Assembly (NCBI RefSeq): GCF_013205025.1 | Contig: NZ_JABMLE010000001.1 | Span: 62,001 to 126,000, forward strand | From: Rathayibacter sp. VKM Ac-2857 | GTDB taxonomy: Bacteria > Actinomycetota > Actinomycetes > Actinomycetales > Microbacteriaceae | DNA: 64,000 bases | Direction: 5' to 3' | In this document: one piece after another, positions 1-64,000 of the stretch | Numbering within the stretch: the first letter of the stretch is position 1 | Layout of the letters: every line of letters starts with the position of its first letter | The notes under the pieces: generated by a model | The model's database searches: none | The model's input: only the letters and a program-made list of their open reading frames with translations | What the model was told of the DNA's origin: nothing | Translations under genes and position numbers: made by a program

Positions 1-551
1 ACCTGCCGAACCGCCCGGACATCGAGCTGATCGCCCTGCGGCCGAAGGACGCGGTCGTCGGCGCCGCACCGTCGGCCGACGAGGACGAACTCGTCTTCGT
101 CACCGGCGAGGCCCAGCTGCTGCGCTTCTCCGCCTCGGCGGTGCGTCCGCAGGGCCGGACCGCGGCGGGCATGGCCGGAGTCAAGATCAGCGAGACCGAC
201 GAGGTCGTCTCCTTCGCGGTCGTGCCCGAGTCCGAGCGCGACGAGACGGTCGTCGCGACCGTCGCCGTCGACAGCTGGGCCCTCACCGGCACCGACACCG
301 GCAGCGCCAAGGTGTCGGCGTTCTCGGAGTTCCCGCCCAAGGGCCGCGCGACCGGCGGCGTCCGCGCCCAGCGCTTCCTCAAGGGCGAGACCGCCCTCGG
401 CGTCGCCTGGGTCGGCCCCGGCCCGGCGCACGCGCTCGAGGCCGACGGCAGCGTCGCGGCACTGCCCGACTCCGGGATGAAGCGCGACGGCTCCGGCGTC
501 GCCCTCGCGGCCCCGGTCGCCAGCATCGGCGCGGCCCCCGAGCAGTTCTGA
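1..551 (+). CDS. DNA topoisomerase IV / gyrase subunit A-like protein, C-terminal fragment
   Basis: The gene enters from the left window edge; the frame is open from base 3 and ends with TGA at 549-551, giving about 182 residues. The fragment is the end of the C-terminal beta-pinwheel domain of GyrA/ParC proteins, which wraps DNA. Typical pinwheel phrases are visible, such as VFVTGEAQLLRF and RPQGRTAAGMAG. It faces parE across a repeat-filled gap, so it is most likely the partner A subunit of that second type IIA topoisomerase (ParC) rather than the main GyrA. The N-terminal winged-helix and catalytic tyrosine lie outside the window, so ParC versus GyrA rests on context. Confidence 0.85.
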   Translation, partial: LPNRPDIELIALRPKDAVVGAAPSADEDELVFVTGEAQLLRFSASAVRPQGRTAAGMAGVKISETDEVVSFAVVPESERDETVVATVAVDSWALTGTDTGSAKVSAFSEFPPKGRATGGVRAQRFLKGETALGVAWVGPGPAHALEADGSVAALPDSGMKRDGSGVALAAPVASIGAAPEQF

Positions 552-598
552 CGCCGCGCGGACGACGCGCAGGCCCTCCTCGACGACCGGCGATCGCA

Positions 599-826
599 TG
601 CTGATCGAGTAGCCCTCGGAGAGGGCGTATCGAGATCCTCCGTTCTGCAGGACGTGGGTCTCGATACGCCCCTTCGGGGCTACTCGACCAGCATGGGGTG
701 GCCGCTGTCCGGCTACTCGACCAGCATGATGTGCCCGCCGTGCGGCTCCTCGACCAGCATGGGGTGGCCGCGGTCCGGCTCCACCAGCATGATGTGGCAT
801 GCTGTCCGGCTACTCGACCAGCATGG
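599..826. repeat. REP-like hairpin repeats, locus 1 (two full units plus decayed half-units)
   Basis: Two facing copies of a ~40-bp hairpin unit lie at 599-638 and 654-695, between the convergent ends of parC and parE. The first has the outer arms GATC/GATC and the second GGTC/GACC; the inner stems (GCCCTC/GAGGGC and GCCCC/GGGGC) are perfect although their sequences differ. Downstream, only the right half of the unit (GGCTACTCGACCAGCATG and variants) recurs near 711, 743, 776 and 808, which looks like a decaying array. The same family occurs near 25.1, 40.7, 50.7 and 59.5 kb. Confidence 0.85.
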
Positions 827-848
827 GGAGGAGAACGGGCGGGGCGCG

Positions 849-2930
<2,082 letters not shown>

Positions 2931-3163
2931 CCGCTCAGTCTACTTTCGAGGGCCGACACCCCGACGGCGGCGCGACGGGCGGAGCGAGGCCGCGGGATCG
3001 GGAGGGGAAGTGATCCCGAGGACCTACGCGCAGAGCGAAATGCCACAGGAACGACTCTGCCGGGAAACATCCGCGTGCTTTGATGGTTGGACCAAGGGAA
3101 GGACGGAGCCGTGACAGGCCGAGTCCCACCGAGATCGAAGACCCGAGCGCAGGAGGCCACGTC

Positions 3164-3397
3164 ATGTCGACCACAGCAACCCAGAACGGCGTGGACGAAC
3201 TCGCTGGATCGCAGCAGCTCTCCGCAGCCGACCGCTGCGACAGCTGCGGTGCCCAGGCGTACATCCGCGTCGTCGTGAACAGCGGAGAGCTCCTGTTCTG
3301 CGCCCACCACGGCAAGAAGTACCAGGAGAAGCTGTCCAGCATCGCCCAGAGCTGGCACGACGAGTCGGCGCGCCTCTTCGAGGAGCAGCGCCCCTAG
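3164..3397 (+). CDS. small zinc-binding DUF7455-like protein
   Basis: 77-residue protein with an AGGAGG ribosome binding site at 3151-3156, which selects this ATG over an upstream in-frame one. The centre contains CDSCGAQAYIRV and later FCAHHGKKY, a Cys-x-x-Cys plus Cys-x-His-His set suited to binding one zinc ion. The tail is an amphipathic helix rich in charged residues. Proteins of this kind are conserved in actinobacteria near rpoD/gyrB and are assigned to DUF7455; their function is unknown. It is transcribed away from parE. Zinc binding is inferred from the residues. Confidence 0.8.
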   Translation: MSTTATQNGVDELAGSQQLSAADRCDSCGAQAYIRVVVNSGELLFCAHHGKKYQEKLSSIAQSWHDESARLFEEQRP

Positions 3398-3404
3398 CCC
3401 GTCG

Positions 3405-3420
3405 CCCACCCGTCGGTGGG
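3405..3420. terminator. short hairpin between convergent genes
   Basis: CCACC-type stem: CCCACC (3405-3410) pairs with GGTGGG (3415-3420) around the loop CGTC. It sits between the stop of the DUF7455-like gene and the stop of gatD, so it may end both transcripts. There is no T tract, which is common for actinobacterial terminators. Confidence 0.45.
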
Positions 3421-3432
3421 GAGCGGGACTCC

Positions 3433-4155
3433 CTACCGGCCGACTCCGAGCCGCTTCGCGATCACTTCGCGGGCGGCTCGAGCTGTCTCATCGACCGCGC
3501 GGATGCGCTCGTCCTGCGTGGAGTAGTCCAGGCCGTGCCGCCCGGCCACGCGGTGCAGGATCGCGTCCGCGAGCGCGGGGTTCTTCGCCAGGACCGGGCC
3601 GTGCAGGTGCGTGCCGAGCAGTGCGCCCGCGGCGAAGCCCTCCACGCCCGCGCCGTCGCCGGTGCCGTGCAGCACCCGGCCGAGGACGTGCGCGGAATCG
3701 ATGCCCTCGAAGCGTCGTGCGTGGTTCTCGAAGCCGACGAGGACTCCGGCGCTCGACTCGACGATCAGATCGTCGGTCGTCCGCTCGCTCGTCACCGCCC
3801 GCCCCGGGAGGACCCCGATGCCCTCGACCACGGCGCCGGGGGTCGCGAAGGACTCCGCGAGGAGCTCCCAGCCCGCTCCGACGGCGACGACCTCGGTCTC
3901 GTCCCGCACCCAGCCGTGGACCGTGTCGCGCACGGAGCGCAGGAGGTCGAGCACATCGGGCAGGTCCTCGTCCGCTCCGGTGCCGGCCACGAGCACGTCG
4001 GGGCGCTCGGAGAAGTCGGCCTCCGCGCGCAGCGGCAGCACGCGGGCGTCGAGCCCGGCCCAGCCGGCGCGTGCCGCGAGGACGCGGGCGTTGGCCGCGT
4101 CGCCGTTGCTGTCCAGGACGTCGGGGGCGAGCACGCCGATCAGCAGGGTGGTCAC
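3433..4155 (-). CDS. GatD-like glutamine amidotransferase without catalytic cysteine
   Basis: 240-residue CobB/CobQ-type class I glutamine amidotransferase, matching GatD of the lipid II isoglutaminyl synthase MurT-GatD. Normal GatD uses a cysteine nucleophile, Cys94 in Staphylococcus aureus, to release ammonia from glutamine. Here the nucleophile elbow reads VVAVGAGWELL, with glycine 93 (codon 3877-3879, GGA) in the cysteine position, and the whole protein contains no cysteine. The histidine motif GTHLHGP (His185) is kept. The start overlaps the murT-like stop by four bases (ATGA), so the two are translationally coupled. Glutaminase activity should be absent; the protein may be a structural partner or may deliver another amine (inference). 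Confidence 0.85.
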   Translation of the reverse strand: MTTLLIGVLAPDVLDSNGDAANARVLAARAGWAGLDARVLPLRAEADFSERPDVLVAGTGADEDLPDVLDLLRSVRDTVHGWVRDETEVVAVGAGWELLAESFATPGAVVEGIGVLPGRAVTSERTTDDLIVESSAGVLVGFENHARRFEGIDSAHVLGRVLHGTGDGAGVEGFAAGALLGTHLHGPVLAKNPALADAILHRVAGRHGLDYSTQDERIRAVDETARAAREVIAKRLGVGR

Positions 4156-5417
4156 GCGGTCTCCTCGCGGTTGGAGGCGAGCTGGAGGTGGGCGCGGGTG
4201 CGCCGCATCGAGTCGGCGGAGAAGACGATCGTCTTCCGTCCGTGGCTCGGAGCCGGCAGCGCGAGGAAGGTGTCGAGCGCACGGCCGAGGTCGTCGTCGA
4301 CCGCGTCGATCGCGACTCCGTCGTAGCGCAGCTGCAGCGCGGCCTCGTGCGCCTTCGAACCGGAGACGACGCGGACCCGCCCGAGGCGGGCGGTGTCGAC
4401 CGGCCAGAAGTAGGACGGGTCGCGGACGTCCGAGCCGAGGGCGAGCATGATCTGCTCGGTGCCCTCGGGGATCTCCGCGATGTTGAGGCGGTAGCTCGCC
4501 GGGTTCTGCACCAGGACGAACTCGACCTCCTGCCCGCGGACCGTCACGATCTCGCCGCGTCCGAAGACGGGCTCGATCGAGGAGAGCGCCGAGGCGGTCG
4601 TCGCCGGGAGGAAGCGGGTGCCGAGGATCGCCCGGGCTGCGGAGACCGCCGAGGCGGCGTCGACCGCGTAGTGCACGCCACGGGCCGGCAGCCGGACGTC
4701 GAGGACGTCGCCGTCGCTGCTGATCGTCGCGGCGGCTCCGGTGGTGCTCTCGACGACGGTCGTCGCGCGCCCGTCCTGGCCCTCGGCGTCGGCCGCGTAG
4801 CCGAGGCCGCCGACGGCCGCCTCGCGGACGGCGGGCGAGACGCCGTACCAGCGGATCCGGTCGGTCGGCAGTGTCGTCGCGATGTCCGCGACGTGGCGGT
4901 CGTCCGCGTTGAGCACGACCGGCCCTGTGGCCCGGCCCGCGATCGTCGCGAGCATCCGCGCGACCATGGCCGGGTCGAAGAAGCGGTCGATCTGATCGAC
5001 GACGACGTTGGTGAGCAGGACGACGCGCGGGCTCATCCGGGGTGCGAGACGCGCGCCGTGACCCTCGTCCATCTCGAGGACGGCGATGTCCGCGTCGATC
5101 CGCCCGCGGAGGTCGGTGCGCTCGAGCAGCGCCGAGGTCAGCCCCTGCGCGATGTTCGCGGTCGAGGGATTGGTGAAGACGCGCAGCCCGTGGGCGCGCA
5201 GGACGGCGACGAGCATCTTGGTCGTCGTCGACTTCCCGGCCGAGCCGGAGACGACGACGAGGCCGTCGGTGAAGCCGTCGAGCACGGCCGGGAGGAAGCC
5301 CGGCGCGAGGCGGTTCACGACGAGCCCGGGCACGGCGGAGCCTCCGCCGGGCTTGCGGACGCGCGCTGCGAACCGGGCGGCCCTCCCGAGGAGGACCGCC
5401 GGCGCGTAGCGGATCAT
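4152..5417 (-). CDS. MurT-like Mur ligase lacking the zinc ribbon
   Basis: 421-residue Mur-ligase family protein with the MurT C-terminal domain (DUF1727). MurT activates the alpha-carboxyl of D-glutamate in lipid II with ATP so that GatD-derived ammonia can amidate it. Seen here: P-loop GSAGKST (residues 58-64), the LEMDEG motif (115-120), LNADD (169-173), and RDPSYFWPVD (332-341), which keeps the conserved Asp of the MurT segment that contacts the GatD active site. The four-cysteine zinc ribbon normally inserted in the central domain is absent, and the protein has no cysteine at all. Only four bases separate it from sigA upstream. The ligase chemistry is probably retained with a changed amine donor (inference). 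Confidence 0.85.
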   Translation of the reverse strand: MIRYAPAVLLGRAARFAARVRKPGGGSAVPGLVVNRLAPGFLPAVLDGFTDGLVVVSGSAGKSTTTKMLVAVLRAHGLRVFTNPSTANIAQGLTSALLERTDLRGRIDADIAVLEMDEGHGARLAPRMSPRVVLLTNVVVDQIDRFFDPAMVARMLATIAGRATGPVVLNADDRHVADIATTLPTDRIRWYGVSPAVREAAVGGLGYAADAEGQDGRATTVVESTTGAAATISSDGDVLDVRLPARGVHYAVDAASAVSAARAILGTRFLPATTASALSSIEPVFGRGEIVTVRGQEVEFVLVQNPASYRLNIAEIPEGTEQIMLALGSDVRDPSYFWPVDTARLGRVRVVSGSKAHEAALQLRYDGVAIDAVDDDLGRALDTFLALPAPSHGRKTIVFSADSMRRTRAHLQLASNREETA

Positions 5418-5421
5418 CGGC

Positions 5422-6696
<1,275 letters not shown>

Positions 6697-6964
6697 GGCG
6701 GCACCTCTCCATCCGTTGCGTCCCGGCTGCGGGCGAGGCCGGGAGGCGTCGTCCGTCGGTGGGCATTACGAGGACCCATGTCAAGTCGAGGGGATCGCAC
6801 GCCCGACGTGGGCGCCGTGCTCCTCGACCCGAACGGGTCCTATTGACAATTATTGCACGCCTGAGTAGTGCGGCCGTGCGCTCAGGAGTTCGGCACTCCG
6901 AGGGGAGTCCGACGCGGGACCAGGCGGGGCCTCGCGGGAGGACGGGGAAGGGCGGATCCGACGG
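6697..6964. other. intergenic region upstream of sigA
   Basis: This 268-base gap should contain the sigA promoter, reading leftward. An AT-rich patch at 6839-6856 stands out from the surrounding GC; on the minus strand it offers CAATAAT as a weak -10. A plus-strand TTGACA at 6843-6848 has only the poor -10 TAGTGC and no gene ahead of it. A weak inverted repeat ACTCC/GGAGT (6895-6908) may end the MFS transcript. No open reading frame looks real here. Confidence 0.35.
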
Positions 6965-8293
6965 TCAGCGTCCTGCGCGGCCACGACGGAGACGGTCGTT
7001 CAATGCAACCCACAGGGGGGCCACCGTTATTCCCTCGTCCTCGGCGAGCCGGCGCCGGGTCCTGCGGCGAGCGGTGATCAGTCCGATCACCCCTGCGCCC
7101 ACGATCACGTACTGGATGCACCAGGCCAGCCGGAAGTGGTCCATCGAGTAGAGCTCGGCCGAGTCGGCGCCCGGCCCGGCGAGCGAGTCGAGCAGCAGCC
7201 CCATCAGGAACATCATCGTGAAGCTCGCGAGGAAGCCGCCGACGTTGACGACGCCGTTGGCGGCACCGAGGCTCCGCGAGGGGTTGAAGGTGCGCGCGAA
7301 GTCGAAGCCGATCATCGAGCCCGGGCCGCCGGCGCCGATCACGATCAGCAGCAGGACGACCAGCCAGTACGGCGGGACGCCCGGCCAGAGCAGGACGACG
7401 GTCCAGGCCACCGCCATCGCCGAGACGATGCCGAGCACGAGGTTGCTCCGCCGCATCGGGTGCCGCGCGGTGAGGACGCCGAGGATCGGACCGACCACGA
7501 TGCCGGCGACCACGACGATCGTCAGCGTCGGAGCGGCGACCCGCGGATCGAGGCCGATGGCGTAGACGAGGAAGGGGTACCCCCACAGCAGCGTGAAGAC
7601 GGTGCCGGAGGACTGCGTCACGAAGTGCGACCAGAATCCGAGCTGCGTGCCCGGCCGGCGCAGGCTCACGCCCAGCTGGGCGATCGTCGCGCGGAGCGTC
7701 GGCGGCACCAGGACGATCGGCTCGGTCCGGGGCGGGACGTCGGTGATCAGCAGCAGCACGCCGAGGAACGCCACGGCTCCGATCCCGGCGACGGAGAGGA
7801 AGGCCGGCGTCCAGCCCGCCGCGTGCAGGATCGCGGCGAAGGGCAGTGCGGAGAGGATCTGGCCGACCTGGCCGATGTTGCCGATCCACTGCGAGAGCTG
7901 CGGCACGATCGGTCCGCTGAACCAGGTCACGGTCAGCCGGATCACCGAGGTGAAGATCGCGGCGTCGCCCGCGCCCACCAGGATGCGGCCCACGATCGCG
8001 ACGCCGAGGGAGGGCGCGAAGGCCAGGACGATCTGGCCGACCATCATCAGCGCGGTGCCGCTGAGGATCAGCGTCTTCGGGCCGAAGCGGTCGATCAGGA
8101 TGCCGACCGGGATCTGCATGCCGGCGTAGACGATGAGCTGCACCACCGCGAGGGAGGAGAGCATCGCGGCCGAGATGCCGAAGCGCTCCGCCGCGTCGAC
8201 GCCCGCCACTCCGAGCGTCGTGCGGTCGAGGACCGCGACCAGGTACGCGAAGGCACCGGCACCGAAGACGAACCAGGCTCGACGAGATCGCAC
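6965..8293 (-). CDS. major facilitator superfamily transporter
   Basis: 442-residue membrane protein with about twelve hydrophobic helices and a central basic loop, the usual MFS layout. The motif between helices 2 and 3 is recognisable (GILIDRFGPKTLI). The closest theme is the nitrate/hexuronate or drug-efflux class of MFS proteins; the substrate cannot be read from sequence. The start is GTG: the -10 box TAGTCT (minus strand, 8301-8306) ends seven bases before it, so the mRNA is probably leaderless. The gene stands alone, read in the same direction as the PAC2 gene upstream but with its own promoter. Confidence 0.88.
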   Translation of the reverse strand: MRSRRAWFVFGAGAFAYLVAVLDRTTLGVAGVDAAERFGISAAMLSSLAVVQLIVYAGMQIPVGILIDRFGPKTLILSGTALMMVGQIVLAFAPSLGVAIVGRILVGAGDAAIFTSVIRLTVTWFSGPIVPQLSQWIGNIGQVGQILSALPFAAILHAAGWTPAFLSVAGIGAVAFLGVLLLITDVPPRTEPIVLVPPTLRATIAQLGVSLRRPGTQLGFWSHFVTQSSGTVFTLLWGYPFLVYAIGLDPRVAAPTLTIVVVAGIVVGPILGVLTARHPMRRSNLVLGIVSAMAVAWTVVLLWPGVPPYWLVVLLLIVIGAGGPGSMIGFDFARTFNPSRSLGAANGVVNVGGFLASFTMMFLMGLLLDSLAGPGADSAELYSMDHFRLAWCIQYVIVGAGVIGLITARRRTRRRLAEDEGITVAPLWVALNDRLRRGRAGR

Positions 8294-8332
8294 TCGCCAG
8301 AGACTACCAAGCGCCGCCCGCCTGCTCCGCGG

Positions 8333-9256
8333 CTACGGGGCGGTGGGCTCCTCGCCCGGGCGCTTGATCGCGAGGAACTTCTCCAGCTCGGCCGCGAGCG
8401 CGTCGGCGGTCGGGACGAAGCCGTCCTCGTCGGTGAGCGGCGAGCGCAGGCTCGTCCCCTCCATGTAGGTGTCGTGCCGCGACTCGAGCGCCGAGACCAG
8501 CTTCTGCAGCTCGTCGTTCGCGCCGACCTGCTCGTCGACCTTCGCGAGGAACTCGCGACCGCTCTCGCGGAGGCTGTCGGTCGGGAAGATCAGCCCGGTC
8601 GACGCCGAGATGCTCTCGAGCGCCGCGACGGCCGCCTGGGGGTAGGCGGTGTCGGAGAGGTAGTGCGGGATGAGCAGGGCGAAGCCGACGGCCGGCTGCG
8701 CGCGGTCGTACAGGCGGAGCTCGAGCAGGTGCAGGACGTTGGCGGGCACCTGGGTGACCGGCTTCCAGACCGACATGGCCTCGATCAGGTCCTCGCGGTT
8801 GCCGCTGACGGTCACGCCGACCGGGCGGGTGTGCGGGACGGGCATCGGGATCGCGTGCACCCAGGTGGTGCTCGCGACCTCGAGCCGGTCGATGAGCTCG
8901 AGCACCGCCCGGGTGAAGCGCTCCCACTGGTAGTCCGGCTCGAAGCCGGTGAGCAGCAGGAACGGCTGGTGCAGCTCGTCGTGCGCGAGCGAGAGACGGA
9001 GGGTCGCCGGCGTGTAGTCGGTGAGGTGGTCCTGGTCGAAGGTGATGATGGGCCGGCGCGCGCGGTAGTCGAGCAGCTGGTCCGGGTCGAACTCGACGAC
9101 GGTCCGGTGCTCGAGAGTGCCGTGCAGGTGCTCGGCGAGCTGGCCGACGGCACCGCCCGCGTCCGCGAACCCGGTGAGCCCGGCCACGAGGTGGAGGCCC
9201 CGCGGGACGTCGGCGAGGTCGCCCTCGATCGCGAACAGGTCTGCAGGATCCGGCAT
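8333..9256 (-). CDS. PAC2 family protein
   Basis: 307-residue protein of the PAC2 (proteasome assembly chaperone 2-like) family, common in actinobacteria and without an established role. The N-terminus has the family signature GLHLVAGLTGFADAGGAVGQL, followed by HRTVVEFDPDQLLDYRARRP, which matches the conserved core. The C-terminal third is helical and charged. The start was moved to the internal ATG because TAGGGT (9264-9269, minus strand) ends seven bases upstream of it, the leaderless pattern seen repeatedly here. It is divergent from pepA, with both promoters inside about 110 bases. Confidence 0.85.
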   Translation of the reverse strand: MPDPADLFAIEGDLADVPRGLHLVAGLTGFADAGGAVGQLAEHLHGTLEHRTVVEFDPDQLLDYRARRPIITFDQDHLTDYTPATLRLSLAHDELHQPFLLLTGFEPDYQWERFTRAVLELIDRLEVASTTWVHAIPMPVPHTRPVGVTVSGNREDLIEAMSVWKPVTQVPANVLHLLELRLYDRAQPAVGFALLIPHYLSDTAYPQAAVAALESISASTGLIFPTDSLRESGREFLAKVDEQVGANDELQKLVSALESRHDTYMEGTSLRSPLTDEDGFVPTADALAAELEKFLAIKRPGEEPTAP

Positions 9257-9369
9257 GCGATCAACCCTAGACGGCCCACGGCGGCCCCTCCCCGGCGGCG
9301 CTGAGCCCTGAGCGAACAGCCGAGCCGGGGCGGCGGAGCGCCGTCGCAGCCGCACCTAGCATTGCGCTC

Positions 9370-10893
9370 ATGCCCCTCTCCTCTCTCGAGTACACGACCG
9401 TTCCCGCCTCCGACCTCGACACCGGCGCCCTCGTCCTCGGCGTCGCGCCCGGACCGGACGGCCCGCGACTCGTCGGCGTGGACGGCTTCGACGACCTGGT
9501 CGCGGCTCTCCCGGCGCTCGGGGTCACCGGCGCCGCCGAGTCGGTGACGCGCGTCCCCTCGTCGGTCCGCGCGGGCGTGCTCGTGCTGGTCGGCCTGGGC
9601 GCGGCCGAGCCGAGCGCCACCGTGCTGCGCACCGCCGCCGGACTCGCCGTCCGCAGCCTCGCCGGCACCCCCTCGGTCGCCCTCGCGCTGCCCACCCACG
9701 GCGAGGGCGCGCTCGCGGCCGTCGCCGAGGGAGCCGCGCTCGGCTCCTACAGCTACACCGCCTTCCGCCACAGCACCCTCGACGCCGCGAAGACTCCCGT
9801 CGAGCGCGTGCTCCTCGTGACGACCGGCGACTCCGCCGACGCGGCCGTCCTCGAGCGCGCCCTGGTCGTCGGCCGCGCCGTGTCCGCCGTGAAGGACCTG
9901 GTCAACGCCCCGCCGTCGCACCTCTACCCGCAGACGCTGGCCGAGGCCGTGCAGGAGGGCGTCGAGGGGCTGCCCCTCGAGGTGACGGTCTGGGACGAGA
10001 CGGCGCTGGAGCGCGACGGCTTCGGCGGGATCCTCGGCGTCGGCAGCGGCTCCTCGCGCCCGCCGCGCCTGGTCAAGATCGCCTACTCCCCCGAGACGAC
10101 GACAGAGCAGACGGCGCCGGAGCAGGCAGCGCCGAAGCACCTCGCGCTGGTCGGCAAGGGCATCACCTTCGACAGCGGCGGACTCTCGCTCAAGCCGCCG
10201 GCCTCCATGATCGGCATGAAGGACGACATGACCGGCGCGGCCACGGTCTACGCGGTCGTCCGCGCGGTCGCCGAGCTGCGCCTGCCCGTGCGGGTCACCG
10301 CCTGGCTCTGCATCGCCGAGAACATGCCCTCCGGCACGGCCATCCGGCCGAACGACGTCCTCACCATCCGCGGCGGGAAGACCGTCGAGGTGCTCAACAC
10401 CGACGCCGAGGGCCGGCTCGTGCTGGCCGACGGCCTCGTCGCGGCGAGCGAGGAGCAGCCCGACGCGATCGTCGACGTCGCGACGCTGACCGGCGCCGCC
10501 GTCGTCGCGCTCGGCAACCGCTACGCCGGCGCCTTCGGCGACGACGAGCTGGTCGCGACGGTGCTCGAGTCGGCTCGCAGCACCGGCGAGCTCTTCTGGC
10601 ACATGCCGCTGCCCGCCGAGCTGCGCCCGCTGCTGAACTCGGAGATCGCCGACATCGCCAACATCAAGCCCGGCAACACCGCCGGCGGCATGCTGATCGC
10701 CGCGCACTTCCTCGAGGAGTTCGTCGGCACCCGCGGCGAGGGCCCCGAGGCCACGAGGATCCCCTGGGTGCACCTCGACATCGCCGGGCCGGCGAACAAC
10801 GGCGGCGGCGCCTACGGCTTCACCGGCACCGGCCCCACCGGTGTCTCGGTGCGCGCCCTCGTCGCCCTGGCCGAGGGCCTGGCGAGCGCGTAG
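9370..10893 (+). CDS. pepA: leucyl aminopeptidase (M17)
   Basis: 507-residue cytosolic aminopeptidase of the M17 family, a hexameric two-metal enzyme that removes N-terminal residues from peptides. The N-terminal half is the macro-like regulatory domain. The catalytic domain carries the metal and active-site motifs GKGITFDSGGLSLKP and MKDDMTGAA, and the family signature NTDAEGRL. The length is typical. A -10 box TAGCAT (9357-9362) lies seven bases before the ATG, so the message is probably leaderless. A separate -10-like TAGGGT follows the stop and may serve lpd downstream. Confidence 0.95.
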   Translation: MPLSSLEYTTVPASDLDTGALVLGVAPGPDGPRLVGVDGFDDLVAALPALGVTGAAESVTRVPSSVRAGVLVLVGLGAAEPSATVLRTAAGLAVRSLAGTPSVALALPTHGEGALAAVAEGAALGSYSYTAFRHSTLDAAKTPVERVLLVTTGDSADAAVLERALVVGRAVSAVKDLVNAPPSHLYPQTLAEAVQEGVEGLPLEVTVWDETALERDGFGGILGVGSGSSRPPRLVKIAYSPETTTEQTAPEQAAPKHLALVGKGITFDSGGLSLKPPASMIGMKDDMTGAATVYAVVRAVAELRLPVRVTAWLCIAENMPSGTAIRPNDVLTIRGGKTVEVLNTDAEGRLVLADGLVAASEEQPDAIVDVATLTGAAVVALGNRYAGAFGDDELVATVLESARSTGELFWHMPLPAELRPLLNSEIADIANIKPGNTAGGMLIAAHFLEEFVGTRGEGPEATRIPWVHLDIAGPANNGGGAYGFTGTGPTGVSVRALVALAEGLASA

Positions 10894-11004
10894 TAGGGTC
10901 GACGGGGCGGGATCTCCCGCCTCGTCCCCCCTCCGTCCGGCCCGCGCCACCGCGCAGGAGCCCGCGGAGGCGAGGGGAACCGCACGTCGCAAGGGAGTCA
11001 CTGG

Positions 11005-12378
11005 GTGTCGGAAGAGCGCTACGACCTGGTCGTGCTCGGAGGTGGCAGCGGCGGGTACGCGGCGGCACTCCGTGCGACCCAGCTCGGCATGAGCGTGGCG
11101 ATCGTCGAGCGCGACAAGCTCGGCGGCACCTGCCTGCACCGCGGCTGCGTCCCGACCAAGGCCCTCCTGCACGCTGCGGAGCTCGCCGACGGTGCACGCG
11201 ACGCGCAGAAGTACGGCGTCCTCGCCGGCTTCCAGGGCATCGACGTGCCCGGCGTCACCCGCTACCGCGAGGGCGTCGTCGCCGGCAAGTACAAGGGCCT
11301 GCAGAGCCTCGTCTCCTCGCGCGGCATCACCGTCGTCTCGGGCGAGGGCCGGCTGACCGGGCCGAAGACCGTGACTGTCGGCGAGCACGTGCTGCACGGC
11401 GGCTCGATCGTCGTCGCGACCGGCTCCGCCTCGCGCACGCTGCCCGGCATCGAGATCGGCGGCCGCGTGATCACCAGCGACCAGGCCCTCGAGCTCGACC
11501 ACGTCCCCGAGCGGGTCGTCGTGCTCGGCGGCGGCGTCATCGGCGTCGAGTTCGCGAGCGTCTGGCGCTCCTTCGGCGCCGAGGTGTCGATCGTCGAGGC
11601 GCTCCCCCACCTCGTGCCCAACGAGGACGAGAGCGTCAGCAAGCAGTTCGAGCGCGCCTTCCGCAAGCGCGGCATCTCCTTCACCCTCGGCTCGCGGGTC
11701 ACCGGCGTGGTCCAGACCGGGAGCGGCGTCTCCGTCTCGCTCGAGAGCGGGGCGAGCGTCGAGGGCGACCTCCTCCTCGTCGCCGTCGGCCGCGGCCCGG
11801 TCACCGCCGGGCTCGGCCTCGAGGAGATCGGCGTGACGCTCGACCGCGGCTACGTGATCACCGACGAGCGCCTGCAGACCTCGGTCCCCGGCGTCTACGC
11901 CGTCGGCGACATCGTGCCCGGCCTGCAGCTCGCGCACCGCAGCTTCCAGCAGGGGATCTTCGTCGCCGAGGAGCTCGCCGGTCTGAAGCCGCAGACCGTC
12001 GCCGACCTGAACATTCCGAAGGTCACCTACAGCGACCCGGAGGTGGCGTCCGTCGGCCTCACCGAGGCGCGCGCGATCGCCGAGTACGGCGCCGAGCGCG
12101 TGGCGAGCTACGACTACGGTCTCGGCGGCAACGCGAAGAGCACGATCATCGGCACCGCCGGCTCGGTCAAGGTCGTCCGCGTCGTCGACGGACCCGTCGT
12201 CGGCGTGCACATGATCGGCGCCCGCGTCGGCGAGCTGATCGGCGAGGCCCAGCTCATCGTGAACTGGGAGGCGCACCCCGAGGACGTCGCCCCCTTCGTG
12301 CACGCGCACCCCACGCAGAACGAGGCGCTCGGCGAGGCGCACCTCGCTCTCGCGGGCAAGCCGCTGCACGCCCTCTAG
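11005..12378 (+). CDS. lpdA: dihydrolipoyl dehydrogenase (E3)
   Basis: 457-residue FAD flavoprotein that reoxidises the dihydrolipoyl group of 2-oxo acid dehydrogenase complexes with NAD+. The FAD-binding GGGSGGYAAA stretch is at the N-terminus, and the redox-active disulfide is GGTCLHRGCVPTKAL. The NAD-binding GGGVIGVEFA follows, then the second FAD motif VYAVGD, and the C-terminal HAHPTQNEALGEAH holds the catalytic His-Glu pair. The start is GTG. A TAGGGT -10 just after the pepA stop gives a leader of about 95 bases. The E2 gene follows 81 bases downstream; E1 genes are not in the window. Confidence 0.96.
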   Translation: MSEERYDLVVLGGGSGGYAAALRATQLGMSVAIVERDKLGGTCLHRGCVPTKALLHAAELADGARDAQKYGVLAGFQGIDVPGVTRYREGVVAGKYKGLQSLVSSRGITVVSGEGRLTGPKTVTVGEHVLHGGSIVVATGSASRTLPGIEIGGRVITSDQALELDHVPERVVVLGGGVIGVEFASVWRSFGAEVSIVEALPHLVPNEDESVSKQFERAFRKRGISFTLGSRVTGVVQTGSGVSVSLESGASVEGDLLLVAVGRGPVTAGLGLEEIGVTLDRGYVITDERLQTSVPGVYAVGDIVPGLQLAHRSFQQGIFVAEELAGLKPQTVADLNIPKVTYSDPEVASVGLTEARAIAEYGAERVASYDYGLGGNAKSTIIGTAGSVKVVRVVDGPVVGVHMIGARVGELIGEAQLIVNWEAHPEDVAPFVHAHPTQNEALGEAHLALAGKPLHAL

Positions 12379-12459
12379 AACCATCGCGGGGCGGCGACCG
12401 GCCGCTCCCGCCTCACTAAACTGAAGCAACGAACACAAGCGTCTTAAGGAGACAGGCTC

Positions 12460-13899
12460 ATGAGCGAATCCGTCAGCCTCCCGGCACTCGGAGAGAGTGT
12501 CACGGAAGGAACGGTCACCCGCTGGCTGAAGAACGTCGGCGACCGCGTCGAGGTCGACGAGCCGCTGCTCGAGGTCTCGACCGACAAGGTGGACACCGAG
12601 ATCCCGTCGCCCGTCGCCGGAGTCATCGAGGAGATCCTCGTCCAGGAGGACGAGACCGTCGAGGTCGGCGCCGAGCTGGTCCGCATCGGCGACGGCTCCG
12701 GAGCCGCTGCCGCGGCCGAGCCCGAGGCCCCCGCCGAGGAGTCGCCCGAGGCCGAGGCCGCCGAGACCGAGCCGACCGACGAGGCCACGCCCTCCGTCGA
12801 CGCGGAGACCGAGGAGGAGGCTCCGGCCCCCGCCGAGCCCGAGCCGGCTCCCGCCGCCGAGAAGCCCGCCGCTCCCGAGGCGGCCGCGCCCGCTCCGTCG
12901 GTCCCGGCGCCCGCCGCCGCCGCTCCGGCCGCTGCTGCCCCCGCGCCGGCCGCGAGCCCCGAGCCCACCGACTCGAACCCCGGCTACGTCACCCCGCTGG
13001 TGCGGAAGCTGGCCGGCGAGAACGGCATCGACCTCTCGACCCTCACCGGCACCGGTGTCGGCGGGCGCATTCGCAAGCAGGACGTGCTCGACGCCGTCGA
13101 GGCCGCCAAGTCGGCTCCCGCCCCGGTCTCGGCTCCCGCCGCCGCCGCGGCGAAGGCCGCCCGCACGCCGCTGGAGACCTCGCCCCTGCGCGGCACGACG
13201 CAGCCGATGACCCGCCTGCGCAAGGTCCTCGCGCAGCGCGCCGTCGAGTCGATGCAGTCGACCGCTCAGCTCACCTCGGTCGTCGAGGTCGACGTCACCG
13301 CCGTCGCCCGCTTCCGCGACTCGGTCAAGAAGACCTTCAACGAGAAGACCGGCGCCAAGCTGTCCTTCCTGCCGTTCTTCGCCCTCGCGGCCGCCGAGGC
13401 CCTCAAGGCCTACCCGGTGATCAACTCGACGCTCGACGGCGACTCGATCGTCTACCCGGACCACGAGAACATCAGCATCGCGGTCGACACCGAGCGCGGC
13501 CTGCTGACCCCTGTCCTCAAGAACGCGTCGGAGCTCACCCTCGCGCAGATCGCCAGCACCATCGGCGACCTCGCGGAGCGCACCCGCAACAACAAGCTCA
13601 AGCCCGACGAGCTCGCCGGCGGCACCTTCACCCTGACCAACACCGGATCGCGCGGTGCGCTGTTCGACACGCCCGTCGTGTTCCTGCCGCAGACCGCGAT
13701 CCTCGGCACCGGCATCGTCACGAAGAAGCCGGCCGTCGTGCAGGTCGACGGCAGCGACGCGATCGCGATCCGCTCCACCGTGTTCCTCGCCCTCTCCTAC
13801 GACCACCGCACGGTCGACGGCGCCGACGCGGCCCGCTTCCTGGTGGCCATCAAGGAGCGCCTCGAGGAGGGCTCGTTCGAGAACGACCTCGGCATCTGA
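12460..13899 (+). CDS. sucB: dihydrolipoamide acyltransferase (E2) of a 2-oxo acid dehydrogenase complex
   Basis: 479-residue E2 protein that transfers an acyl group to CoA. It has one lipoyl domain (residues 1-75, lipoyl-lysine K43 in TDKVDTE), a long Ala/Pro/Glu linker (about 80-170), a peripheral subunit-binding domain (about 175-212, YVTPLVRKLA and GVGGRIRKQDV), and the CoA-dependent catalytic core ending in SYDHRTVDGADAARF. Such genes are often named SucB. In related actinobacteria the 2-oxoglutarate complex uses a fused OdhA/Kgd, and this E2 then serves pyruvate dehydrogenase, so AceF is the likelier role. Promoter TAAACT (12417-12422) and AAGGAG precede the ATG. Confidence 0.93.
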   Translation: MSESVSLPALGESVTEGTVTRWLKNVGDRVEVDEPLLEVSTDKVDTEIPSPVAGVIEEILVQEDETVEVGAELVRIGDGSGAAAAAEPEAPAEESPEAEAAETEPTDEATPSVDAETEEEAPAPAEPEPAPAAEKPAAPEAAAPAPSVPAPAAAAPAAAAPAPAASPEPTDSNPGYVTPLVRKLAGENGIDLSTLTGTGVGGRIRKQDVLDAVEAAKSAPAPVSAPAAAAAKAARTPLETSPLRGTTQPMTRLRKVLAQRAVESMQSTAQLTSVVEVDVTAVARFRDSVKKTFNEKTGAKLSFLPFFALAAAEALKAYPVINSTLDGDSIVYPDHENISIAVDTERGLLTPVLKNASELTLAQIASTIGDLAERTRNNKLKPDELAGGTFTLTNTGSRGALFDTPVVFLPQTAILGTGIVTKKPAVVQVDGSDAIAIRSTVFLALSYDHRTVDGADAARFLVAIKERLEEGSFENDLGI

Positions 13900-13922
13900 C
13901 GCCTCGTCGCTGACGCGCCGCA

Positions 13923-14323
13923 CTAGCGGCCCCCGTCGGTGAAGACGTCGCGCAGCAGCCAGACGGCCTCCATCCTGATCATCAGGACGGAGGCCGTCGT
14001 CGTTCCCGGGTCCGGCCCGATCGCGACCACGGCGGAGGCGCCGTTCACGTCCGCGTGCACCGCCGTGACGGCGGTCTCGTGCCGGAGAGCCACGGCGACG
14101 GCGGCCCACTCCGACCGGAGCGGCGAGTCGGTCGTGGTCAGCGCCGCGGAGCAGCTCGGGCTCGCAGCACCGCAGTCGCGGACGGCGGCGAGCAGGGCGA
14201 CGGCGGCCGCCTCCGCACCGAGATCCGCGGGCGGCGGCTGGACCGCGGGCACGGGGACGGGTGTCGGCGTCGGCGTAGGCGTAGGCGTCAGAGACTGTGG
14301 CGGCGTCGGGTGGCGGCAGGGGG
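13923..14323 (-). pseudogene. out-of-frame C-terminal continuation of the pseudokinase-like gene
   Basis: A minus-strand frame offset by -1 from the upstream gene continues sensibly from the G5 run (14319-14323, C5 on the coding strand) to TAG at 13923-13925. It begins with a TPTPTPTPTPVPVP linker, then about 100 residues with two alanine-rich helices, a Cys pair (DCGAASPSC) and a compact end (VLMIRMEAVWLLRDVF). This is what one expects outside the membrane after the preceding transmembrane helix. No convincing separate start or ribosome binding site is visible. A one-base deletion, a sequencing error, or -1 frameshifting at the C5 run would each join the two parts. Confidence 0.6.
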
Positions 14324-15172
14324 ACGCTCCTGCGCCGCGGGCTGCGCGCTCGAGACCCGCTCCGGCCCCCACGCCGCCATCGCCAGTGCGCCGATGAGGA
14401 CGACGAGCGCCGCGGCGAGGGGACCGCGCCGACGAACGACGAGGGCCAGCACGCGGTCCCGCCAGCCGTCCAGCGGATGCGTCCGGCGGTGACGACCCGG
14501 CGAGGCCTCGCGCACGCACTCCGGCCCCTCCGCCGCTCGCGCCACGCGCTGCGACGCCCCGAGCGGCAGCGGAGCCGCGGTGCAGTAGAGCAGCGCCTCG
14601 ATCGCCTCGAGGTCGTCGTCGTCCTCGGGACTCCCCCGCCACGCGGGGCAGCGCTGCCGGCAGCGGGCGAGGAGGCCGCGGACCGCCGCCCGCACCTCGG
14701 ACTCGGACGCTCCCGCGGCCGCCTCGCTCAGCAGCAGCACGGGTCGGCCCTCCTCGGTCAGCCCGATCGCCTCCGCACCGGGCACCGGGAGCACGCCCGC
14801 GGCCACGCAGTCCCGCAGAGCGCCGACGATCGGAGCGAGAAGGGTCACGACGACACCCGGTGGCAGTGCGGCTCCGGACTCGAGGACCTCCTCGAGGGTC
14901 CTGACGACCGGCGGCTCGCTCAGCAGGACGAGCCCGTCGCGGTGCACGCCGACGTCGACGAGCCGCTGCCGGTGCTCGTGCCGCCCGAGCCGGTCGAGCC
15001 CCGAGCGCAGCGCGTCCTCCGCCCGCTCCTGCGAGAGGACGGCGGCGTTCGATCGCCGCCCGGCACCGTCGCGGACGAGCGGACCCAGCGCGCCCGCGCC
15101 CACCACGACGTAGCCGGCGATCCGCTCGGCGGGCCGCCCTCCGCTCCCGTTCCGATCGCCGCTCGCTGACAT
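14288..15172 (-). CDS. membrane-anchored protein-kinase-like (pseudokinase) protein, frameshifted at its 3' end
   Basis: 294 residues as read. The first ~200 resemble a degenerate Ser/Thr kinase fold: IAGYVVVGAGALGPLV in place of the glycine loop, LLSEPPVVRTLEEVL as the hinge, and LRDCVAAGVLPVPGAEAIGL where an active kinase has HRD...N. Catalytic Lys, HRD Asp and DFG are not recognisable. One transmembrane helix follows (PLAAALVVLIGALAMAAW). The frame then ends in RRRHSL, while the adjacent frame continues with a Thr-Pro linker and an outer domain. The start is the ATG for MSASGDRNG. The family is not identified beyond this; a cell-envelope regulatory role is a guess. Confidence 0.6.
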   Translation of the reverse strand: MSASGDRNGSGGRPAERIAGYVVVGAGALGPLVRDGAGRRSNAAVLSQERAEDALRSGLDRLGRHEHRQRLVDVGVHRDGLVLLSEPPVVRTLEEVLESGAALPPGVVVTLLAPIVGALRDCVAAGVLPVPGAEAIGLTEEGRPVLLLSEAAAGASESEVRAAVRGLLARCRQRCPAWRGSPEDDDDLEAIEALLYCTAAPLPLGASQRVARAAEGPECVREASPGRHRRTHPLDGWRDRVLALVVRRRGPLAAALVVLIGALAMAAWGPERVSSAQPAAQERPPAATRRRHSL

Positions 15173-15323
15173 GCTCCGAGAGTGCCTGCCGGGTCCGTCC
15201 GCCGGAGCGCCGGGCGGCCGATCGGTGGACGGATCGCCCGCGCCGCCACTGGGGAGGAGCGGCGACCCGGCGGATCCGCCCGGATCGGTCTCCCCCGCCG
15301 GGTCCGCTCGGTATCCTGGAGGA

Positions 15324-16034
15324 ATGGCACGCAGCACGGAACCGTCGACGAAGGCGGTCAAGGAACCCGGACGTCTCAAGCAGATGTGGCAGGTGTTCCA
15401 GATGACCCGCCGCTACGACAGCAGCGCGGTCTGGATCATCCTCCTCGCGCTCGCCGTCCCGATCCTGATCGGCGTGCTCCTCGGAGTCCTCCTCAGCGAC
15501 GGCAACGGCTTCGTCATCGCCCTGTGGATCATCGTCGGCGTGATGGCCGGACTGGTCGCCGGCCTCGCGGTGCTCTCCCGCCGCGCCGAGCGCGCCGCCT
15601 ACGGGCAGATCGCCGGGCAGCCCGGGGCCGTCGGCGCCGTCCTGCGCAGCGGGCTCCGCGGCACCTGGACCGGCGGCGAGATGCCGGTGGCCGTCAACGG
15701 CAAGACGCAGGACGCGGTCTACCGCGCGGTCGGACGCGGCGGCGTCGTGCTGATCGCGGAAGGACCGACCGGTCGCACCAAGCGCATGCTCGAGGACGAG
15801 CGCCGCAAGGTGACCCGCATCCTCCCCAACGTCCCGGTCACCTTCGTCAACGTCGGCCCGGACGAGGGCGCCGTGCCGCTGCACAAGGTCCCCCGCACCC
15901 TCGCGAAGACCAAGAAGGTGCTGACCAAGGCCGAGGTCGTGGCCGTCAAGAACCGCCTCGCCTCGCTCAACACCTCGCTGCCGATCCCGAAGGGCGTCGA
16001 CCCCTTCAAGGTGCGCCCGCAGCGCTCGCGCTGA
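15324..16034 (+). CDS. DUF4191 domain membrane protein
   Basis: 236-residue protein with a basic N-terminus (KQMWQVFQMTRRYD), two transmembrane helices (residues about 32-55 and 60-82), and a soluble C-terminal domain containing LRGTWTGGEMPVAVN and GRTKRMLEDERRKVTRILPNVPV. These match DUF4191, a conserved actinobacterial family of unknown function often found near lipoyl synthase or glnA. The ATG is preceded by GGAGGA, and also by a -10-like TATCCT six bases upstream, so both leadered and leaderless starts are possible. It converges on the RDD gene. Confidence 0.85.
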   Translation: MARSTEPSTKAVKEPGRLKQMWQVFQMTRRYDSSAVWIILLALAVPILIGVLLGVLLSDGNGFVIALWIIVGVMAGLVAGLAVLSRRAERAAYGQIAGQPGAVGAVLRSGLRGTWTGGEMPVAVNGKTQDAVYRAVGRGGVVLIAEGPTGRTKRMLEDERRKVTRILPNVPVTFVNVGPDEGAVPLHKVPRTLAKTKKVLTKAEVVAVKNRLASLNTSLPIPKGVDPFKVRPQRSR

Positions 16035-16055
16035 CGCGCACCTCGGTGCACGGAG

Positions 16056-16092
16056 GAACGGGCCGGTCGGGATCACTCCCGCCGGCCCGTTC
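16056..16092. terminator. bidirectional terminator hairpin
   Basis: GAACGGGCCGG (16056-16066) pairs perfectly with CCGGCCCGTTC (16082-16092), and the enclosed bases add an inner CGGGA/TCCCG stem. It lies between the convergent DUF4191 and RDD genes and can serve both. Confidence 0.8.
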
Positions 16093-16117
16093 GTCGTTCC
16101 CGGGAACGCCTTCCCGG

Positions 16118-16540
16118 TCAGTACCGGACGAGCACCGTTCCCGCGACCTTGTCGTGGAAGCCGCGCTGGTCCGAGTCCCAGACGAGAGCCGGCACCAGGA
16201 CGGCGAGCAGCACCGAGCGCACCAGCGGCCGCCAGACGCCGACCCAGCCGCCGCCGAGGCGCACCACGCGCAGTCCCAGCAGCCGGTGGCCGATGCTCCC
16301 GCCGATGGTGGGGATGAAGACCGCCTGCAGCACCACGAAGAGGACGATGCTCGCCCAGCGGTCGTAGCCGAAGAAGACGAAGGAGATCAGCGCGACGATC
16401 GCGAAGTCGACGGCGAGGGCCGCGAAGCGGCGTCCCGGGCGGGCGATCGACATCCGGCCGGTCTCGGGCAGCCCGAGCCGCTCCCCGGGCCGCGTGCTCG
16501 GGGCGACGTCGGCGAAGGTCCTGCGTTCGGGTGCTGGCAT
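16118..16540 (-). CDS. RDD family membrane protein
   Basis: 140-residue protein with three hydrophobic segments. The RDD signature is seen as ARPGRRFAALAVDFAIVALISF near residue 32, with the Arg and first Asp of the motif, followed by the IGHRLLGLRVVR block. RDD proteins are small membrane proteins of uncertain role, some linked to ion or cofactor transport. In Mycobacterium and Streptomyces an RDD gene also neighbours glnA1. GGAGG and a -10-like TAGCAT (16547-16552, minus strand) both precede the ATG. It is divergent from glnA1. Confidence 0.85.
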   Translation of the reverse strand: MPAPERRTFADVAPSTRPGERLGLPETGRMSIARPGRRFAALAVDFAIVALISFVFFGYDRWASIVLFVVLQAVFIPTIGGSIGHRLLGLRVVRLGGGWVGVWRPLVRSVLLAVLVPALVWDSDQRGFHDKVAGTVLVRY

Positions 16541-16617
16541 CCTCCGATGCTACCCGCGCCGCCCCTGCACCGGCCGGGAGCCGGATCGCGGGAGCGACTC
16601 GCTCGACAGAGCTTCGC

Positions 16618-16655
16618 GTAACATGCTCGAAACAAAGGGGACACGGTGGGGAAAC
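16618..16655 (+). promoter_or_regulatory. GlnR-type operator upstream of glnA1
   Basis: Four half-sites with exact six-base spacers: GTAAC (16618-16622), GAAAC (16629-16633), GACAC (16640-16644) and GAAAC (16651-16655). This matches the actinobacterial GlnR box gTnAC-n6-GaAAc-n6-GtnAC-n6-GAAAc, known from Streptomyces and Mycobacterium nitrogen genes. It ends about 65 bases before the glnA1 start. GlnR control of glnA1 by nitrogen supply is therefore likely. Confidence 0.8.
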
Positions 16656-16720
16656 CCCCCATGACTACCCTGGAACGGCTGCGCTCTGCAGCAACCCGTT
16701 ACGCCATAGGAGACCTTTGC

Positions 16721-18145
16721 ATGTTTAAAGATTCTTCCGAGGTGCTCACGTTCATCAAGGACACGGACGTCAAGTTCCTCGACATCCGGTTCACCGATCT
16801 CCCCGGTGTCCAGCAGCACTTCAACATCCCCGCCTCGACGGTCGACGAGGAGTTCTTCTCCGTCGGCCAGCTCTTCGACGGGTCCTCGATCCGCGGATTC
16901 GCGAACATCCACGAATCGGACATGCAGCTGATCCCTGACGTGACCACCGCCTACGTGGACCCGTTCCGCGTCGAGCGCACGCTGATCATCGTCTTCGACA
17001 TCTACAACCCGCGCAACGGGGAGATCTACTCGAAGGACCCGCGCCAGGTCGCCAAGAAGGCCGAGAAGTACCTCGCGTCCACCGGCATCGCCGACACCGC
17101 GTTCTTCGCCCCCGAGGCCGAGTTCTACATCTTCGACGACGTGCGCTACGAGGTCACCCAGAACTCCGCGTTCCACTCCGTCGACTCCGTCGAGGGCGCC
17201 TGGAACTCGGGCCGCGTCGAAGAGGGCGGCAACCTCGGCAACAAGACCCCCTACAAGGGCGGCTACTTCCCGGTCAGCCCGGTCGACAAGCAGGCCGACC
17301 TCCGCGACGACATCTGCCTCAAGCTGATCGACGCCGGCCTCATCCTCGAGCGCTCGCACCACGAGGTGGGCACCGGCGGCCAGGCCGAGATCAACTACCG
17401 CTTCGACACGATGGTCCACTCCGCGGACGACATCCTGAAGTTCAAGTACATCGTCAAGAACACGGCCGAGCAGTGGGGCAAGACCGCCACGTTCATGCCG
17501 AAGCCGCTCTTCGGCGACAACGGCTCGGGCATGCACACCCACCAGTCGCTCTGGAACGACGGCAAGCCCCTGTTCTACGACGAGAACGGCTACGGCGGAC
17601 TCTCCGACGTCGCCCGCTGGTACATCGGCGGCCTGCTCAAGCACGCCCCCGCGGTCCTCGCGTTCACGAACCCGACGGTCAACTCGTACCACCGCCTGAT
17701 CCCGGGCTTCGAGGCGCCGGTCAACCTGGTCTACTCGGCCGGCAACCGCTCCGCGTCGATCCGCATCCCGATCACGGGCACGAACCCCAAGGCCAAGCGC
17801 ATCGAGTTCCGCGCGCCCGACGCCTCGGGCAACCCGTACCTCGCGTTCGCCGCCCAGCTGATGGCGGGCCTCGACGGCATCAAGAACCGCATCGAGCCGC
17901 ACGAGCCCGTCGACAAGGACCTGTACGAGCTGCCCCCGGAGGAGGCCAAGCTCATCCCGCAGGTCCCCGCCTCGCTCGAGGAGGCCCTGGCCGCCCTCGA
18001 AGCCGACCACGACTTCCTGCTCCAGGGCGGCGTGTTCACCCAGGAGCTCATCGAGACCTGGATCGACTACAAGCGCGAGAAGGAGATCAAGCCGCTCGCG
18101 CAGCGCCCGCACCCCTTCGAGTTCGAGCTGTACTACGGCGTCTGA
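16721..18145 (+). CDS. glnA: glutamine synthetase type I, GlnE-regulated
   Basis: 474-residue glutamine synthetase that condenses ammonia and glutamate with ATP; a cytosolic dodecamer. Motifs seen: DGSSIRGF near the N-terminus, AEFYIFD with metal ligands, the ATP-binding [14 protein letters not shown], and NRSASIRIP. Tyrosine 402 in [11 protein letters not shown] is at the adenylylation position, fitting control by glnE downstream. The start follows AGGAGA at 16708-16713; an upstream in-frame ATG lies within the GlnR box region and was not used. A strong terminator follows the stop. Confidence 0.97.
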
Positions 18146-18161
18146 TCCCGCCGGAACGCAC

Positions 18162-18195
18162 GAAGGGCCGTCCCTCCTCGGAGGGGCGGCCCTTC
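18162..18195 (+). terminator. glnA terminator
   Basis: A near-perfect 14-16 bp stem with one G-U pair: GAAGGGCCGTCCCTCC (18162-18177) against GGAGGGGCGGCCCTTC (18180-18195), with a tight loop around TCG. It starts 16 bases after the glnA stop. Confidence 0.85.
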
Positions 18196-18245
18196 CGCGT
18201 TCCCGGGCCGCGCCGCCGAATCGGACGGCACGGGGGCGGACGTGG

Positions 18246-18398
18246 CTACTCGTAGAGGTAGAAGGTCCGGGCGCAGGCCGCGGAGCAGAACGGATCGCGT
18301 GGGCGGGACGGCCGGAGGCCGCAGGCCTCGCAGAGACGGGAGTCGCGGCGGCGCGACCGGCGGAGCAATGCGAGGAGTCGAGCGAGCAAGCGTCCCAC
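18246..18398 (-). CDS. small Cys-rich protein, putative zinc ribbon
   Basis: A 50-residue reading frame from GTG (18396-18398) to TAG (18246-18248), between the glnA terminator and glnE. After a basic amphipathic N-terminus (MGRLLARLLALLRRSRRR) it has RLCEACGLRPSRPRDPFCSAACARTFYLYE, that is Cys-x2-Cys followed by Cys-x3-Cys, a plausible one-zinc treble-clef or MYM-like ribbon. No better start was found; the bases ahead (CGAAGGTGG) give at most a weak ribosome binding site. Function unknown. The organised cysteines argue against a random frame. Confidence 0.5.
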   Translation of the reverse strand: MGRLLARLLALLRRSRRRDSRLCEACGLRPSRPRDPFCSAACARTFYLYE

Positions 18399-18524
18399 CT
18401 TCGGGTCACAGCACTGGGCTGCATCTAGGGAATATACCGAGCTTCCAGCGTGCCGCCCATCCGCTTGACAGACCCCCGCCCAGTTCGGGTGGCACGGCAG
18501 CGGCTCGGCCCGAGCGCGCGGACG

Positions 18525-21500
18525 TCAGCGGTAGCTCGGCGCGTCGGTCTCGGCCGGGCCGTAGAAGCGCCGCTCGAAGACCGCGCGAGCGCGACGGGTG
18601 GCACCGAGGTAGTCGTCCTCGAGCCGGGTCGCCGAGTCGGCGGGGTACTCCAGGAGGCGGGCCACGCCCTCCAGCTGGCGGCGGTCGCTCGGCAGCACGT
18701 CGCCGGTACGGTTCGTCCAGAGCGTCATCGCCGAGCGCACCCGGGAAGCGAAGATCCAGGCCGCGCGCAGCCGCTCGGCATCGGGCGTGGAGACCAGGCC
18801 CGCCTCTTCGGCGACCGCGAGCGCGGTCAGAGTCGACGTGGTCCGCAGTGCCGGGATCGTCCGGGCGTGCTGCAGCTGCAGCAGCTGCACCAGCCACTCC
18901 ACGTCGCTGAGCGAGCCGCGCCCGAGCTTGAGGTGCCGCTTCGGATCGGCGCCCTGCGGCAGCCGCTCGCTCTCGACGCGGGCCTTGATCCGCTTCACCT
19001 CGCGCGTGTCGCGGTCCGAGATCGCGGCCGGGTAGCGGACGCCGTCGGCCAGCTCCTCGAAGTCGGCGATCAGCGCCGCGTCGCCGGCGACCCCGCGAGC
19101 GCGCAGGAGGGCCTGCGCCTCCCAGGTGAGCGACCAGCGGGCGTAGTAGGCGCGGTACGAGTCGAGCGAGCGCACCAGCGGGCCGTTCTTGCCCTCCGGC
19201 CGCAGATCCGCGTCGAGGTCGAGCGGGAGGCGCGAGTCCTCGGTCAGCCGGACGAGCTCGGCGACCAGGAACTGCGCGTAGAGCTGCGCCTCGTGCGGGT
19301 CCGCCTCGCCGGGTCGCTGCACGTACATCACGTCGGCGTCGGAGCCGAAGCCCAGCTCGGCTCCCCCGTAGCGCCCCATGCCGATCACGGCGAACTGCGC
19401 GGCGGATCCGCGGCGGCCCGTGCTCGAGCGGCGGACGGCGGCGAGCACCCCGCCGAGGAGCGCGCTGATGATGTCGGAGAGGCTGGTCGCGATCTCCTCG
19501 ATCGTGCTGAGCCCGAGGACTCCGCCCATGGCGGTGCGGAGCACCTCTCGACGCCGCATGCCCCGCAGGGCCGTGGCGACGGCCTCCGGAGTGTCGTGCC
19601 GCGCGAGCACCGCGCGCACCTCCTCGGCCAGCCGATCGGCGCTGCGCGGCCGGAGGGCGTCGTCGTCCTCGAGCCAGGCCGCCGACTCCGGGATGCGGTC
19701 CAGCAGCTCGCCGACGAAGCGCGAGCCCGAGAGGACCGTCGTCAGGCGCTTCGCGGCCCCAGAGGAGTCGCGCAGCATCCGGAGGAACCAGGGCGTGCCG
19801 CCGAGCGTGTCGCTGAGGCGCCGGAAGGCGAGGAGTCCGTAGTCAGGATCCGCGCCGTCCGCGAACCACTGCAGCATGACGGGGACGAGGTGGCGCTGGA
19901 TGCTCGCTCGGCGCGAGACGCCCGAGGTCATCGCGGCGATGTGGCCGAGGGCCCCGCGGGCGTCCGCGAAGCCGATGGCGGCGAGGCGCGCCTCCGCCTG
20001 ACCGGTCGACAGCTCGATCCCGCCGTCGGGCAGCGCCGCGACCGCGGAGAGCAGCGGGCGGTAGAACAGCCGCTCGTGCAGTCCTCGCACGCGGTGCTTG
20101 ATCGAGTTCCAGACGACCAGGAGCTCCTCGGCGCTGCGGGCGAGACCGCTGGCCCGTGCCAGGGTCCGCAATTCGTGCTCGTCCCGCGGCATCAGGTGCG
20201 TGCGCCGGAGCCGTCGCAGCTGGAGCCGGTGCTCGAGCAGGCGCAGCGCCCGGTAGTCCTGCGCGAACTCCTCCGCCGCCGCGCGGCCGATGTAGCCGCG
20301 ATCGGCGAGGGCGCCCAGGGCGAGCAGGGTGCCCGGCATGTGGATCTCGTCGTCGGTCTGGCCGTGCACGAGCTGGAGCAGCTGGACGGTGAACTCGATG
20401 TCGCGCAGCCCGCCCGGGCCGAGCTTGATCTGGTAGTGGACGTCGTTCTGCGGGATGTTCTCGGTGACCCGCTCGCGCATCCGCTGCACCGACTCGACGA
20501 AGTTCTCCCGCGAGGCGCTCGACCAGACCTTCGGCGCCACGGCGTCCACGTAGGCGCGACCGAGCTCGAGGTCCCCAGCGAGCGGACGGGCCTTCAGCAG
20601 GGCCTGGAACTCCCAGCTCTTGGCCCAGCGGTCGTAGTAGGTGATGTGCGACTCGAGGGTCCGCACGAGCGCGCCCTGCTTGCCCTCCGGGCGCAGGTTC
20701 GGGTCGACCTCCCAGAGCTCCGGCTCGAGCGCGAGCGCGGAGGTGCCGCGCATCAGCAGGACGGCGAGCCGGGTCGCGATGTCGATCGCGCGCGCGTTCG
20801 AGAGGCTGCGCTCGGGGTCGCCCTCGGCGACGAAGATCACGTCGACGTCGCTGACGTAGTTGAGCTCGGAGGCGCCGGCCTTGCCCATGCCGATGACGGC
20901 GAAGCGCGTCGCCTCGACCTCCTCGCGGCTGAACCGGCCGGGGCCGGAGCCCGCGATCAGATCGGCGCGCGCGACGGCGAGAGACGCCTCCAGCGCGGCT
21001 CCGGCCAGATCGGCGAGGGTGCGCGCGACCCGGTCGACCGCCGCGACCGGATCCGCCTGACCGAGGTCGTGCACGACGACGCGGGTGAGCAGCCGGCGGT
21101 AGCGGACCCGCAGGGCGGTCCAGCCGTCCTCCTCGTGCAGCGCGGCGACGCCGTCGACGGCACCGACCGAGTCGAGCAGCTCCTGCTTCAGCTCGGCGCG
21201 GCCGGACAGGACCCGGACGGGATCCAGGAAGCCTGCCAGCTCATCGGGCCGGCGCTGCAGGAAGTCCGCGAGACCGGAGGAGGCACCCAGGACGAGCAGC
21301 AGGCGCGTGATCGCCGCGTCGTCCGCGAGGACGGCGTCCATCCGATCGCGATGGCTGCGCAGCAGATCGAGCAGCGCACCGAGCGCCGCGTCGGGATCGG
21401 CCACCCTCGCGAAGGCCGGGACGACCGACTCCAGCGAGCGGCCCGCGAGCTCCTCCGCCTCGGCGAGCCGCGCCCCGGTCTCGCCGAGGTCGGCGAAACC

Positions 21501-21539
21501 GAGGCGGGCGACCTCGCTCAGCGTGCGTTCGCGGGGCAT
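18525..21539 (-). CDS. glnE: glutamine synthetase adenylyltransferase / adenylyl-removing enzyme
   Basis: 1004-residue bifunctional enzyme that attaches AMP to the tyrosine of glutamine synthetase and removes it. Two nucleotidyltransferase domains are visible: GMGKAGASELNYVSDVDVIFVAEG in the N-terminal half (adenylyl-removing) and GMGRYGGAELGFGSDADVMYVQR in the C-terminal half (adenylylating), each followed by helical GlnD-PII uridylyltransferase-like regions. The length is typical of actinobacterial GlnE. It lies 11 bases downstream of glnA2 and is surely cotranscribed with it, while its target glnA1 is convergent. Confidence 0.96.
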   Translation of the reverse strand: MPRERTLSEVARLGFADLGETGARLAEAEELAGRSLESVVPAFARVADPDAALGALLDLLRSHRDRMDAVLADDAAITRLLLVLGASSGLADFLQRRPDELAGFLDPVRVLSGRAELKQELLDSVGAVDGVAALHEEDGWTALRVRYRRLLTRVVVHDLGQADPVAAVDRVARTLADLAGAALEASLAVARADLIAGSGPGRFSREEVEATRFAVIGMGKAGASELNYVSDVDVIFVAEGDPERSLSNARAIDIATRLAVLLMRGTSALALEPELWEVDPNLRPEGKQGALVRTLESHITYYDRWAKSWEFQALLKARPLAGDLELGRAYVDAVAPKVWSSASRENFVESVQRMRERVTENIPQNDVHYQIKLGPGGLRDIEFTVQLLQLVHGQTDDEIHMPGTLLALGALADRGYIGRAAAEEFAQDYRALRLLEHRLQLRRLRRTHLMPRDEHELRTLARASGLARSAEELLVVWNSIKHRVRGLHERLFYRPLLSAVAALPDGGIELSTGQAEARLAAIGFADARGALGHIAAMTSGVSRRASIQRHLVPVMLQWFADGADPDYGLLAFRRLSDTLGGTPWFLRMLRDSSGAAKRLTTVLSGSRFVGELLDRIPESAAWLEDDDALRPRSADRLAEEVRAVLARHDTPEAVATALRGMRRREVLRTAMGGVLGLSTIEEIATSLSDIISALLGGVLAAVRRSSTGRRGSAAQFAVIGMGRYGGAELGFGSDADVMYVQRPGEADPHEAQLYAQFLVAELVRLTEDSRLPLDLDADLRPEGKNGPLVRSLDSYRAYYARWSLTWEAQALLRARGVAGDAALIADFEELADGVRYPAAISDRDTREVKRIKARVESERLPQGADPKRHLKLGRGSLSDVEWLVQLLQLQHARTIPALRTTSTLTALAVAEEAGLVSTPDAERLRAAWIFASRVRSAMTLWTNRTGDVLPSDRRQLEGVARLLEYPADSATRLEDDYLGATRRARAVFERRFYGPAETDAPSYR

Positions 21540-21550
21540 GGCGCGAGGGG

Positions 21551-22891
21551 TCAGAGCATCTCGAGGTTGCTGCGCAGCTCGTACGGGGTGACCTGGGCCC
21601 GGTACTCGGCCCAGTCCTTCCGCTTGTTGAGCAGCACGAAGTTGAACACCTGCTCGCCGAGGGTCTCGGCGACGAGCTCCGACTCCTCCATCAGCGAGAT
21701 GGCCCGGTCGAGGCTCGCGGGCAGCGGGCTGTAGCCCAGGGCCCGGCGCTCGGCGTCCGAGAGCGTCCAGACGTTGTCCTCGGCCTCGGCGGGGAGCTCG
21801 TAGCCCTCCTCGATGCCCTTGAGCCCCGCGGCCAGCAGCAGCGAGTAGGCGAGGTAGGGGTTCGCGGCCGAGTCGAGCGCGCGGTACTCGATCCGCGAGG
21901 ACTGGCCCTTGTTGGGCTTGTAGAGCGGCACGCGCACCAGCGCGGAGCGGTTGTTGTGGCCCCAGGACACGTAGCTGGGCGCCTCGTCGCCGCCCCAGAG
22001 CCGCTTGTACGAGTTGACGAACTGGTTCGTCACCGCGGTGATCTCGGGGGCGTGCTTGAGCAGTCCGGCGATGAACTGGCGGCCGAGCTTGGACAGCTGG
22101 TACTGCGCGCCCTGCTCATAGAACACGTTCATGTCGCCCTCGAAGAGCGAGAGGTGCGTGTGCATGCCCGAACCGGGGTGGCCGGAGAGCGGCTTGGGCA
22201 TGAATGTAGCGTAGACGCCCTGCTCGATCGCCACCTCCTTGATGACCGTGCGGAAGGTCATGATGTTGTCGGCGGTGGTGAGCGCGTCCGCGTAGCGGAG
22301 GTCGATCTCGTTCTGACCGGGGCCCGCCTCGTGGTGGCTGAACTCGACCGAGATGCCGAGGTCCTCGAGCATCCGGACCGAGCGGCGGCGGAAGTCGTGC
22401 GCCGTGCCGCCGGGGACGTTGTCGAAGTAGCCGGCGGAGTCGACGGGCTCGGGCCCCTCGGCGCCGAACGTCGACGACTTCAGCAGGTAGAACTCGATCT
22501 CGGGGTGCGTGTAGAACGTGAACCCGCGCTCGGCCGCCTTCGCCAGCGTGCGCTTGAGCACGTTCCGCGGGTCGGCGACGGCGGGCTGGCCGTCGGGCGT
22601 GGTGATGTCGCAGAACATCCGCGCCGTCGGGTCGATCTCGCCGCGCCACGGCAGGATCTGGAAGGTCGACGGGTCCGGGTGCGCCAGGACGTCGGCCTCG
22701 TAGGAGCGGGTCAGCCCCTCGATCGCGGAGCCGTCGAAGCCGAGACCCTCGGCGAACGCCCCCTCGACCTCGGCCGGCGCGATCGCGACCGACTTGAGCG
22801 TGCCGACGACGTCCGTGAACCAGAGGCGAACGAATTTGATCCCTCGCTCTTCAATGGTGCGAAGAACGAAGTCCCGTTGCTTGTCCATCAA
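21551..22891 (-). CDS. glnA2: glutamine synthetase-like protein GlnA2
   Basis: 446-residue type I glutamine synthetase paralogue. Core motifs are present ([63 protein letters not shown]). The adenylylation loop reads [23 protein letters not shown], with no tyrosine at the position used in GlnA1, so GlnE should not modify it. In Mycobacterium and Streptomyces glnA2 also sits beside glnE, and some such paralogues are gamma-glutamylpolyamine synthetases rather than ammonia-assimilating enzymes. A leader of about 35 bases with AGGAAGGG precedes the ATG. Confidence 0.92.
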
Positions 22892-22995
22892 GGCCCTTCC
22901 TGTTTCGGTCCCAGGCTAGTGGCTCCGCCCCTCCCTCGCTGGGCGCCCGGCCGTTCCCCGCGGACCCGCGACAGGGCGCGGATAGACTCGTCCGC

Positions 22996-23808
22996 ATGTC
23001 AGCGCAGCCCGTGAAACGCGTGAGAACCCGCCACTTCCAGACCGCGAAGGACTCGGGGGTGCGGATCACCGGACTCACCAGCTACGACGTGCTCACCGCC
23101 CGCATCTTCGACCAGGCGGGCATCGACTTCCTGCTCGTGGGCGACTCGGCCGGCAACACGGTGCTCGGCTACGACACGACCCTGCCCGTGACCGTCGACG
23201 AGCTGATCCCGCTGGCCCGCGCCGTCGCGGGCGCCGTCGAGCGCGCGTTCGTCGTCGCCGACCTGCCCTTCGGCTCCTACGAGTCGGGCGCGGACGACGC
23301 GCTGCACACCGCGTTCCGCTTCATGAAGGAGACCCACGCGCACGCCGTGAAGCTCGAGGGCGGCGTCCGCTCCGCCGAGCAGATCCGGCGGATCGTCGAG
23401 GCCGGCATTCCGGTGATGGCGCACATCGGCTTCACACCGCAGAGCGAGCACGGCCTCGGCGGGCACATGATCCAGGGGCGCGGCGAGGGGATCGAGCAGC
23501 TGCTCGCCGACGCCCGCGCGGTCCAGGAGGCCGGCGCGTTCGCCGTCGTCCTCGAGATGGTGCCGAGCGAGGCCGCTCGCCGGGTCACCGAGGAGCTCAG
23601 CATCCCCACGATCGGCGTCGGCGCCGGACCGCACGTGGACGGTCAGCTGCTCGTCTGGACCGACTTCGCCGGGCTCACGACAGGCCGGGTGCCGCGCTTC
23701 GTGAAGCAGTACGCCGATCTCCGGGGCGTCCTCACCGGGGCGGTCACCGCGTTCCGCGAGGACGTCGAGGCCGGCGCGTACCCGGGGGCCGAGCACAGCT
23801 ACGAGTAG
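22996..23808 (+). CDS. panB: 3-methyl-2-oxobutanoate hydroxymethyltransferase
   Basis: 270-residue PanB, the first committed enzyme of pantothenate synthesis, adding a hydroxymethyl group from methylene-tetrahydrofolate to 2-oxoisovalerate. Family motifs are clear: [56 protein letters not shown] and the C-terminal [15 protein letters not shown]-like block. The -10 TAGACT (22983-22988) ends seven bases before the ATG with no ribosome binding site, indicating a leaderless message. No panC or panD is nearby. Confidence 0.96.
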
Positions 23809-23851
23809 CGGCCGGCCGAGCCGGGTCGGCGCCGAGGATCAGCTTGAGGGG

Positions 23852-24037
23852 TCAGCGGTCCTCCGCGTCCTCCTCGTCCCAGCGGCGGGTGTTCTCGCGC
23901 ATCTTCTCGAGAGCGTGGGAGGCCTCCTCGCGGGACGAGTACGGGCCCGCGCGATCGACGGACGGGGACTGGAAGCCCTGCTCCACCGCGCCGGACTTGA
24001 GGTTGTACCACCAGGAGTTCGCATCACCGTCAGACAT
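23852..24037 (-). CDS. small SPOR-like conserved protein
   Basis: 61-residue protein: MSDGDANSWWYNLKSGAVEQG, then a PYSSREEASHALEKMRENTRRWDEED helix. It resembles the short actinobacterial proteins annotated as SPOR-domain-containing, which carry the stretch WWYNLKTGxVE. Function unknown. It converges on panB and is divergent from ppgK. A -10 TAGGAT (24044-24049, minus strand) ends six bases before the ATG, fitting leaderless transcription. Confidence 0.8.
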   Translation of the reverse strand: MSDGDANSWWYNLKSGAVEQGFQSPSVDRAGPYSSREEASHALEKMRENTRRWDEEDAEDR

Positions 24038-24102
24038 GCGGCGATCCTACGCCGGGGCCGGTCGCCGGTCGCTCCCCCTCCGGCCTCGCTAGCATGGCCG
24101 GT

Positions 24103-24867
24103 ATGACTGCTGCTGCGACCGCGATCGGTATCGACATCGGAGGGACCGGCATCAAGGGGGCGTACGTCGACCTCGGCGAGGGCGCCCTCCTCAGCGACCG
24201 GATGAAGGTTGCCACTCCCGAGGGCGGACGACCGAAGGACATCGTCGCCACGGTGCAGCAGATCCTGGGCATGCTCCCGGACGCGCCGGCCGACACTCCG
24301 GTGGGAATCTGCTTCCCGGCCGCCGTCGTGCACGGCCGCACCATGTCCGCGGCGAACGTCTCGGACGAGTGGATCGGTCTCGAGGCCGAGAAGCTGTTCG
24401 AGGACGCCATCGGCCGCGACATCTTCTTCGTGAACGACGCCGACGCCGCCGGCTACGCCGAGTCGCGCTTCGGCGCGGCGAAGGACAAGAAGGGCCTGGT
24501 CCTGATGACCACGCTCGGCACCGGCATCGGCACCGCCCAGATCTACGACGGCGTCCTCATCCCCAACGCCGAGCTCGGCCACCTCGAGATCCACGGCGGC
24601 GACTACGAGAAGAAGGCGTCCTTCGCCGCGAAGGAGCGGGACGACCTGGACTACAAGCACTGGGCCAAGCGCCTGCAGCGCTACTACTCCCACCTCGAGG
24701 CCCTCCTCTGGCCGGACCTGATCATCGTCGGCGGCGGCATCTCGAAGCACCACGAGGAGTTCCTGCCCCTGCTCGACCTGCGCACGCCCATCGTCCCGGC
24801 GGCGCTGCGCAACAACGCGGGCATCCTCGGCGCCGCGGCCCTCGCGGGCGGCGGCGTGCGCCGCTGA
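24103..24867 (+). CDS. ppgK: polyphosphate glucokinase
   Basis: 254-residue ROK-family kinase that phosphorylates glucose using polyphosphate (and often ATP). The phosphate-1 motif is AIGIDIGGTGIKGAYVD, the sugar-binding NDADAAGYAESRFGA is near residue 110, and the second glycine-rich motif TTLGTGIGTA follows. The start chosen is the second ATG, because the -10 box TAGCAT (24090-24095) ends seven bases before it; an in-frame ATG at 24094 overlaps that box and would add three residues. Repeats fill the downstream gap. Confidence 0.92.
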   Translation: MTAAATAIGIDIGGTGIKGAYVDLGEGALLSDRMKVATPEGGRPKDIVATVQQILGMLPDAPADTPVGICFPAAVVHGRTMSAANVSDEWIGLEAEKLFEDAIGRDIFFVNDADAAGYAESRFGAAKDKKGLVLMTTLGTGIGTAQIYDGVLIPNAELGHLEIHGGDYEKKASFAAKERDDLDYKHWAKRLQRYYSHLEALLWPDLIIVGGGISKHHEEFLPLLDLRTPIVPAALRNNAGILGAAALAGGGVRR

Positions 24868-24881
24868 GGCGGCGCCCTCCT

Positions 24882-25033
24882 CCGCGGCGGTCCCCGCCCA
24901 CCGAGGCGCCGTCGCGGCGTACCCTCCGCGGCGGTCCCCGCCCGCCGAGGCGCTGTCGGCCTCGACACGTGGACGCGTTCCGCAGAGCGTCTCGCCGTCG
25001 GCTACGACGAGACGCTGGCACGCGTTCCGCCGA
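24882..25033 (-). repeat. second intergenic hairpin repeat family, copy a
   Basis: Read on the minus strand, this begins GGAACGC-GTGCCA-GCGTCTC, continues through GACGCTCTGCGGAACGC and GAGGCCGACAGCGC, and ends GGCGGGCGGGGACCGCCGCG. The same order of blocks is seen in copies at 25853 and 41105. The last block is partly duplicated here (24882-24925 and 24926-24970). It directly follows ppgK. Confidence 0.65.
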
Positions 25034-25110
25034 TCAGCCTCGCTGCGCGAGAGCGGTCTGCAGGGCCCGCGTCCCTGACGCCCGCCCCCTTCGCGGTCGG
25101 GTGCCCCCCT

Positions 25111-25804
25111 CTTGCTGGTCGAGTAGCCGCGCAGCGGCGTATCGAGACCCACATCACCGAACGGCAGCCTCACGCCCGCGTCCAGCAGGGCCGGATCTCG
25201 ATACGCCCCCTCCGAGGGCTACTCGATCAGCATGGACACAGCTCCCCTCCTGCACGACGGATGTGGCGCCCCGCCTTAGCGGACGGGCCAGCCTCCCTCT
25301 TGCTGGTCGAGTAGCCGCGCAGCGGCGTATCGAGACCCACGCCACCGAACGGCGGCCCCGAGCCAGCGTCCAACAGGGCCGGATCTCGATACGCCCCCTC
25401 CGAGGGCTACTCGATCAGCATGGATGCGCACCCCTCCTGCACGACTGACGTGGCGCCCCTCCTGCACGGACGGGTCCGCCCACCTCTTGCTGGTCGAGTA
25501 GCCGCGCAGCGGCGTATCGAGACCCACGCCACCGAACGGCAGCCTCACGCCCGCGTCCAGCAGGGCCGGATCTCGATACGCCCCCTCCGAGGGCTACTCG
25601 ATCAGCATGGACACAGCTCCCCTCCTGCACGACGGATGTGGCGCCCCGCCTTAGCGGACGGGCCAGCCTCCCTCTTGCTGGTCGAGTAGCCGCGCAGCGG
25701 CGTATCGAGACCCACGCCACCGAACGGCGGCCCCGAGCCAGCGTCCAACAGGGCCGGATCTCGATACGCCCCCTCCGAGGGCTACTCGATCAGCATGGAT
25801 GCGA
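25111..25804. repeat. REP-like repeats, locus 2: tandem duplication of a 375-bp double unit
   Basis: Four ~188-bp units begin at 25111, 25299, 25486 and 25674 (steps of 188, 187, 188). Each holds a left hairpin (GGTC...GACC outer arms, inner GCCGC-GCA-GCGGC) and, about 50 bases on, an inverted right hairpin with GATC/GATC arms. Units 1 and 3 share the same spacer text, as do units 2 and 4, so a two-unit block was duplicated with a 375-bp period. It sits between convergent ppgK and rnpB. Open frames across it are by-products of the repeats. Confidence 0.9.
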
Positions 25805-25852
25805 GGACGGCGCTCTACAGGAGCGTGCGGAAGCAGGGCCGAGGCGAGCCGG

Positions 25853-25960
25853 GGAAACGCGTGCCAGCGTTTCTCCGGAGCCGGACGCAGGGCGCTCCGC
25901 GGAACGCGACCACGCACCCAGGCCGACCGCGGCGCGGCGGGCGGGGACCGCCGCGCAAGA
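25853..25960 (+). repeat. second intergenic hairpin repeat family, copy b
   Basis: The start forms GAAACGC-GTGCCA-GCGTTTC, a 7-bp stem with a six-base loop. Then come GGGCGCTCCGCGGAACGC, GGCCGACCGCGGCGCGGCGG and GACCGCCGCGCAAGACGGGCACCG. The blocks and their order match the copy at 41105 closely. It lies just before the rnpB terminator. Confidence 0.65.
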
Positions 25961-25972
25961 CGGGCACCGCCG

Positions 25973-26001
25973 AAAAAGGCCCCGCAGAGCGGGGCCTTTT
26001 T
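25973..26001 (-). terminator. rnpB terminator
   Basis: GGCCCCGC (25978-25985) pairs with GCGGGGCC (25989-25996), flanked by five A and five T. It is a canonical rho-independent terminator that works in both directions and lies directly after the 3' end of the RNase P RNA. Confidence 0.9.
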
Positions 26002-26010
26002 AGGCGAAGG

Positions 26011-26387
26011 GGTCGGCTATTACGCCGGGTTCTGTTCACGCCGCGCCTCTCGGCGGGCGCTGGACGGCCATCTCTCTCGGGGGCACGTCACCGTGACCCT
26101 CCAGCGGTCTACCCGAGGACCCGACGAGCAGCCGCATCGTCCTCTGTCTGACCTTGCTCCGGGCGAGGTTTACCGAGCGGACCGGATCACTCCGGCCCCT
26201 GGTGGTCTCTTACACCACCGTTTCACCCTTACCGCGGGCCGGAGCCTGCGGCGGTCTGTTCTCTGTGGCACTGTCTCGCGGGTCGCCCCGGGTGGGTGTT
26301 ACCCACCGCCCTGCTCTGCGGAGCCCGGACGTTCCTCGGCGCCGGGGCTCTCACCCCGGCGACGCGACCGTCTTGCCGGCCCGTTCG
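26011..26387 (-). ncRNA. rnpB: RNase P RNA, class A
   Basis: Catalytic RNA of ribonuclease P, which trims the 5' ends of pre-tRNAs. Universally conserved elements are readable on the minus strand: GAGGAACGTCCGGGCTCC (26320-26337) near the 5' side, the following GCAGAGCAGGGCGGTGGGTAAC region, and the 3' block ACAGAACCCGGCGTAATAGC (26016-26035). The ends pair as helix P1 (GGCCGGC with GCCGACC). A -10 box TACACT (26395-26400) places the transcription start near 26387. The ends are approximate to a few bases. Confidence 0.95.
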
Positions 26388-26409
26388 CGGCTCCAGTGTA
26401 CGGCGCGGC

Positions 26410-27147
26410 TCAGGCGAGCGTCGACTCGTCGCCGCGGACGAGGATGCAGCCGCTGTCGGGGCAGAGCACGACCTCGTCGGGCGCGGTGGTGCGGATCCAG
26501 GCGAGGTCGGACTCGGTGAGGGCGACGCCGCTCCCCTCCGACACCTTGCCGCGCAGGAGCGCCGCGCCGACGCCGTAGCGGGCGCGCTGCTTCTCGTAGA
26601 GTTCGACGAGGTCCGCCGGGATCTTCTCGACGAGCGAGGCACGGTCGCGGGCGAGCGCCTCCTGCTTGCCGGCGAGCTTCTCGGCCTGGGCGTCGCGCTC
26701 CTCGGCGAGGGTCGCGATGCCGGCGACGACCTCGTCGCGCTCGGCCTGGGCGGCGGCGACCTCGGCCTCGATGCCCTCGATCCGCTCCATCAGCGTCAGC
26801 TCGATGTCCTCGAGGTCGCCACGGCGCTTGACCAGCGAGGTGATCTCGCCCTCGAGCGCGGCGATGTCCTTCGCGGACGACGCGGTCTGCAGCCGGTCGC
26901 GGTCGCGGGCGAGGCGCTTGTCGACGACCTCGACGTCGGACTCGATGCGGCCGAGCTCGGTGCGGGCGTCCTCCAGGCGGCCGTTGCGCTCCGCGAGGGT
27001 GCGACGGGTCTCGTTGTCGCGGGTCTGCATCGCCTTGATCGCCGCGATCTGCGGCAGGGTGGCGACGGCGTGACGGAGCTGGTTGCCCCTCGTGTCGAGA
27101 CTCTGCAGAGTCAGGAGCTCTCGCTGGTCGGCGGGGCTGGCAATCAC
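26410..27147 (-). CDS. coiled-coil protein with C-terminal zinc-ribbon remnant
   Basis: 245-residue protein, most of it a long alpha-helical coiled coil (residues about 30-175, rich in Glu/Arg/Ala heptads such as RRTLAERNGRLEDARTELGRIESDVEVVDKR split over several turns). It ends in VVLCPDSGCILVRG, a reduced form of the C4 zinc ribbon found in this actinobacterial/bacterial family. The family commonly lies next to a NIF3 gene, as here; its function is unknown. The GTG start is preceded by GAGGA. The 3' end is close to the rnpB promoter. Confidence 0.85.
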   Translation of the reverse strand: MIASPADQRELLTLQSLDTRGNQLRHAVATLPQIAAIKAMQTRDNETRRTLAERNGRLEDARTELGRIESDVEVVDKRLARDRDRLQTASSAKDIAALEGEITSLVKRRGDLEDIELTLMERIEGIEAEVAAAQAERDEVVAGIATLAEERDAQAEKLAGKQEALARDRASLVEKIPADLVELYEKQRARYGVGAALLRGKVSEGSGVALTESDLAWIRTTAPDEVVLCPDSGCILVRGDESTLA

Positions 27148-27214
27148 GTCGCGGTCCTCGTTCCCGGCACGGAGGGTGGGCGTGCCGGCTCCATTCTCGC
27201 GCGCCCGCGGAGCG

Positions 27215-28030
27215 TCAGTGGACGATGGCGAAATCCCAGGGGTCGGTGCGGGTCTCGCTGACGTCGACGACGACCCCCGGCAGCGCGGTACGCAGGGCCT
27301 CGGCGGCGACGTCGAGCCAGAGCCACTCGCTCGCCCAGTGCGAGACGTCGAGAAGCGCCGGTCCGGTGCCGTGGCGGGCCTTCTCGCGCGCCTCCGACGC
27401 CGGGTGGTGCCGGAGGTCGGCCGTGATGTAGACGTCGCTCGTGCGGACCGCAGGGCTGTCGAGGAGGGAGTCCCCCGCTCCGCCGCAGAGCGAGACCCGG
27501 CGCACGGGCGCCTCGTAGTCGCCGGCGGCGCGCACTCCCCCGGCGGTGGCGGGCAGCAGCTCGGCGACGGCGCGGGCCAGGCGGCCGAGCGTGACCTCCT
27601 CGGCGAGGTCGCCGACGCGGCCGAGGCCGACCGACGGGTCCTCACCCGGGACGAGGGGCGTCGTACCGGTGAGGCCGAGCCGGGTCGCGATGACGTCGGA
27701 GACCCCGTCCGCGACGATGTCCGCGTTGGTGTGCGCGGAGACGAGCGCGCAGCCGTGCCGGATCAGCTCGGCGAGCAGGCGGCCCTTGTAGCCGTCCTCC
27801 GCGATCGAGGTGACCCCGCGGAGGAGGAGCGGGTGGTGGGCCAGGAGGAGCTGGTAGCCGCCGTCGACGGCCTCGGAGACGGTGTCGGCGACGACGTCGA
27901 CCGTGAGGAGGATCCGCTCGATCTGCGCGGCCGGGTCACCGGTGACGAGACCGGGGGCGTCCCAGTCCTCGGCGGCACCCTCGGGCCAGAGACGGTCGAT
28001 GACGGCGTGGACGTCGCGCAGCGTGGGCAT
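27215..28030 (-). CDS. NIF3-like dinuclear metal-centre protein
   Basis: 271-residue protein of the NIF3/YbgI/DUF34 family, toroidal hexamers with two metal ions and, in some members, GTP cyclohydrolase-like activity. Metal-binding motifs are visible: LLLAHHPLLLRG (two His), SAHTNADI (His-Thr-Asn-Asp) and the C-terminal DVSHWASEW. The usual central insertion of longer homologues is missing. TACCCT (28037-28042, minus strand) is spaced six bases from the ATG and GGAGCC overlaps this gap, so leaderless or weakly led translation are both possible. The zinc-ribbon protein follows in the same direction. Confidence 0.9.
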   Translation of the reverse strand: MPTLRDVHAVIDRLWPEGAAEDWDAPGLVTGDPAAQIERILLTVDVVADTVSEAVDGGYQLLLAHHPLLLRGVTSIAEDGYKGRLLAELIRHGCALVSAHTNADIVADGVSDVIATRLGLTGTTPLVPGEDPSVGLGRVGDLAEEVTLGRLARAVAELLPATAGGVRAAGDYEAPVRRVSLCGGAGDSLLDSPAVRTSDVYITADLRHHPASEAREKARHGTGPALLDVSHWASEWLWLDVAAEALRTALPGVVVDVSETRTDPWDFAIVH

Positions 28031-28083
28031 GGCTCCAGGGTAGGGCCGCCGCTCCCCCGCCGGAGCGCGCCTCAGTGCGCGTC

Positions 28084-28827
28084 TCAGTGCGCGTGATCGG
28101 TCTCGACGGCGCGGATGGCGGCGTCGGAGCTGCCGACCTCGTCGTCGAGGTCCGCGGCGAGGAAGTCCTCCGACTCCGGGAGGCGCACGGTGAGGCCGGC
28201 GTACTGCTCGACCGCCAACTCGCCGCTCAGCCCGGACGCCGCGAGGACGTGGCCGCCGACGGTGCCGCTCGTGTCGACGAAGTGGGTGTGCAGCCCGGCG
28301 ACGCTGATGCCCTGGAACGGCTTCGGGCCGTAGAAGCCGACGATCGTGCCCTCGACGTCGTCCAGGTGCACCTCGCGCTGGTCGCGCATCGCGTCGGCGA
28401 GGCGGAGGTACGGCTTCACCTGGGCGATCGGCTGCCGCAGCGTCAGGTGCCCGATGCGGCCGCGGAGACGGACGCCGACGAACACGTTGGGGCTCGGCAC
28501 GGTCCGCCGGACCGCGGTCAGCAGGGCGTCGAGCGACGGCACCGCGTCGACCGTCTCCGTGCTGTCCGGAGCGAAAGGAGCCAGCTCGGCGAAGGCGATC
28601 GTGTCCTCCGGCTCGAGGACGACGACCGAGCCGTCGCCGCGGAAGAGCCGGTGGACGCCGTCGAGCACGACCAGCTCTCCGTCCATGTGGTCGCCGCAGC
28701 CCAGCCCGAAGTCGCCGGCCTCGTCGGCCTCGGCGCGCGTGACGACGCCGTCGAACAGACCGGCCAGCAGCGCGTCGACGATCGAGAACTGGGTGATGAG
28801 GCCGCGCGGAGCGGTCGGAGTCGGCAT
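28084..28827 (-). CDS. budA: alpha-acetolactate decarboxylase
   Basis: 247-residue enzyme that converts (S)-2-acetolactate to acetoin, diverting pyruvate to a neutral product. The substrate-binding stretch DGELVVLDGVHRLF is near residue 34. The zinc site is GLHTHFVDTSGTVGGHVL, with the three histidines spaced as in the Bacillus brevis enzyme (His-x-His, then His eleven residues on). GFYGPKPFQGISVAG precedes it. No acetolactate synthase or butanediol dehydrogenase is adjacent. The internal ATG was chosen because CACAAT, a weak -10, lies six bases before it. Confidence 0.92.
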   Translation of the reverse strand: MPTPTAPRGLITQFSIVDALLAGLFDGVVTRAEADEAGDFGLGCGDHMDGELVVLDGVHRLFRGDGSVVVLEPEDTIAFAELAPFAPDSTETVDAVPSLDALLTAVRRTVPSPNVFVGVRLRGRIGHLTLRQPIAQVKPYLRLADAMRDQREVHLDDVEGTIVGFYGPKPFQGISVAGLHTHFVDTSGTVGGHVLAASGLSGELAVEQYAGLTVRLPESEDFLAADLDDEVGSSDAAIRAVETDHAH

Positions 28828-28848
28828 CCCGCCATTGTGGCGGAGCAC

Positions 28849-29934
28849 TCAGCTCTCCAGCGCCAGCCGGTACCGCTCCCGCGCCACCCGGTCCGACGTC
28901 TCCGCCGCACGCCCGAGCCGCGCGTGCCGGTCCGGATCGAACGCGAGGAAGTGGAAGGCCGCGGGCACCGGGGTCAGCCCGCGCAGCCGCTTGAAGCGGT
29001 GCGCGCTCTTGCCGAGCCACACCCGCTCCACTCCGGCCCCGATCGCGAACTCGACGGGATCGAGGTAGCCGAGCATCGAGTAGAGACGGTCCGGGACTCC
29101 CCGGGACGGACGCGCCCAACGCAGGACGTGCATCGTCGTGTCGTCGTGGATCGCCATCGCGAATCCGACCGGCCGCTCCTCGTCATCGACCGCGACCCGC
29201 ATCCGCGCGCCCGGGAGCGCCGAGAAGGAGCCGAACGCGTCGTCGGTGAACTCGGCTCCGCGGTGCCCGTGATCGGTCATGAACTCGCGGTGCAGCCGCG
29301 GGGCGAACGCCTCGTCGCCCGGCTGCCAGTCCCGGATCGTGCAGTGCGTCCTCGAGAAGTGGTTCCGGTCACTCGCGAACTGCTTCCTGGCCGTGCGGGG
29401 CAGGGCGGCGAGGAGACCGTCGAGATCGGTGGACCCGCCGGTGTCGAGCCGCCAGTCGGCGTCGGAGAACACCGCTCGGAATCCGAGGTCGGCCAGCAGG
29501 CTTCCTCTCTCCCCGTCGTCGAGGTCCACCCAGGGCACGACGACGCCGTCGAGCCCCCACGCCCGGCACTCCCGGCCCACCCGCTCGAGGAGGGGAGCGA
29601 GTGCCGTCGCGCAGCCGTACAGGGTGTGCCGGAGGCGCACCGGAGTACCCACGATCAGCCAGCGCTCCCCGGTCGCACCACGCGGGACACCGAGCAGGCG
29701 CGAGAGATCGAAGCTCAGGGGAATCGGCTCGCCCGAGTACTCGAACCCGACCACGGCGGCGCTCTCGTCCTCGGACCACCAGGAGCGGAGGTGCACGTCG
29801 CCGGCGAGCGAGTCGCGGAGGAACGCGAGGGTCGTGGACCGGCGCATCGGGTCATCGGCCAGGGCGTCGAGGAGATCGGCGGGCACGCGGACGACGCTCG
29901 ACGCACCGTGGCGCCTGATCGAGTGGTGAGACAT
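28849..29934 (-). CDS. GNAT/FemAB-like acyltransferase family protein
   Basis: 361-residue protein. The C-terminal half reads like a GNAT fold of the FemAB or PF13480-type group: LPRTARKQFASDRNHF (basic acceptor-binding helix), FAPRLHREFMTDHG, MRVAVDDEERPVGFAMAI, then DRLYSMLGYLDPVEFAIGAGVERVWLG. The N-terminal half appears to be a second degenerate acyltransferase-like domain. The substrate is unknown; related proteins act on amino acids or peptidoglycan precursors. The start is the ATG with -10 TACCAT (29942-29947, minus strand) seven bases upstream; a longer frame would run through the tRNA gene and was rejected. Confidence 0.7.
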   Translation of the reverse strand: MSHHSIRRHGASSVVRVPADLLDALADDPMRRSTTLAFLRDSLAGDVHLRSWWSEDESAAVVGFEYSGEPIPLSFDLSRLLGVPRGATGERWLIVGTPVRLRHTLYGCATALAPLLERVGRECRAWGLDGVVVPWVDLDDGERGSLLADLGFRAVFSDADWRLDTGGSTDLDGLLAALPRTARKQFASDRNHFSRTHCTIRDWQPGDEAFAPRLHREFMTDHGHRGAEFTDDAFGSFSALPGARMRVAVDDEERPVGFAMAIHDDTTMHVLRWARPSRGVPDRLYSMLGYLDPVEFAIGAGVERVWLGKSAHRFKRLRGLTPVPAAFHFLAFDPDRHARLGRAAETSDRVARERYRLALES

Positions 29935-30021
29935 CCCAGGGATGGTAGGCACCGACTCGGAGGTCGTGCGCGGTGGCGCACGGTGACCGGTCGCCCGATG
30001 CTGCGCCTCGGAGAACGAGAC

Positions 30022-30053
30022 AAGCCCCGCGCTTCCGGAGAAGTGCGGGGCTT
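30022..30053 (-). terminator. tRNA-Ala terminator
   Basis: AAGCCCCGC (30022-30030) pairs with GCGGGGCTT (30045-30053) around a 14-base loop. It lies 12 bases beyond the 3' end of tRNA-Ala on the minus strand. Confidence 0.8.
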
Positions 30054-30065
30054 TCTGCCTTGCGG

Positions 30066-30138
30066 TGGATCCGAGGGGATTCGAACCCCTGACCCCCTGC
30101 ATGCCATGCAGGTGCGCTACCAGCTGCGCCACGGACCC
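30066..30138 (-). tRNA. tRNA-Ala (GGC)
   Basis: 73-nt cloverleaf on the minus strand: acceptor GGGTCCG/CGGATCC with discriminator A, D-arm GCGCAGCTGGTAGCGC, anticodon stem CCTGC/GCAGG with loop ATGGCAT (anticodon GGC, Ala), and T-arm GGGGTTCGAATCCCC. The 3' CCA is not encoded (CCG follows). Confidence 0.95.
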
Positions 30139-30265
30139 TTGGTGCGCTTCTCGAACGGGAGGTACCGGCCTTGCGGCCCGCTCCTCCGCCCGGCGGAAGC
30201 AACTCGAATAAACTACAACACGAAGCGCGTGGAGCGAAATCGAGCGGCGCCGCCGGGCGTGTTCC

Positions 30266-30661
30266 TCAGTTCGAGGAGGCCGCGGAGTCGGCGGGAACGG
30301 CGTTCGCCACCGTGATCGGGACGACCGGGCAGTCCTTCCAGAGGCGCTCCAGCGAGTAGTACATCCGGTCCTCCTCGTGGAAGACGTGGACGACGAGGTC
30401 GCCGAAGTCGAGCAGGATCCAGCGGCCCTCGGCGCGGCCCTCGCGGCGCAGGAGCTTGGCGCCGGACTCGTTGAGGCGGTCCTCCACCTCGTTGGCGATG
30501 GCCACGACGTTGCGCTCGGAGCGCCCCGTGACCAGGAAGAAGATGTCGACGAGCGGCAGCGGTCCCGAGACGTCGAGCGCGACGAGATCCTCCCCGCCCT
30601 TGGAGTCGGCGGCGGTGGCCGCGAGGTCGAGCAGGGCGCGGGCGGAAGCGGTCGCAGTCAT
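30266..30661 (-). CDS. rsfS: ribosome silencing factor
   Basis: 131-residue RsfS/Iojap protein that binds ribosomal protein L14 and blocks 30S-50S joining in starvation. Family motifs: GGEDLVALDVSGPLPLVDIFFLVTG, SERNVVAIANEVEDRL, GRWILLDFGDLVVHVFHEEDRMYYSLERLW (broken here only by reading in parts). The C-terminal extension ending in SAASSN is short. It is last in the proA-nadD-rsfS gene series, as in most actinobacteria, 24 bases after the membrane protein gene. Confidence 0.95.
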   Translation of the reverse strand: MTATASARALLDLAATAADSKGGEDLVALDVSGPLPLVDIFFLVTGRSERNVVAIANEVEDRLNESGAKLLRREGRAEGRWILLDFGDLVVHVFHEEDRMYYSLERLWKDCPVVPITVANAVPADSAASSN

Positions 30662-30685
30662 GAAGCCTTCAGTGTCGGTGGTGGA

Positions 30686-31753
30686 TCAGAAGATGTTGAG
30701 GACGAAGCCGCCGATGAACAGCGCGATCGAGGCGACCAGCAGCACGGCGGCGGTGATGGCCAGCACGACGGGGACGCTGACGGCGCGGCGCTTCTGCGGG
30801 GCGATCATCGCGGTGCCCGCGGCGTGGGTGGAGACGGCGCTCGACGCCCGGACGGGCTCCGAGTCGGAGGCGGGCTGCTCGCGGTCGATGCGGTCGACGT
30901 AGCGGTCGACATCGGGCGAGTCGTAGAGGTTCGGGTGCTGACCGGTGGAGCCGAGGCTGCGCGGCAGGTCGAAGGAGCCCGTGACGAGCACCTCCCCCGT
31001 GTCCGTGCGGACGGGCGAGGCGTCGCCCGCGGTCGGCAGGATGAGGGCGTTCGTCGTGGTGACGGCACCGGTCGCGGCGACTCCGCTCGCGATGAGGGAG
31101 TCGAAGGAGGCGTCGACCTCCTCCTTGGACTTGCTGTCGAGCTCGTCGGTGATGGCGAGGTGCTCGATCGGCGGGTGGAAGCTGCCGGTGATCTCGGTGG
31201 CCTTCTCGTCCGCGATGTCGAGCGTGCCGACGGTGGCGAAGAGGGCGGTGTTGAGCTTGGGCTGCTCGGGCTCGTCGAGCGGCTGCTCGGGCTCGTCGGC
31301 CCGCTGCTCGGACTCGTCGATCTGCTGCTCGGGCTCGACCTCGTCGGTCTGCTCCGGGGCGGATGTCTCGGCGGCGGTCGTGGGCTCGGCGTCCTGCTCG
31401 GCGTCGGCCGGCGCGACCTCGGGGGTCGCGGCGACCTGCTCGGCCTGCTGCTGCGCGAGCAGCGCACGGAGCTCTCGACGGGTGAGCGTGCTGCGGTCGA
31501 CGCCCTCGGGGAGCACCACCTCGATGGCGGAGGTGCTCAGCTCGGGCTCGGCGGCCGGGGTCGGAGCGACGACGGGGACGCGGAGGGCCTGGGTCGCGGT
31601 GAGCACGGGCATCTCGCCCGCGGCGGTGACCGACGCGGTCGCGGCGCGGCGGGAGGTCGTCGGTGCGGCGGCGGGCGCGGCGCCGGCCGCCGCTCGCTCG
31701 CGCTCGCGGATCTCGCGCCGGGTGAGCGGCGCGCCCTCGTGCTGAACTGTCAT
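30686..31753 (-). CDS. Ala/Glu-rich single-pass membrane protein of unknown function
   Basis: 355 residues. The N-terminus has [13 protein letters not shown], and a related [17 protein letters not shown] recurs near residue 87. A Glu/Pro-rich low-complexity stretch (about 100-170) contains several EPEQ repeats. One transmembrane helix lies at the extreme C-terminus ([21 protein letters not shown]), so the bulk is probably cytosolic and tail-anchored. It overlaps the nadD stop by four bases and precedes rsfS, a position such proteins hold in other Microbacteriaceae. I recognise no domain. Confidence 0.75.
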
Positions 31754-32361
31754 GGCGTGCTCCGATACAGGTGGTGCTTCGAGATGTACTGGACGACACC
31801 GTCGGGAACCAGATACCAGACCGGATCACCCCGGTTCACGCGGCTCCGACAGTCCGTCGAGGAAATCGCTAGCGCCGGAATTTCCAACAAGGATACGTCC
31901 TGAGCCGGCAATCCCGAAACGGACAGGGCGTGACCCGGCCGGCTGACGGCGACGAAGTGCGCCAGCTCCCAGAGCTCGTCGTAGTCCTTCCAGCTCAGGA
32001 TCTGCTCGACGGCGTCGGCTCCCGTGATGAAGAACAGCTCGGCGTCGGGGTGCGCGAGGTGGATGTCGCGGAGGGTGTCGATCGTGTACGTCGTGCCGAT
32101 GCGGTCGATGTCCACGCGGCTGACGGTGAAGCGCGGGTTGGACGCGGTCGCGATGACCGTCATCAGATAGCGGTGCTCCGGTGGCGTGACCGTCTTCTTG
32201 TGCCACGGCCGGCCGGTCGGCACGAAGACGACCTCGTCGAGGTCGAAGGACTGCGCCACCTCGGAGGCGGCGACGAGGTGTCCGTGATGGATCGGGTCGA
32301 AGGTGCCACCCATCACGCCGATGCGCGGACGCCGCGGGTCTCCGCTCGCGGCGGACGTCAC
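31750..32361 (-). CDS. nadD: nicotinate-nucleotide adenylyltransferase
   Basis: 203-residue enzyme forming nicotinic acid adenine dinucleotide from NaMN and ATP, in NAD synthesis. The nucleotidyltransferase signature [12 protein letters not shown] is near the N-terminus and the [10 protein letters not shown] motif near the C-terminus (usual form ISST-x-I/V-R). The length is typical. It begins with GTG and its stop overlaps the next start (ATGA), so translation is coupled to the membrane protein gene. Confidence 0.95.
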
Positions 32362-32379
32362 GATCGCAGGGCCGCCGGA

Positions 32380-32574
32380 CTAGTGGCCGTGGCCGTGCGA
32401 GTCGTGCGAGCCGGCGCCGGTCTTGTGCGAGTGGCGGTTGGCGACGTCGCGGTAGCTCCACGTGACGAAGCCGAGCGCGGTGAAGGCGACGACGGCGATG
32501 AGCCCGTAGACGATGGTCGGCATCGGCAGCTCGGTGTGCGCTGCTTCAGCGAGGACGGTCGTCACGAGGGACAT
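32380..32574 (-). CDS. small membrane protein with His-rich tail
   Basis: 64 residues: one transmembrane helix (TIVYGLIAVVAFTALGFVTWSY) and a tail with seven histidines (HSHKTGAGSHDSHGHGH). AAGGAG is placed correctly before this ATG, which excludes a longer upstream start. The histidines could bind metal ions (inference). It lies between proA and nadD in the same direction; no characterised family is recognised. Confidence 0.7.
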   Translation of the reverse strand: MSLVTTVLAEAAHTELPMPTIVYGLIAVVAFTALGFVTWSYRDVANRHSHKTGAGSHDSHGHGH

Positions 32575-32654
32575 GCGGTGCTCCTTGGAATCGGGATCGC
32601 CCACTCAGGGCGTCGTCGAGTCTACCCGGACACCGCCGCGAGCCGGGTGCGGCA

Positions 32655-33923
32655 CTAGGCGCGGACCTGACCGGACCCGCGCAGCAGCCACTTGGTGCTC
32701 GTCAGCTCGGGCAGTCCCATCGGGCCGCGGGCGTGCAGCTTCTGCGTCGAGATGCCGACCTCGGCACCGAAGCCGAACTCGCCGCCGTCGGTGAACCGGG
32801 TGGACGCGTTCACCATCACGACCGCGGAGTCGACCTCGGCGAGGAAGCGCTCGGCGCTGCGCAGGTCGTTCGTGACGATCGACTCGGTGTGGTGGGTGGA
32901 GTAGCGGGCGATGTGGTCCATCGCCGCGTCGAGGTCGTCGACGACGGCGACCGCGATGTCGAGCGAGTAGTACTCGGCCGACCAGTCCTCCTCGGTCGCC
33001 GGCACGGCGTCCGCGATGATCGCGCGGACCCGCTCGTCGCCGTGCACGGTCACGCCGGCGGCGGCGAGGCGGCCGAGGACGGGCGGCAGGAGCCGCTCGG
33101 CGGCGTCGCGGTGCACGAGCAGCGTCTCGAGCGCGTTGCAGGTGCTCGGGCGCTGGGTCTTGGCGTTGTGCACGATGTCGACGGCCCACTGCTCGTCCGC
33201 GCTGGCGTCGAGGAAGACGTGCACCACTCCGGCGCCCGTCTCGATGACCGGCACGGTCGACTCGGTCACGACCGACTCGATCAGACCGGCGCTGCCGCGG
33301 GGCACGAGCACGTCGACGTAGCCGCGGGCGCGCATCAGAGCCTTGGCGCCCTCGCGGCCGAAGTCGTCGACCGTTTGGATCAGCTCGGCGGGCAGGCCGA
33401 CGGAGGCGACCGCCTCCTGCAGCAGCTCGACGAGGACGCGGTTGGTGTTCTCGGCCGCGCTGCCGCCGCGGAGGATCACGGCGTTGCCGCTCTTGAGCGC
33501 GAGGGCGGCGATGTCGATCGTGACGTTGGGACGCGCCTCGTAGATGGCGCCGACGACGCCGAAGGGCACGCGCACCTGGGTGAGCGAGGCGCCGTTGGGC
33601 AGGTTCGAGCCGCGGACCGTCTGGCCGACCGGGTCGACGAGACCGGCGACCGCGACCACGGCGTCGGCGAGCGAGCCGAGACGCGCCTCGTCGAGGCGGA
33701 GGCGGTCCTGCAGCCCGGCGCTCATGCCGTTCTCGCGGCCGTTCGCGAGGTCGAGCCCGTTCGCCGGGACGACCCGCTCGACGGATCCGCGGACGGCGTC
33801 GGCGATCGCGAGGAGGGCGCGGTTCTTGAGGTCGGTCGTCGCGCTGCGCAGGGACCGCGAGGCCGTGCGGGAGGCGGCGAACCGCTCGGTCAGGACGGAG
33901 CTGTCGAGGGTCGTCTGCGGCAT
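32655..33923 (-). CDS. proA: gamma-glutamyl phosphate reductase
   Basis: 422-residue NADPH-dependent aldehyde-dehydrogenase-like enzyme, the second step of proline synthesis. The catalytic cysteine lies in KTQRPSTCNALETLLVH, and other family blocks include GVVGAIYEARPNVTIDIAAL, NAVILRGGSAA and DLRSAERFL. proB, which often lies upstream, is absent from the window; obgE comes before it. The -10 TACACT (33930-33935, minus strand) ends six bases before the ATG, giving a probable leaderless transcript separate from obgE. Confidence 0.95.
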   Translation of the reverse strand: MPQTTLDSSVLTERFAASRTASRSLRSATTDLKNRALLAIADAVRGSVERVVPANGLDLANGRENGMSAGLQDRLRLDEARLGSLADAVVAVAGLVDPVGQTVRGSNLPNGASLTQVRVPFGVVGAIYEARPNVTIDIAALALKSGNAVILRGGSAAENTNRVLVELLQEAVASVGLPAELIQTVDDFGREGAKALMRARGYVDVLVPRGSAGLIESVVTESTVPVIETGAGVVHVFLDASADEQWAVDIVHNAKTQRPSTCNALETLLVHRDAAERLLPPVLGRLAAAGVTVHGDERVRAIIADAVPATEEDWSAEYYSLDIAVAVVDDLDAAMDHIARYSTHHTESIVTNDLRSAERFLAEVDSAVVMVNASTRFTDGGEFGFGAEVGISTQKLHARGPMGLPELTSTKWLLRGSGQVRA

Positions 33924-33973
33924 CCGGCCAGTGTATTCGCCGACGGCCCCTCGCCGAGGGCGGTGCCGAGGAG

Positions 33974-35509
33974 TCAGACCTCCTCGGCGTCGCCCACCAG
34001 GTCGTCCTCGTCCGAGACGCGCCAGACGCCGCCCTGGCGCTCGCGGTCGAGCTCGGCGCGGGCGGCCGCCTTCGCGTCCATCCGCTCGAGGTAGTTGTCG
34101 CGGCGCTCGGCGCGGGTCTTGCGGTTGTTCTCCTCGAGCCGGAGGTCGGTGCCGCGCGGGGCGGTGATCAGCTCCGCCGTCGAGGTGAGCGTGGGCTCCC
34201 AGTCGAAGACGACGCCGTCGCCCGGGCCGATGACGACGGTGGAGCCGGCGACGGCCCCGGCCGAGAAGAGGCCGTTCTCGACGCCGAGCTTCGCGAGGCG
34301 GTCGGCGAGGAAGCCGACGGCCTCGTCGTTGGTGAAGTCGGTCTGCGCGACCCAGCGCTGCGGCTTGGTGCCGAGCACGCGGTAGACGTTGCCGTAGGAG
34401 CCGCCCTCGACGCGGATCTCGTAGTCCTTCTCGTCGACGGCCCGGGGGCGGATCGTGATCCGCTCGACCTTGGGCTCGGCCGCGAGGGCGAGGCGGTGCT
34501 GTTCGACGATCTCGCCGAGCGCGAAGGTCAGCTGGCGCAGACCCGAGTGGCTCACGGTCGAGATCTCGAAGACGCGGTAGCCACGGGCCTCGAGGTCGGC
34601 GCGGACGAAGTCGGCGAGCTCCTGGGCCTCCGGCACGTCCACCTTGTTCAGGGCGATCAGCTGCGGACGCTCGAGCAGCGGCACCTGGCCGTCGCCGACC
34701 GGGTACGCGGCCAGCTCGCCGAGGATGATGTCGAGGTCGGTCAGCGGGTCGCGGCCCGGCTCGAGCGTGGCGCAGTCGAGCACGTGCACGAGGGCGGTGC
34801 AGCGCTCGACGTGGCGGAGGAACTCGAGGCCGAGGCCCTTGCCCTCGCTCGCGCCCTCGATCAGGCCGGGGACGTCGGCGACGGTGTAGCGCGACTCCCC
34901 CGCCTGGACGACGCCGAGGTTGGGGGCGAGCGTGGTGAAGGGGTAGTCGGCGATCTTGGGCTTCGCCGCCGAGATGGCGGCGACGAGGCTGGACTTGCCG
35001 GCCGAGGGGAAGCCCACGAGCGCGACGTCGGCGACGGTCTTCAGCTCGAGGACGACGTCGCCCTCCCAGCCCGGCGTGCCGAGCAGGGCGAAGCCGGGGG
35101 CCTTGCGCTTGGTGGTGGCGAGCGAGGCGTTGCCGAGGCCGCCCTGGCCGCCGGGGGCGATGACGAAGCGGAGCCCCGGCTCGTCCATGTCGAGCAGCTC
35201 CTCGCCCGTGGGCGACTTGACGACCGTGCCGACCGGCACCAGCAGCTCGAGGAGGTCGCCGTTGCCGCCGGCGCGGTGGTCGCCCATGCCGGGCCCGCCG
35301 TTGGCGGAGGAGCGGTGCGGGTGGCGGTGGAAGGCGAGCAGCGTGGTGGTCTGCGCGTCGGCGACGAGGACGATGTCGCCGCCGTGACCGCCGTTGCCGC
35401 CGTCCGGGCCGGCCAGCGGCTTGAACTTCTCGCGGCGGACGGAGACGCAGCCGTTGCCGCCGTGCCCGGCGCGCAGGTGCAGCGTGACGTTGTCGACGAA
35501 GGTGACCAT
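33974..35509 (-). CDS. obgE: ribosome-associated GTPase Obg
   Basis: 511-residue Obg GTPase acting in 50S assembly and stress signalling. The glycine-rich Obg fold is residues 1-160 ([30 protein letters not shown]), followed by the G domain with P-loop [11 protein letters not shown], the switch region [20 protein letters not shown] and the SAK-like ISTVS, then a C-terminal OCT domain and a charged tail. The start is the ATG for MVTFVDNV; the upstream in-frame extension is low-quality sequence over a terminator. It follows rpmA, as is usual. Confidence 0.96.
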
Positions 35510-35537
35510 GGTGTGTTCCGTCCGATGGGGAGGTGGC

Positions 35538-35558
35538 GGCGTCGGAGTGTCCGACGCC
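35538..35558 (-). terminator. hairpin in the obgE leader
   Basis: GGCGTCGGA (35538-35546) pairs perfectly with TCCGACGCC (35550-35558) around a three-base loop, about 30 bases before the obgE start. It may be a transcript-stabilising hairpin or an attenuator rather than a true terminator, since it lies downstream of the rpmA terminator candidate. Confidence 0.45.
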
Positions 35559-35620
35559 GGATGCCGAGGAGAGCGGCGCTCACGAGCTCGGGGCTCGCGG
35601 TGAGGGTGCCGCAGCAACGC

Positions 35621-35650
35621 GCAAGGGGCGAGCCGAAGCCCGCCCCTTGC
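35621..35650 (-). terminator. terminator between rpmA and obgE
   Basis: GCAAGGGGCG (35621-35630) pairs perfectly with CGCCCCTTGC (35641-35650), with further pairing in the loop. It lies 31 bases after the rpmA stop and could uncouple abundant rplU-rpmA mRNA from obgE. Confidence 0.75.
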
Positions 35651-35681
35651 GTCCTGTGCCTGCTCGGCCGAGGAGAGCTGC

Positions 35682-35939
35682 CTAAGCGGCGGCCACCACG
35701 ATGTTGACGACCTTCCGGCCGCCCTTCTGGCCGAACTCGACCGCACCGGCCGAGAGGGCGAACAGGGTGTCGTCGCCGCCACGGCCGACGTTGACGCCGG
35801 GGTGGAAGTGGGTGCCGCGCTGGCGGACGATGATCTCGCCCGCGCTGACGACCTGACCGCCGAAGCGCTTCACGCCGAGGCGCTGCGCGTTCGAGTCGCG
35901 ACCGTTGCGGGTGGAGCTTGCGCCCTTCTTGTGTGCCAT
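35682..35939 (-). CDS. rpmA: 50S ribosomal protein L27
   Basis: 85-residue ribosomal protein L27. The N-terminus is [17 protein letters not shown] with the processed-free actinobacterial form, followed by [28 protein letters not shown] read across the conserved core. L27 reaches toward the peptidyl transferase centre. It lies 90 bases downstream of rplU and is certainly cotranscribed with it. Confidence 0.97.
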
Positions 35940-36029
35940 TTCTCATCTCCTCGAGACCGGGGGGCCGCAGCCCCGTGCTGATGCTCTGCGGAGCGATGGC
36001 TCCCGCCGCAGATCAGCGAAGTGTGGGTG

Positions 36030-36338
36030 TTACTTGATGCCCGTGACCTTGACGCGCGTGAGGTCCTGACGGTGCCCCTGGCGCTTCTTGTACCCGGTCT
36101 TGTTCTTGAACTTCTGGATGATGATCTTCGGACCGCGGAGCTCCTCGAGCACCTCGGCCGTGACCGACACCTTCTCGAGCGCCGCGGCGTCCGAGGTGAT
36201 GGAGTCCCCGTCGACGAGGAGCACGGCAGCCAGCTGCACGGTGCCGTTCTCGTCGGCCTTGATGCGGTCCATCGTCACGATGGTGCCGACCTCGACCTTC
36301 TCCTGCCGGCCACCGGCGCGCACAACTGCGTAAACCAC
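36030..36338 (-). CDS. rplU: 50S ribosomal protein L21
   Basis: 102-residue ribosomal protein L21, binding 23S rRNA. The GTG start ([18 protein letters not shown]) gives the usual length; an in-frame ATG seven codons upstream would add MREQVRE and is less likely. Conserved features include VKADENGT-like [10 protein letters not shown], and the C-terminal [21 protein letters not shown] split over the RNA-binding loop. It heads rplU-rpmA-obgE. Confidence 0.96.
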
Positions 36339-36668
36339 TTCTCGTACCTGTTCTCTCATCTGGACGGCGCGTGAGCGCTGTCCGGGGCTTGTAAGGACGG
36401 GGTCGGACCCCGGTCTTCCCGGTCGTACCCGTCTCTCGTACGAGACGAGGGGACCGGCACCGCGGCTCGCACCCCGTGAGGGGCCGAGCGGCAACGGAAA
36501 TCTGCGTGAGCACATGGATCGCGCCACACCAACGGTCAAGAGTACGGGATCCGTGCTCCCCGGTCAAACGCGCACCGCCCCGGAGGGGGTGCCGTCCGAC
36601 CGACGACCCCGTCACGATAGTGCAGGCCGTGCCGCGGATCGGGCAGGCGCGCCGCCTACGATCGACGG
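36339..36668 (-). promoter_or_regulatory. rplU leader and promoter region
   Basis: A 330-base gap between rplU and the divergent DUF4031 gene. On the minus strand TTGACC near 36530 could be a -35 with a poor -10 (CATGTG), giving a leader of about 170 bases. That leader contains a perfect 12-base palindrome TCTCGTACGAGA and a CGGGG/CCCCG hairpin near 36395-36412. Long structured leaders upstream of rplU are autoregulatory in some bacteria; whether this is one cannot be told by eye. Confidence 0.4.
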
Positions 36669-36980
36669 ATGGCGATCCTCCTCGACGCGGCGCGCTGGCC
36701 CGCCCACGACACGCTCTGGGCCCACCTCGTCAGCGACTCCTCCCTGGAGGAGCTGCACGCCTTCGCGCGCCGCGTCGGGCTGCCGGAGCGCGGCTTCGAC
36801 CTCGATCACTACGACGTGCCCGCGGCGCGTCGCGAGGAGCTGCTCGCGGCCGGAGCGCTGCCGGTGAGCAGCCGCGAGCTGGTCGAGCGGCTCCGCGATA
36901 GCGGGCTGCGGGTGAAGGGTCGGGACCGGGACGCGGAGAGGGCCCGGCGCCGGCTCTCGCCGGGCACCGGGCCCCACTGA
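36669..36980 (+). CDS. DUF4031 domain protein
   Basis: 103-residue protein: MAILLDAARWPAHDTLWAHL, then SLEELHAFARRVGLPERGFDLDHYDVP and a C-terminal ELVERLRDSGLRVKGRD. These blocks match DUF4031, a small conserved actinobacterial family of unknown function (the pattern RGFDxDHYDVP is its hallmark). It is monocistronic, convergent with rne, with the -10 TACGAT (36657-36662) six bases before the ATG and no ribosome binding site. Confidence 0.88.
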   Translation: MAILLDAARWPAHDTLWAHLVSDSSLEELHAFARRVGLPERGFDLDHYDVPAARREELLAAGALPVSSRELVERLRDSGLRVKGRDRDAERARRRLSPGTGPH

Positions 36981-36995
36981 TCCTCGCGGACCGCT

Positions 36996-39743
36996 CTACT
37001 GCGCGCGGCGCGGCGTCTGCTCGGGCACGACCGCGATTCCGGTGAGCGCCGCCGTGGTGACGCGTCGGCTCTTCGCGCGGCCCTGGCCGGGCTGCTTGGG
37101 TGCGGGCAGCGCATCCAGGACGGAGTCGAGCAGGTGCTCGGCGACGGCGCTCGGGACGCGGCGCTCGGCGACGACCGGCGCGGGCGGGATCGGGATGTCG
37201 AGGATCGGGACGACCGGAGCCTGAGCGGCGGGGGCCTGAGCCGCGGGGGCCTGAGCGGGCTCCTGTGCGCTCTCCTGAGTCGCCTCGCGGGCGGCGGGAG
37301 CGGACTCCTGCTGCTCGCCGGACTCGGCCGTCTCCTGGCGCGGCTCGCGGTCGCGACCGCGGCGACGGCGCTCGCCCCGGGCGGGACGCTCGCGGCGGCC
37401 GGACGGGTCGCCCTGGCGCTCCGCGGACTGCTCGGCCGACTGCTCGCCCTGCTCGGAGGACTGCCCGGTCGGCTCCGACTCGGCCGCGGTGGTGGTGGCC
37501 TCGTCGACGAGCGCGACGGCCTCCTCGGCCGCGTGTCGAACGGCGGCCGGGTGGATCGTGCTGGCAGCGATCTGCGCGAGCGCGTTCTTGGCGTCGTCGG
37601 TGATGGCGTGGGTGCTGACCGGCTTGGAGCCGTTGCCGTTCTGGCCGGTGGCGCCGTTCTGAGCCGAGCGGCCGTTCGAGGGCTGCTCGCCGGCCGGCTT
37701 CCCGCCGCGGCGGCGCTCCTGCTGCGGGGCGGCCGTCGAGCGGTGCTTGACGACGGGGTCGTGCTGGACGATCACGCCGCGGCCCGCGCAGACCTCGCAG
37801 TTCTCGCTGAAGGTCTCCAGGAGGCCGAGGCCGAGCTTCTTGCGGGTCATCTGCACGAGGCCGAGCGAAGTGACCTCGGCGACCTGGTGCTTGGTCCGGT
37901 CGCGGCTCAGGCACTCGACCAGGCGCCGGAGCACGAGGTCGCGGTTGGACTCGAGGACCATGTCGATGAAGTCGACGACGATGATGCCGCCGATGTCGCG
38001 CAGCCGGAGCTGGCGGACGATCTCCTCCGCGGCCTCGAGGTTGTTCTTGGTGACCGTCTCCTCGAGGTTGCCGCCGGAGCCGACGAACTTGCCGGTGTTC
38101 ACGTCGACGACCGTCATGGCCTCGGTGCGGTCGATCACGAGCGAGCCGCCGCTGGGCAGCCAGACCTTGCGCTCGAGGGCCTTCTCGATCTGCTCGGTGA
38201 TGCGGAACTCGTCGAAGGCGTCCTGCTCGCCGGAGTAGACCTGGACCCGCTCGAGCAGGTCCGGGGCGACCTGGCTGAGGTAGAGCTCGATGGTCTCGCG
38301 GGCGTCGTCGCCGGCGATCACCATCTTCTCGAAGTCCTCGTTGAAGACGTCGCGGACGATCTTGATCAGCAGGTCGGGCTCGCTGTGCAGGAGCGCGGGG
38401 GCCTGGCCGGTCGCGGCCTTCGTGCTGAGCGCGGTCCACTGCGCGGTGAGGCGCTCGACGTCGACCGTGAGCTGCTCCTCCGTGGCGCCCTCGGCGGCCG
38501 TGCGGACGATGACGCCCACGTTCTCGGGAAGGACCTCCTTGAGGATCTTCTTGAGGCGCGCGCGCTCGGTGTCCGGGAGCTTGCGCGAGATGCCGTTCAT
38601 CGAGCCGTTGGGCACGTAGACGAGGTAGCGGCCCGGGAGCGAGATCTGACTGGTGAGGCGGGCGCCCTTGTGGCCGACCGGGTCCTTGGTGACCTGGACG
38701 AGCACGCGGTCGCCCGGCTTGAGGGCGAGCTCGATGCGGCGCGGGCCGCCGGCGTTGTTCGCCGCGTCCCAGTCGACCTCACCGGAGTAGAGCACGGCGT
38801 TGCGGCCGCGCCCGATGTCGACGAACGCCGCCTCCATGCTGGGGAGGACGTTCTGCACGCGGCCGAGGTAGACGTTGCCGATCAGCGACGCCTCCTGCGA
38901 GCGGGCGACGTAGTGCTCGGCGAGGACGCCGTCCTCGAGCACGCCGATGCGGATGCTGTCCTCCTTGGAGCGGACGACCATGACGCGGTCGACGGCCTCC
39001 CGGCGGGCGAGGAACTCGGACTCGGTGACCACCGTGCGGCGGCGGCCGGCGTCGCGGCCGTCGCGGCGGCGCTGCTTCTTGGCCTCGAGGCGGGTCGAGC
39101 CCTTGATGCGCTGCGGCTCGGTGATGAGCTCCGGCTCGCGCGCCTCGCGGGGCTCGCGCTGCTCGCGCGGCTGGCGGACGCGGACGACGGTGTTCTCGGG
39201 GTCGTCGGAGCCGCCGCGGTCGCTCTCGCCGCTGCGGCGGCGCGACCGGCGGCGGACGGAGCCCTGCTCCTCCTCCGGCTCGTCGCGCTCCTCGCGGACG
39301 CCGAGCGGGGCGCCCCGGGGCGGGAGCGGGGTCAGCTGGACGTAGTCGGGCAGGATCGGCGCCTGGAAGAGCAGCGACGTGCTCGGCAGCGGCGGGCGGC
39401 GGGGAGTCGTCTCCTCCGTCGGGCTCTGCTCGGCGGCGGCCGGGGCCTGCGGCGCGGCGTCGGTCGGGACCGACTCCTCCGTCGCCTCGACCTCGGCGGT
39501 CGTGTCCGGGGTGGTCGTCTCCGGGGCGGTCGTGTCCGAGCCGGTCGTCTCCGAGGTGGTCGTGTCCGACCCGTTCTGCTCGGTCTCGTTCGTGTCGATG
39601 ATCGTTTCCCCTGTCGCTGATGCGCTCGATCCGGCCCGTCGGTTCGTCCGACGGCCACCGAAGAGGCGACTGATCTTCCTGGCCCCGCTGCGGGGCTCGT
39701 CGCGGTCCGGTTCGGATCCGCCTGTGCTGTTGTCTTCCACCAT
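36996..39743 (-). CDS. rne: ribonuclease E/G
   Basis: 915-residue endoribonuclease that starts mRNA decay and matures rRNA. The catalytic core is central, roughly residues 260-690: S1 domain (SLIGNVYLGRVQNVLPSMEAAF), the 5'-sensor region, the DNase-I-like domain with metal-binding Asp in VDVNTGKF and VDFIDM, and the zinc-link CEVCAGRG. The long acidic/Thr-rich N-terminal (about 250 residues) and Gln/Ala/Glu-rich C-terminal extensions are low complexity, as in other actinobacterial RNase E proteins, and may scaffold a degradosome. It lies upstream of, and in the same direction as, rplU. Confidence 0.96.
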   Translation of the reverse strand: MVEDNSTGGSEPDRDEPRSGARKISRLFGGRRTNRRAGSSASATGETIIDTNETEQNGSDTTTSETTGSDTTAPETTTPDTTAEVEATEESVPTDAAPQAPAAAEQSPTEETTPRRPPLPSTSLLFQAPILPDYVQLTPLPPRGAPLGVREERDEPEEEQGSVRRRSRRRSGESDRGGSDDPENTVVRVRQPREQREPREAREPELITEPQRIKGSTRLEAKKQRRRDGRDAGRRRTVVTESEFLARREAVDRVMVVRSKEDSIRIGVLEDGVLAEHYVARSQEASLIGNVYLGRVQNVLPSMEAAFVDIGRGRNAVLYSGEVDWDAANNAGGPRRIELALKPGDRVLVQVTKDPVGHKGARLTSQISLPGRYLVYVPNGSMNGISRKLPDTERARLKKILKEVLPENVGVIVRTAAEGATEEQLTVDVERLTAQWTALSTKAATGQAPALLHSEPDLLIKIVRDVFNEDFEKMVIAGDDARETIELYLSQVAPDLLERVQVYSGEQDAFDEFRITEQIEKALERKVWLPSGGSLVIDRTEAMTVVDVNTGKFVGSGGNLEETVTKNNLEAAEEIVRQLRLRDIGGIIVVDFIDMVLESNRDLVLRRLVECLSRDRTKHQVAEVTSLGLVQMTRKKLGLGLLETFSENCEVCAGRGVIVQHDPVVKHRSTAAPQQERRRGGKPAGEQPSNGRSAQNGATGQNGNGSKPVSTHAITDDAKNALAQIAASTIHPAAVRHAAEEAVALVDEATTTAAESEPTGQSSEQGEQSAEQSAERQGDPSGRRERPARGERRRRGRDREPRQETAESGEQQESAPAAREATQESAQEPAQAPAAQAPAAQAPVVPILDIPIPPAPVVAERRVPSAVAEHLLDSVLDALPAPKQPGQGRAKSRRVTTAALTGIAVVPEQTPRRAQ

Positions 39744-40029
39744 TGCTGGTGCACTCCTCGGCCGGGTCGTGCGCCGCGCCGTCGACCCGGATGCTGTTCT
39801 CGAGCGACGGGCCTCGGCCCGCCGCGAATCCTTCCGCTCCCCCGGTCCCGTCGCTCACGTGGCGCAGGACTCCGGTTGCAGCTTCTCCTCGGAACTGACT
39901 ATCCGACACGTGGAGATGCGTCGCGCTCATTCGCGGAACGCTGTCGATCTCCTGTGGCCCGGTGCTCGCCCGGTAAACCTTCTTCGCGTCGGTGCGGGAT
40001 CTTCCGGGCCGACGGCTCCGATTATCGCA
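39744..40029 (-). promoter_or_regulatory. rne promoter and long leader
   Basis: On the minus strand an extended -10 TG-C-GATAAT is at 40021-40029, with no good -35. Transcription would start near 40014 and leave a leader of about 270 bases before rne. Long leaders allow RNase E to control its own mRNA in Escherichia coli; the same may hold here (inference). The VKOR-like gene is divergent, with its own -10 at 40062-40067. Confidence 0.5.
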
Positions 40030-40073
40030 CGCATTCTCAGAGGCGCCGATTCGCCGCGTGCCATAATCCCCCG

Positions 40074-40691
40074 GTGTCCAGCGATCCCGAGGTGCCGAGC
40101 GCCCCCACCCAGCAGCGACCGGTCCTCTTCGCGGTGCTCCTGATCGTGCTCGGCGTGATCGGCTGGATCGCCGCGTTCGCGCTGACGCTCGACAAGTTCG
40201 CGGCGCTCACCGACCCGACCGAGGGGCTCGGCTGCGACTTCAGCCTGCTCGTGCAGTGCAGCGCGAACCTCAAGTCGGCGCAGGGCGCGATCTTCGGCTT
40301 CCCGAATCCGCTGATCGGCGTCGCGGCGTGGATCGCGCCGATCGTCGTCGGTGCCGGACTGCTCGCGGGGGCGCGCTTCGACCGCTGGTTCTGGGCGCTG
40401 TTCAATCTCGGCTTCGTCTTCGCGCTCGGCTTCGTCGGCTGGCTGATCGCGACGAGCCTCTTCGCCCTCGGCACGCTCTGCCCCTGGTGCATGCTCACCT
40501 GGGCCGTCGTCATCCCCGGCTTCTGGCTGGTGACCCTGCGGAACCTCCGCGAGGGCGTCTTCCCGGTCCCCGCCGCCGTCCGCCGCTTCGCCGGCGCCGC
40601 CTACGGCTGGACGCCGTTCATCACGCTGGTCTGCTACCTGGCGATCGCCGTGACGGCCCAGGTTCGACTCGACGTGCTGTCCTACCTCTGA
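40074..40691 (+). CDS. vitamin K epoxide reductase (VKOR) family protein
   Basis: 205-residue membrane protein with five hydrophobic segments. VKOR homologues recharge DsbA-like oxidases by passing electrons to quinone. The loop cysteine is in GLGCDFSLLVQCS (Cys-x7-Cys), and the active-site pair is TLCPWCMLTW (CxxC). FALGTLCPWC is typical of bacterial VKOR. No fused thioredoxin domain is present, so a separate DsbA-like partner is needed. The start is GTG, six bases after CATAAT (40062-40067), a near-consensus -10, so the mRNA is probably leaderless. Confidence 0.93.
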   Translation: MSSDPEVPSAPTQQRPVLFAVLLIVLGVIGWIAAFALTLDKFAALTDPTEGLGCDFSLLVQCSANLKSAQGAIFGFPNPLIGVAAWIAPIVVGAGLLAGARFDRWFWALFNLGFVFALGFVGWLIATSLFALGTLCPWCMLTWAVVIPGFWLVTLRNLREGVFPVPAAVRRFAGAAYGWTPFITLVCYLAIAVTAQVRLDVLSYL

Positions 40692-40732
40692 CGCTGCCGG
40701 GCTGACAGCCGACGGCGCCCCCGGAGGCGGAG

Positions 40733-41069
40733 GATCTCGATACGCCCACTCCGCGGGCTACTCGATCAGCATGGTCGCCGGCCGGCGCGCTGCCTTCAGC
40801 ATGCGCAAGGCGCCCGAAGCCGGACGCGGCACGCGACATGCCGGCCGGCCTCCGCGAGACACGGCACGCCACATGCTGGTCGGCCTCCACGAGATAAGGC
40901 GCGCCACATGTTGGCCGGCCTCCGCGAGATGCGGCGCGCCACATGCTGGTCGAGTAGCCGCGCAGCGGCGTATCGAGACCCACCGTTGTCAGGACTACAG
41001 CCCGCCGGCCCGCCCGCGGACCCCGGTGGATCTCGATACGCCCGCTGCGCGGGCTACTCGATCAGCATG
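40733..41069. repeat. REP-like repeats, locus 3
   Basis: Full hairpin units at 40733-40774, 40944-40983 and 41028-41069. The outer two have GATC/GATC arms, the middle one is inverted with GGTC/GACC arms. Inner stems include GCCCG/CGGGC and GCCGC/GCGGC. They separate the convergent VKOR-like and ndk genes. Confidence 0.85.
40836..40950. repeat. 35-bp tandem repeat inside REP locus 3
   Basis: ACATG(C/T)(C/T)GG recurs at 40836, 40871, 40906 and 40941, exactly 35 bases apart, with matching intervening CGGCCTCC(G/A)CGAGA and GGCRCGCC. The last copy runs into the full REP unit, so the array seems to have grown from a REP arm. 35 is not a multiple of three, which argues against coding. Confidence 0.8.
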
Positions 41070-41104
41070 CTCGCACGCGGGCGACCGCCTCGGAGGCGCA
41101 TCCG

Positions 41105-41212
41105 GGAAAGCGCGTGTCAGCGCTTTCCCGTCGCCGAGCGCAGGACGCTCTGCGGAACGCACCCGCCTACGAGAGCCGACCGCGGCGTCGCGGATTACCG
41201 CGGCGCAAGACG
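41105..41212 (+). repeat. second intergenic hairpin repeat family, copy c
   Basis: It opens with a perfect 9-bp stem GGAAAGCGC/GCGCTTTCC around the loop GTGTCA, continues with GGACGCTCTGCGGAACGC and GAGCCGACCGCGGCG, and ends GCGGCGCAAGACGGCACCGCG. Compared with copy b the stem changes on both sides while the loop GTGYCA stays, which indicates selection for pairing. Confidence 0.7.
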
Positions 41213-41232
41213 GCACCGCGGCGGTTCGCCCG

Positions 41233-41649
41233 TCAGGCGAACCAGAGCGAGAGCTCACGCTCCGCGGATTCAGCGGAGTCGCTGCCGTGCACGAGGTTCT
41301 GCTGGACCTTGAGGCCCCAGTCGCGGCCGAGGTCGCCGCGGATGGTGCCGGGGGCGGCGGTGGTGGGGTCGGTCGTGCCGGCGAGGGAGCGGAAGCCCTC
41401 GATGACGCGGTCGCCGGCGATGCGGAGGGCGACGATGGGGCCGCTCTCCATGAACTCGACGAGGGGCTCGTAGAACGGCTTGCCCTCGTGCTCGGCGTAG
41501 TGGGCGGCGAGCAGCTCGCGATCGGCCTCGACCAGCTTGATGTCGACGAGCGAGTAGCCCTTCGCCTCGATGCGGCGGAGGATCTCGCCGGTGAGGTTGC
41601 GGGCGACGCCGTCGGGCTTGACGAGGACGAGGGTCTCCTGGATGGCCAT
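41233..41649 (-). CDS. ndk: nucleoside diphosphate kinase
   Basis: 138-residue enzyme transferring the gamma-phosphate between nucleotides. ETLVLVKPDGVARNL opens the fold, with RPLVEFM-like EPLVEFMESGPIVAL, and the catalytic histidine sits in QNLVHGSDSAESAERE. It is the last gene of the ileS-folC-DUF4233-ndk series, 15 bases after DUF4233, and is preceded by a good AAGGAG-type site. Confidence 0.97.
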   Translation of the reverse strand: MAIQETLVLVKPDGVARNLTGEILRRIEAKGYSLVDIKLVEADRELLAAHYAEHEGKPFYEPLVEFMESGPIVALRIAGDRVIEGFRSLAGTTDPTTAAPGTIRGDLGRDWGLKVQQNLVHGSDSAESAERELSLWFA

Positions 41650-41664
41650 GGTTCAGCGGTCTCC

Positions 41665-42051
41665 TTAGGTCGGGGTGGGGTCGGTGGGCCCGTCCGCCGC
41701 ACGGCGGGTCTGGGTGTCGAGCTTGGTGCCGGTGACCATGCAGTACGTCCACAGGGCGACGAACGCCGCGCCGATGACGAACATGATCGGGACCAGGGCA
41801 CCGGTGGCCACGATAACGAACTGGAGGACCCAGCCGATCCGGAAGCCGGCCGGCCGGTTGAGCAGCCCGAGCGTCGCGACGAGGGCGAGGCAGACCACCG
41901 CTCCCCCGACGAGGACGACCACCGGGTCGGCCGCCTTCAGCCCGAAGGCGACGAGCGTCGCGAGGAAGACGATGACGGCCTCGAAGCCGAGGACGATCGA
42001 GCCGAGGCTCTCGCGGACGGTCCGGGTGCGGCGGGGCCGGCCGGCCCTCAC
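41665..42051 (-). CDS. DUF4233 domain membrane protein
   Basis: 128-residue protein with four hydrophobic segments and basic ends (RPRRTRTVRESLGSIVLGFEAVIVFLA split at the first helix). The pattern matches DUF4233, an actinobacterial family nearly always encoded between folC and ndk, as here; function unknown. It overlaps folC by four bases. Confidence 0.85.
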   Translation of the reverse strand: MRAGRPRRTRTVRESLGSIVLGFEAVIVFLATLVAFGLKAADPVVVLVGGAVVCLALVATLGLLNRPAGFRIGWVLQFVIVATGALVPIMFVIGAAFVALWTYCMVTGTKLDTQTRRAADGPTDPTPT

Positions 42052-43433
42052 GCTCCGAGCCAGTTCTCGTCGCGGGCGACGGTGATCGTCCGGCCGACGA
42101 GGGTGATCGAGCCGGTGACGAGCAGGGCGCCCTTGTCGATGCGGGCGGCGAGCAGGCGGCCCGCCGTGAGCGCGCCGTCGACGTCCTCCGCGACGCGGAC
42201 CGACTCCGCGGGGAACACGGTGCGGGCCAACTCGGCGAGCTCCTCGGCCGGGACCGCACGGTCGCTCGGCGCGGTGGTGACGATCAGCTCGTCGACGACC
42301 GGCAGCAGCGCGCGGAGGATGCCCTCCGCGTCCTTCTCGGCGAGGACGCCGATCACCGCGGTGACGCGGTCGAAGTCGAAGTAGCGCTCGATCGCCGCGG
42401 CGAGGGAGGCGGCGCCGTGCGGGTTGTGCGCGGCGTCCACGACCGTGCGCGGCGACTGGCCGACGATCTGGAGACGACCCGGCGAGGTCGCCGCGGCGAA
42501 GCCCTCGTCGAGGACGTTCCCGGTCAGCTCCTGCGTGCCGCCGCCGAGGAACGTCTCGACCGCGGCGATCGCGACCGCCGCGTTCTCGGCCTGGTGGTCG
42601 CCGAAGAACGGCAGCAGCAGCTGCTCGTAGCGGGTGACGAGACCGCGGACGGAGACGAGCTGGCCGCCCACGGCGACCGTGGTCGACTCGACGTCGAAGT
42701 CGGCGCCCTCGAACACGATCGTCGACTCGGTCAGCTCGGCGGCCTGCCGCAGCACCGCCTCCGCCTCAGGGGTCTGCTTCGCCGACACCACGGCGGCCGC
42801 GGGCTTCACGATGCCGGACTTGGTGCGGGCGATCTCCTCGATCGTCGCGCCGAGCTGCCGGGTGTGGTCGAGCGCGATCGGCGTGAAGACGGCGACCTGC
42901 GCGTCCGCGACGTTCGTCGAGTCCCACTCGCCGCCCATGCCGACCTCGATGACCGCGACGTCGACCGGAGCATCCGCGAAGGCCGCGTACGCCAGCACGG
43001 TGAGCGCCTCGAAGAACGAGAGCGTGCTCTCGCCCCGCCCGACGAGCTCGGCGTCGGTCATGGTGAGGTAGGGCTCGACGTCGATCCAGTTCGTGGCGAG
43101 GCTCAGGTCGGAGATCGGCTCGCCGTCGATGACGATGCGCTCGTTGAAGCGCTCGAGGTGCGGACTGGTGAAGAGGCCGACCCGCAGCCCGTGGGCGCGG
43201 AGCAGGCTCTCGATCATCCGGCTGGTCGAGGTCTTGCCGTTGGTGCCGGCGACCTGGATGACGGGGTAGGCCTGCTGCGGGTCGCCCATGTAGTCGACGG
43301 CTCGCCGCGTCGGCGCGAGCCGCGGGCGGGGGTTCGCCTCCCCGAGCCGCTTCAGCAGGCTCGCGTAGACGGCGTCGGCCGCCTCACGCGCGAGCCGGGC
43401 GTCCTCCTCGGAGTAGCGGTCCTTGTCAGACAT
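42048..43433 (-). CDS. folC: folylpolyglutamate / dihydrofolate synthase
   Basis: 461-residue Mur-ligase-fold enzyme adding glutamates to folates. The P-loop is [14 protein letters not shown], followed by [25 protein letters not shown] and [15 protein letters not shown], with the adenine/glutamate-binding HNPHGAASL near the end. It overlaps ileS by eight bases and DUF4233 by four, showing tight coupling. Confidence 0.95.
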
Positions 43434-46400
43434 CGGAGGCCTCCACCTTCTCGACGCGGATGATGGCGGTGCCTGCGGGCCCGAAGGTGATCGCGCCCTC
43501 GCCGCCCTCCAGCGCCGTGGTGAGCGCGGCGAACCCGAAGCCGGTCGCGAGGGTCTCCTCGGCGATCCAGAGCGCGTGCGGCTCGAGGGCCGCCATGCTC
43601 ATCTCGTCGAGGACGATCTCGAGCTCGATGCGGTCGCTGACCTCGAATCCGGCGGCCTTGCGAGCGTCCTGCACCGCGCGGATCAGGTCGCGGGCCAGGC
43701 CCTCGGCCTCGAGCTCCGGGGTGGTCGCCGTGTCGAGCAGCACGAAGCCGCCGCGGGGCAGCAGCGCGATCGCGCGGTCGTCGGCACCGGAGCCGCCGAC
43801 CTCCAGGGTCAGCTCGTACTCGCCCTCGACCAGCTCGACACCGCCGGCGGTGACGACGCCGTCGGTCTCGCTCCAGTCGCCGGCCTTCGCCGCCTTGATG
43901 ACGGTCTGCACGCCCTTGCCGAGGCGCGGGCCCGCGGCCCGCGCATTGACGGAGAGGCGCGAGGTGACGCCGTAGTCGGCCGCGCTGGACTCGACGAGCG
44001 GGACCAGCGACACCTCCTTGACGTTCAGCTCGTCGCGCAGGATCGCCTCGAACGGCGCCAGCTCGGCGGCGTCGTCGACGACCACGGTGAGCCGTGCGAG
44101 CGGCAGGCGGACCCGCAGGCCGGCCTGCTTGCGCAGCGACAGCGCCGTGGACGAGATGCCGCGGACCGCGTCCATCGCGTGCACCAGCGTCTCGTCGACC
44201 GGGAACTCGGCGGCGTCGGGCCAGTCGGCCAGGTGCACGCTCCGCCCGCCGGTCAGGCCCTGCCAGATCTCCTCGGTCATCAGCGGGAGCAGCGGCGCGG
44301 CGACCCGGCAGACGGTCTCGAGCACGGTGAAGAGCGTGTCGAACGCCTCCGTGCCGCGGCCCTCGGCGTCCACGCCCTGCCAGAAGCGGTCGCGCGAGCG
44401 GCGGACGTACCAGTTGGTCAGCACATCGGCGAAGTCGCGCAGCGCCGCCGCCGCGAGGGTCGAGTCGAGCGCCTCGAGGTGGCCGGTGACGGTCTCGATC
44501 AGGTCGTGCGTCTTGGCCAGCAGGTAGCGGTCGAGCACGTCGTCGGAGTCGGTGCGGCGACGGGCGCTGTAGCCCTCGCCCGCGGCGTCCACGGACGCGT
44601 TGGCGTAGAGCGAGAAGAAGTACCAGGTGTTCCAGAGCGGCAGCAGCACCTGGCGGACGCCCTCGCGGATGCCCTCCTCGGTGACGATCAGGTTGCCGCC
44701 GCGCAGCACCGGGCTCGACATCAGGAACCAGCGCATCGCGTCGGAGCCGTCGCGGTCGAAGACCTCGGCGACGTCCGGGTAGTTGCGCAGCGACTTGGAC
44801 ATCTTCTGCCCGTCGTTGCCGAGGACGATGCCGTGGCTGACGACGTTGCGGAAGGCCGGCCGGTCGAAGAGCGCGGTCGAGAGCACGTGCAGCGTGTAGA
44901 ACCAGCCGCGGGTCTGCCCGATGTACTCGACGATGAAGTCGGCCGGGTTGTGCGAGTCGAACCAGTCGGAGTTCTCGAACGGGTAGTGCACCTGCGCGAA
45001 CGGCATCGAGCCGGAGTCGAACCAGACGTCGAGCACGTCGCTGATGCGGCGCATCGTCGAGCGGCCGGTCGGGTCGTCGGGGTTCGGGCGGGTGAGCTCG
45101 TCGATGTAGGGACGGTGCAGGTCCTGCGGGCGCACGCCGAAGTCGCGCTCGAGCTCGTCGAGCGAGCCGTAGACGTCGATGCGCGGGTAGTCGGGGTCGT
45201 CGCTCTTCCAGACCGGGATCGGCGAGCCGAAGTAGCGGTTGCGGCTGATGGACCAGTCGCGCGCACCGGAGAGCCACTTGCCGAACTGGCCGTCCTTGAC
45301 GTTCTCGGGGACCCAGGTGATCTCCTGGTTGAGCTCCTCCATCCGGTCGCGGATCGCGGTGACCCGGACGAACCAGCTGGAGACGGCCTTGTAGATCAGC
45401 GGGTTGCGGCAGCGCCAGCAGTGCGGGTAGCTGTGCTCGTAGCTGGCCTGGCGGAGCAGGCGGTGCTGCGCCTTGAGGAGCTGGGTCAGCGGCTTGTTGG
45501 CCTCGAAGACCTGCAGGCCGGCGACCTCGATGATCTGCGGCAGGAAGCGGCCGCCGTCGTCGACGGAGATGATGACGGGGATGCCCGCCGCCTCGCAGAC
45601 CTTCTGGTCGTCCTCGCCGTAGGCGGGCGCCTGGTGCACGATGCCGGTGCCCTCGCTCGTGGTCACGTAGTCGGCGACGAGGATGCGCCACGCGTTCTGC
45701 GTGCCCCACTGCTCGGTGTCGGCGTAGTGGTCCCAGAGGCGGTCGTAGCTGATGCCCTCGAGCTCGCTGCCGCGGTGCGTGCGCGAGACCGCGGCCAGCG
45801 CCGACTCCGCGTCCTCGTAGCCGAGGTCCTTCGCGTAGGCGCCGACCTGGTCGATGGCGAGGAGGTACTCGGCCGAGAGCTCGCGCTCCTCCGGCTCGCC
45901 CTTGCCGTCGGCGGCGCCGTTCGGGCCGGCCGCCAGCACGGCGTACTCGATGTCGGGGCCGACGGCGAGCGCGGCGTTCGTCGGGAGGGTCCACGGGGTC
46001 GTCGTCCAGGCGAGGGCGCGGACGGCGGTGAGGTTCAGCGCCTCGGCGGTCTCGCCGACGAGCGGGAAGGTGACCGTGACCGTCTGGTCCTGGCGCATCT
46101 TGTAGACGTCGTCGTCCATCCGCAGCTCGTGGTTCGAGAGCGGCGTCTGGTCGCGCCAGCAGTACGGCAGCACGCGGTGGCCCTCGTAGGCGAGGCCCTT
46201 GTCGTGGAGCCGCTTGAAGGCCCAGATGACGGACTCCATGAAGGTGGGGTCGAGGGTCTTGTAGTCGTTGTCGAAGTCGACCCAGCGCGCCTGACGGGTG
46301 ACGTAGTCCTGCCACTCCCCCGTGTAGCGCAGCACCGACTCCTTGGCGGCGGCGTTGAACGCGGCGACGCCCATCTCCTCGATCTGCGACTTGTCGGTGA

Positions 46401-46797
46401 TGCCGAGCTGCCGCTCCGCCTCGAGCTCGGCGGGCAGGCCGTGCGTGTCCCAGCCGAAGCGGCGGTGCACCTGCTTGCCGCGCATGGTCTGGAAGCGGGG
46501 GAAGACGTCCTTGGCGTAGCCGGTCAGCAGGTGCCCGTAGTGCGGCAGGCCGTTGGCGAAGGGCGGGCCGTCGTAGAACACCCACTCCGGGGCGCCCTCG
46601 CGGGAGCGGATCGACTCCTGGAAGGTATCGTCGGCCTTCCAGTAGGCGAGGACCTTCTCCTCGATCTGCGGGAACCGCGGCGACGCGGGGACGCCGCGGC
46701 CGAAGGCGGAGCCGGTGCTCGCGGGGACGCCGGTGCTCGGATCGTCTCCGGCGCTCTCGGCGTCGCGGGGGGTGGGCGGGGTCAGGGGGTAGGTCAC
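43426..46797 (-). CDS. ileS: isoleucyl-tRNA synthetase
   Basis: 1123-residue class I synthetase charging tRNA-Ile. The HIGH-type motif is [14 protein letters not shown], the editing domain lies in the middle ([15 protein letters not shown]), KMSKS is present as [10 protein letters not shown], and an anticodon-binding domain with a C-terminal extension follows. It is the long eukaryote-like form of IleS found in many actinobacteria, which tend to resist mupirocin. The GTG start was chosen because CAGGAG precedes it; an ATG at 46830 falls inside the T-box leader. A T-box riboswitch controls it. Confidence 0.95.
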
Positions 46798-46799
46798 GT

Positions 46800-47040
46800 G
46801 CGGTCTCCTGGCAGTGCTGCTGGTCTGCACGAGGACGGCCCGCCCGGATCTCAGACCCCGGGCCGGGTCGCGGTACCACCTCGCTTGAACCGCCCAGGAC
46901 CGGCCCTCGCGGACTGTCCCTGGTCGTTCCCACTCGATCGGCTGTCACGGGCCGTACCCGTCCGGGTCTACTGGGCCGCGGCCGGAGCCGGGCTGTTCTT
47001 CCGGAGACTCACCGGTGATGGCCGGGTCGAAGTCGTCCAG
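46800..47040 (-). promoter_or_regulatory. T-box riboswitch (isoleucine) of ileS
   Basis: The minus-strand leader contains the T-box core GAGGTGGTACCGCG (46869-46882), whose TGGT-type bulge pairs with uncharged tRNA ends. Upstream, a short stem I carries the specifier ATC in GGCC-ATC-ACCGG (specifier at 47017-47019), matching isoleucine codon AUC. The -10 box TAGGAT is at 47046-47051. The short stem and the absence of a T-tract terminator fit the translational T-boxes described for actinobacterial ileS, with the CAGGAG site sequestered until uncharged tRNA-Ile binds. Confidence 0.9.
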
Positions 47041-47088
47041 CCGTTATCCTAGCGCGTCGGCGGTCGCCGGCCAGGGGCGGAGGCGGTC

Positions 47089-47700
47089 ATGGCGCGGACA
47101 GCGGGAGCGGGTCGCGGGCGGCCGCGCGCATCGTCGCGCTCCATGCTCGAGGACGCCGCCCTCGATCTCTTCGTCGAGCAGAGCTACGCGGGGACGACGG
47201 TCGAGCAGATCGCCCAGCGCGCCGGCGTCTCGCGCAACACCTTCTTCAATTACTTCGCCTCGAAGAGCGACGTCTTCTGGGTGCTGGTCGACGACCGGCT
47301 GGCCGAGCTCCCGGCGGCGCTCGAGGCCGCCGATCCGGGCGCTCCGGCGATGGACGCCCTCCGCGGCGCGCTGCTCGCGGTCGGTGCCGGATTCGGCCCG
47401 TCGAGCGTGCCCTGGGCGCTGACCCAGACCGAGCTGATCGGCAGCGTGCACGAGCTGCAGGCCTCGGCGCTCTCGCGGCTGACGCGGCAGGCGGAGATCG
47501 TCGCGGACTTCGTCGTGGCGCGCGCCGGGCGTCCGCTGCCCGCGCACGTGGCGCACGCCGTCGCCTACGCGAGCGTCGGGGCGGCGGTCGCCGCGGTGCA
47601 GGCCTGGGCCGCCGCGGGGCCGACCCGCGGCGAGCTGGTGCCCTACCTCGACGAGGCGCTGACGCCGGTCTGCCGCGGTTTCGCGCCCGTCGTCGGCTGA
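47089..47700 (+). CDS. TetR family transcriptional regulator
   Basis: 203-residue repressor-type protein. The N-terminal helix-turn-helix domain is standard: LEDAALDLFVEQSYAGTTVEQIA, then QRAGVSRNTFFNYFASKSDVFW. The C-terminal ligand domain (residues 70-200) has an alanine-rich helical pattern without close family cues. It is divergent from ileS and 131 bases upstream of valS, read in the valS direction. Its targets are unknown. Confidence 0.9.
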   Translation: MARTAGAGRGRPRASSRSMLEDAALDLFVEQSYAGTTVEQIAQRAGVSRNTFFNYFASKSDVFWVLVDDRLAELPAALEAADPGAPAMDALRGALLAVGAGFGPSSVPWALTQTELIGSVHELQASALSRLTRQAEIVADFVVARAGRPLPAHVAHAVAYASVGAAVAAVQAWAAAGPTRGELVPYLDEALTPVCRGFAPVVG

Positions 47701-47831
47701 CCGCGCCTGCCCGCCGCGGCTCCCCGACCCCGCGGTAGGATCGTCGCGGCCGGTGAGCGACACGCTCCGAGAGCCCCCACCCAGGCATCATCACCACCGA
47801 CGCGGTGCCGCCCATATCGAACCGGAGAACC

Positions 47832-50393
47832 ATGACCGTCGCCGACCGCCTCCCCGCCAAGCCCGCCCTCGAGGGTCTCGAGAGCAAGTGGGGCCTCGTC
47901 TGGCAGACGGACGGCACCTACCGGTTCGATCGCACGGGGCTCTCCCGCGCGGACGTCTACTCGATCGACACCCCGCCGCCGACCGCCTCCGGCTCGCTGC
48001 ACATCGGGCACGTCTTCTCCTACACGCACACCGACGTCGTCGCGCGCTTCCAGCGCATGCGCGGCAAGAGCGTCTTCTACCCGATGGGCTGGGACGACAA
48101 CGGCCTGCCCACCGAGCGCCGCGTGCAGAACTACTACGGCGTCCGCTGCGACCCGACGCTGCCCTACACCCCCGACTTCGTGCCGCCGTTCGAGGGCGGC
48201 GACAACAAGAGCAGCAAGGCGGCGGACCAGAAGCCGATCTCGCGCCGCAACTTCATCGAGCTGTGCGAGCGCCTCACCGTCGAGGACGAGAAGCAGTTCG
48301 AGGACCTCTGGCGCACCCTCGGCCTCTCGGTCGACTGGACGCAGAGCTACCGCACCATCGGCGAGGAGTCGCAGGCCGCCTCCCAGCGCGCGTTCCTGCG
48401 CAACCTGGCCCGCGGCGAGGCCTACCAGGCGCAGGCGCCGACCCTCTGGGACATCACCTTCCGCACCGCGGTGGCCCAGGCGGAGCTCGAGGACAAGGAC
48501 CAGCCCGGCGCGTACCACCGCATCGGCTTCCACCGCGACGGCGCGGAGGACGTCTTCATCGAGACGACCCGCCCCGAGCTGCTGCCCGCCTGCGTCGCCC
48601 TCGTCGCGCACCCGGACGACGAGCGCTACCAGGCGCTCTTCGGCACGACCGTGCGCACCCCGCTCTTCGACGTCGAGGTGCCGGTGCTCGCGCACCACCT
48701 CGCGCAGAAGGACAAGGGCTCGGGCATCGCGATGATCTGCACCTTCGGCGACCTGACCGACGTCGTCTGGTGGCGCGAGCTCGACCTGCCCAACCGCGCG
48801 GTCATCGGCTTCGACGGCCGGCTGATCTCCGAGGCGCCCGCCGCGATCGAGAGCGAGGCCGGCCGGGCCGCCTATGCGCAGCTCGCCGGCAAGACGGTCT
48901 TCTCCGCGAAGCAGACCGTGGTCGCGCTGCTCACCGAGTCGGGCGAGATGGTCGGCGAGCCCCGCCCGATCGTGCACCCGGTGAAGTTCTTCGAGAAGGG
49001 CGACAAGCCGCTCGAGATCGTCTCGACCCGCCAGTGGTACATCGTCAACGGCGCCCGCGACGCGGCGCTCAAGGAGCGCCTGCTCGAGCTCGGCCGCGAC
49101 GTGCGGTTCGTGCCCGAGTTCATGCGCGTCCGCTACGAGAACTGGGTGAACGGCCTCGCCGGCGACTGGCTGATCTCGCGCCAGCGCTTCTTCGGCGTGC
49201 CGATCCCGGTCTGGTACCCGCTGGACGGCGACGGCAACCCGGTGTTCGACGCGCCGATCGTGCCGGAGGAGTCGGCGCTGCCCGTCGACCCGTCCTCGGA
49301 CGCCGCTCCCGGCTACTCGGAGGACCAGCGCGGCGTCGCCGGCGGCTTCCAGGGCGAGCTCGACGTGATGGACACCTGGGCGACCTCCTCGCTCACCCCG
49401 CAGCTCGCCGGCGGCTGGGAGCGCGACGACGAGCTCTGGCAGCTCGTGGCGCCCTACGACCTGCGCCCCCAGGGTCAGGACATCATCCGCACCTGGCTCT
49501 TCTCGACCCTGCTCCGCTCGCAGCTCGAGGACGGCCGCGCGCCCTGGAGCACCGCGACGGTCTCCGGCTTCATCGTCGACCCGGATCGCAAGAAGATGTC
49601 GAAGTCGAAGGGCAACGTCGTCACGCCGGCCGGGATGCTCGAGCAGCACGGCTCGGACGCGGTCCGCTATTGGGCCGCCTCCTCGCGACTGGGAACCGAC
49701 GCGGCGTTCGACCCGCAGAACCCGACGCAGATCAAGATCGGCCGGCGCCTGGCGATCAAGGTGCTGAACGCGGCGAAGTTCATCCACGGCTTCCCGCTGC
49801 CGGAGGGCGCGACGGTCAGCGACCCGCTCGACCTGAGCATGCTCGCCGCCCTCGACGGCGTGGTGGTGGACGCGACGACCGCGCTGGAGAACTACGACCA
49901 CGCCCGCGCGCTCGAGACCACCGAGGCGTTCTTCTGGACTTTCTGCGACGACTACCTGGAGCTGGTGAAGGAGCGCGCCTACGGCGAGGACGGCGCCTCC
50001 GCGGCCGCCGCTCTGCACCGCGCGCTCGACGTGCTGCAGCGGCTGTTCGCACCGTTCATCCCGTTCGCGGTCGAGGAGACCTGGTCCTGGTCGCACGAGG
50101 GCTCGGTGCACGTGCAGCCGTGGCCGGAGCAGGCCGCTCTCGGCGGCGACCCGGCCGTGCTGACCGCGGCCAGCACCGTGCTCACCGCGATCCGCCGGGC
50201 GAAGACCGATGCGAAGGCGTCGCAGAAGACGCCGGCCCGCTCCGCCGTCGTCACCGCGCCGGCCGAGCTGGTGGCGTCGCTGCGGCTCGCCGCGGGTGAC
50301 CTGGCGGCCGTCGGCCGGATCGCGGCGCTCGACTTCGCCGAGGGCGACGTGCTGTCCGTGCAGATCGAGCTCGAGACCGAGCCGACCGCCTGA
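47832..50393 (+). CDS. valS: valyl-tRNA synthetase
   Basis: 853-residue class I synthetase charging tRNA-Val. HIGH is in PPPTASGSLHIGHVFSYTHTD, the editing domain in the middle, KMSKS in RKKMSKSKGNVVTP, and the Val-specific WDDNGLPTERRVQNYYG marks the archaeal/actinobacterial ValS subtype. The C-terminal coiled coil of the Escherichia coli type is missing or short. The ATG is preceded by CCGGAGAACC. No T-box is visible in the 131-base gap, only a TAGGAT -10. Confidence 0.95.
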   Translation: MTVADRLPAKPALEGLESKWGLVWQTDGTYRFDRTGLSRADVYSIDTPPPTASGSLHIGHVFSYTHTDVVARFQRMRGKSVFYPMGWDDNGLPTERRVQNYYGVRCDPTLPYTPDFVPPFEGGDNKSSKAADQKPISRRNFIELCERLTVEDEKQFEDLWRTLGLSVDWTQSYRTIGEESQAASQRAFLRNLARGEAYQAQAPTLWDITFRTAVAQAELEDKDQPGAYHRIGFHRDGAEDVFIETTRPELLPACVALVAHPDDERYQALFGTTVRTPLFDVEVPVLAHHLAQKDKGSGIAMICTFGDLTDVVWWRELDLPNRAVIGFDGRLISEAPAAIESEAGRAAYAQLAGKTVFSAKQTVVALLTESGEMVGEPRPIVHPVKFFEKGDKPLEIVSTRQWYIVNGARDAALKERLLELGRDVRFVPEFMRVRYENWVNGLAGDWLISRQRFFGVPIPVWYPLDGDGNPVFDAPIVPEESALPVDPSSDAAPGYSEDQRGVAGGFQGELDVMDTWATSSLTPQLAGGWERDDELWQLVAPYDLRPQGQDIIRTWLFSTLLRSQLEDGRAPWSTATVSGFIVDPDRKKMSKSKGNVVTPAGMLEQHGSDAVRYWAASSRLGTDAAFDPQNPTQIKIGRRLAIKVLNAAKFIHGFPLPEGATVSDPLDLSMLAALDGVVVDATTALENYDHARALETTEAFFWTFCDDYLELVKERAYGEDGASAAAALHRALDVLQRLFAPFIPFAVEETWSWSHEGSVHVQPWPEQAALGGDPAVLTAASTVLTAIRRAKTDAKASQKTPARSAVVTAPAELVASLRLAAGDLAAVGRIAALDFAEGDVLSVQIELETEPTA

Positions 50394-50399
50394 TCACCC

Positions 50400-50425
50400 G
50401 GGGAGCGGGCTCCGGTCCGCTCCCC
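50400..50425 (+). terminator. valS terminator
   Basis: GGGGAGCGG (50400-50408) pairs perfectly with CCGCTCCCC (50417-50425), followed by a pyrimidine-rich CTCTTCTC. It begins seven bases after the valS stop. Confidence 0.8.
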
Positions 50426-50446
50426 CTCTTCTCGAGAGGAACACCC

Positions 50447-50716
50447 ATGCAGCTCGGAACGCGCTGGCCGGTCGGCGGAAACACGCCGTCCACCCTGCCC
50501 GAGATCGTCGTCACCGCTGTCCGCGACGTGGAGGGCGAGCTCGCCTCCGCCGGCACGGACAGCTCCGCCTGGCGCTGGACGCTGACCTGGCTCGAGGGCA
50601 AGCCGGTGCTCGAGCTCGACGACGGCACCACCATCACCTACCGTCCGGACGAGGACGCCGCCTACATCACCCAGCCGCAGGGCCGCGTCGAGGGCGAGGA
50701 CGAGGACTGGGGCTGA
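50447..50716 (+). CDS. conserved small acidic protein
   Basis: 89-residue soluble protein, with GAGAGGAACACCC as ribosome binding region before ATG. MQLGTRWPVGGNTPSTLPEIV opens it, followed by WRWTLTWLEGKPVLELDDGTTITY and an acidic end (EGEDEDWG). Predicted mostly beta-strand. It resembles short actinobacterial hypothetical proteins, with no function assigned, and sits behind the valS terminator. Confidence 0.7.
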   Translation: MQLGTRWPVGGNTPSTLPEIVVTAVRDVEGELASAGTDSSAWRWTLTWLEGKPVLELDDGTTITYRPDEDAAYITQPQGRVEGEDEDWG

Positions 50717-50730
50717 GCGGCTGACGGCGT

Positions 50731-50952
50731 GGATCTCGATACGCGCGCTGCGCGCGCTACTCGATCAGCATGATGGGCCGCTCCGCGTCGCACGGTGCTC
50801 GAGCACCTCTGCATGGGCGGTTGCATGCTGGTCGAGTAGCCCCGCAGGGGCGTATCGAGACCCACACACTTCAGCAGGGCGAGTCTGCAGGCTCCACTTC
50901 CGGCGACGGTGGATCTCGATACGCCCGCTCCGCGGTCTACTCGATCAGCATG
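50731..50952. repeat. REP-like repeats, locus 4
   Basis: Units at 50731-50772 (GATC arms, inner GCGCG/CGCGC), 50826-50864 (inverted, GGTC/GACC arms, inner GCCCC/GGGGC) and 50911-50952 (GATC arms). The alternation of orientation is the same as at locus 3. This locus lies between two genes in the same direction, the only such case here. Confidence 0.85.
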
Positions 50953-51020
50953 CTTCGCCGTCTCCAGCAGGGCGGGACCACGGACCTCGCGCGCAGCGGC
51001 GGCGCCCCTAGGCTCGCTGG

Positions 51021-53084
51021 ATGAGCACTTCCGCCGCCGTCGCCGTCCTGATCGAGCCGAGCGGGCTGCCGCACGGGCTGCCCGACTTCGCCGCCGTCGA
51101 GCCGGAGGCGTACCGCCCGGCCTTCGACGAGGCGCTGCGCCGCCACCGGGCCGAGATCGAGGCCATCGCCTCCTCCGCCGACGAGCCGACGGTGGAGAAC
51201 ACGCTGGTGGCGCTCGAGCGCTCCGGACGGGAGCTGCGCCGGGTCAGCGCGGTCTTCTTCACCGTGGGTGCGTCCGATCGCACGCCGCTGACCGACGCCG
51301 TCGAGGAGGAGCTCGCTCCGCTCCTCTCCGCGCACGACGACGCGATCACCCTCGACCCGCGCCTCTACGCGCGCATCCAATCCCTCGCCGATCGAACGCA
51401 GACACTCGACCTCGACGACGAGACCGCCTACCTCCTGGATCGCGTCCTCCTGCGCTTCGAGCGCGCCGGCGCCCTCCTCGACGACGCCGGCAAGTCCCGC
51501 CTCAGCGCACTGAACGAGCAGCTCTCCAGCCTCACGACGCGATTCGACAAGAACCTGCTCGCCGACACCAACGAGCGGGCCGTTCTGCTGGAGCGCGCCG
51601 AGCAGCTCGACGGGCTCGACGCGTCCGAGGTGTCCGCCGCCGCCCGCGCCGCCGCGGACCGCGGTGCCGACGGCTACCTCGTGACGCTCCCCCTCTACTC
51701 CGGGCACCCGTGGCTCGCGCGCCTGCGCGATCGCTCCGTCCGCGAGCGGATCGTGCGCGCCTCGCTCGGCCGCGCCTCCGAAGGCGGACCGCACGACAAC
51801 CGCGACGTCCTGCTCGACATCGTCGTGCTGCGGGCCGAGCGCGCCGCGCTTCTCGGCCACTCCTCGCACGCCGCGTTCGTGATCTCCGGTCAGACCGCGG
51901 GCACGCCCGAGCGCGTCCGCGCCCTCCTCGAGGAGCTCGCGATCCCCGCCGCCCGCAACGCCCGCGCCGAGCTCGAGCAGATGCAGCAGCAGGCCGACGC
52001 CGAGCAGGACGCCGCCGGGCAGCCGCGCTTCGCCCTCGAGGCCTGGGACCGCGCCTACTACGAGGAGCGCGTCCGCACCGCCCGCTACGCCGTCGACTCC
52101 AGCGCGCTCCGCCCGTACTTCGAGCTCGAGCGCGTCCTGCGCGAGGGCGTCTTCGCCGCCGCCACCGGGCTCTACGGTGTCCGGTTCGCGGAGCGGCCCG
52201 ACCTGGTCGGGCACAGCGCGCACGTCCGCGTCTTCGAGGTCGCGGAGGAGGACGGCACCCCGCTCGGTCTCTTCCTCTTCGATCCGTTCACGCGCGACTC
52301 CAAGCGCGGCGGCGCCTGGATGAACTCGCTCCGCATCCGCACGACGCTGCTCGGCGACTCCGCCGTCGTCGTCAACACGCTGAACATCTCCGCGCCCGGC
52401 GACGGCGAGCCGGCACTCCTCAGCCTCGACGAGGTCGAGACCCTCTTCCACGAGTTCGGGCACGCGCTGCACGGCCTCTTCGCGACCACTCGCTACCCGC
52501 GCTTCGGCGGGACGAGCGTCTTCCGCGACTTCGTCGAGTTCCCGAGCCAGGTCAACGAGATGTGGATCCGGCACCCGGAGCTGCTGCCCGTCTACGCCCG
52601 GCACGTCGAGACCGGCGAACCCCTGCCGGCCGCCGTCGTCGAGCAGCTGGAGGCCGCAGCGCTCTGGGGCGAGGGCTTCGCGACCACGGAGTACCTGGCC
52701 GCCGCGCTGCTCGATCTCGCCTGGCACGAGACGCCCGCCTCCGCTGAGCGCGCCGACGTCGCGGGGTTCGAGACGCGAGCGCTGGACGCCGCAGGGCTGC
52801 TGAACCCCGCGATCCCGCCGCGCTACCGCAGCACGTACTTCAAGCACGTCTTCTCGGGCGGCTACTCCGCCGGCTACTACTCCTACATCTGGAGCGAGAT
52901 CCTCGACGCCGACACCGTCGAGTGGTTCGAGGAGAACGGCGGACTCGACCGCGCGGCCGGCGAGCGGTTCCGGCGGAGGATCCTCGAGATCGGCGGCTCG
53001 CGCGATCCGCTCGTCGCCTACCGGGAGTTCCGCGGGCGGGACGCGCGCACCGAGCCGCTGCTGCGGCGCCGCGGGCTCGCCTGA
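51021..53084 (+). CDS. dcp: M3 family peptidase (peptidyl-dipeptidase Dcp type)
   Basis: 687-residue zinc metallopeptidase of the thimet oligopeptidase family, probably cytosolic since no signal peptide is seen. The zinc motif is FHEFGHALHGLF (HExxH form HEFGH) near residue 477, with the third ligand in EFPSQVNEMW. The N-terminal half is helical, as in Dcp. It cleaves dipeptides from the C-terminus of peptides in characterised members. TAGGCT (51009-51014) is six bases before the ATG, implying a leaderless mRNA. Confidence 0.93.
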   Translation: MSTSAAVAVLIEPSGLPHGLPDFAAVEPEAYRPAFDEALRRHRAEIEAIASSADEPTVENTLVALERSGRELRRVSAVFFTVGASDRTPLTDAVEEELAPLLSAHDDAITLDPRLYARIQSLADRTQTLDLDDETAYLLDRVLLRFERAGALLDDAGKSRLSALNEQLSSLTTRFDKNLLADTNERAVLLERAEQLDGLDASEVSAAARAAADRGADGYLVTLPLYSGHPWLARLRDRSVRERIVRASLGRASEGGPHDNRDVLLDIVVLRAERAALLGHSSHAAFVISGQTAGTPERVRALLEELAIPAARNARAELEQMQQQADAEQDAAGQPRFALEAWDRAYYEERVRTARYAVDSSALRPYFELERVLREGVFAAATGLYGVRFAERPDLVGHSAHVRVFEVAEEDGTPLGLFLFDPFTRDSKRGGAWMNSLRIRTTLLGDSAVVVNTLNISAPGDGEPALLSLDEVETLFHEFGHALHGLFATTRYPRFGGTSVFRDFVEFPSQVNEMWIRHPELLPVYARHVETGEPLPAAVVEQLEAAALWGEGFATTEYLAAALLDLAWHETPASAERADVAGFETRALDAAGLLNPAIPPRYRSTYFKHVFSGGYSAGYYSYIWSEILDADTVEWFEENGGLDRAAGERFRRRILEIGGSRDPLVAYREFRGRDARTEPLLRRRGLA

Positions 53085-53105
53085 TCCGGGGGGTCGTCCC
53101 GGGAG

Positions 53106-54314
53106 TCAGGCGTGGCGGGCGGACCGGCGCGGGTGCAGCCAGGCCAGCACGACCAGGCCCACCACGAGGCCCCAGAACGCGGAGCCGATGCCCGCGACCG
53201 CGATGCCGGACGCCGTCACGAGCAGGGTCGCCGCAGCGGGCAGGCGCAGTCGCGCGTCCTCGACCGCCGCCTGCACCGACGAGACGAACACGCCGAGCAG
53301 TGCCAGCCCGGCGACCGCCTCGATCAAGAGCGGGCTCGCCGACGAGACGAGGGCGGCGGCCGCTCCGGCGACCGCGCCGAGCACCAGGTAGGACGCGCCC
53401 GCGGAGACCGAGGCGATCCAGCGCCGCTCCGGCTGCGGCGACGCCTCCGGTCCCGCGGTGAGTGCCGCGCTGAGTGCCGCGTAGTTGACCGGGACTCCCC
53501 CGAACACCGCGGAGACGCCCGAGGCGAGACCGCTCGAGACGATCGCCGGCCGCGAGTGCGCCTCGAAGCCGAAGCTCGACAGCACCGCGATGCCGGGAAT
53601 GTTCTGCCCCGCCATCGTCACGACGTAGAGCGGCAGGCCGATGCCGACCATCGCGCCGATCTCGAAGACCGGCACGACGAACTCGGGCACCGGGAGCAGA
53701 GGCGCACCCGCGAGGGCGGCGCCGTCGGTGACGAGCAGCAGCACGATCGCGAGGGCGATCGCCGCCGGCACGGCCCAGCGCGGCAGCAGGCGGAGCAGGA
53801 TCAGCCAGAGCGCGATGACCGGCAGCGCGAGCAGCGGGATCTCGACCGCGGCCCGCACCGGCGCCAGCACGAGCGGGAAGAGGATGCCGGCGAGCATCGC
53901 GTTGGCGAGCGGGCGCGGGATGCGCGCCACGAGCCTCCCGAGCGCCGGCCAGAGACCGGTGACGACGATCAGGGCGGAGGCGATGAGGAAGGCGCCGACC
54001 GCGCGGTCGAAGCCGCCGGGCAGGGTCGCGGTGGCGGCGAGCAGCGCGGCGCCCGGGGTGCTCCAGGCGAAGGTCATCGGCACCCGGTAGCGCACGCTCA
54101 AGGCGATGCAGAGCACGCCCTGCAGCACGCAGACCGCGAGCAGTCCCGACGCGGCCTGAGTATCGGTGGCGCCGACGGCGACGACGCCCGCGAGGACGAT
54201 CGCGAACGAGCTGGAGAAGCCGGTGAGTGCGGCGACGATCCCGGCGAGGAGCGGCTGGACGATGACGGTGCCTCCGGTCGCTGACCCGACCGGGCGGTGG
54301 GCCGGCGGACGCAT
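53106..54314 (-). CDS. BenE family benzoate/H+ symporter-like transporter
   Basis: About 402 residues, with some twelve hydrophobic segments. [30 protein letters not shown] and the [20 protein letters not shown] block are characteristic of BenE (PF03594). Members import benzoate, but in genomes without a benzoate pathway the substrate is uncertain, as here. The start is uncertain within about 20 residues; the ATG before [11 protein letters not shown] was chosen. It converges on the M3 peptidase gene. Confidence 0.88.
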
Positions 54315-54417
54315 CGGCGATGCGCTCCGCCAGAGTAGGGAACCGCCTCCGCGCCGGGGCGCCGAACGCCGGGCCAATCAGCGCGAACTGGTCACGCGAC
54401 GGCCCGGCGGGGACGAC

Positions 54418-55695
<1,278 letters not shown>

Positions 55696-55909
55696 GGGGA
55701 TGCCCCACTTCCTTGTCGTGCGTCGGTGCTCTCGGGCGGCGGTGCCCTCGAGCGTCTCGCAGAGAGCGGTCATGCGGAACCGCCGAACTCTGGTCCGAGC
55801 CTAGCCGCTGAGCCGAGGCGGCTCGGCAGGCGGGCCGGATCGGCGGTCCTTTGCCCCGCTCGTGTCGGTTTGCTACATCTCGAGGGCACGGATCGGCCCC
55901 CGGGACGCG

Positions 55910-55949
55910 GAAGGGCCGGGCGGCGGATCGCTCCGCCTCCCGGCCCTTC
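55910..55949 (-). terminator. clpP1-clpP2 operon terminator
   Basis: GAAGGGCCGGG (55910-55920) pairs perfectly with CCCGGCCCTTC (55939-55949), and an inner GGCGGA/TCCGCC stem stacks inside. It begins 24 bases after the clpP2 stop and isolates clpX. Confidence 0.88.
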
Positions 55950-55972
55950 GACGATCGGTCGGTCTCCCGAGG

Positions 55973-56638
55973 TCAGACCGTGAGGGCGGGAACGCCCTTG
56001 CGGCTGGTCAGGATCTGGTCGATCAGTCCGTACTCGAGCGCGTCGTCGGCGCCGAGGATCTTGTCGCGGTCGATGTCCTTCTTGACCTGCTCTGGGGAGC
56101 GGTTGGAGTGGAAGGACAGCGTCTTCTCGAGCCACTCGCGCATGCGCATGATCTCGGCGGCCTGGATCTCGATGTCCGAGGCCTGGCCACCGCCCTGCTG
56201 CACGGCCGGCTGGTGGATCAGGATGCGCGCGTTCGGCAGCGCCAGGCGCTTGCCGGGGGTGCCCGCCGCGGTGAGCACCGCTGCGGCCGACGCGGCCTGA
56301 CCGAGGACGACGGTCTGGATGTGCGGGCGGATGTACTGCATCGTGTCGTAGATCGCCGTCATCGCGGTGAACGAGCCACCGGGCGAGTTGATGTACATCA
56401 CGATGTCGCGGTCCGGGTCCTGGCTCTCGAGCACGAGGAGCTGGGCCATGATGTCGTCCGCGGACGCGTCGTCGACCTGCACGCCGAGGAAGATGATGCG
56501 GTCCTCGAAGAGCTTCGCGTAGGGGTCCTGGCGCTTGTAGCCGTAGGCCGTGCGCTCCTCGAACGTGGGGAGGATGTAGCGGGAGGAGGGCGCGGCTCCG
56601 GAGCCGAAGGCCGTCCCGCCGAAGGTGGGTGTGTTCAT
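55973..56638 (-). CDS. clpP2: Clp protease proteolytic subunit 2
   Basis: 221-residue serine peptidase subunit. Catalytic serine is in GQAASAAAVLTAAG, histidine in RILIHQPAVQ, and aspartate in DRDKILGADDALEYGLID. The N-terminal region (RYILPTFEERTAYGYKRQDPY) is typical of actinobacterial ClpP2. AGGAAG precedes the ATG; a longer in-frame start overlaps clpP1. Actinobacterial ClpP1 and ClpP2 form a mixed tetradecamer. Confidence 0.96.
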   Translation of the reverse strand: MNTPTFGGTAFGSGAAPSSRYILPTFEERTAYGYKRQDPYAKLFEDRIIFLGVQVDDASADDIMAQLLVLESQDPDRDIVMYINSPGGSFTAMTAIYDTMQYIRPHIQTVVLGQAASAAAVLTAAGTPGKRLALPNARILIHQPAVQQGGGQASDIEIQAAEIMRMREWLEKTLSFHSNRSPEQVKKDIDRDKILGADDALEYGLIDQILTSRKGVPALTV

Positions 56639-56672
56639 TGTCTCTTCCTGATCTCTCGGCGCGTCGGGGGGC

Positions 56673-57263
56673 TCAGCTGTCGGCGGCGGTTCCGCCACCG
56701 CCGGCGACGTCGGTCGCCGAGGAGCGGATGTGGTCGACGAAGCCGTAGGCCAGGGCCTCCTCGGCGCTGAACCAGCGGTCGCGGTCGCCGTCCTCGTTGA
56801 CCTGCTCGACGGTCTTGCCGGTCGCCTGCGCGGTGATCTCGGCGAGGCGCTTCTTCATGTCGAGGATGAGCTGCGCCTGGGTCTGAATGTCGGACGCGGT
56901 GCCGCCGAACCCGCCGTGCGGCTGGTGCAGCAGGACGCGGGCGTTCGGCGTGATGTAGCGCTTGCCCTGGGTGCCCGCGGTGAGCAGGAGCTGACCCATG
57001 GACGCCGCCATGCCGATGCCGACCGTCACGATGTCGTTCGGGACGAACTGCATCGTGTCGTAGATCGCCATTCCCGCGGTGATCGAGCCGCCGGGCGAGT
57101 TGATGTACAGGAAGATGTCCTTCTCGGCGTCCTCGGCCGCGAGGAGCAGGAGCTTCGCTGCGATCTCGTTCGCGTTGTCGTCGCGCACCTCAGAACCGAG
57201 CCAGATGATCCGGTCCTTGAGAAGGCGGTCGAAAACACTGTTGGGCATCGCCATTTCGGCCAT
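56673..57263 (-). CDS. clpP1: Clp protease proteolytic subunit 1
   Basis: 196-residue partner of ClpP2. The serine motif is [11 protein letters not shown], histidine [10 protein letters not shown], aspartate [29 protein letters not shown] is conserved. The ATG ([12 protein letters not shown]) follows ACGGAGCG. A -10 box TAGATT (57298-57303, minus strand) gives a leader of about 28 bases, and two ClgR-like operators lie just upstream. clpP2 starts 34 bases after its stop. Confidence 0.96.
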
Positions 57264-57297
57264 GTGTCGCTCCGTTTCAGTTGTCGCTTCGGAGGCG

Positions 57298-57303
57298 AAT
57301 CTA
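57298..57303 (-). promoter_or_regulatory. clpP1 -10 box
   Basis: TAGATT on the minus strand, fitting TANNNT. Transcription would start near 57291. The position, 35 bases before the ATG, fits the visible ribosome binding site, so this message is leadered. Confidence 0.6.
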
Positions 57304-57330
57304 TCGGACGGCACCCGGCCGATCCGGCCG

Positions 57331-57379
57331 TGTTCGCCGGGGGCGGAGCCGGAGCGGCCGGTGTTCGCCCGGGGCGGAC
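57331..57379 (-). promoter_or_regulatory. two ClgR-like operators upstream of clpP1
   Basis: TGTTCGCCGGGGGCGGAG (57331-57348) and TGTTCGCCCGGGGCGGAC (57362-57379) both fit the corynebacterial ClgR consensus WNNWCGCYNANRGCGWWS at its fixed CGC-n5-GCG core. They are direct repeats 31 bases apart, three helical turns, and lie about 28-81 bases upstream of the -10. ClgR activates clpP1P2 in Corynebacterium, Streptomyces and Mycobacterium. Confidence 0.65.
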
Positions 57380-57420
57380 TGCGAGCGGGACTCGGGCACG
57401 GAGTCGGGCCGGGACGACGA

Positions 57421-57450
57421 GAGCCGCCCCCGGTGATCCGGGAGCGGCTC
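57421..57450 (-). terminator. tig terminator
   Basis: GAGCCGC (57421-57427) pairs with GCGGCTC (57444-57450), and CCCGG/CCGGG forms an inner stem. It lies 21 bases after the tig stop. Confidence 0.8.
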
Positions 57451-57471
57451 CTGTCGTTCTCGCGTCGAGGA

Positions 57472-58962
57472 CTACTCGGCGGCCGGGGTCTCCTCGGCGG
57501 CCGGAGCCTTCTTCTTCGCGGGGGCGCGCTTCTTCTTGGGGGCCGGAGCGGCCTCCTCCTCGGCGGCGGGGGCCTCGGCGGCGGCGGGGGCCTCCTCGAC
57601 GACGGCCTCCTCGACGACCTCGGCGGCGGGCGCGTCGACCTCGTCGGTCGCGGCGTCGTCGGTGGCGGTCTCGTCCGCGTCGTCGCCGGGAACGGCGGTG
57701 AACGCGGTCAGGTCGACGGCGTTGCCCTCGGTGTCGGTGACCTTCGCCTTGCCGAGGACGATCGCGAGCGCCTTGTTGCGGGCGACCTCGCCGACCATCT
57801 GGCCGATCTGGTTGTTCTCGGAGAGGATCTTGATGAACTCGTTCGGCTCCATGCCGTACTGCGCCGCACCCTGGATGAGGTACTGCGTGAGCTCGTCCTG
57901 GCTGACCTGGACCTTCTCCTGCTCGACGACGTGGTCGAGGAGGATCTGGGTCTTGAAGGTCTTCTCGCTGGCCTCGGTGACCTCGGCGCGGTGCTCGGCG
58001 TCCTCGAGGCGGTTCTCGCCCTCGAGGTGGCGGTGCACCTCGTCCTCGACGAGCGCGGCGGGGACGGGGACCTCGACGAGACCGAGGAGGGCCTCGACGA
58101 GCTTCTCGCGCGCCTGGCCGCCCTGACCGAAGGTCTTCTGCTGGGCGGCCTGCTCCTTGAGCGAGTCGCGCAGCTCGGCGATGGTGTCGAACTCGCTGGC
58201 GATCTGCGCGAAGTCGTCGTCGGCGTCGGGGAGCTCGCGCTCCTTGACGGCGGTGAGCGTCACGGCGATCTCGGCCTGCTGGCCGGCGTGGTCGCCGCCG
58301 AGCAGCGGCGCGGTGAACGTGGTGCTCTCCCCCGCGGTGAGCGAGTCGAGCGCCTCGTCGATGCCCTCGATCAGCTCGCCCGAGCCGAGCTCGTAGGAGA
58401 TGGCGTTGGCCGTGTCGACCTCGACGCCGTCGATGGTCGCGATGAGGTCGATCTGCGCGAAGTCGCCGGTGGTGGCCGGGCGGTCGACGGTGACGAGCGT
58501 GCCGAAGCGGCTGCGGAGCTTGTCGAGCTCGGCGTCGACGTCGGCGTCGGTCACCTCGGCCGCATCGACCGTCAGCGCGAGACCGTCGTAGTCGGGAACG
58601 GTGATCTCGGGGCGGACGTCGACCTCGATGGCGAGCTCGAGGTCGCCGGTGAAGTCCTTGTCGCTCGGCCAGGCGACGATGTCGGCCTGCGGGCGGCCCA
58701 GGGGGCGCACCTCGGTCTCGCGGACGGCCTCGCGGTAGAAGCCGTCGAGCCCCTCGTTGACCGCGTGCTCGAGGACGGCGGCCTTGCCGACCCGCTGGTC
58801 GACGATCGCCGGCGGGACCTTGCCCTTGCGGAAGCCGGGGACGTTGATCTGCTCGGCGATGTGGCCGTAGGCGTGCGTGATGCTGGGGCCGAGCTCGTCC
58901 GGGGTGACCGAAATCGCGAGCTTGACGCGGGTCGGGCTCAGCTTTTCTACCGTGGTCTTCAC
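57472..58962 (-). CDS. tig: trigger factor
   Basis: 496-residue ribosome-bound chaperone and peptidyl-prolyl isomerase. The ribosome-docking loop GFRKGKVPP is near residue 46, the FKBP domain covers about 145-240, and the helical arms follow. The last ~65 residues are an Ala/Glu/Lys low-complexity tail ([16 protein letters not shown]), common in actinobacteria. The GTG start ([10 protein letters not shown]) is preceded by GGAGATCCCCT. tRNA-Pro lies 84 bases upstream in the same direction and may share a transcript. Confidence 0.95.
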
Positions 58963-59046
58963 GTGAGGGGATCTCCTGTGCTGGTTGGTGTCGGCGCCGT
59001 GTGACCGGTCGTCACGGGTCGATGTCGTCACGATGAGTACTCGTGG

Positions 59047-59121
59047 TCGGGGCGACAGGATTCGAACCTGCGACCTCCCGCTCCCAAAGCGGGCGCTCTA
59101 GCCAAGCTGAGCTACGCCCCG
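59047..59121 (-). tRNA. tRNA-Pro (TGG)
   Basis: 75-nt cloverleaf on the minus strand: acceptor CGGGGCG/CGCCCCG with discriminator A, anticodon stem CCCGC/GCGGG with loop TTTGGGA (anticodon TGG, Pro), and T-arm GCAGGTTCGAATCCTGT. The 3' CCA is not encoded. Confidence 0.95.
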
Positions 59122-59376
59122 GTTGCGCGGGCCGGTGCACCGTGCCGATGAGGACTCTCGTCGAGCCCTTCCTGCACGGTCACTGGCGCGACACGCCGAA
59201 ATGGCCTTCGCAAGTGTACTGCACCGCACTCCTGCGGCCGGAACAGGCGCGCGGGCCCGGCCGTGCGGGTCCGCGTCGCGGCCGCTTCCCGTCGTGTACT
59301 ACAGTGTCCTGGTGCCCGGTCGAGACGACGGGCCGCGCTCGAGAGGGCGACCCGAGGCGCTGGTACCGCCGATTTC

Positions 59377-59450
59377 GGGGCTGTAGCTTAGTGGTAAAGC
59401 CTCTGTCTTCCAAACAGATGATGCGAGTTCGATTCTCGTCAGCCCCTCCA
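59377..59450 (+). tRNA. tRNA-Gly (TCC)
   Basis: Acceptor GGGGCTG/CAGCCCC with discriminator T, D-arm GTAGCTTAGTGGTAAAGC, anticodon stem CTGT/ACAG region with loop CTTCCAA (anticodon TCC, Gly), T-arm GCGAGTTCGATTCTCGT. CCA is encoded at 59448-59450. Confidence 0.95.
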
Positions 59451-59499
59451 TCTCTTCTTCTCCCCGCACTGGTCGAGTAGCCGCGGCGCGCCATCCCCA

Positions 59500-59597
59500 T
59501 GCTGGTCGAGTAGCCGCGCAGCGGCGTATCGAGACCCGCCGTGCCCAGCAGGGGTGGATCTCGATACGCCCTCGGCGAGGGCTACTCGATCAGCATG
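59500..59597. repeat. REP-like repeats, locus 5
   Basis: A GGTC/GACC unit at 59500-59537 faces a GATC/GATC unit at 59556-59597 with perfect inner stem GCCCTC/GAGGGC. A broken left half (ACTGGTCGAGTAGCC) lies at 59468-59482. The locus separates tRNA-Gly from the convergent SGNH hydrolase gene. Confidence 0.85.
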
Positions 59598-59609
59598 CGG
59601 GGGCGGAGC

Positions 59610-61112
59610 TCACCGGACGGTGACGGCGACCGGGGCGCTCGTCGCGGTGTTGCCCGCGGCGTCCGTCGCCTTCGCCACCACCTGGTGCTCGCCCTTCGGG
59701 AAGCCCTTGGTGGAGACCGTCAGCTTCCAGGTGCCGTCGGCCGCCTGCTTCGCGGTCCCGATCCGCGTGCTCCCCGTCCAGAAGACGAGGGACGTCGTGT
59801 CGGCGTCCGCGACTGCGATGAGAGTCGTCGTCCCGACGACGGTGCTGCCCGCGGTCGGACTGGTGATCCGCGCGGTCGGCGCCGTCGTGTCGCGAGCGGG
59901 CGTCGGGGTCGGCGTGCGTGTCGGGGTCGCAGTCGGAGTCGGAGTCGGGGTCTGCGTGGGCGTCGGAGCCGCCGTCGCCGTGGGAGCCGCCGTCGGAGTC
60001 GGCGTCGGCGTCGCGGTCGGCGTCGCCACGGGCGCGGGGGTCGCGGTCGGTGCGGGGGTGTCGGCGGGTGCGGGCGTATCGGCCGGCTCCGGTGTCGCCG
60101 TTGCCGCGGGGGAAGCGCTCGGCGTCGGAGTCGGAGTCACCGTGGGCGTGGCGGTCGGTGTGGGCGTCGCGGTCGGCGTCGGCGTCGCGGTCGCGGTCGC
60201 GGTCGGCGTCGGCGTGCCAGCCGGGGCGGCCCACGCGGGCACCGCCTCCGGGCCCCAGAGGATGCCGGCGATGAGGGCCTGACCGCGGGCATTGGGGTGG
60301 AAGTAGTCGACGGTCGAGACGATGTCGGGCGAGACGGCGGTCGCGGTGAAGGCGCCGCCGTCCCAGTTGCAGCGGGGTCCGATCGCCGAGCAGGCCGACG
60401 CGAGAGCGTCGTTGAACTGCTGGGTGCGCAGGGCGGCGGCGGTCACCGCAGCGGTGTAGGCGTCACCCGTCTGGACGACGTTGTCGGCCGTCGCTCCGCG
60501 GGTCGTGCGGCAGAGGCGGTTGGCGGGCCAGCCCGCCTCCGCGGGTCCGCCGCGCAGGCCCGCCCACTCGGACGCGATGTCCGGCATCGAGCCGACGAGG
60601 ACGGTCGCCTCGGGCCAGGTCGAGCCGATCTGGCGCAGGATGCTCGACGCCGACGCCGCGAAGGATGGGGCCGGCGTCATCGCGTACCCGTCCGCGGCTC
60701 CCGTGAGGTCGGGGTGGCAGAGGTCGTTGCCGCCGACGAGGAGGGTCACGACGTCGGGGTCCGCGCCCGCCGAGGCCGCGGCGGTCACGGTCGCGGGCAC
60801 GGTGGCGATCCGGCTGCCGGACTTCGCGTAGTTCGCCGTCGTGACGACGCTGCCCGGGTTCACCTCCTGGAGTCGGGTGGCGATCGAGCGGACCGCGCTC
60901 GCGCTCCCGGTCGACCAGGAGTTGACCGGGCAGTCGGCTCGTGTGCCGCAGCTGGAGGCTCCGCGAGTGATCGAGTCGCCGAAGGAGACGACCGAGAGGG
61001 TGGGCGCGGGCTCGGCGGCTGCGGCGGGGACCGCGGCCCCGCCCGCGAGGACGAGCGCGAGGAGGAGAAGGAGGACGGACAGGGGGGAACGGCGGGCCGG
61101 GCGCGGAGGCAT
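59610..61112 (-). CDS. secreted SGNH/GDSL hydrolase with Thr-Pro linker and Ig-like domain (paralogue 1)
   Basis: 500-residue exported protein. A signal peptide covers about residues 1-33 ([20 protein letters not shown]). The SGNH esterase/lipase domain (about 38-290) shows FGDSITRG (nucleophile Ser), GGNDLCH (block III) and the DYFHPN block V with catalytic Asp and His. A 110-residue linker of Thr-Pro/Ala-Thr repeats follows, then a C-terminal Ig-like domain (about 408-500, [15 protein letters not shown] ... [14 protein letters not shown]). Two paralogues follow upstream. The substrate is unknown; the form suggests action on extracellular polysaccharide esters or lipids. Confidence 0.9.
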
Positions 61113-61433
61113 GACTCAGCTCTCGTGGGACGACGTGGTGCTGCGGCAGCAGAGCACCGCGGAGGCGCGGGCTCCGTCGACCGGGCGACCGGGGGACGGG
61201 GAGGGGAACGGCCGGATCCCACCCGGAGACGTGCCGCTGCGGGAGCCGGACCTCTCCGGCGAGGCCGGCTGATCCGAGCCTGGCCGACGCCACCGCAACG
61301 CGATGCCGCCTCACGACCGGCCTGCTCCCCCCTTAGGTGAGGCGCGGCACAAGTCGAATCCTTCGGTGCGCCGCTCACCGCTTCCGCGAGGACCTCCGCG
61401 GTCGCACGGACGCCCGGTGGCGTCCCCCGCTGG
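61113..61433. other. intergenic gap between SGNH paralogues 1 and 2
   Basis: A 321-base gap that must hold the promoter of paralogue 1, read leftward. I found no convincing -10, RNA or conserved repeat. Short frames here have no ribosome binding site or recognisable sequence. Confidence 0.3.
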
Positions 61434-63188
61434 TCAGCGAACGGTCAGGGTGATCGCCGCGCTCGTCGAGGTGTTCCCCGCGCGATCGACCGGCTTGGCG
61501 GTGACCGGGTGCGATCCCTTCGTGAATCCGCCCGTCGAGACGGTGAGTGTCCAACTGCCGTCGGCGGCCTGCTTGGCCGCGCCGATCCGGGTCTTTCCGC
61601 TCCAGAAGACGAGCGACGCGGTGTCCGGGTCGGAGACGGCGACCAGCGTGACCGTCCCGACCACCGTGCTGCCCGCGGCCGGGCTGGTGATGCGGGCGAC
61701 GAGGGCGGTCGTGTCGCGGACCGGTGTCGGTGTCGGTGTCGCGGACGGTGTGCGGGTCGGCGTCGGCGTCGCGGAAGGTGTGCGGGTCGGCGTCGGGGTG
61801 GCGGTCGCCGTGCGTGTCGGAGTCGGAGTCGGGCTCGCGGTCGGCGTGCGCGTCGGAGCCGGCGTCACGGACGGCGTCGGCGTGCTGCTCGGCACGGCAC
61901 TCGGCGGAACGGTCGGTCGCGGCGTCGCAGTCGGCGCGGGTGTCGCCGATGGTGAGGGTGCGGGCGTCGGAGTCGGCGTCGAGATCGGGGTTGCAGTCGG
62001 TTTCGGCGTCGGCGCCGCGGTCGGGAGCGGACTCGGTTCCGGAGTGTCCGCCGTGGGCGCCGCGGACGGAGTCGGCACAGGTGTGGCGGGCGAGGTGGGC
62101 GCGGACGTCGGTTCCGGTGTCGGGGCGGCACTGGGCTCGGGCTCCGCAGGTGCGGTCGCCGTGGGCGTGACCGTCGGAACAGGAGACTCCGTCGGCACGG
62201 GAGTCGGAGTCGCCGTCGGTTCAGGAGCGGGGGACGCCGTCGGCTCAGGAGTGGAGGTCGGCGTCGCGGTCGGAAGCGGCGTGGCCGTCGTCGCGGCGAA
62301 GCGCGCGGCCCAGGCCGGCACCCGCTCCGGACCCCAGAGCACGTCCGCGATCAGGGCCTGGCCGCGCGCGTTCGGGTGGAACCAGTCCACGGTCGACACG
62401 ATGTCCGGGGTGAGCGGTGTGGCGGTGAAGGCGCCGCCGTCCCAGACGCAGCGCGGACCGACCGCGGCGCAGGCCGACGCCAGCGCGCGGTCGTACTGCT
62501 CGGTGCGCAGAGCCGCGGCCGCGGCCGAAGCGGTCTGCGCCTCGCCGGTCAAGGGCACTCCCGTATCCGTGACTCCGCGGGTCGTCCGGCACAGCTTGCT
62601 CGCGACCCAGACAGGCTCGGCCGGTCCCCCGCGCAGTCCCGCCCACTCCGAGGCGACGTCCGGCACCGAGCCCAGCAGGATCGTCGTGGTGGGCCAGGCA
62701 CTGCCGATCTGCTGCAGCAGGCTCGAGGCGGACGTCGAGAACGCCGCCGCCGTCGTCATCGTGTAGCCGTCGGCCGCCGGGTAGAGGTCGCCGTGGCAGA
62801 GGTCGTTGCCGCCGATCATCAGGGTGACGACGTCGGGCGACGCTCCCGCCGCCGCCGCCGAGGTCACCATCGCGGCCACGGCCCGGATCCTGCTCCCGGA
62901 CTTCGCGTAGTTGGCCGTGCTGACGACGCTGCCCGGCGCGATCTCCTGCAGCCGGGTGGCGATGGAGCGGACGGCCGGCGCCGAGCCGGTCGACCAGGAG
63001 TTGACCGGGCAGTCGGCCTTGGTCGTGCAGCTCGCTCTCCCCTGGCTGATCGAGTCGCCGAGCGCGAGGACCGAGATCGTGGCGGGCTCGGCCGCGGCGA
63101 CCGGGACGGCGGCGCTCGCGAGGACCAGCAGCGCGGTGCCCAGCGCGACGGCGAAGCGGAGAGGGCGGCGGTTCGGACGCGCGCGCAT
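61434..63188 (-). CDS. secreted SGNH/GDSL hydrolase with long Pro/Thr linker and Ig-like domain (paralogue 2)
   Basis: 584-residue paralogue of the gene at 59610. Signal peptide ([22 protein letters not shown]), GDSISQG nucleophile motif, [10 protein letters not shown] and VDWFHPN complete the SGNH domain (to about residue 285). The linker is longer, about 200 residues, of mixed PT, EPTA and TPTPT repeats, and the Ig-like domain again ends in [10 protein letters not shown]. The ATG at MRARPNRRP was chosen as it begins the basic n-region of the signal peptide. The hydrolase domains of paralogues 1 and 2 are closely similar along their length. Confidence 0.9.
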
Positions 63189-63348
63189 GGCGGGGCCTTC
63201 GTGGAGCGTCGAGGCGAGGTCGCACGGCACGGCGAGCCGGGCGTGTTCCGCCGCTGAGCGGAGGGGGGCGAGGGAGCTGAGACGAGCATGGCGCGGCGGC
63301 GTCCGCGCGGCAAGACCTCGCTCCCCCGCGCGGACGTGTCCGGCCGGG

Positions 63349-64000
63349 TCAGCGGACCGTGACGGTGACCGGGGCGCTCGTCCCCGCGTTGCCCGAGCGG
63401 TCGGTGGCGGTGGCCAGGAGGTCGTGCTCGCCCTTCGGGAAGCCCCTGGTCGAGACGGCCAGCGTCCAGCTGCCGTTCGCCGCGTGCCGGGCCGAGCCGA
63501 GGCGGCGACCCTCGCTCGAGAACACGACCGAGGCGGTGTCGTCGTCCGCGACCACCGTCAGCACGGCGCTCCCGGCGACGGTGCTTCCGGTGCTCGGGCT
63601 CGTGATCCGCACCGCCGGGGCGGTCGTGTCCTTCACGCCGACCAGCGCTCGGCCGGACGGACCGGGCGCCGGAGCACGCGAGGCCGCGGGCGCGGGGGTG
63701 GCGAATCGTGCGGGAGTCACCGTCTTCGCCGTCCGGCGGGTACCGCCGGGAGCAGGAGGCGCCGCCGGAGCCGGCGTGCTCGTCGGAGCAGGGGTGGTGG
63801 CCGGAGCGGACGTGGTGATCGGAGCAGAGGGCCGCGACGTGAGCTGCGCCGCCCAGGCGGGCACCGCGTCCGGACCCCAGAGCACCCGCGCGATCAGAGC
63901 CTGGCCCTGCACGTTCGGGTGGAAGGAGTCGACGCTCGAGACGATCTCCGGGCGGATCTCCGTCCGGCTGAGGGAGCCGCCGTCCCACACGCAGTGCGGA
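63349..64000 (-). CDS. secreted SGNH hydrolase paralogue 3, C-terminal part
   Basis: Partial gene, running off the right edge; the N-terminal part with signal peptide and GDS motif is outside the window. Seen: [20 protein letters not shown], the block V motif [14 protein letters not shown], a shorter Ala/Pro/Thr linker with less regular repeats, and an Ig-like domain ending in [11 protein letters not shown]. It is 160 bases upstream of paralogue 2, read in the same direction, so the three form a tandem family. Confidence 0.85.

What the first reader, a model, noticed from the sequence alone, without database searches (positions are those of the whole stretch)
3433..5417. Cysteine-free MurT/GatD-like pair: possible B-type peptidoglycan bridge ligase
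Seen: the GatD-like protein has Gly93 (codon 3877-3879) where GatD has its catalytic Cys, and contains no cysteine anywhere. The MurT-like partner also has no cysteine, so its four-Cys zinc ribbon is gone, yet P-loop, GatD His185 and the MurT RDxSxxW segment remain, and the genes are still coupled by ATGA. Known: MurT-GatD amidates the D-Glu alpha-carboxyl of lipid II, and Microbacteriaceae have B-type peptidoglycan, in which that same carboxyl carries the cross-bridge diamino acid. Inference: the pair has been repurposed to activate D-Glu alpha-carboxyl and accept an amino acid instead of ammonia, which would be an undescribed step in B-type cross-linking.
Basis: partly seen in the sequence, partly recalled or inferred. 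Interest (0 to 1): 0.78.

Follow-up and report, generated by a model that had tools for sequence, protein, structure and literature searches.

The report
Cysteine-less MurT–GatD cell-wall bridge ligase
In a family of soil and plant bacteria with an unusual cell wall, an enzyme pair known for adding ammonia to the wall building block has lost its ammonia-making part and probably adds the cross-linking amino acid instead, a step for which I found no described enzyme.

Summary
In detail: window 3433-4155(-) encodes a GatD-like protein with Gly in place of the catalytic Cys, coupled to a MurT-like ligase (4152-5417(-)). It is not a private oddity. In the window's family 81 of 81 GatD copies read beside sigA lack the Cys; 60 of 60 copies read from other families of the order keep it. 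The tree suggests two losses. MurT's ATP, Mg and acceptor-carboxylate residues are invariant (69 of 69). Where the pair is missing, the same slot often holds an unrelated amide ligase (CofE-like, PF01996): of 150 family genomes, 21 have a strong CofE-like gene, all among the 29 without MurT. Split alanine racemases and ATP-grasp ligases accompany either ligase. MurT subtype tracks racemase matches (named genomes: type A one in 14 of 15, type B two or more in 16 of 16), which fits the few reported bridges (Agromyces L-Dab; Clavibacter D-DAB; Frigoribacterium D-Lys; Frondihabitans D-Orn). Best reading: a D-Glu alpha-carboxyl ligase that attaches the B-type bridge amino acid. There is no biochemistry; ammonia-dependent amidation is the main rival. 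Zinc-ribbon loss does not track Cys loss, and the pair is not universal in the family.

The parts
4152..5417 (-). MurT-like ligase, type A, 421 aa
   Evidence: Mur_ligase_M 42.9 bits, MurT_C 24.3 bits (cut-off 25); PDB 7q8e chain A E 3.8e-23
3433..4155 (-). GatD-like protein without catalytic Cys, 240 aa; GTGA overlap with murT
   Evidence: GATase_3 48.2 bits; PDB 5n9m chain A E 3e-19
3877..3879 (-). codon of Gly93, place of the glutaminase nucleophile Cys
5220..5246 (-). MurT P-loop GSAGKSTTT (residues 58-66)
5154..5156 (-). Asn88, taken as the equivalent of S. pneumoniae MurT Asn85 (acceptor carboxylate)
   Evidence: role from PMC6085368 passages
4998..5000 (-). Val140, taken as the place of the gate residue Arg135; V/T/I in 61 of 61 type A/B sequences, Arg in 31 of 31 Cys-bearing pairs and 8 of 8 type C
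   Evidence: role from PMC6085368 passages
5422..6696 (-). sigA (primary sigma factor), conserved upstream neighbour
3164..3397 (+). small Cys-rich protein (DUF7455 by recall), conserved marker of the locus
849..2930 (-). parE/gyrB-type topoisomerase subunit (named by eye), outer marker of the locus

Best explanation
The pair is a B-type peptidoglycan bridge ligase. MurT binds the membrane-linked precursor, phosphorylates the alpha-carboxyl of D-Glu(2) with ATP as in the known amidotransferase, and the acyl phosphate is attacked by an amino group of a diamino acid (predicted L-DAB in Rathayibacter, Agromyces and other type A genera; D-DAB, D-Orn or D-Lys in type B genera) instead of ammonia. 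GatD no longer hydrolyses glutamine; it stays as a needed partner, possibly with its former glutamine pocket, whose Arg is kept, helping to hold the incoming amino acid. In relatives a CofE-like ligase does the same job, and split racemases and ATP-grasp ligases at the locus supply the D-amino acid or add a further residue. Shown: sequence, locus, distribution, exclusivity, residue conservation. Inferred: substrate, chemistry, role of GatD.
For: Position 93 is not Cys in 81 of 81 GatD copies read beside sigA in the family and is Cys in 60 of 60 read in other families of the order; in 61 of 61 named loci with the pair it is G, A or H. Two losses on the MurT tree: A+B with relatives one clade (SH-aLRT 100), type C a separate lineage. 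MurT active-site residues kept 69 of 69, gate Arg lost 61 of 61 in A/B, Gln-capture Arg of GatD kept 67 of 69. Purifying selection: Ka/Ks GatD 0.18-0.22, MurT 0.11-0.14. Either/or with a CofE-like ligase: strong hits in 21 of 29 MurT-less and 0 of 121 MurT-bearing genomes (Fisher 2e-19, not corrected for ancestry); both kinds occur inside nine genus groups. Racemase pair or ATP-grasp next to MurT/GatD in many loci. Bridge reports fit: Agromyces aureus D-Glu-L-Dab, Clavibacter D-DAB, Frigoribacterium D-Lys, Frondihabitans D-Orn, Agreia L-DAB with D-Orn, Herbiconiux D- and L-DAB. Precedent for a role beyond glutaminase: GatD was still needed when ammonia was supplied (PMC6085368 passages).
Against: No biochemistry or knockout. 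PMC9603630 lists amidation or hydroxylation of D-Glu among C. michiganensis muropeptide modifications (table not seen), while the two Clavibacter genomes searched show one MurT_C match each, so the Cys-less pair could be the amidase. 14 of 150 family genomes have only a Cys-bearing pair and 8 have neither system; names and wall types unknown to me. Wall types are by genus from papers, mostly not from the sequenced strain; only one L-bridge report was seen. Exceptions to the racemase link: Amnibacterium setariae, G097 and G078 (type A, two matches), G002 (type B, one). Only 1-2 independent pairs lie on well supported branches, too few for a test, though none went the other way. g53 genomes carry a weak CofE homologue and MurT together, and G147 a weak CofE homologue besides type B MurT. 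Type C keeps the gate Arg and is far diverged.
Confidence: 0.7

Rival explanations
1. Ammonia-dependent amidase: the pair still makes D-isoglutamine, using free ammonia, on stems that carry no bridge; GatD is only a scaffold.
For: Mur residues are unchanged; ammonia can replace glutamine at pH 8.5 in S. aureus with GatD present (PMC6085368 passages); C. michiganensis muropeptides reported with amidation or hydroxylation of D-Glu.
Against: Bridge and amide compete for the same carboxyl. Exclusivity with a CofE-like ligase, whose known relative adds glutamate (family knowledge), and the company of racemases and ATP-grasp ligases fit an amino acid better than ammonia. The gate Arg is lost in A/B. 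Leifsonia aquatica has both a Cys-less and a Cys-bearing pair, which suggests two jobs.
Confidence: 0.15
2. A ligase on another envelope or cofactor carboxyl (for example a gamma-glutamyl polymer or a modified precursor), not the D-Glu bridge.
For: Mur-fold ligases serve other pathways; CofE-like and ATP-grasp neighbours are general amide ligases; the substrate is not shown.
Against: MurT residues for acceptor and metal are unchanged; a B-type bridge on D-Glu needs a carboxyl-activating enzyme; racemase supply follows the few reported bridge stereochemistries.
Confidence: 0.09
3. Non-catalytic relic or regulatory pseudo-enzyme kept beside sigA.
For: The glutaminase triad is decayed; His is also lost in 15 of 36 type B and 8 of 8 type C.
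Against: MurT active-site residues invariant in 69 of 69, purifying selection on both genes, and frequent replacement by another enzyme rather than simple loss.
Confidence: 0.05

Closest known systems
MurT/GatD lipid II isoglutaminyl synthase (S. aureus, S. pneumoniae, mycobacteria)
   Same: Gene order and overlap, Mur ligase centre, P-loop, acceptor Asn, Asp-Glu pair, GatD fold by sequence, GatD Asp19, His185 and Gln-capture Arg in the window
   Different: No nucleophile Cys, oxyanion glycines partly lost, no zinc ribbon, gate Arg lost, beside sigA, far below the NCBIfam equivalog cut-offs (83.5 of 450 and 83.8 of 800 bits)
CofE, coenzyme F420-0:L-glutamate ligase (PF01996)
   Same: A relative fills the same chromosomal slot in MurT-less genomes; an amide ligase that adds an amino acid to a carboxyl (family knowledge)
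   Different: Unrelated sequence; the slot gene scores 33 bits against the equivalog cut-off of 181, so it is itself a divergent member
Archaeal pseudomurein MurT/GatD and GatD-less MurT-like (PMC11915815)
   Same: MurT outside bacterial walls; a MurT-like without a GatD partner exists
   Different: No bridge role or Cys-less GatD in the passages read
Mur ligases MurC-F
   Same: Amino-acid-accepting ATP ligases of the same fold
   Different: Act on soluble UDP precursors; S. aureus MurT/GatD acts on lipid I and II only (PMC6085368 passages)

Membership tests
MurT/GatD isoglutaminyl synthase | GatD class I glutaminase nucleophile Cys | tested here: not met
   Gly93; 0 of 81 copies read beside sigA have Cys
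MurT/GatD isoglutaminyl synthase | GatD His and Asp of the triad | tested here: met
   H185 and D19 kept in the window; His lost in 15 of 36 type B and 8 of 8 type C
MurT/GatD isoglutaminyl synthase | NCBIfam equivalog score | tested here: not met
   83.5 of 450 (GatD), 83.8 of 800 (MurT)
MurT/GatD isoglutaminyl synthase | MurT_C domain (PF08353) | tested here: inconclusive
   24.3 bits (cut-off 25), 27.6
MurT/GatD isoglutaminyl synthase | ATP P-loop, acceptor Asn, Asp-Glu, hinge Arg of MurT | tested here: met
   69 of 69 Cys-less sequences
MurT/GatD isoglutaminyl synthase | Four-Cys zinc ribbon in MurT | tested here: not met
   absent, but the motif is also absent in 17 of 21 Cys-bearing pairs read outside the family, so it is not truly defining
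MurT/GatD isoglutaminyl synthase | Glutamine-dependent amidation of lipid II | not testable with these tools
   needs biochemistry
Proposed B-type bridge ligase | Host has group B peptidoglycan | tested here: inconclusive
   window is close to Rathayibacter (93% MurT identity); a Rathayibacter species is reported with DAB; strain wall not measured
Proposed B-type bridge ligase | Present in every group B genome or replaced by an equivalent | tested here: inconclusive
   of 150 family genomes, 107 have MurT/GatD and are not among those seen with a Cys-bearing pair only, 21 have a strong CofE-like gene, 14 a Cys-bearing pair only, 8 neither; GatD was not read in all 107
Proposed B-type bridge ligase | Amide bond formation between D-Glu and a diamino acid | not testable with these tools
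   needs biochemistry

The most novel reading that the evidence does not exclude
Group B cross-bridges are built from one modular sigA-linked locus by two unrelated, interchangeable D-Glu alpha-carboxyl ligases (dead-glutaminase MurT/GatD, or CofE-like), with heterodimeric split racemases and ATP-grasp ligases as optional modules that set bridge stereochemistry and length; in MurT/GatD the former glutamine pocket now holds the bridge diamino acid.
Probability: 0.4. Interest if true: 0.9.

Novelty: new variant of a known kind. Interest (0 to 1): 0.8.

Why it matters
An enzyme that links the bridge amino acid to D-Glu in group B walls was not found in the papers searched. This names a locus, two candidate ligases, candidate racemases and predictions by genus, so the question can be tested directly. 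It would also be a case of an amidotransferase turned into an amino-acid ligase by loss of its glutaminase centre, apparently twice.

Tried and rejected
Rejected: (1) zinc-ribbon loss as a B-type mark: the motif is absent in 17 of 21 Cys-bearing pairs read outside the family and present in 6 of 8 type C. (2) Cys-free proteins as such: near chance. (3) 'MurT missing' as a search miss: a profile search over 55 genomes upheld absence in 29 of the 150; a look at the slot then showed the CofE cassette. (5) A statistical claim for the racemase link: Fisher 6e-8 ignores ancestry; 1-2 supported independent pairs cannot reach significance. (6) G049 (g49) has, by eye, an amino-acid ABC transporter between sigA and the marker gene, not a ligase. 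Led nowhere: literature on MurT/GatD in group B bacteria (only openly licensed PMC papers are held). No structure was predicted.

Full report
What is there. The window holds, on the minus strand, sigA (5422-6696), a MurT-like gene (4152-5417) and a GatD-like gene (3433-4155), followed by a small conserved marker gene (3164-3397, plus strand; DUF7455 by recall) and a parE-type gene (849-2930). The GatD-like protein has Gly93 where the class I glutaminase nucleophile belongs; the alignment to S. aureus GatD shows it (E 3e-19). The MurT-like protein matches S. aureus MurT over its Mur ligase centre (E 4e-23). Stop and start overlap as GTGA, not ATGA. The genome has a single match to MurT_C, so no second pair was seen.

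How unusual the cysteine loss is. A protein without any Cys is ordinary in this genome. The loss at the catalytic position is not. I read GatD from 103 copies in the window's family f1 (Microbacteriaceae by the named loci): 81 copies have sigA in the same fetched stretch and none has Cys; 16 copies have Cys and none of those shows sigA; 6 more lack Cys with sigA not visible. Outside the family, 60 of 60 copies read in the same order have Cys (21, 39; 79 non-family genomes had hits, so 19 were not read, and 158 of 248 order genomes gave no hit to this query).

What is kept and lost. On 69 Cys-less sequences (25 type A, 36 B, 8 C) against 31 Cys-bearing ones: P-loop Lys, the Asn that binds the acceptor carboxylate, the Asp-Glu pair and the hinge Arg are invariant. 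The Arg that closes the channel gate in the S. pneumoniae enzyme (PMC6085368, passages) is Val, Thr or Ile in all 61 A and B sequences, Arg in 8 of 8 type C. In GatD the Arg that captures glutamine (PMC6085368, section 12) is kept in 67 of 69, while the oxyanion glycines are partly replaced. Residue equivalences rest on my alignments. So an amino-acid-binding Arg and the ligase centre survive; the ammonia generator does not. Both genes evolve under purifying selection (Ka/Ks GatD 0.18-0.22, MurT 0.11-0.14 against two Rathayibacter).

Origins. In a MurT tree of 85 sequences (quick method, SH-aLRT only, midpoint root) types A and B with their divergent relatives form one clade (100), within a part of the tree made of ribbon-less Cys-bearing pairs; type C is a separate lineage beside Cys-bearing pairs that mostly carry the ribbon, on a long branch. 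Cys was therefore probably lost at least twice, both times in pairs beside sigA. The ribbon does not follow: 17 of 21 Cys-bearing pairs read outside the family lack the four-Cys motif (15 have at most two Cys there), 6 of 8 type C have it.

The slot. Of 150 family genomes, 29 have no MurT by protein and profile search. 21 of these carry a strong CofE-like gene (PF01996), and none of the 121 MurT-bearing genomes does; weaker homologues (34-41% identity) occur in three MurT-bearing genomes (G053, G123, G147). In 20 MurT-less genomes whose locus I fetched, all 20 have the CofE-like gene at the locus (in L190 the contig ends before sigA), 19 an ATP-grasp ligase (PF14397) and 14 an AlrC-AlrN pair. 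Nine genus groups hold members of both kinds: g7, g9, g13, g57, g58, g76, g84, g79 (nearest named: Agromyces) and g85 (nearest named: Microbacterium, SigA about 95-99% over 336-361 residues). The same AlrC-AlrN pair stands beside type B MurT/GatD in many genomes, and ATP-grasp beside several type C. Ligase type is exchangeable; the company is shared. That is the strongest argument that MurT/GatD here adds an amino acid.

Racemases and bridges. Counted as Ala_racemase_C matches (a split pair counts twice). Among 31 named genomes with the pair, type A has one in 14 of 15 (L288 typed A without reading its motif; exception Amnibacterium setariae, two) and type B two or more in 16 of 16. Reported bridges seen in papers: Agromyces aureus D-Glu-L-Dab (PMC5217419, passages); [quoted passage not shown] Herbiconiux D- and L-DAB (PMC10011130, passages); Subtercola DAB, Agreia L-DAB with D-Orn, Frondihabitans D-Orn (PMC5945732, passages); Frigoribacterium D-Lys, Cryobacterium DAB, Salinibacterium Lys and Orn (PMC7033078, passages); Microbacterium D-Orn, L-Lys or DAB (PMC10757982, passages). 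This fits type A with L bridges and type B with D bridges, but only one L report was seen, and the phylogenetic control has too few independent pairs, though none went the other way. That Rathayibacter has mainly L-DAB is recalled, not seen.

Against. The Clavibacter muropeptide paper mentions amidation or hydroxylation of D-Glu on some muropeptides; its table was not available. 14 of 150 genomes have only a Cys-bearing pair and 8 have neither system (two of these 87% complete); those I could compare (G003, G014, G019, G024, G047, G049) are distant from the named genomes (best ParE identity about 72-76%), whereas G016 lies near Amnibacterium (83%); their walls are unknown. G053 and G123 (g53) have a weak CofE homologue and MurT together. 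The MurT_C family search is not fully sensitive here: it missed Okibacterium, whose pair is seen at the locus. No structure could be predicted.

Conclusion. It should be filed as a Cys-less variant of MurT/GatD, not as an isoglutaminyl synthase. In ten searches of openly licensed papers I found no report tying MurT/GatD or CofE-like proteins to group B cross-bridges; this rests on listings and the passages read, and most subscription journals are not covered.

Noticed in passing
L192:5133-6931, L205:454-2456 and 55 loci in all (some genomes twice): Split alanine racemase: AlrC has the Tyr motif (54 of 55) and in none was the PLP-Lys motif found, AlrN lacks the Tyr motif (55 of 55) and shows the Lys motif in 37 of 55 by a strict pattern; looks like a heterodimer with complementary half sites.
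   Followed up: partly
L186:3038-3757, L199:5139-5846 and relatives: CofE-like family (PF01996, far below the CofE equivalog cut-off) between sigA and parE; probable second type of bridge ligase.
   Followed up: partly
L209 (G123): Hybrid locus: sigA, weak CofE homologue, divergent MurT/GatD (Ser at the Cys place), AlrC, AlrN in a row.
   Followed up: no
L374 (Leifsonia aquatica): Second, Cys-bearing MurT/GatD besides the Cys-less pair; the only one of 40 named genomes with two MurT_C matches.
   Followed up: no
L303:9287-12064 (Microbacterium sp. cf332): CofE-like (by eye) followed by two ATP-grasp ligases; one Ala_racemase_C match in the genome.
   Followed up: no
L116 (G015): A 927,303-base genome, Tropheryma whipplei by recalled length, keeps a Cys-less pair beside sigA and an AlrC-AlrN pair despite its small size.
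   Followed up: no
G007, G011, G109, G031, G035, G087: These type B genomes without a racemase pair at the locus have two alanine racemase genes side by side elsewhere.
   Followed up: partly
window 8333-9355 and 6965-8293: Ordinary neighbours by eye: PAC2-like chaperone and an MFS transporter upstream of sigA.
   Followed up: no
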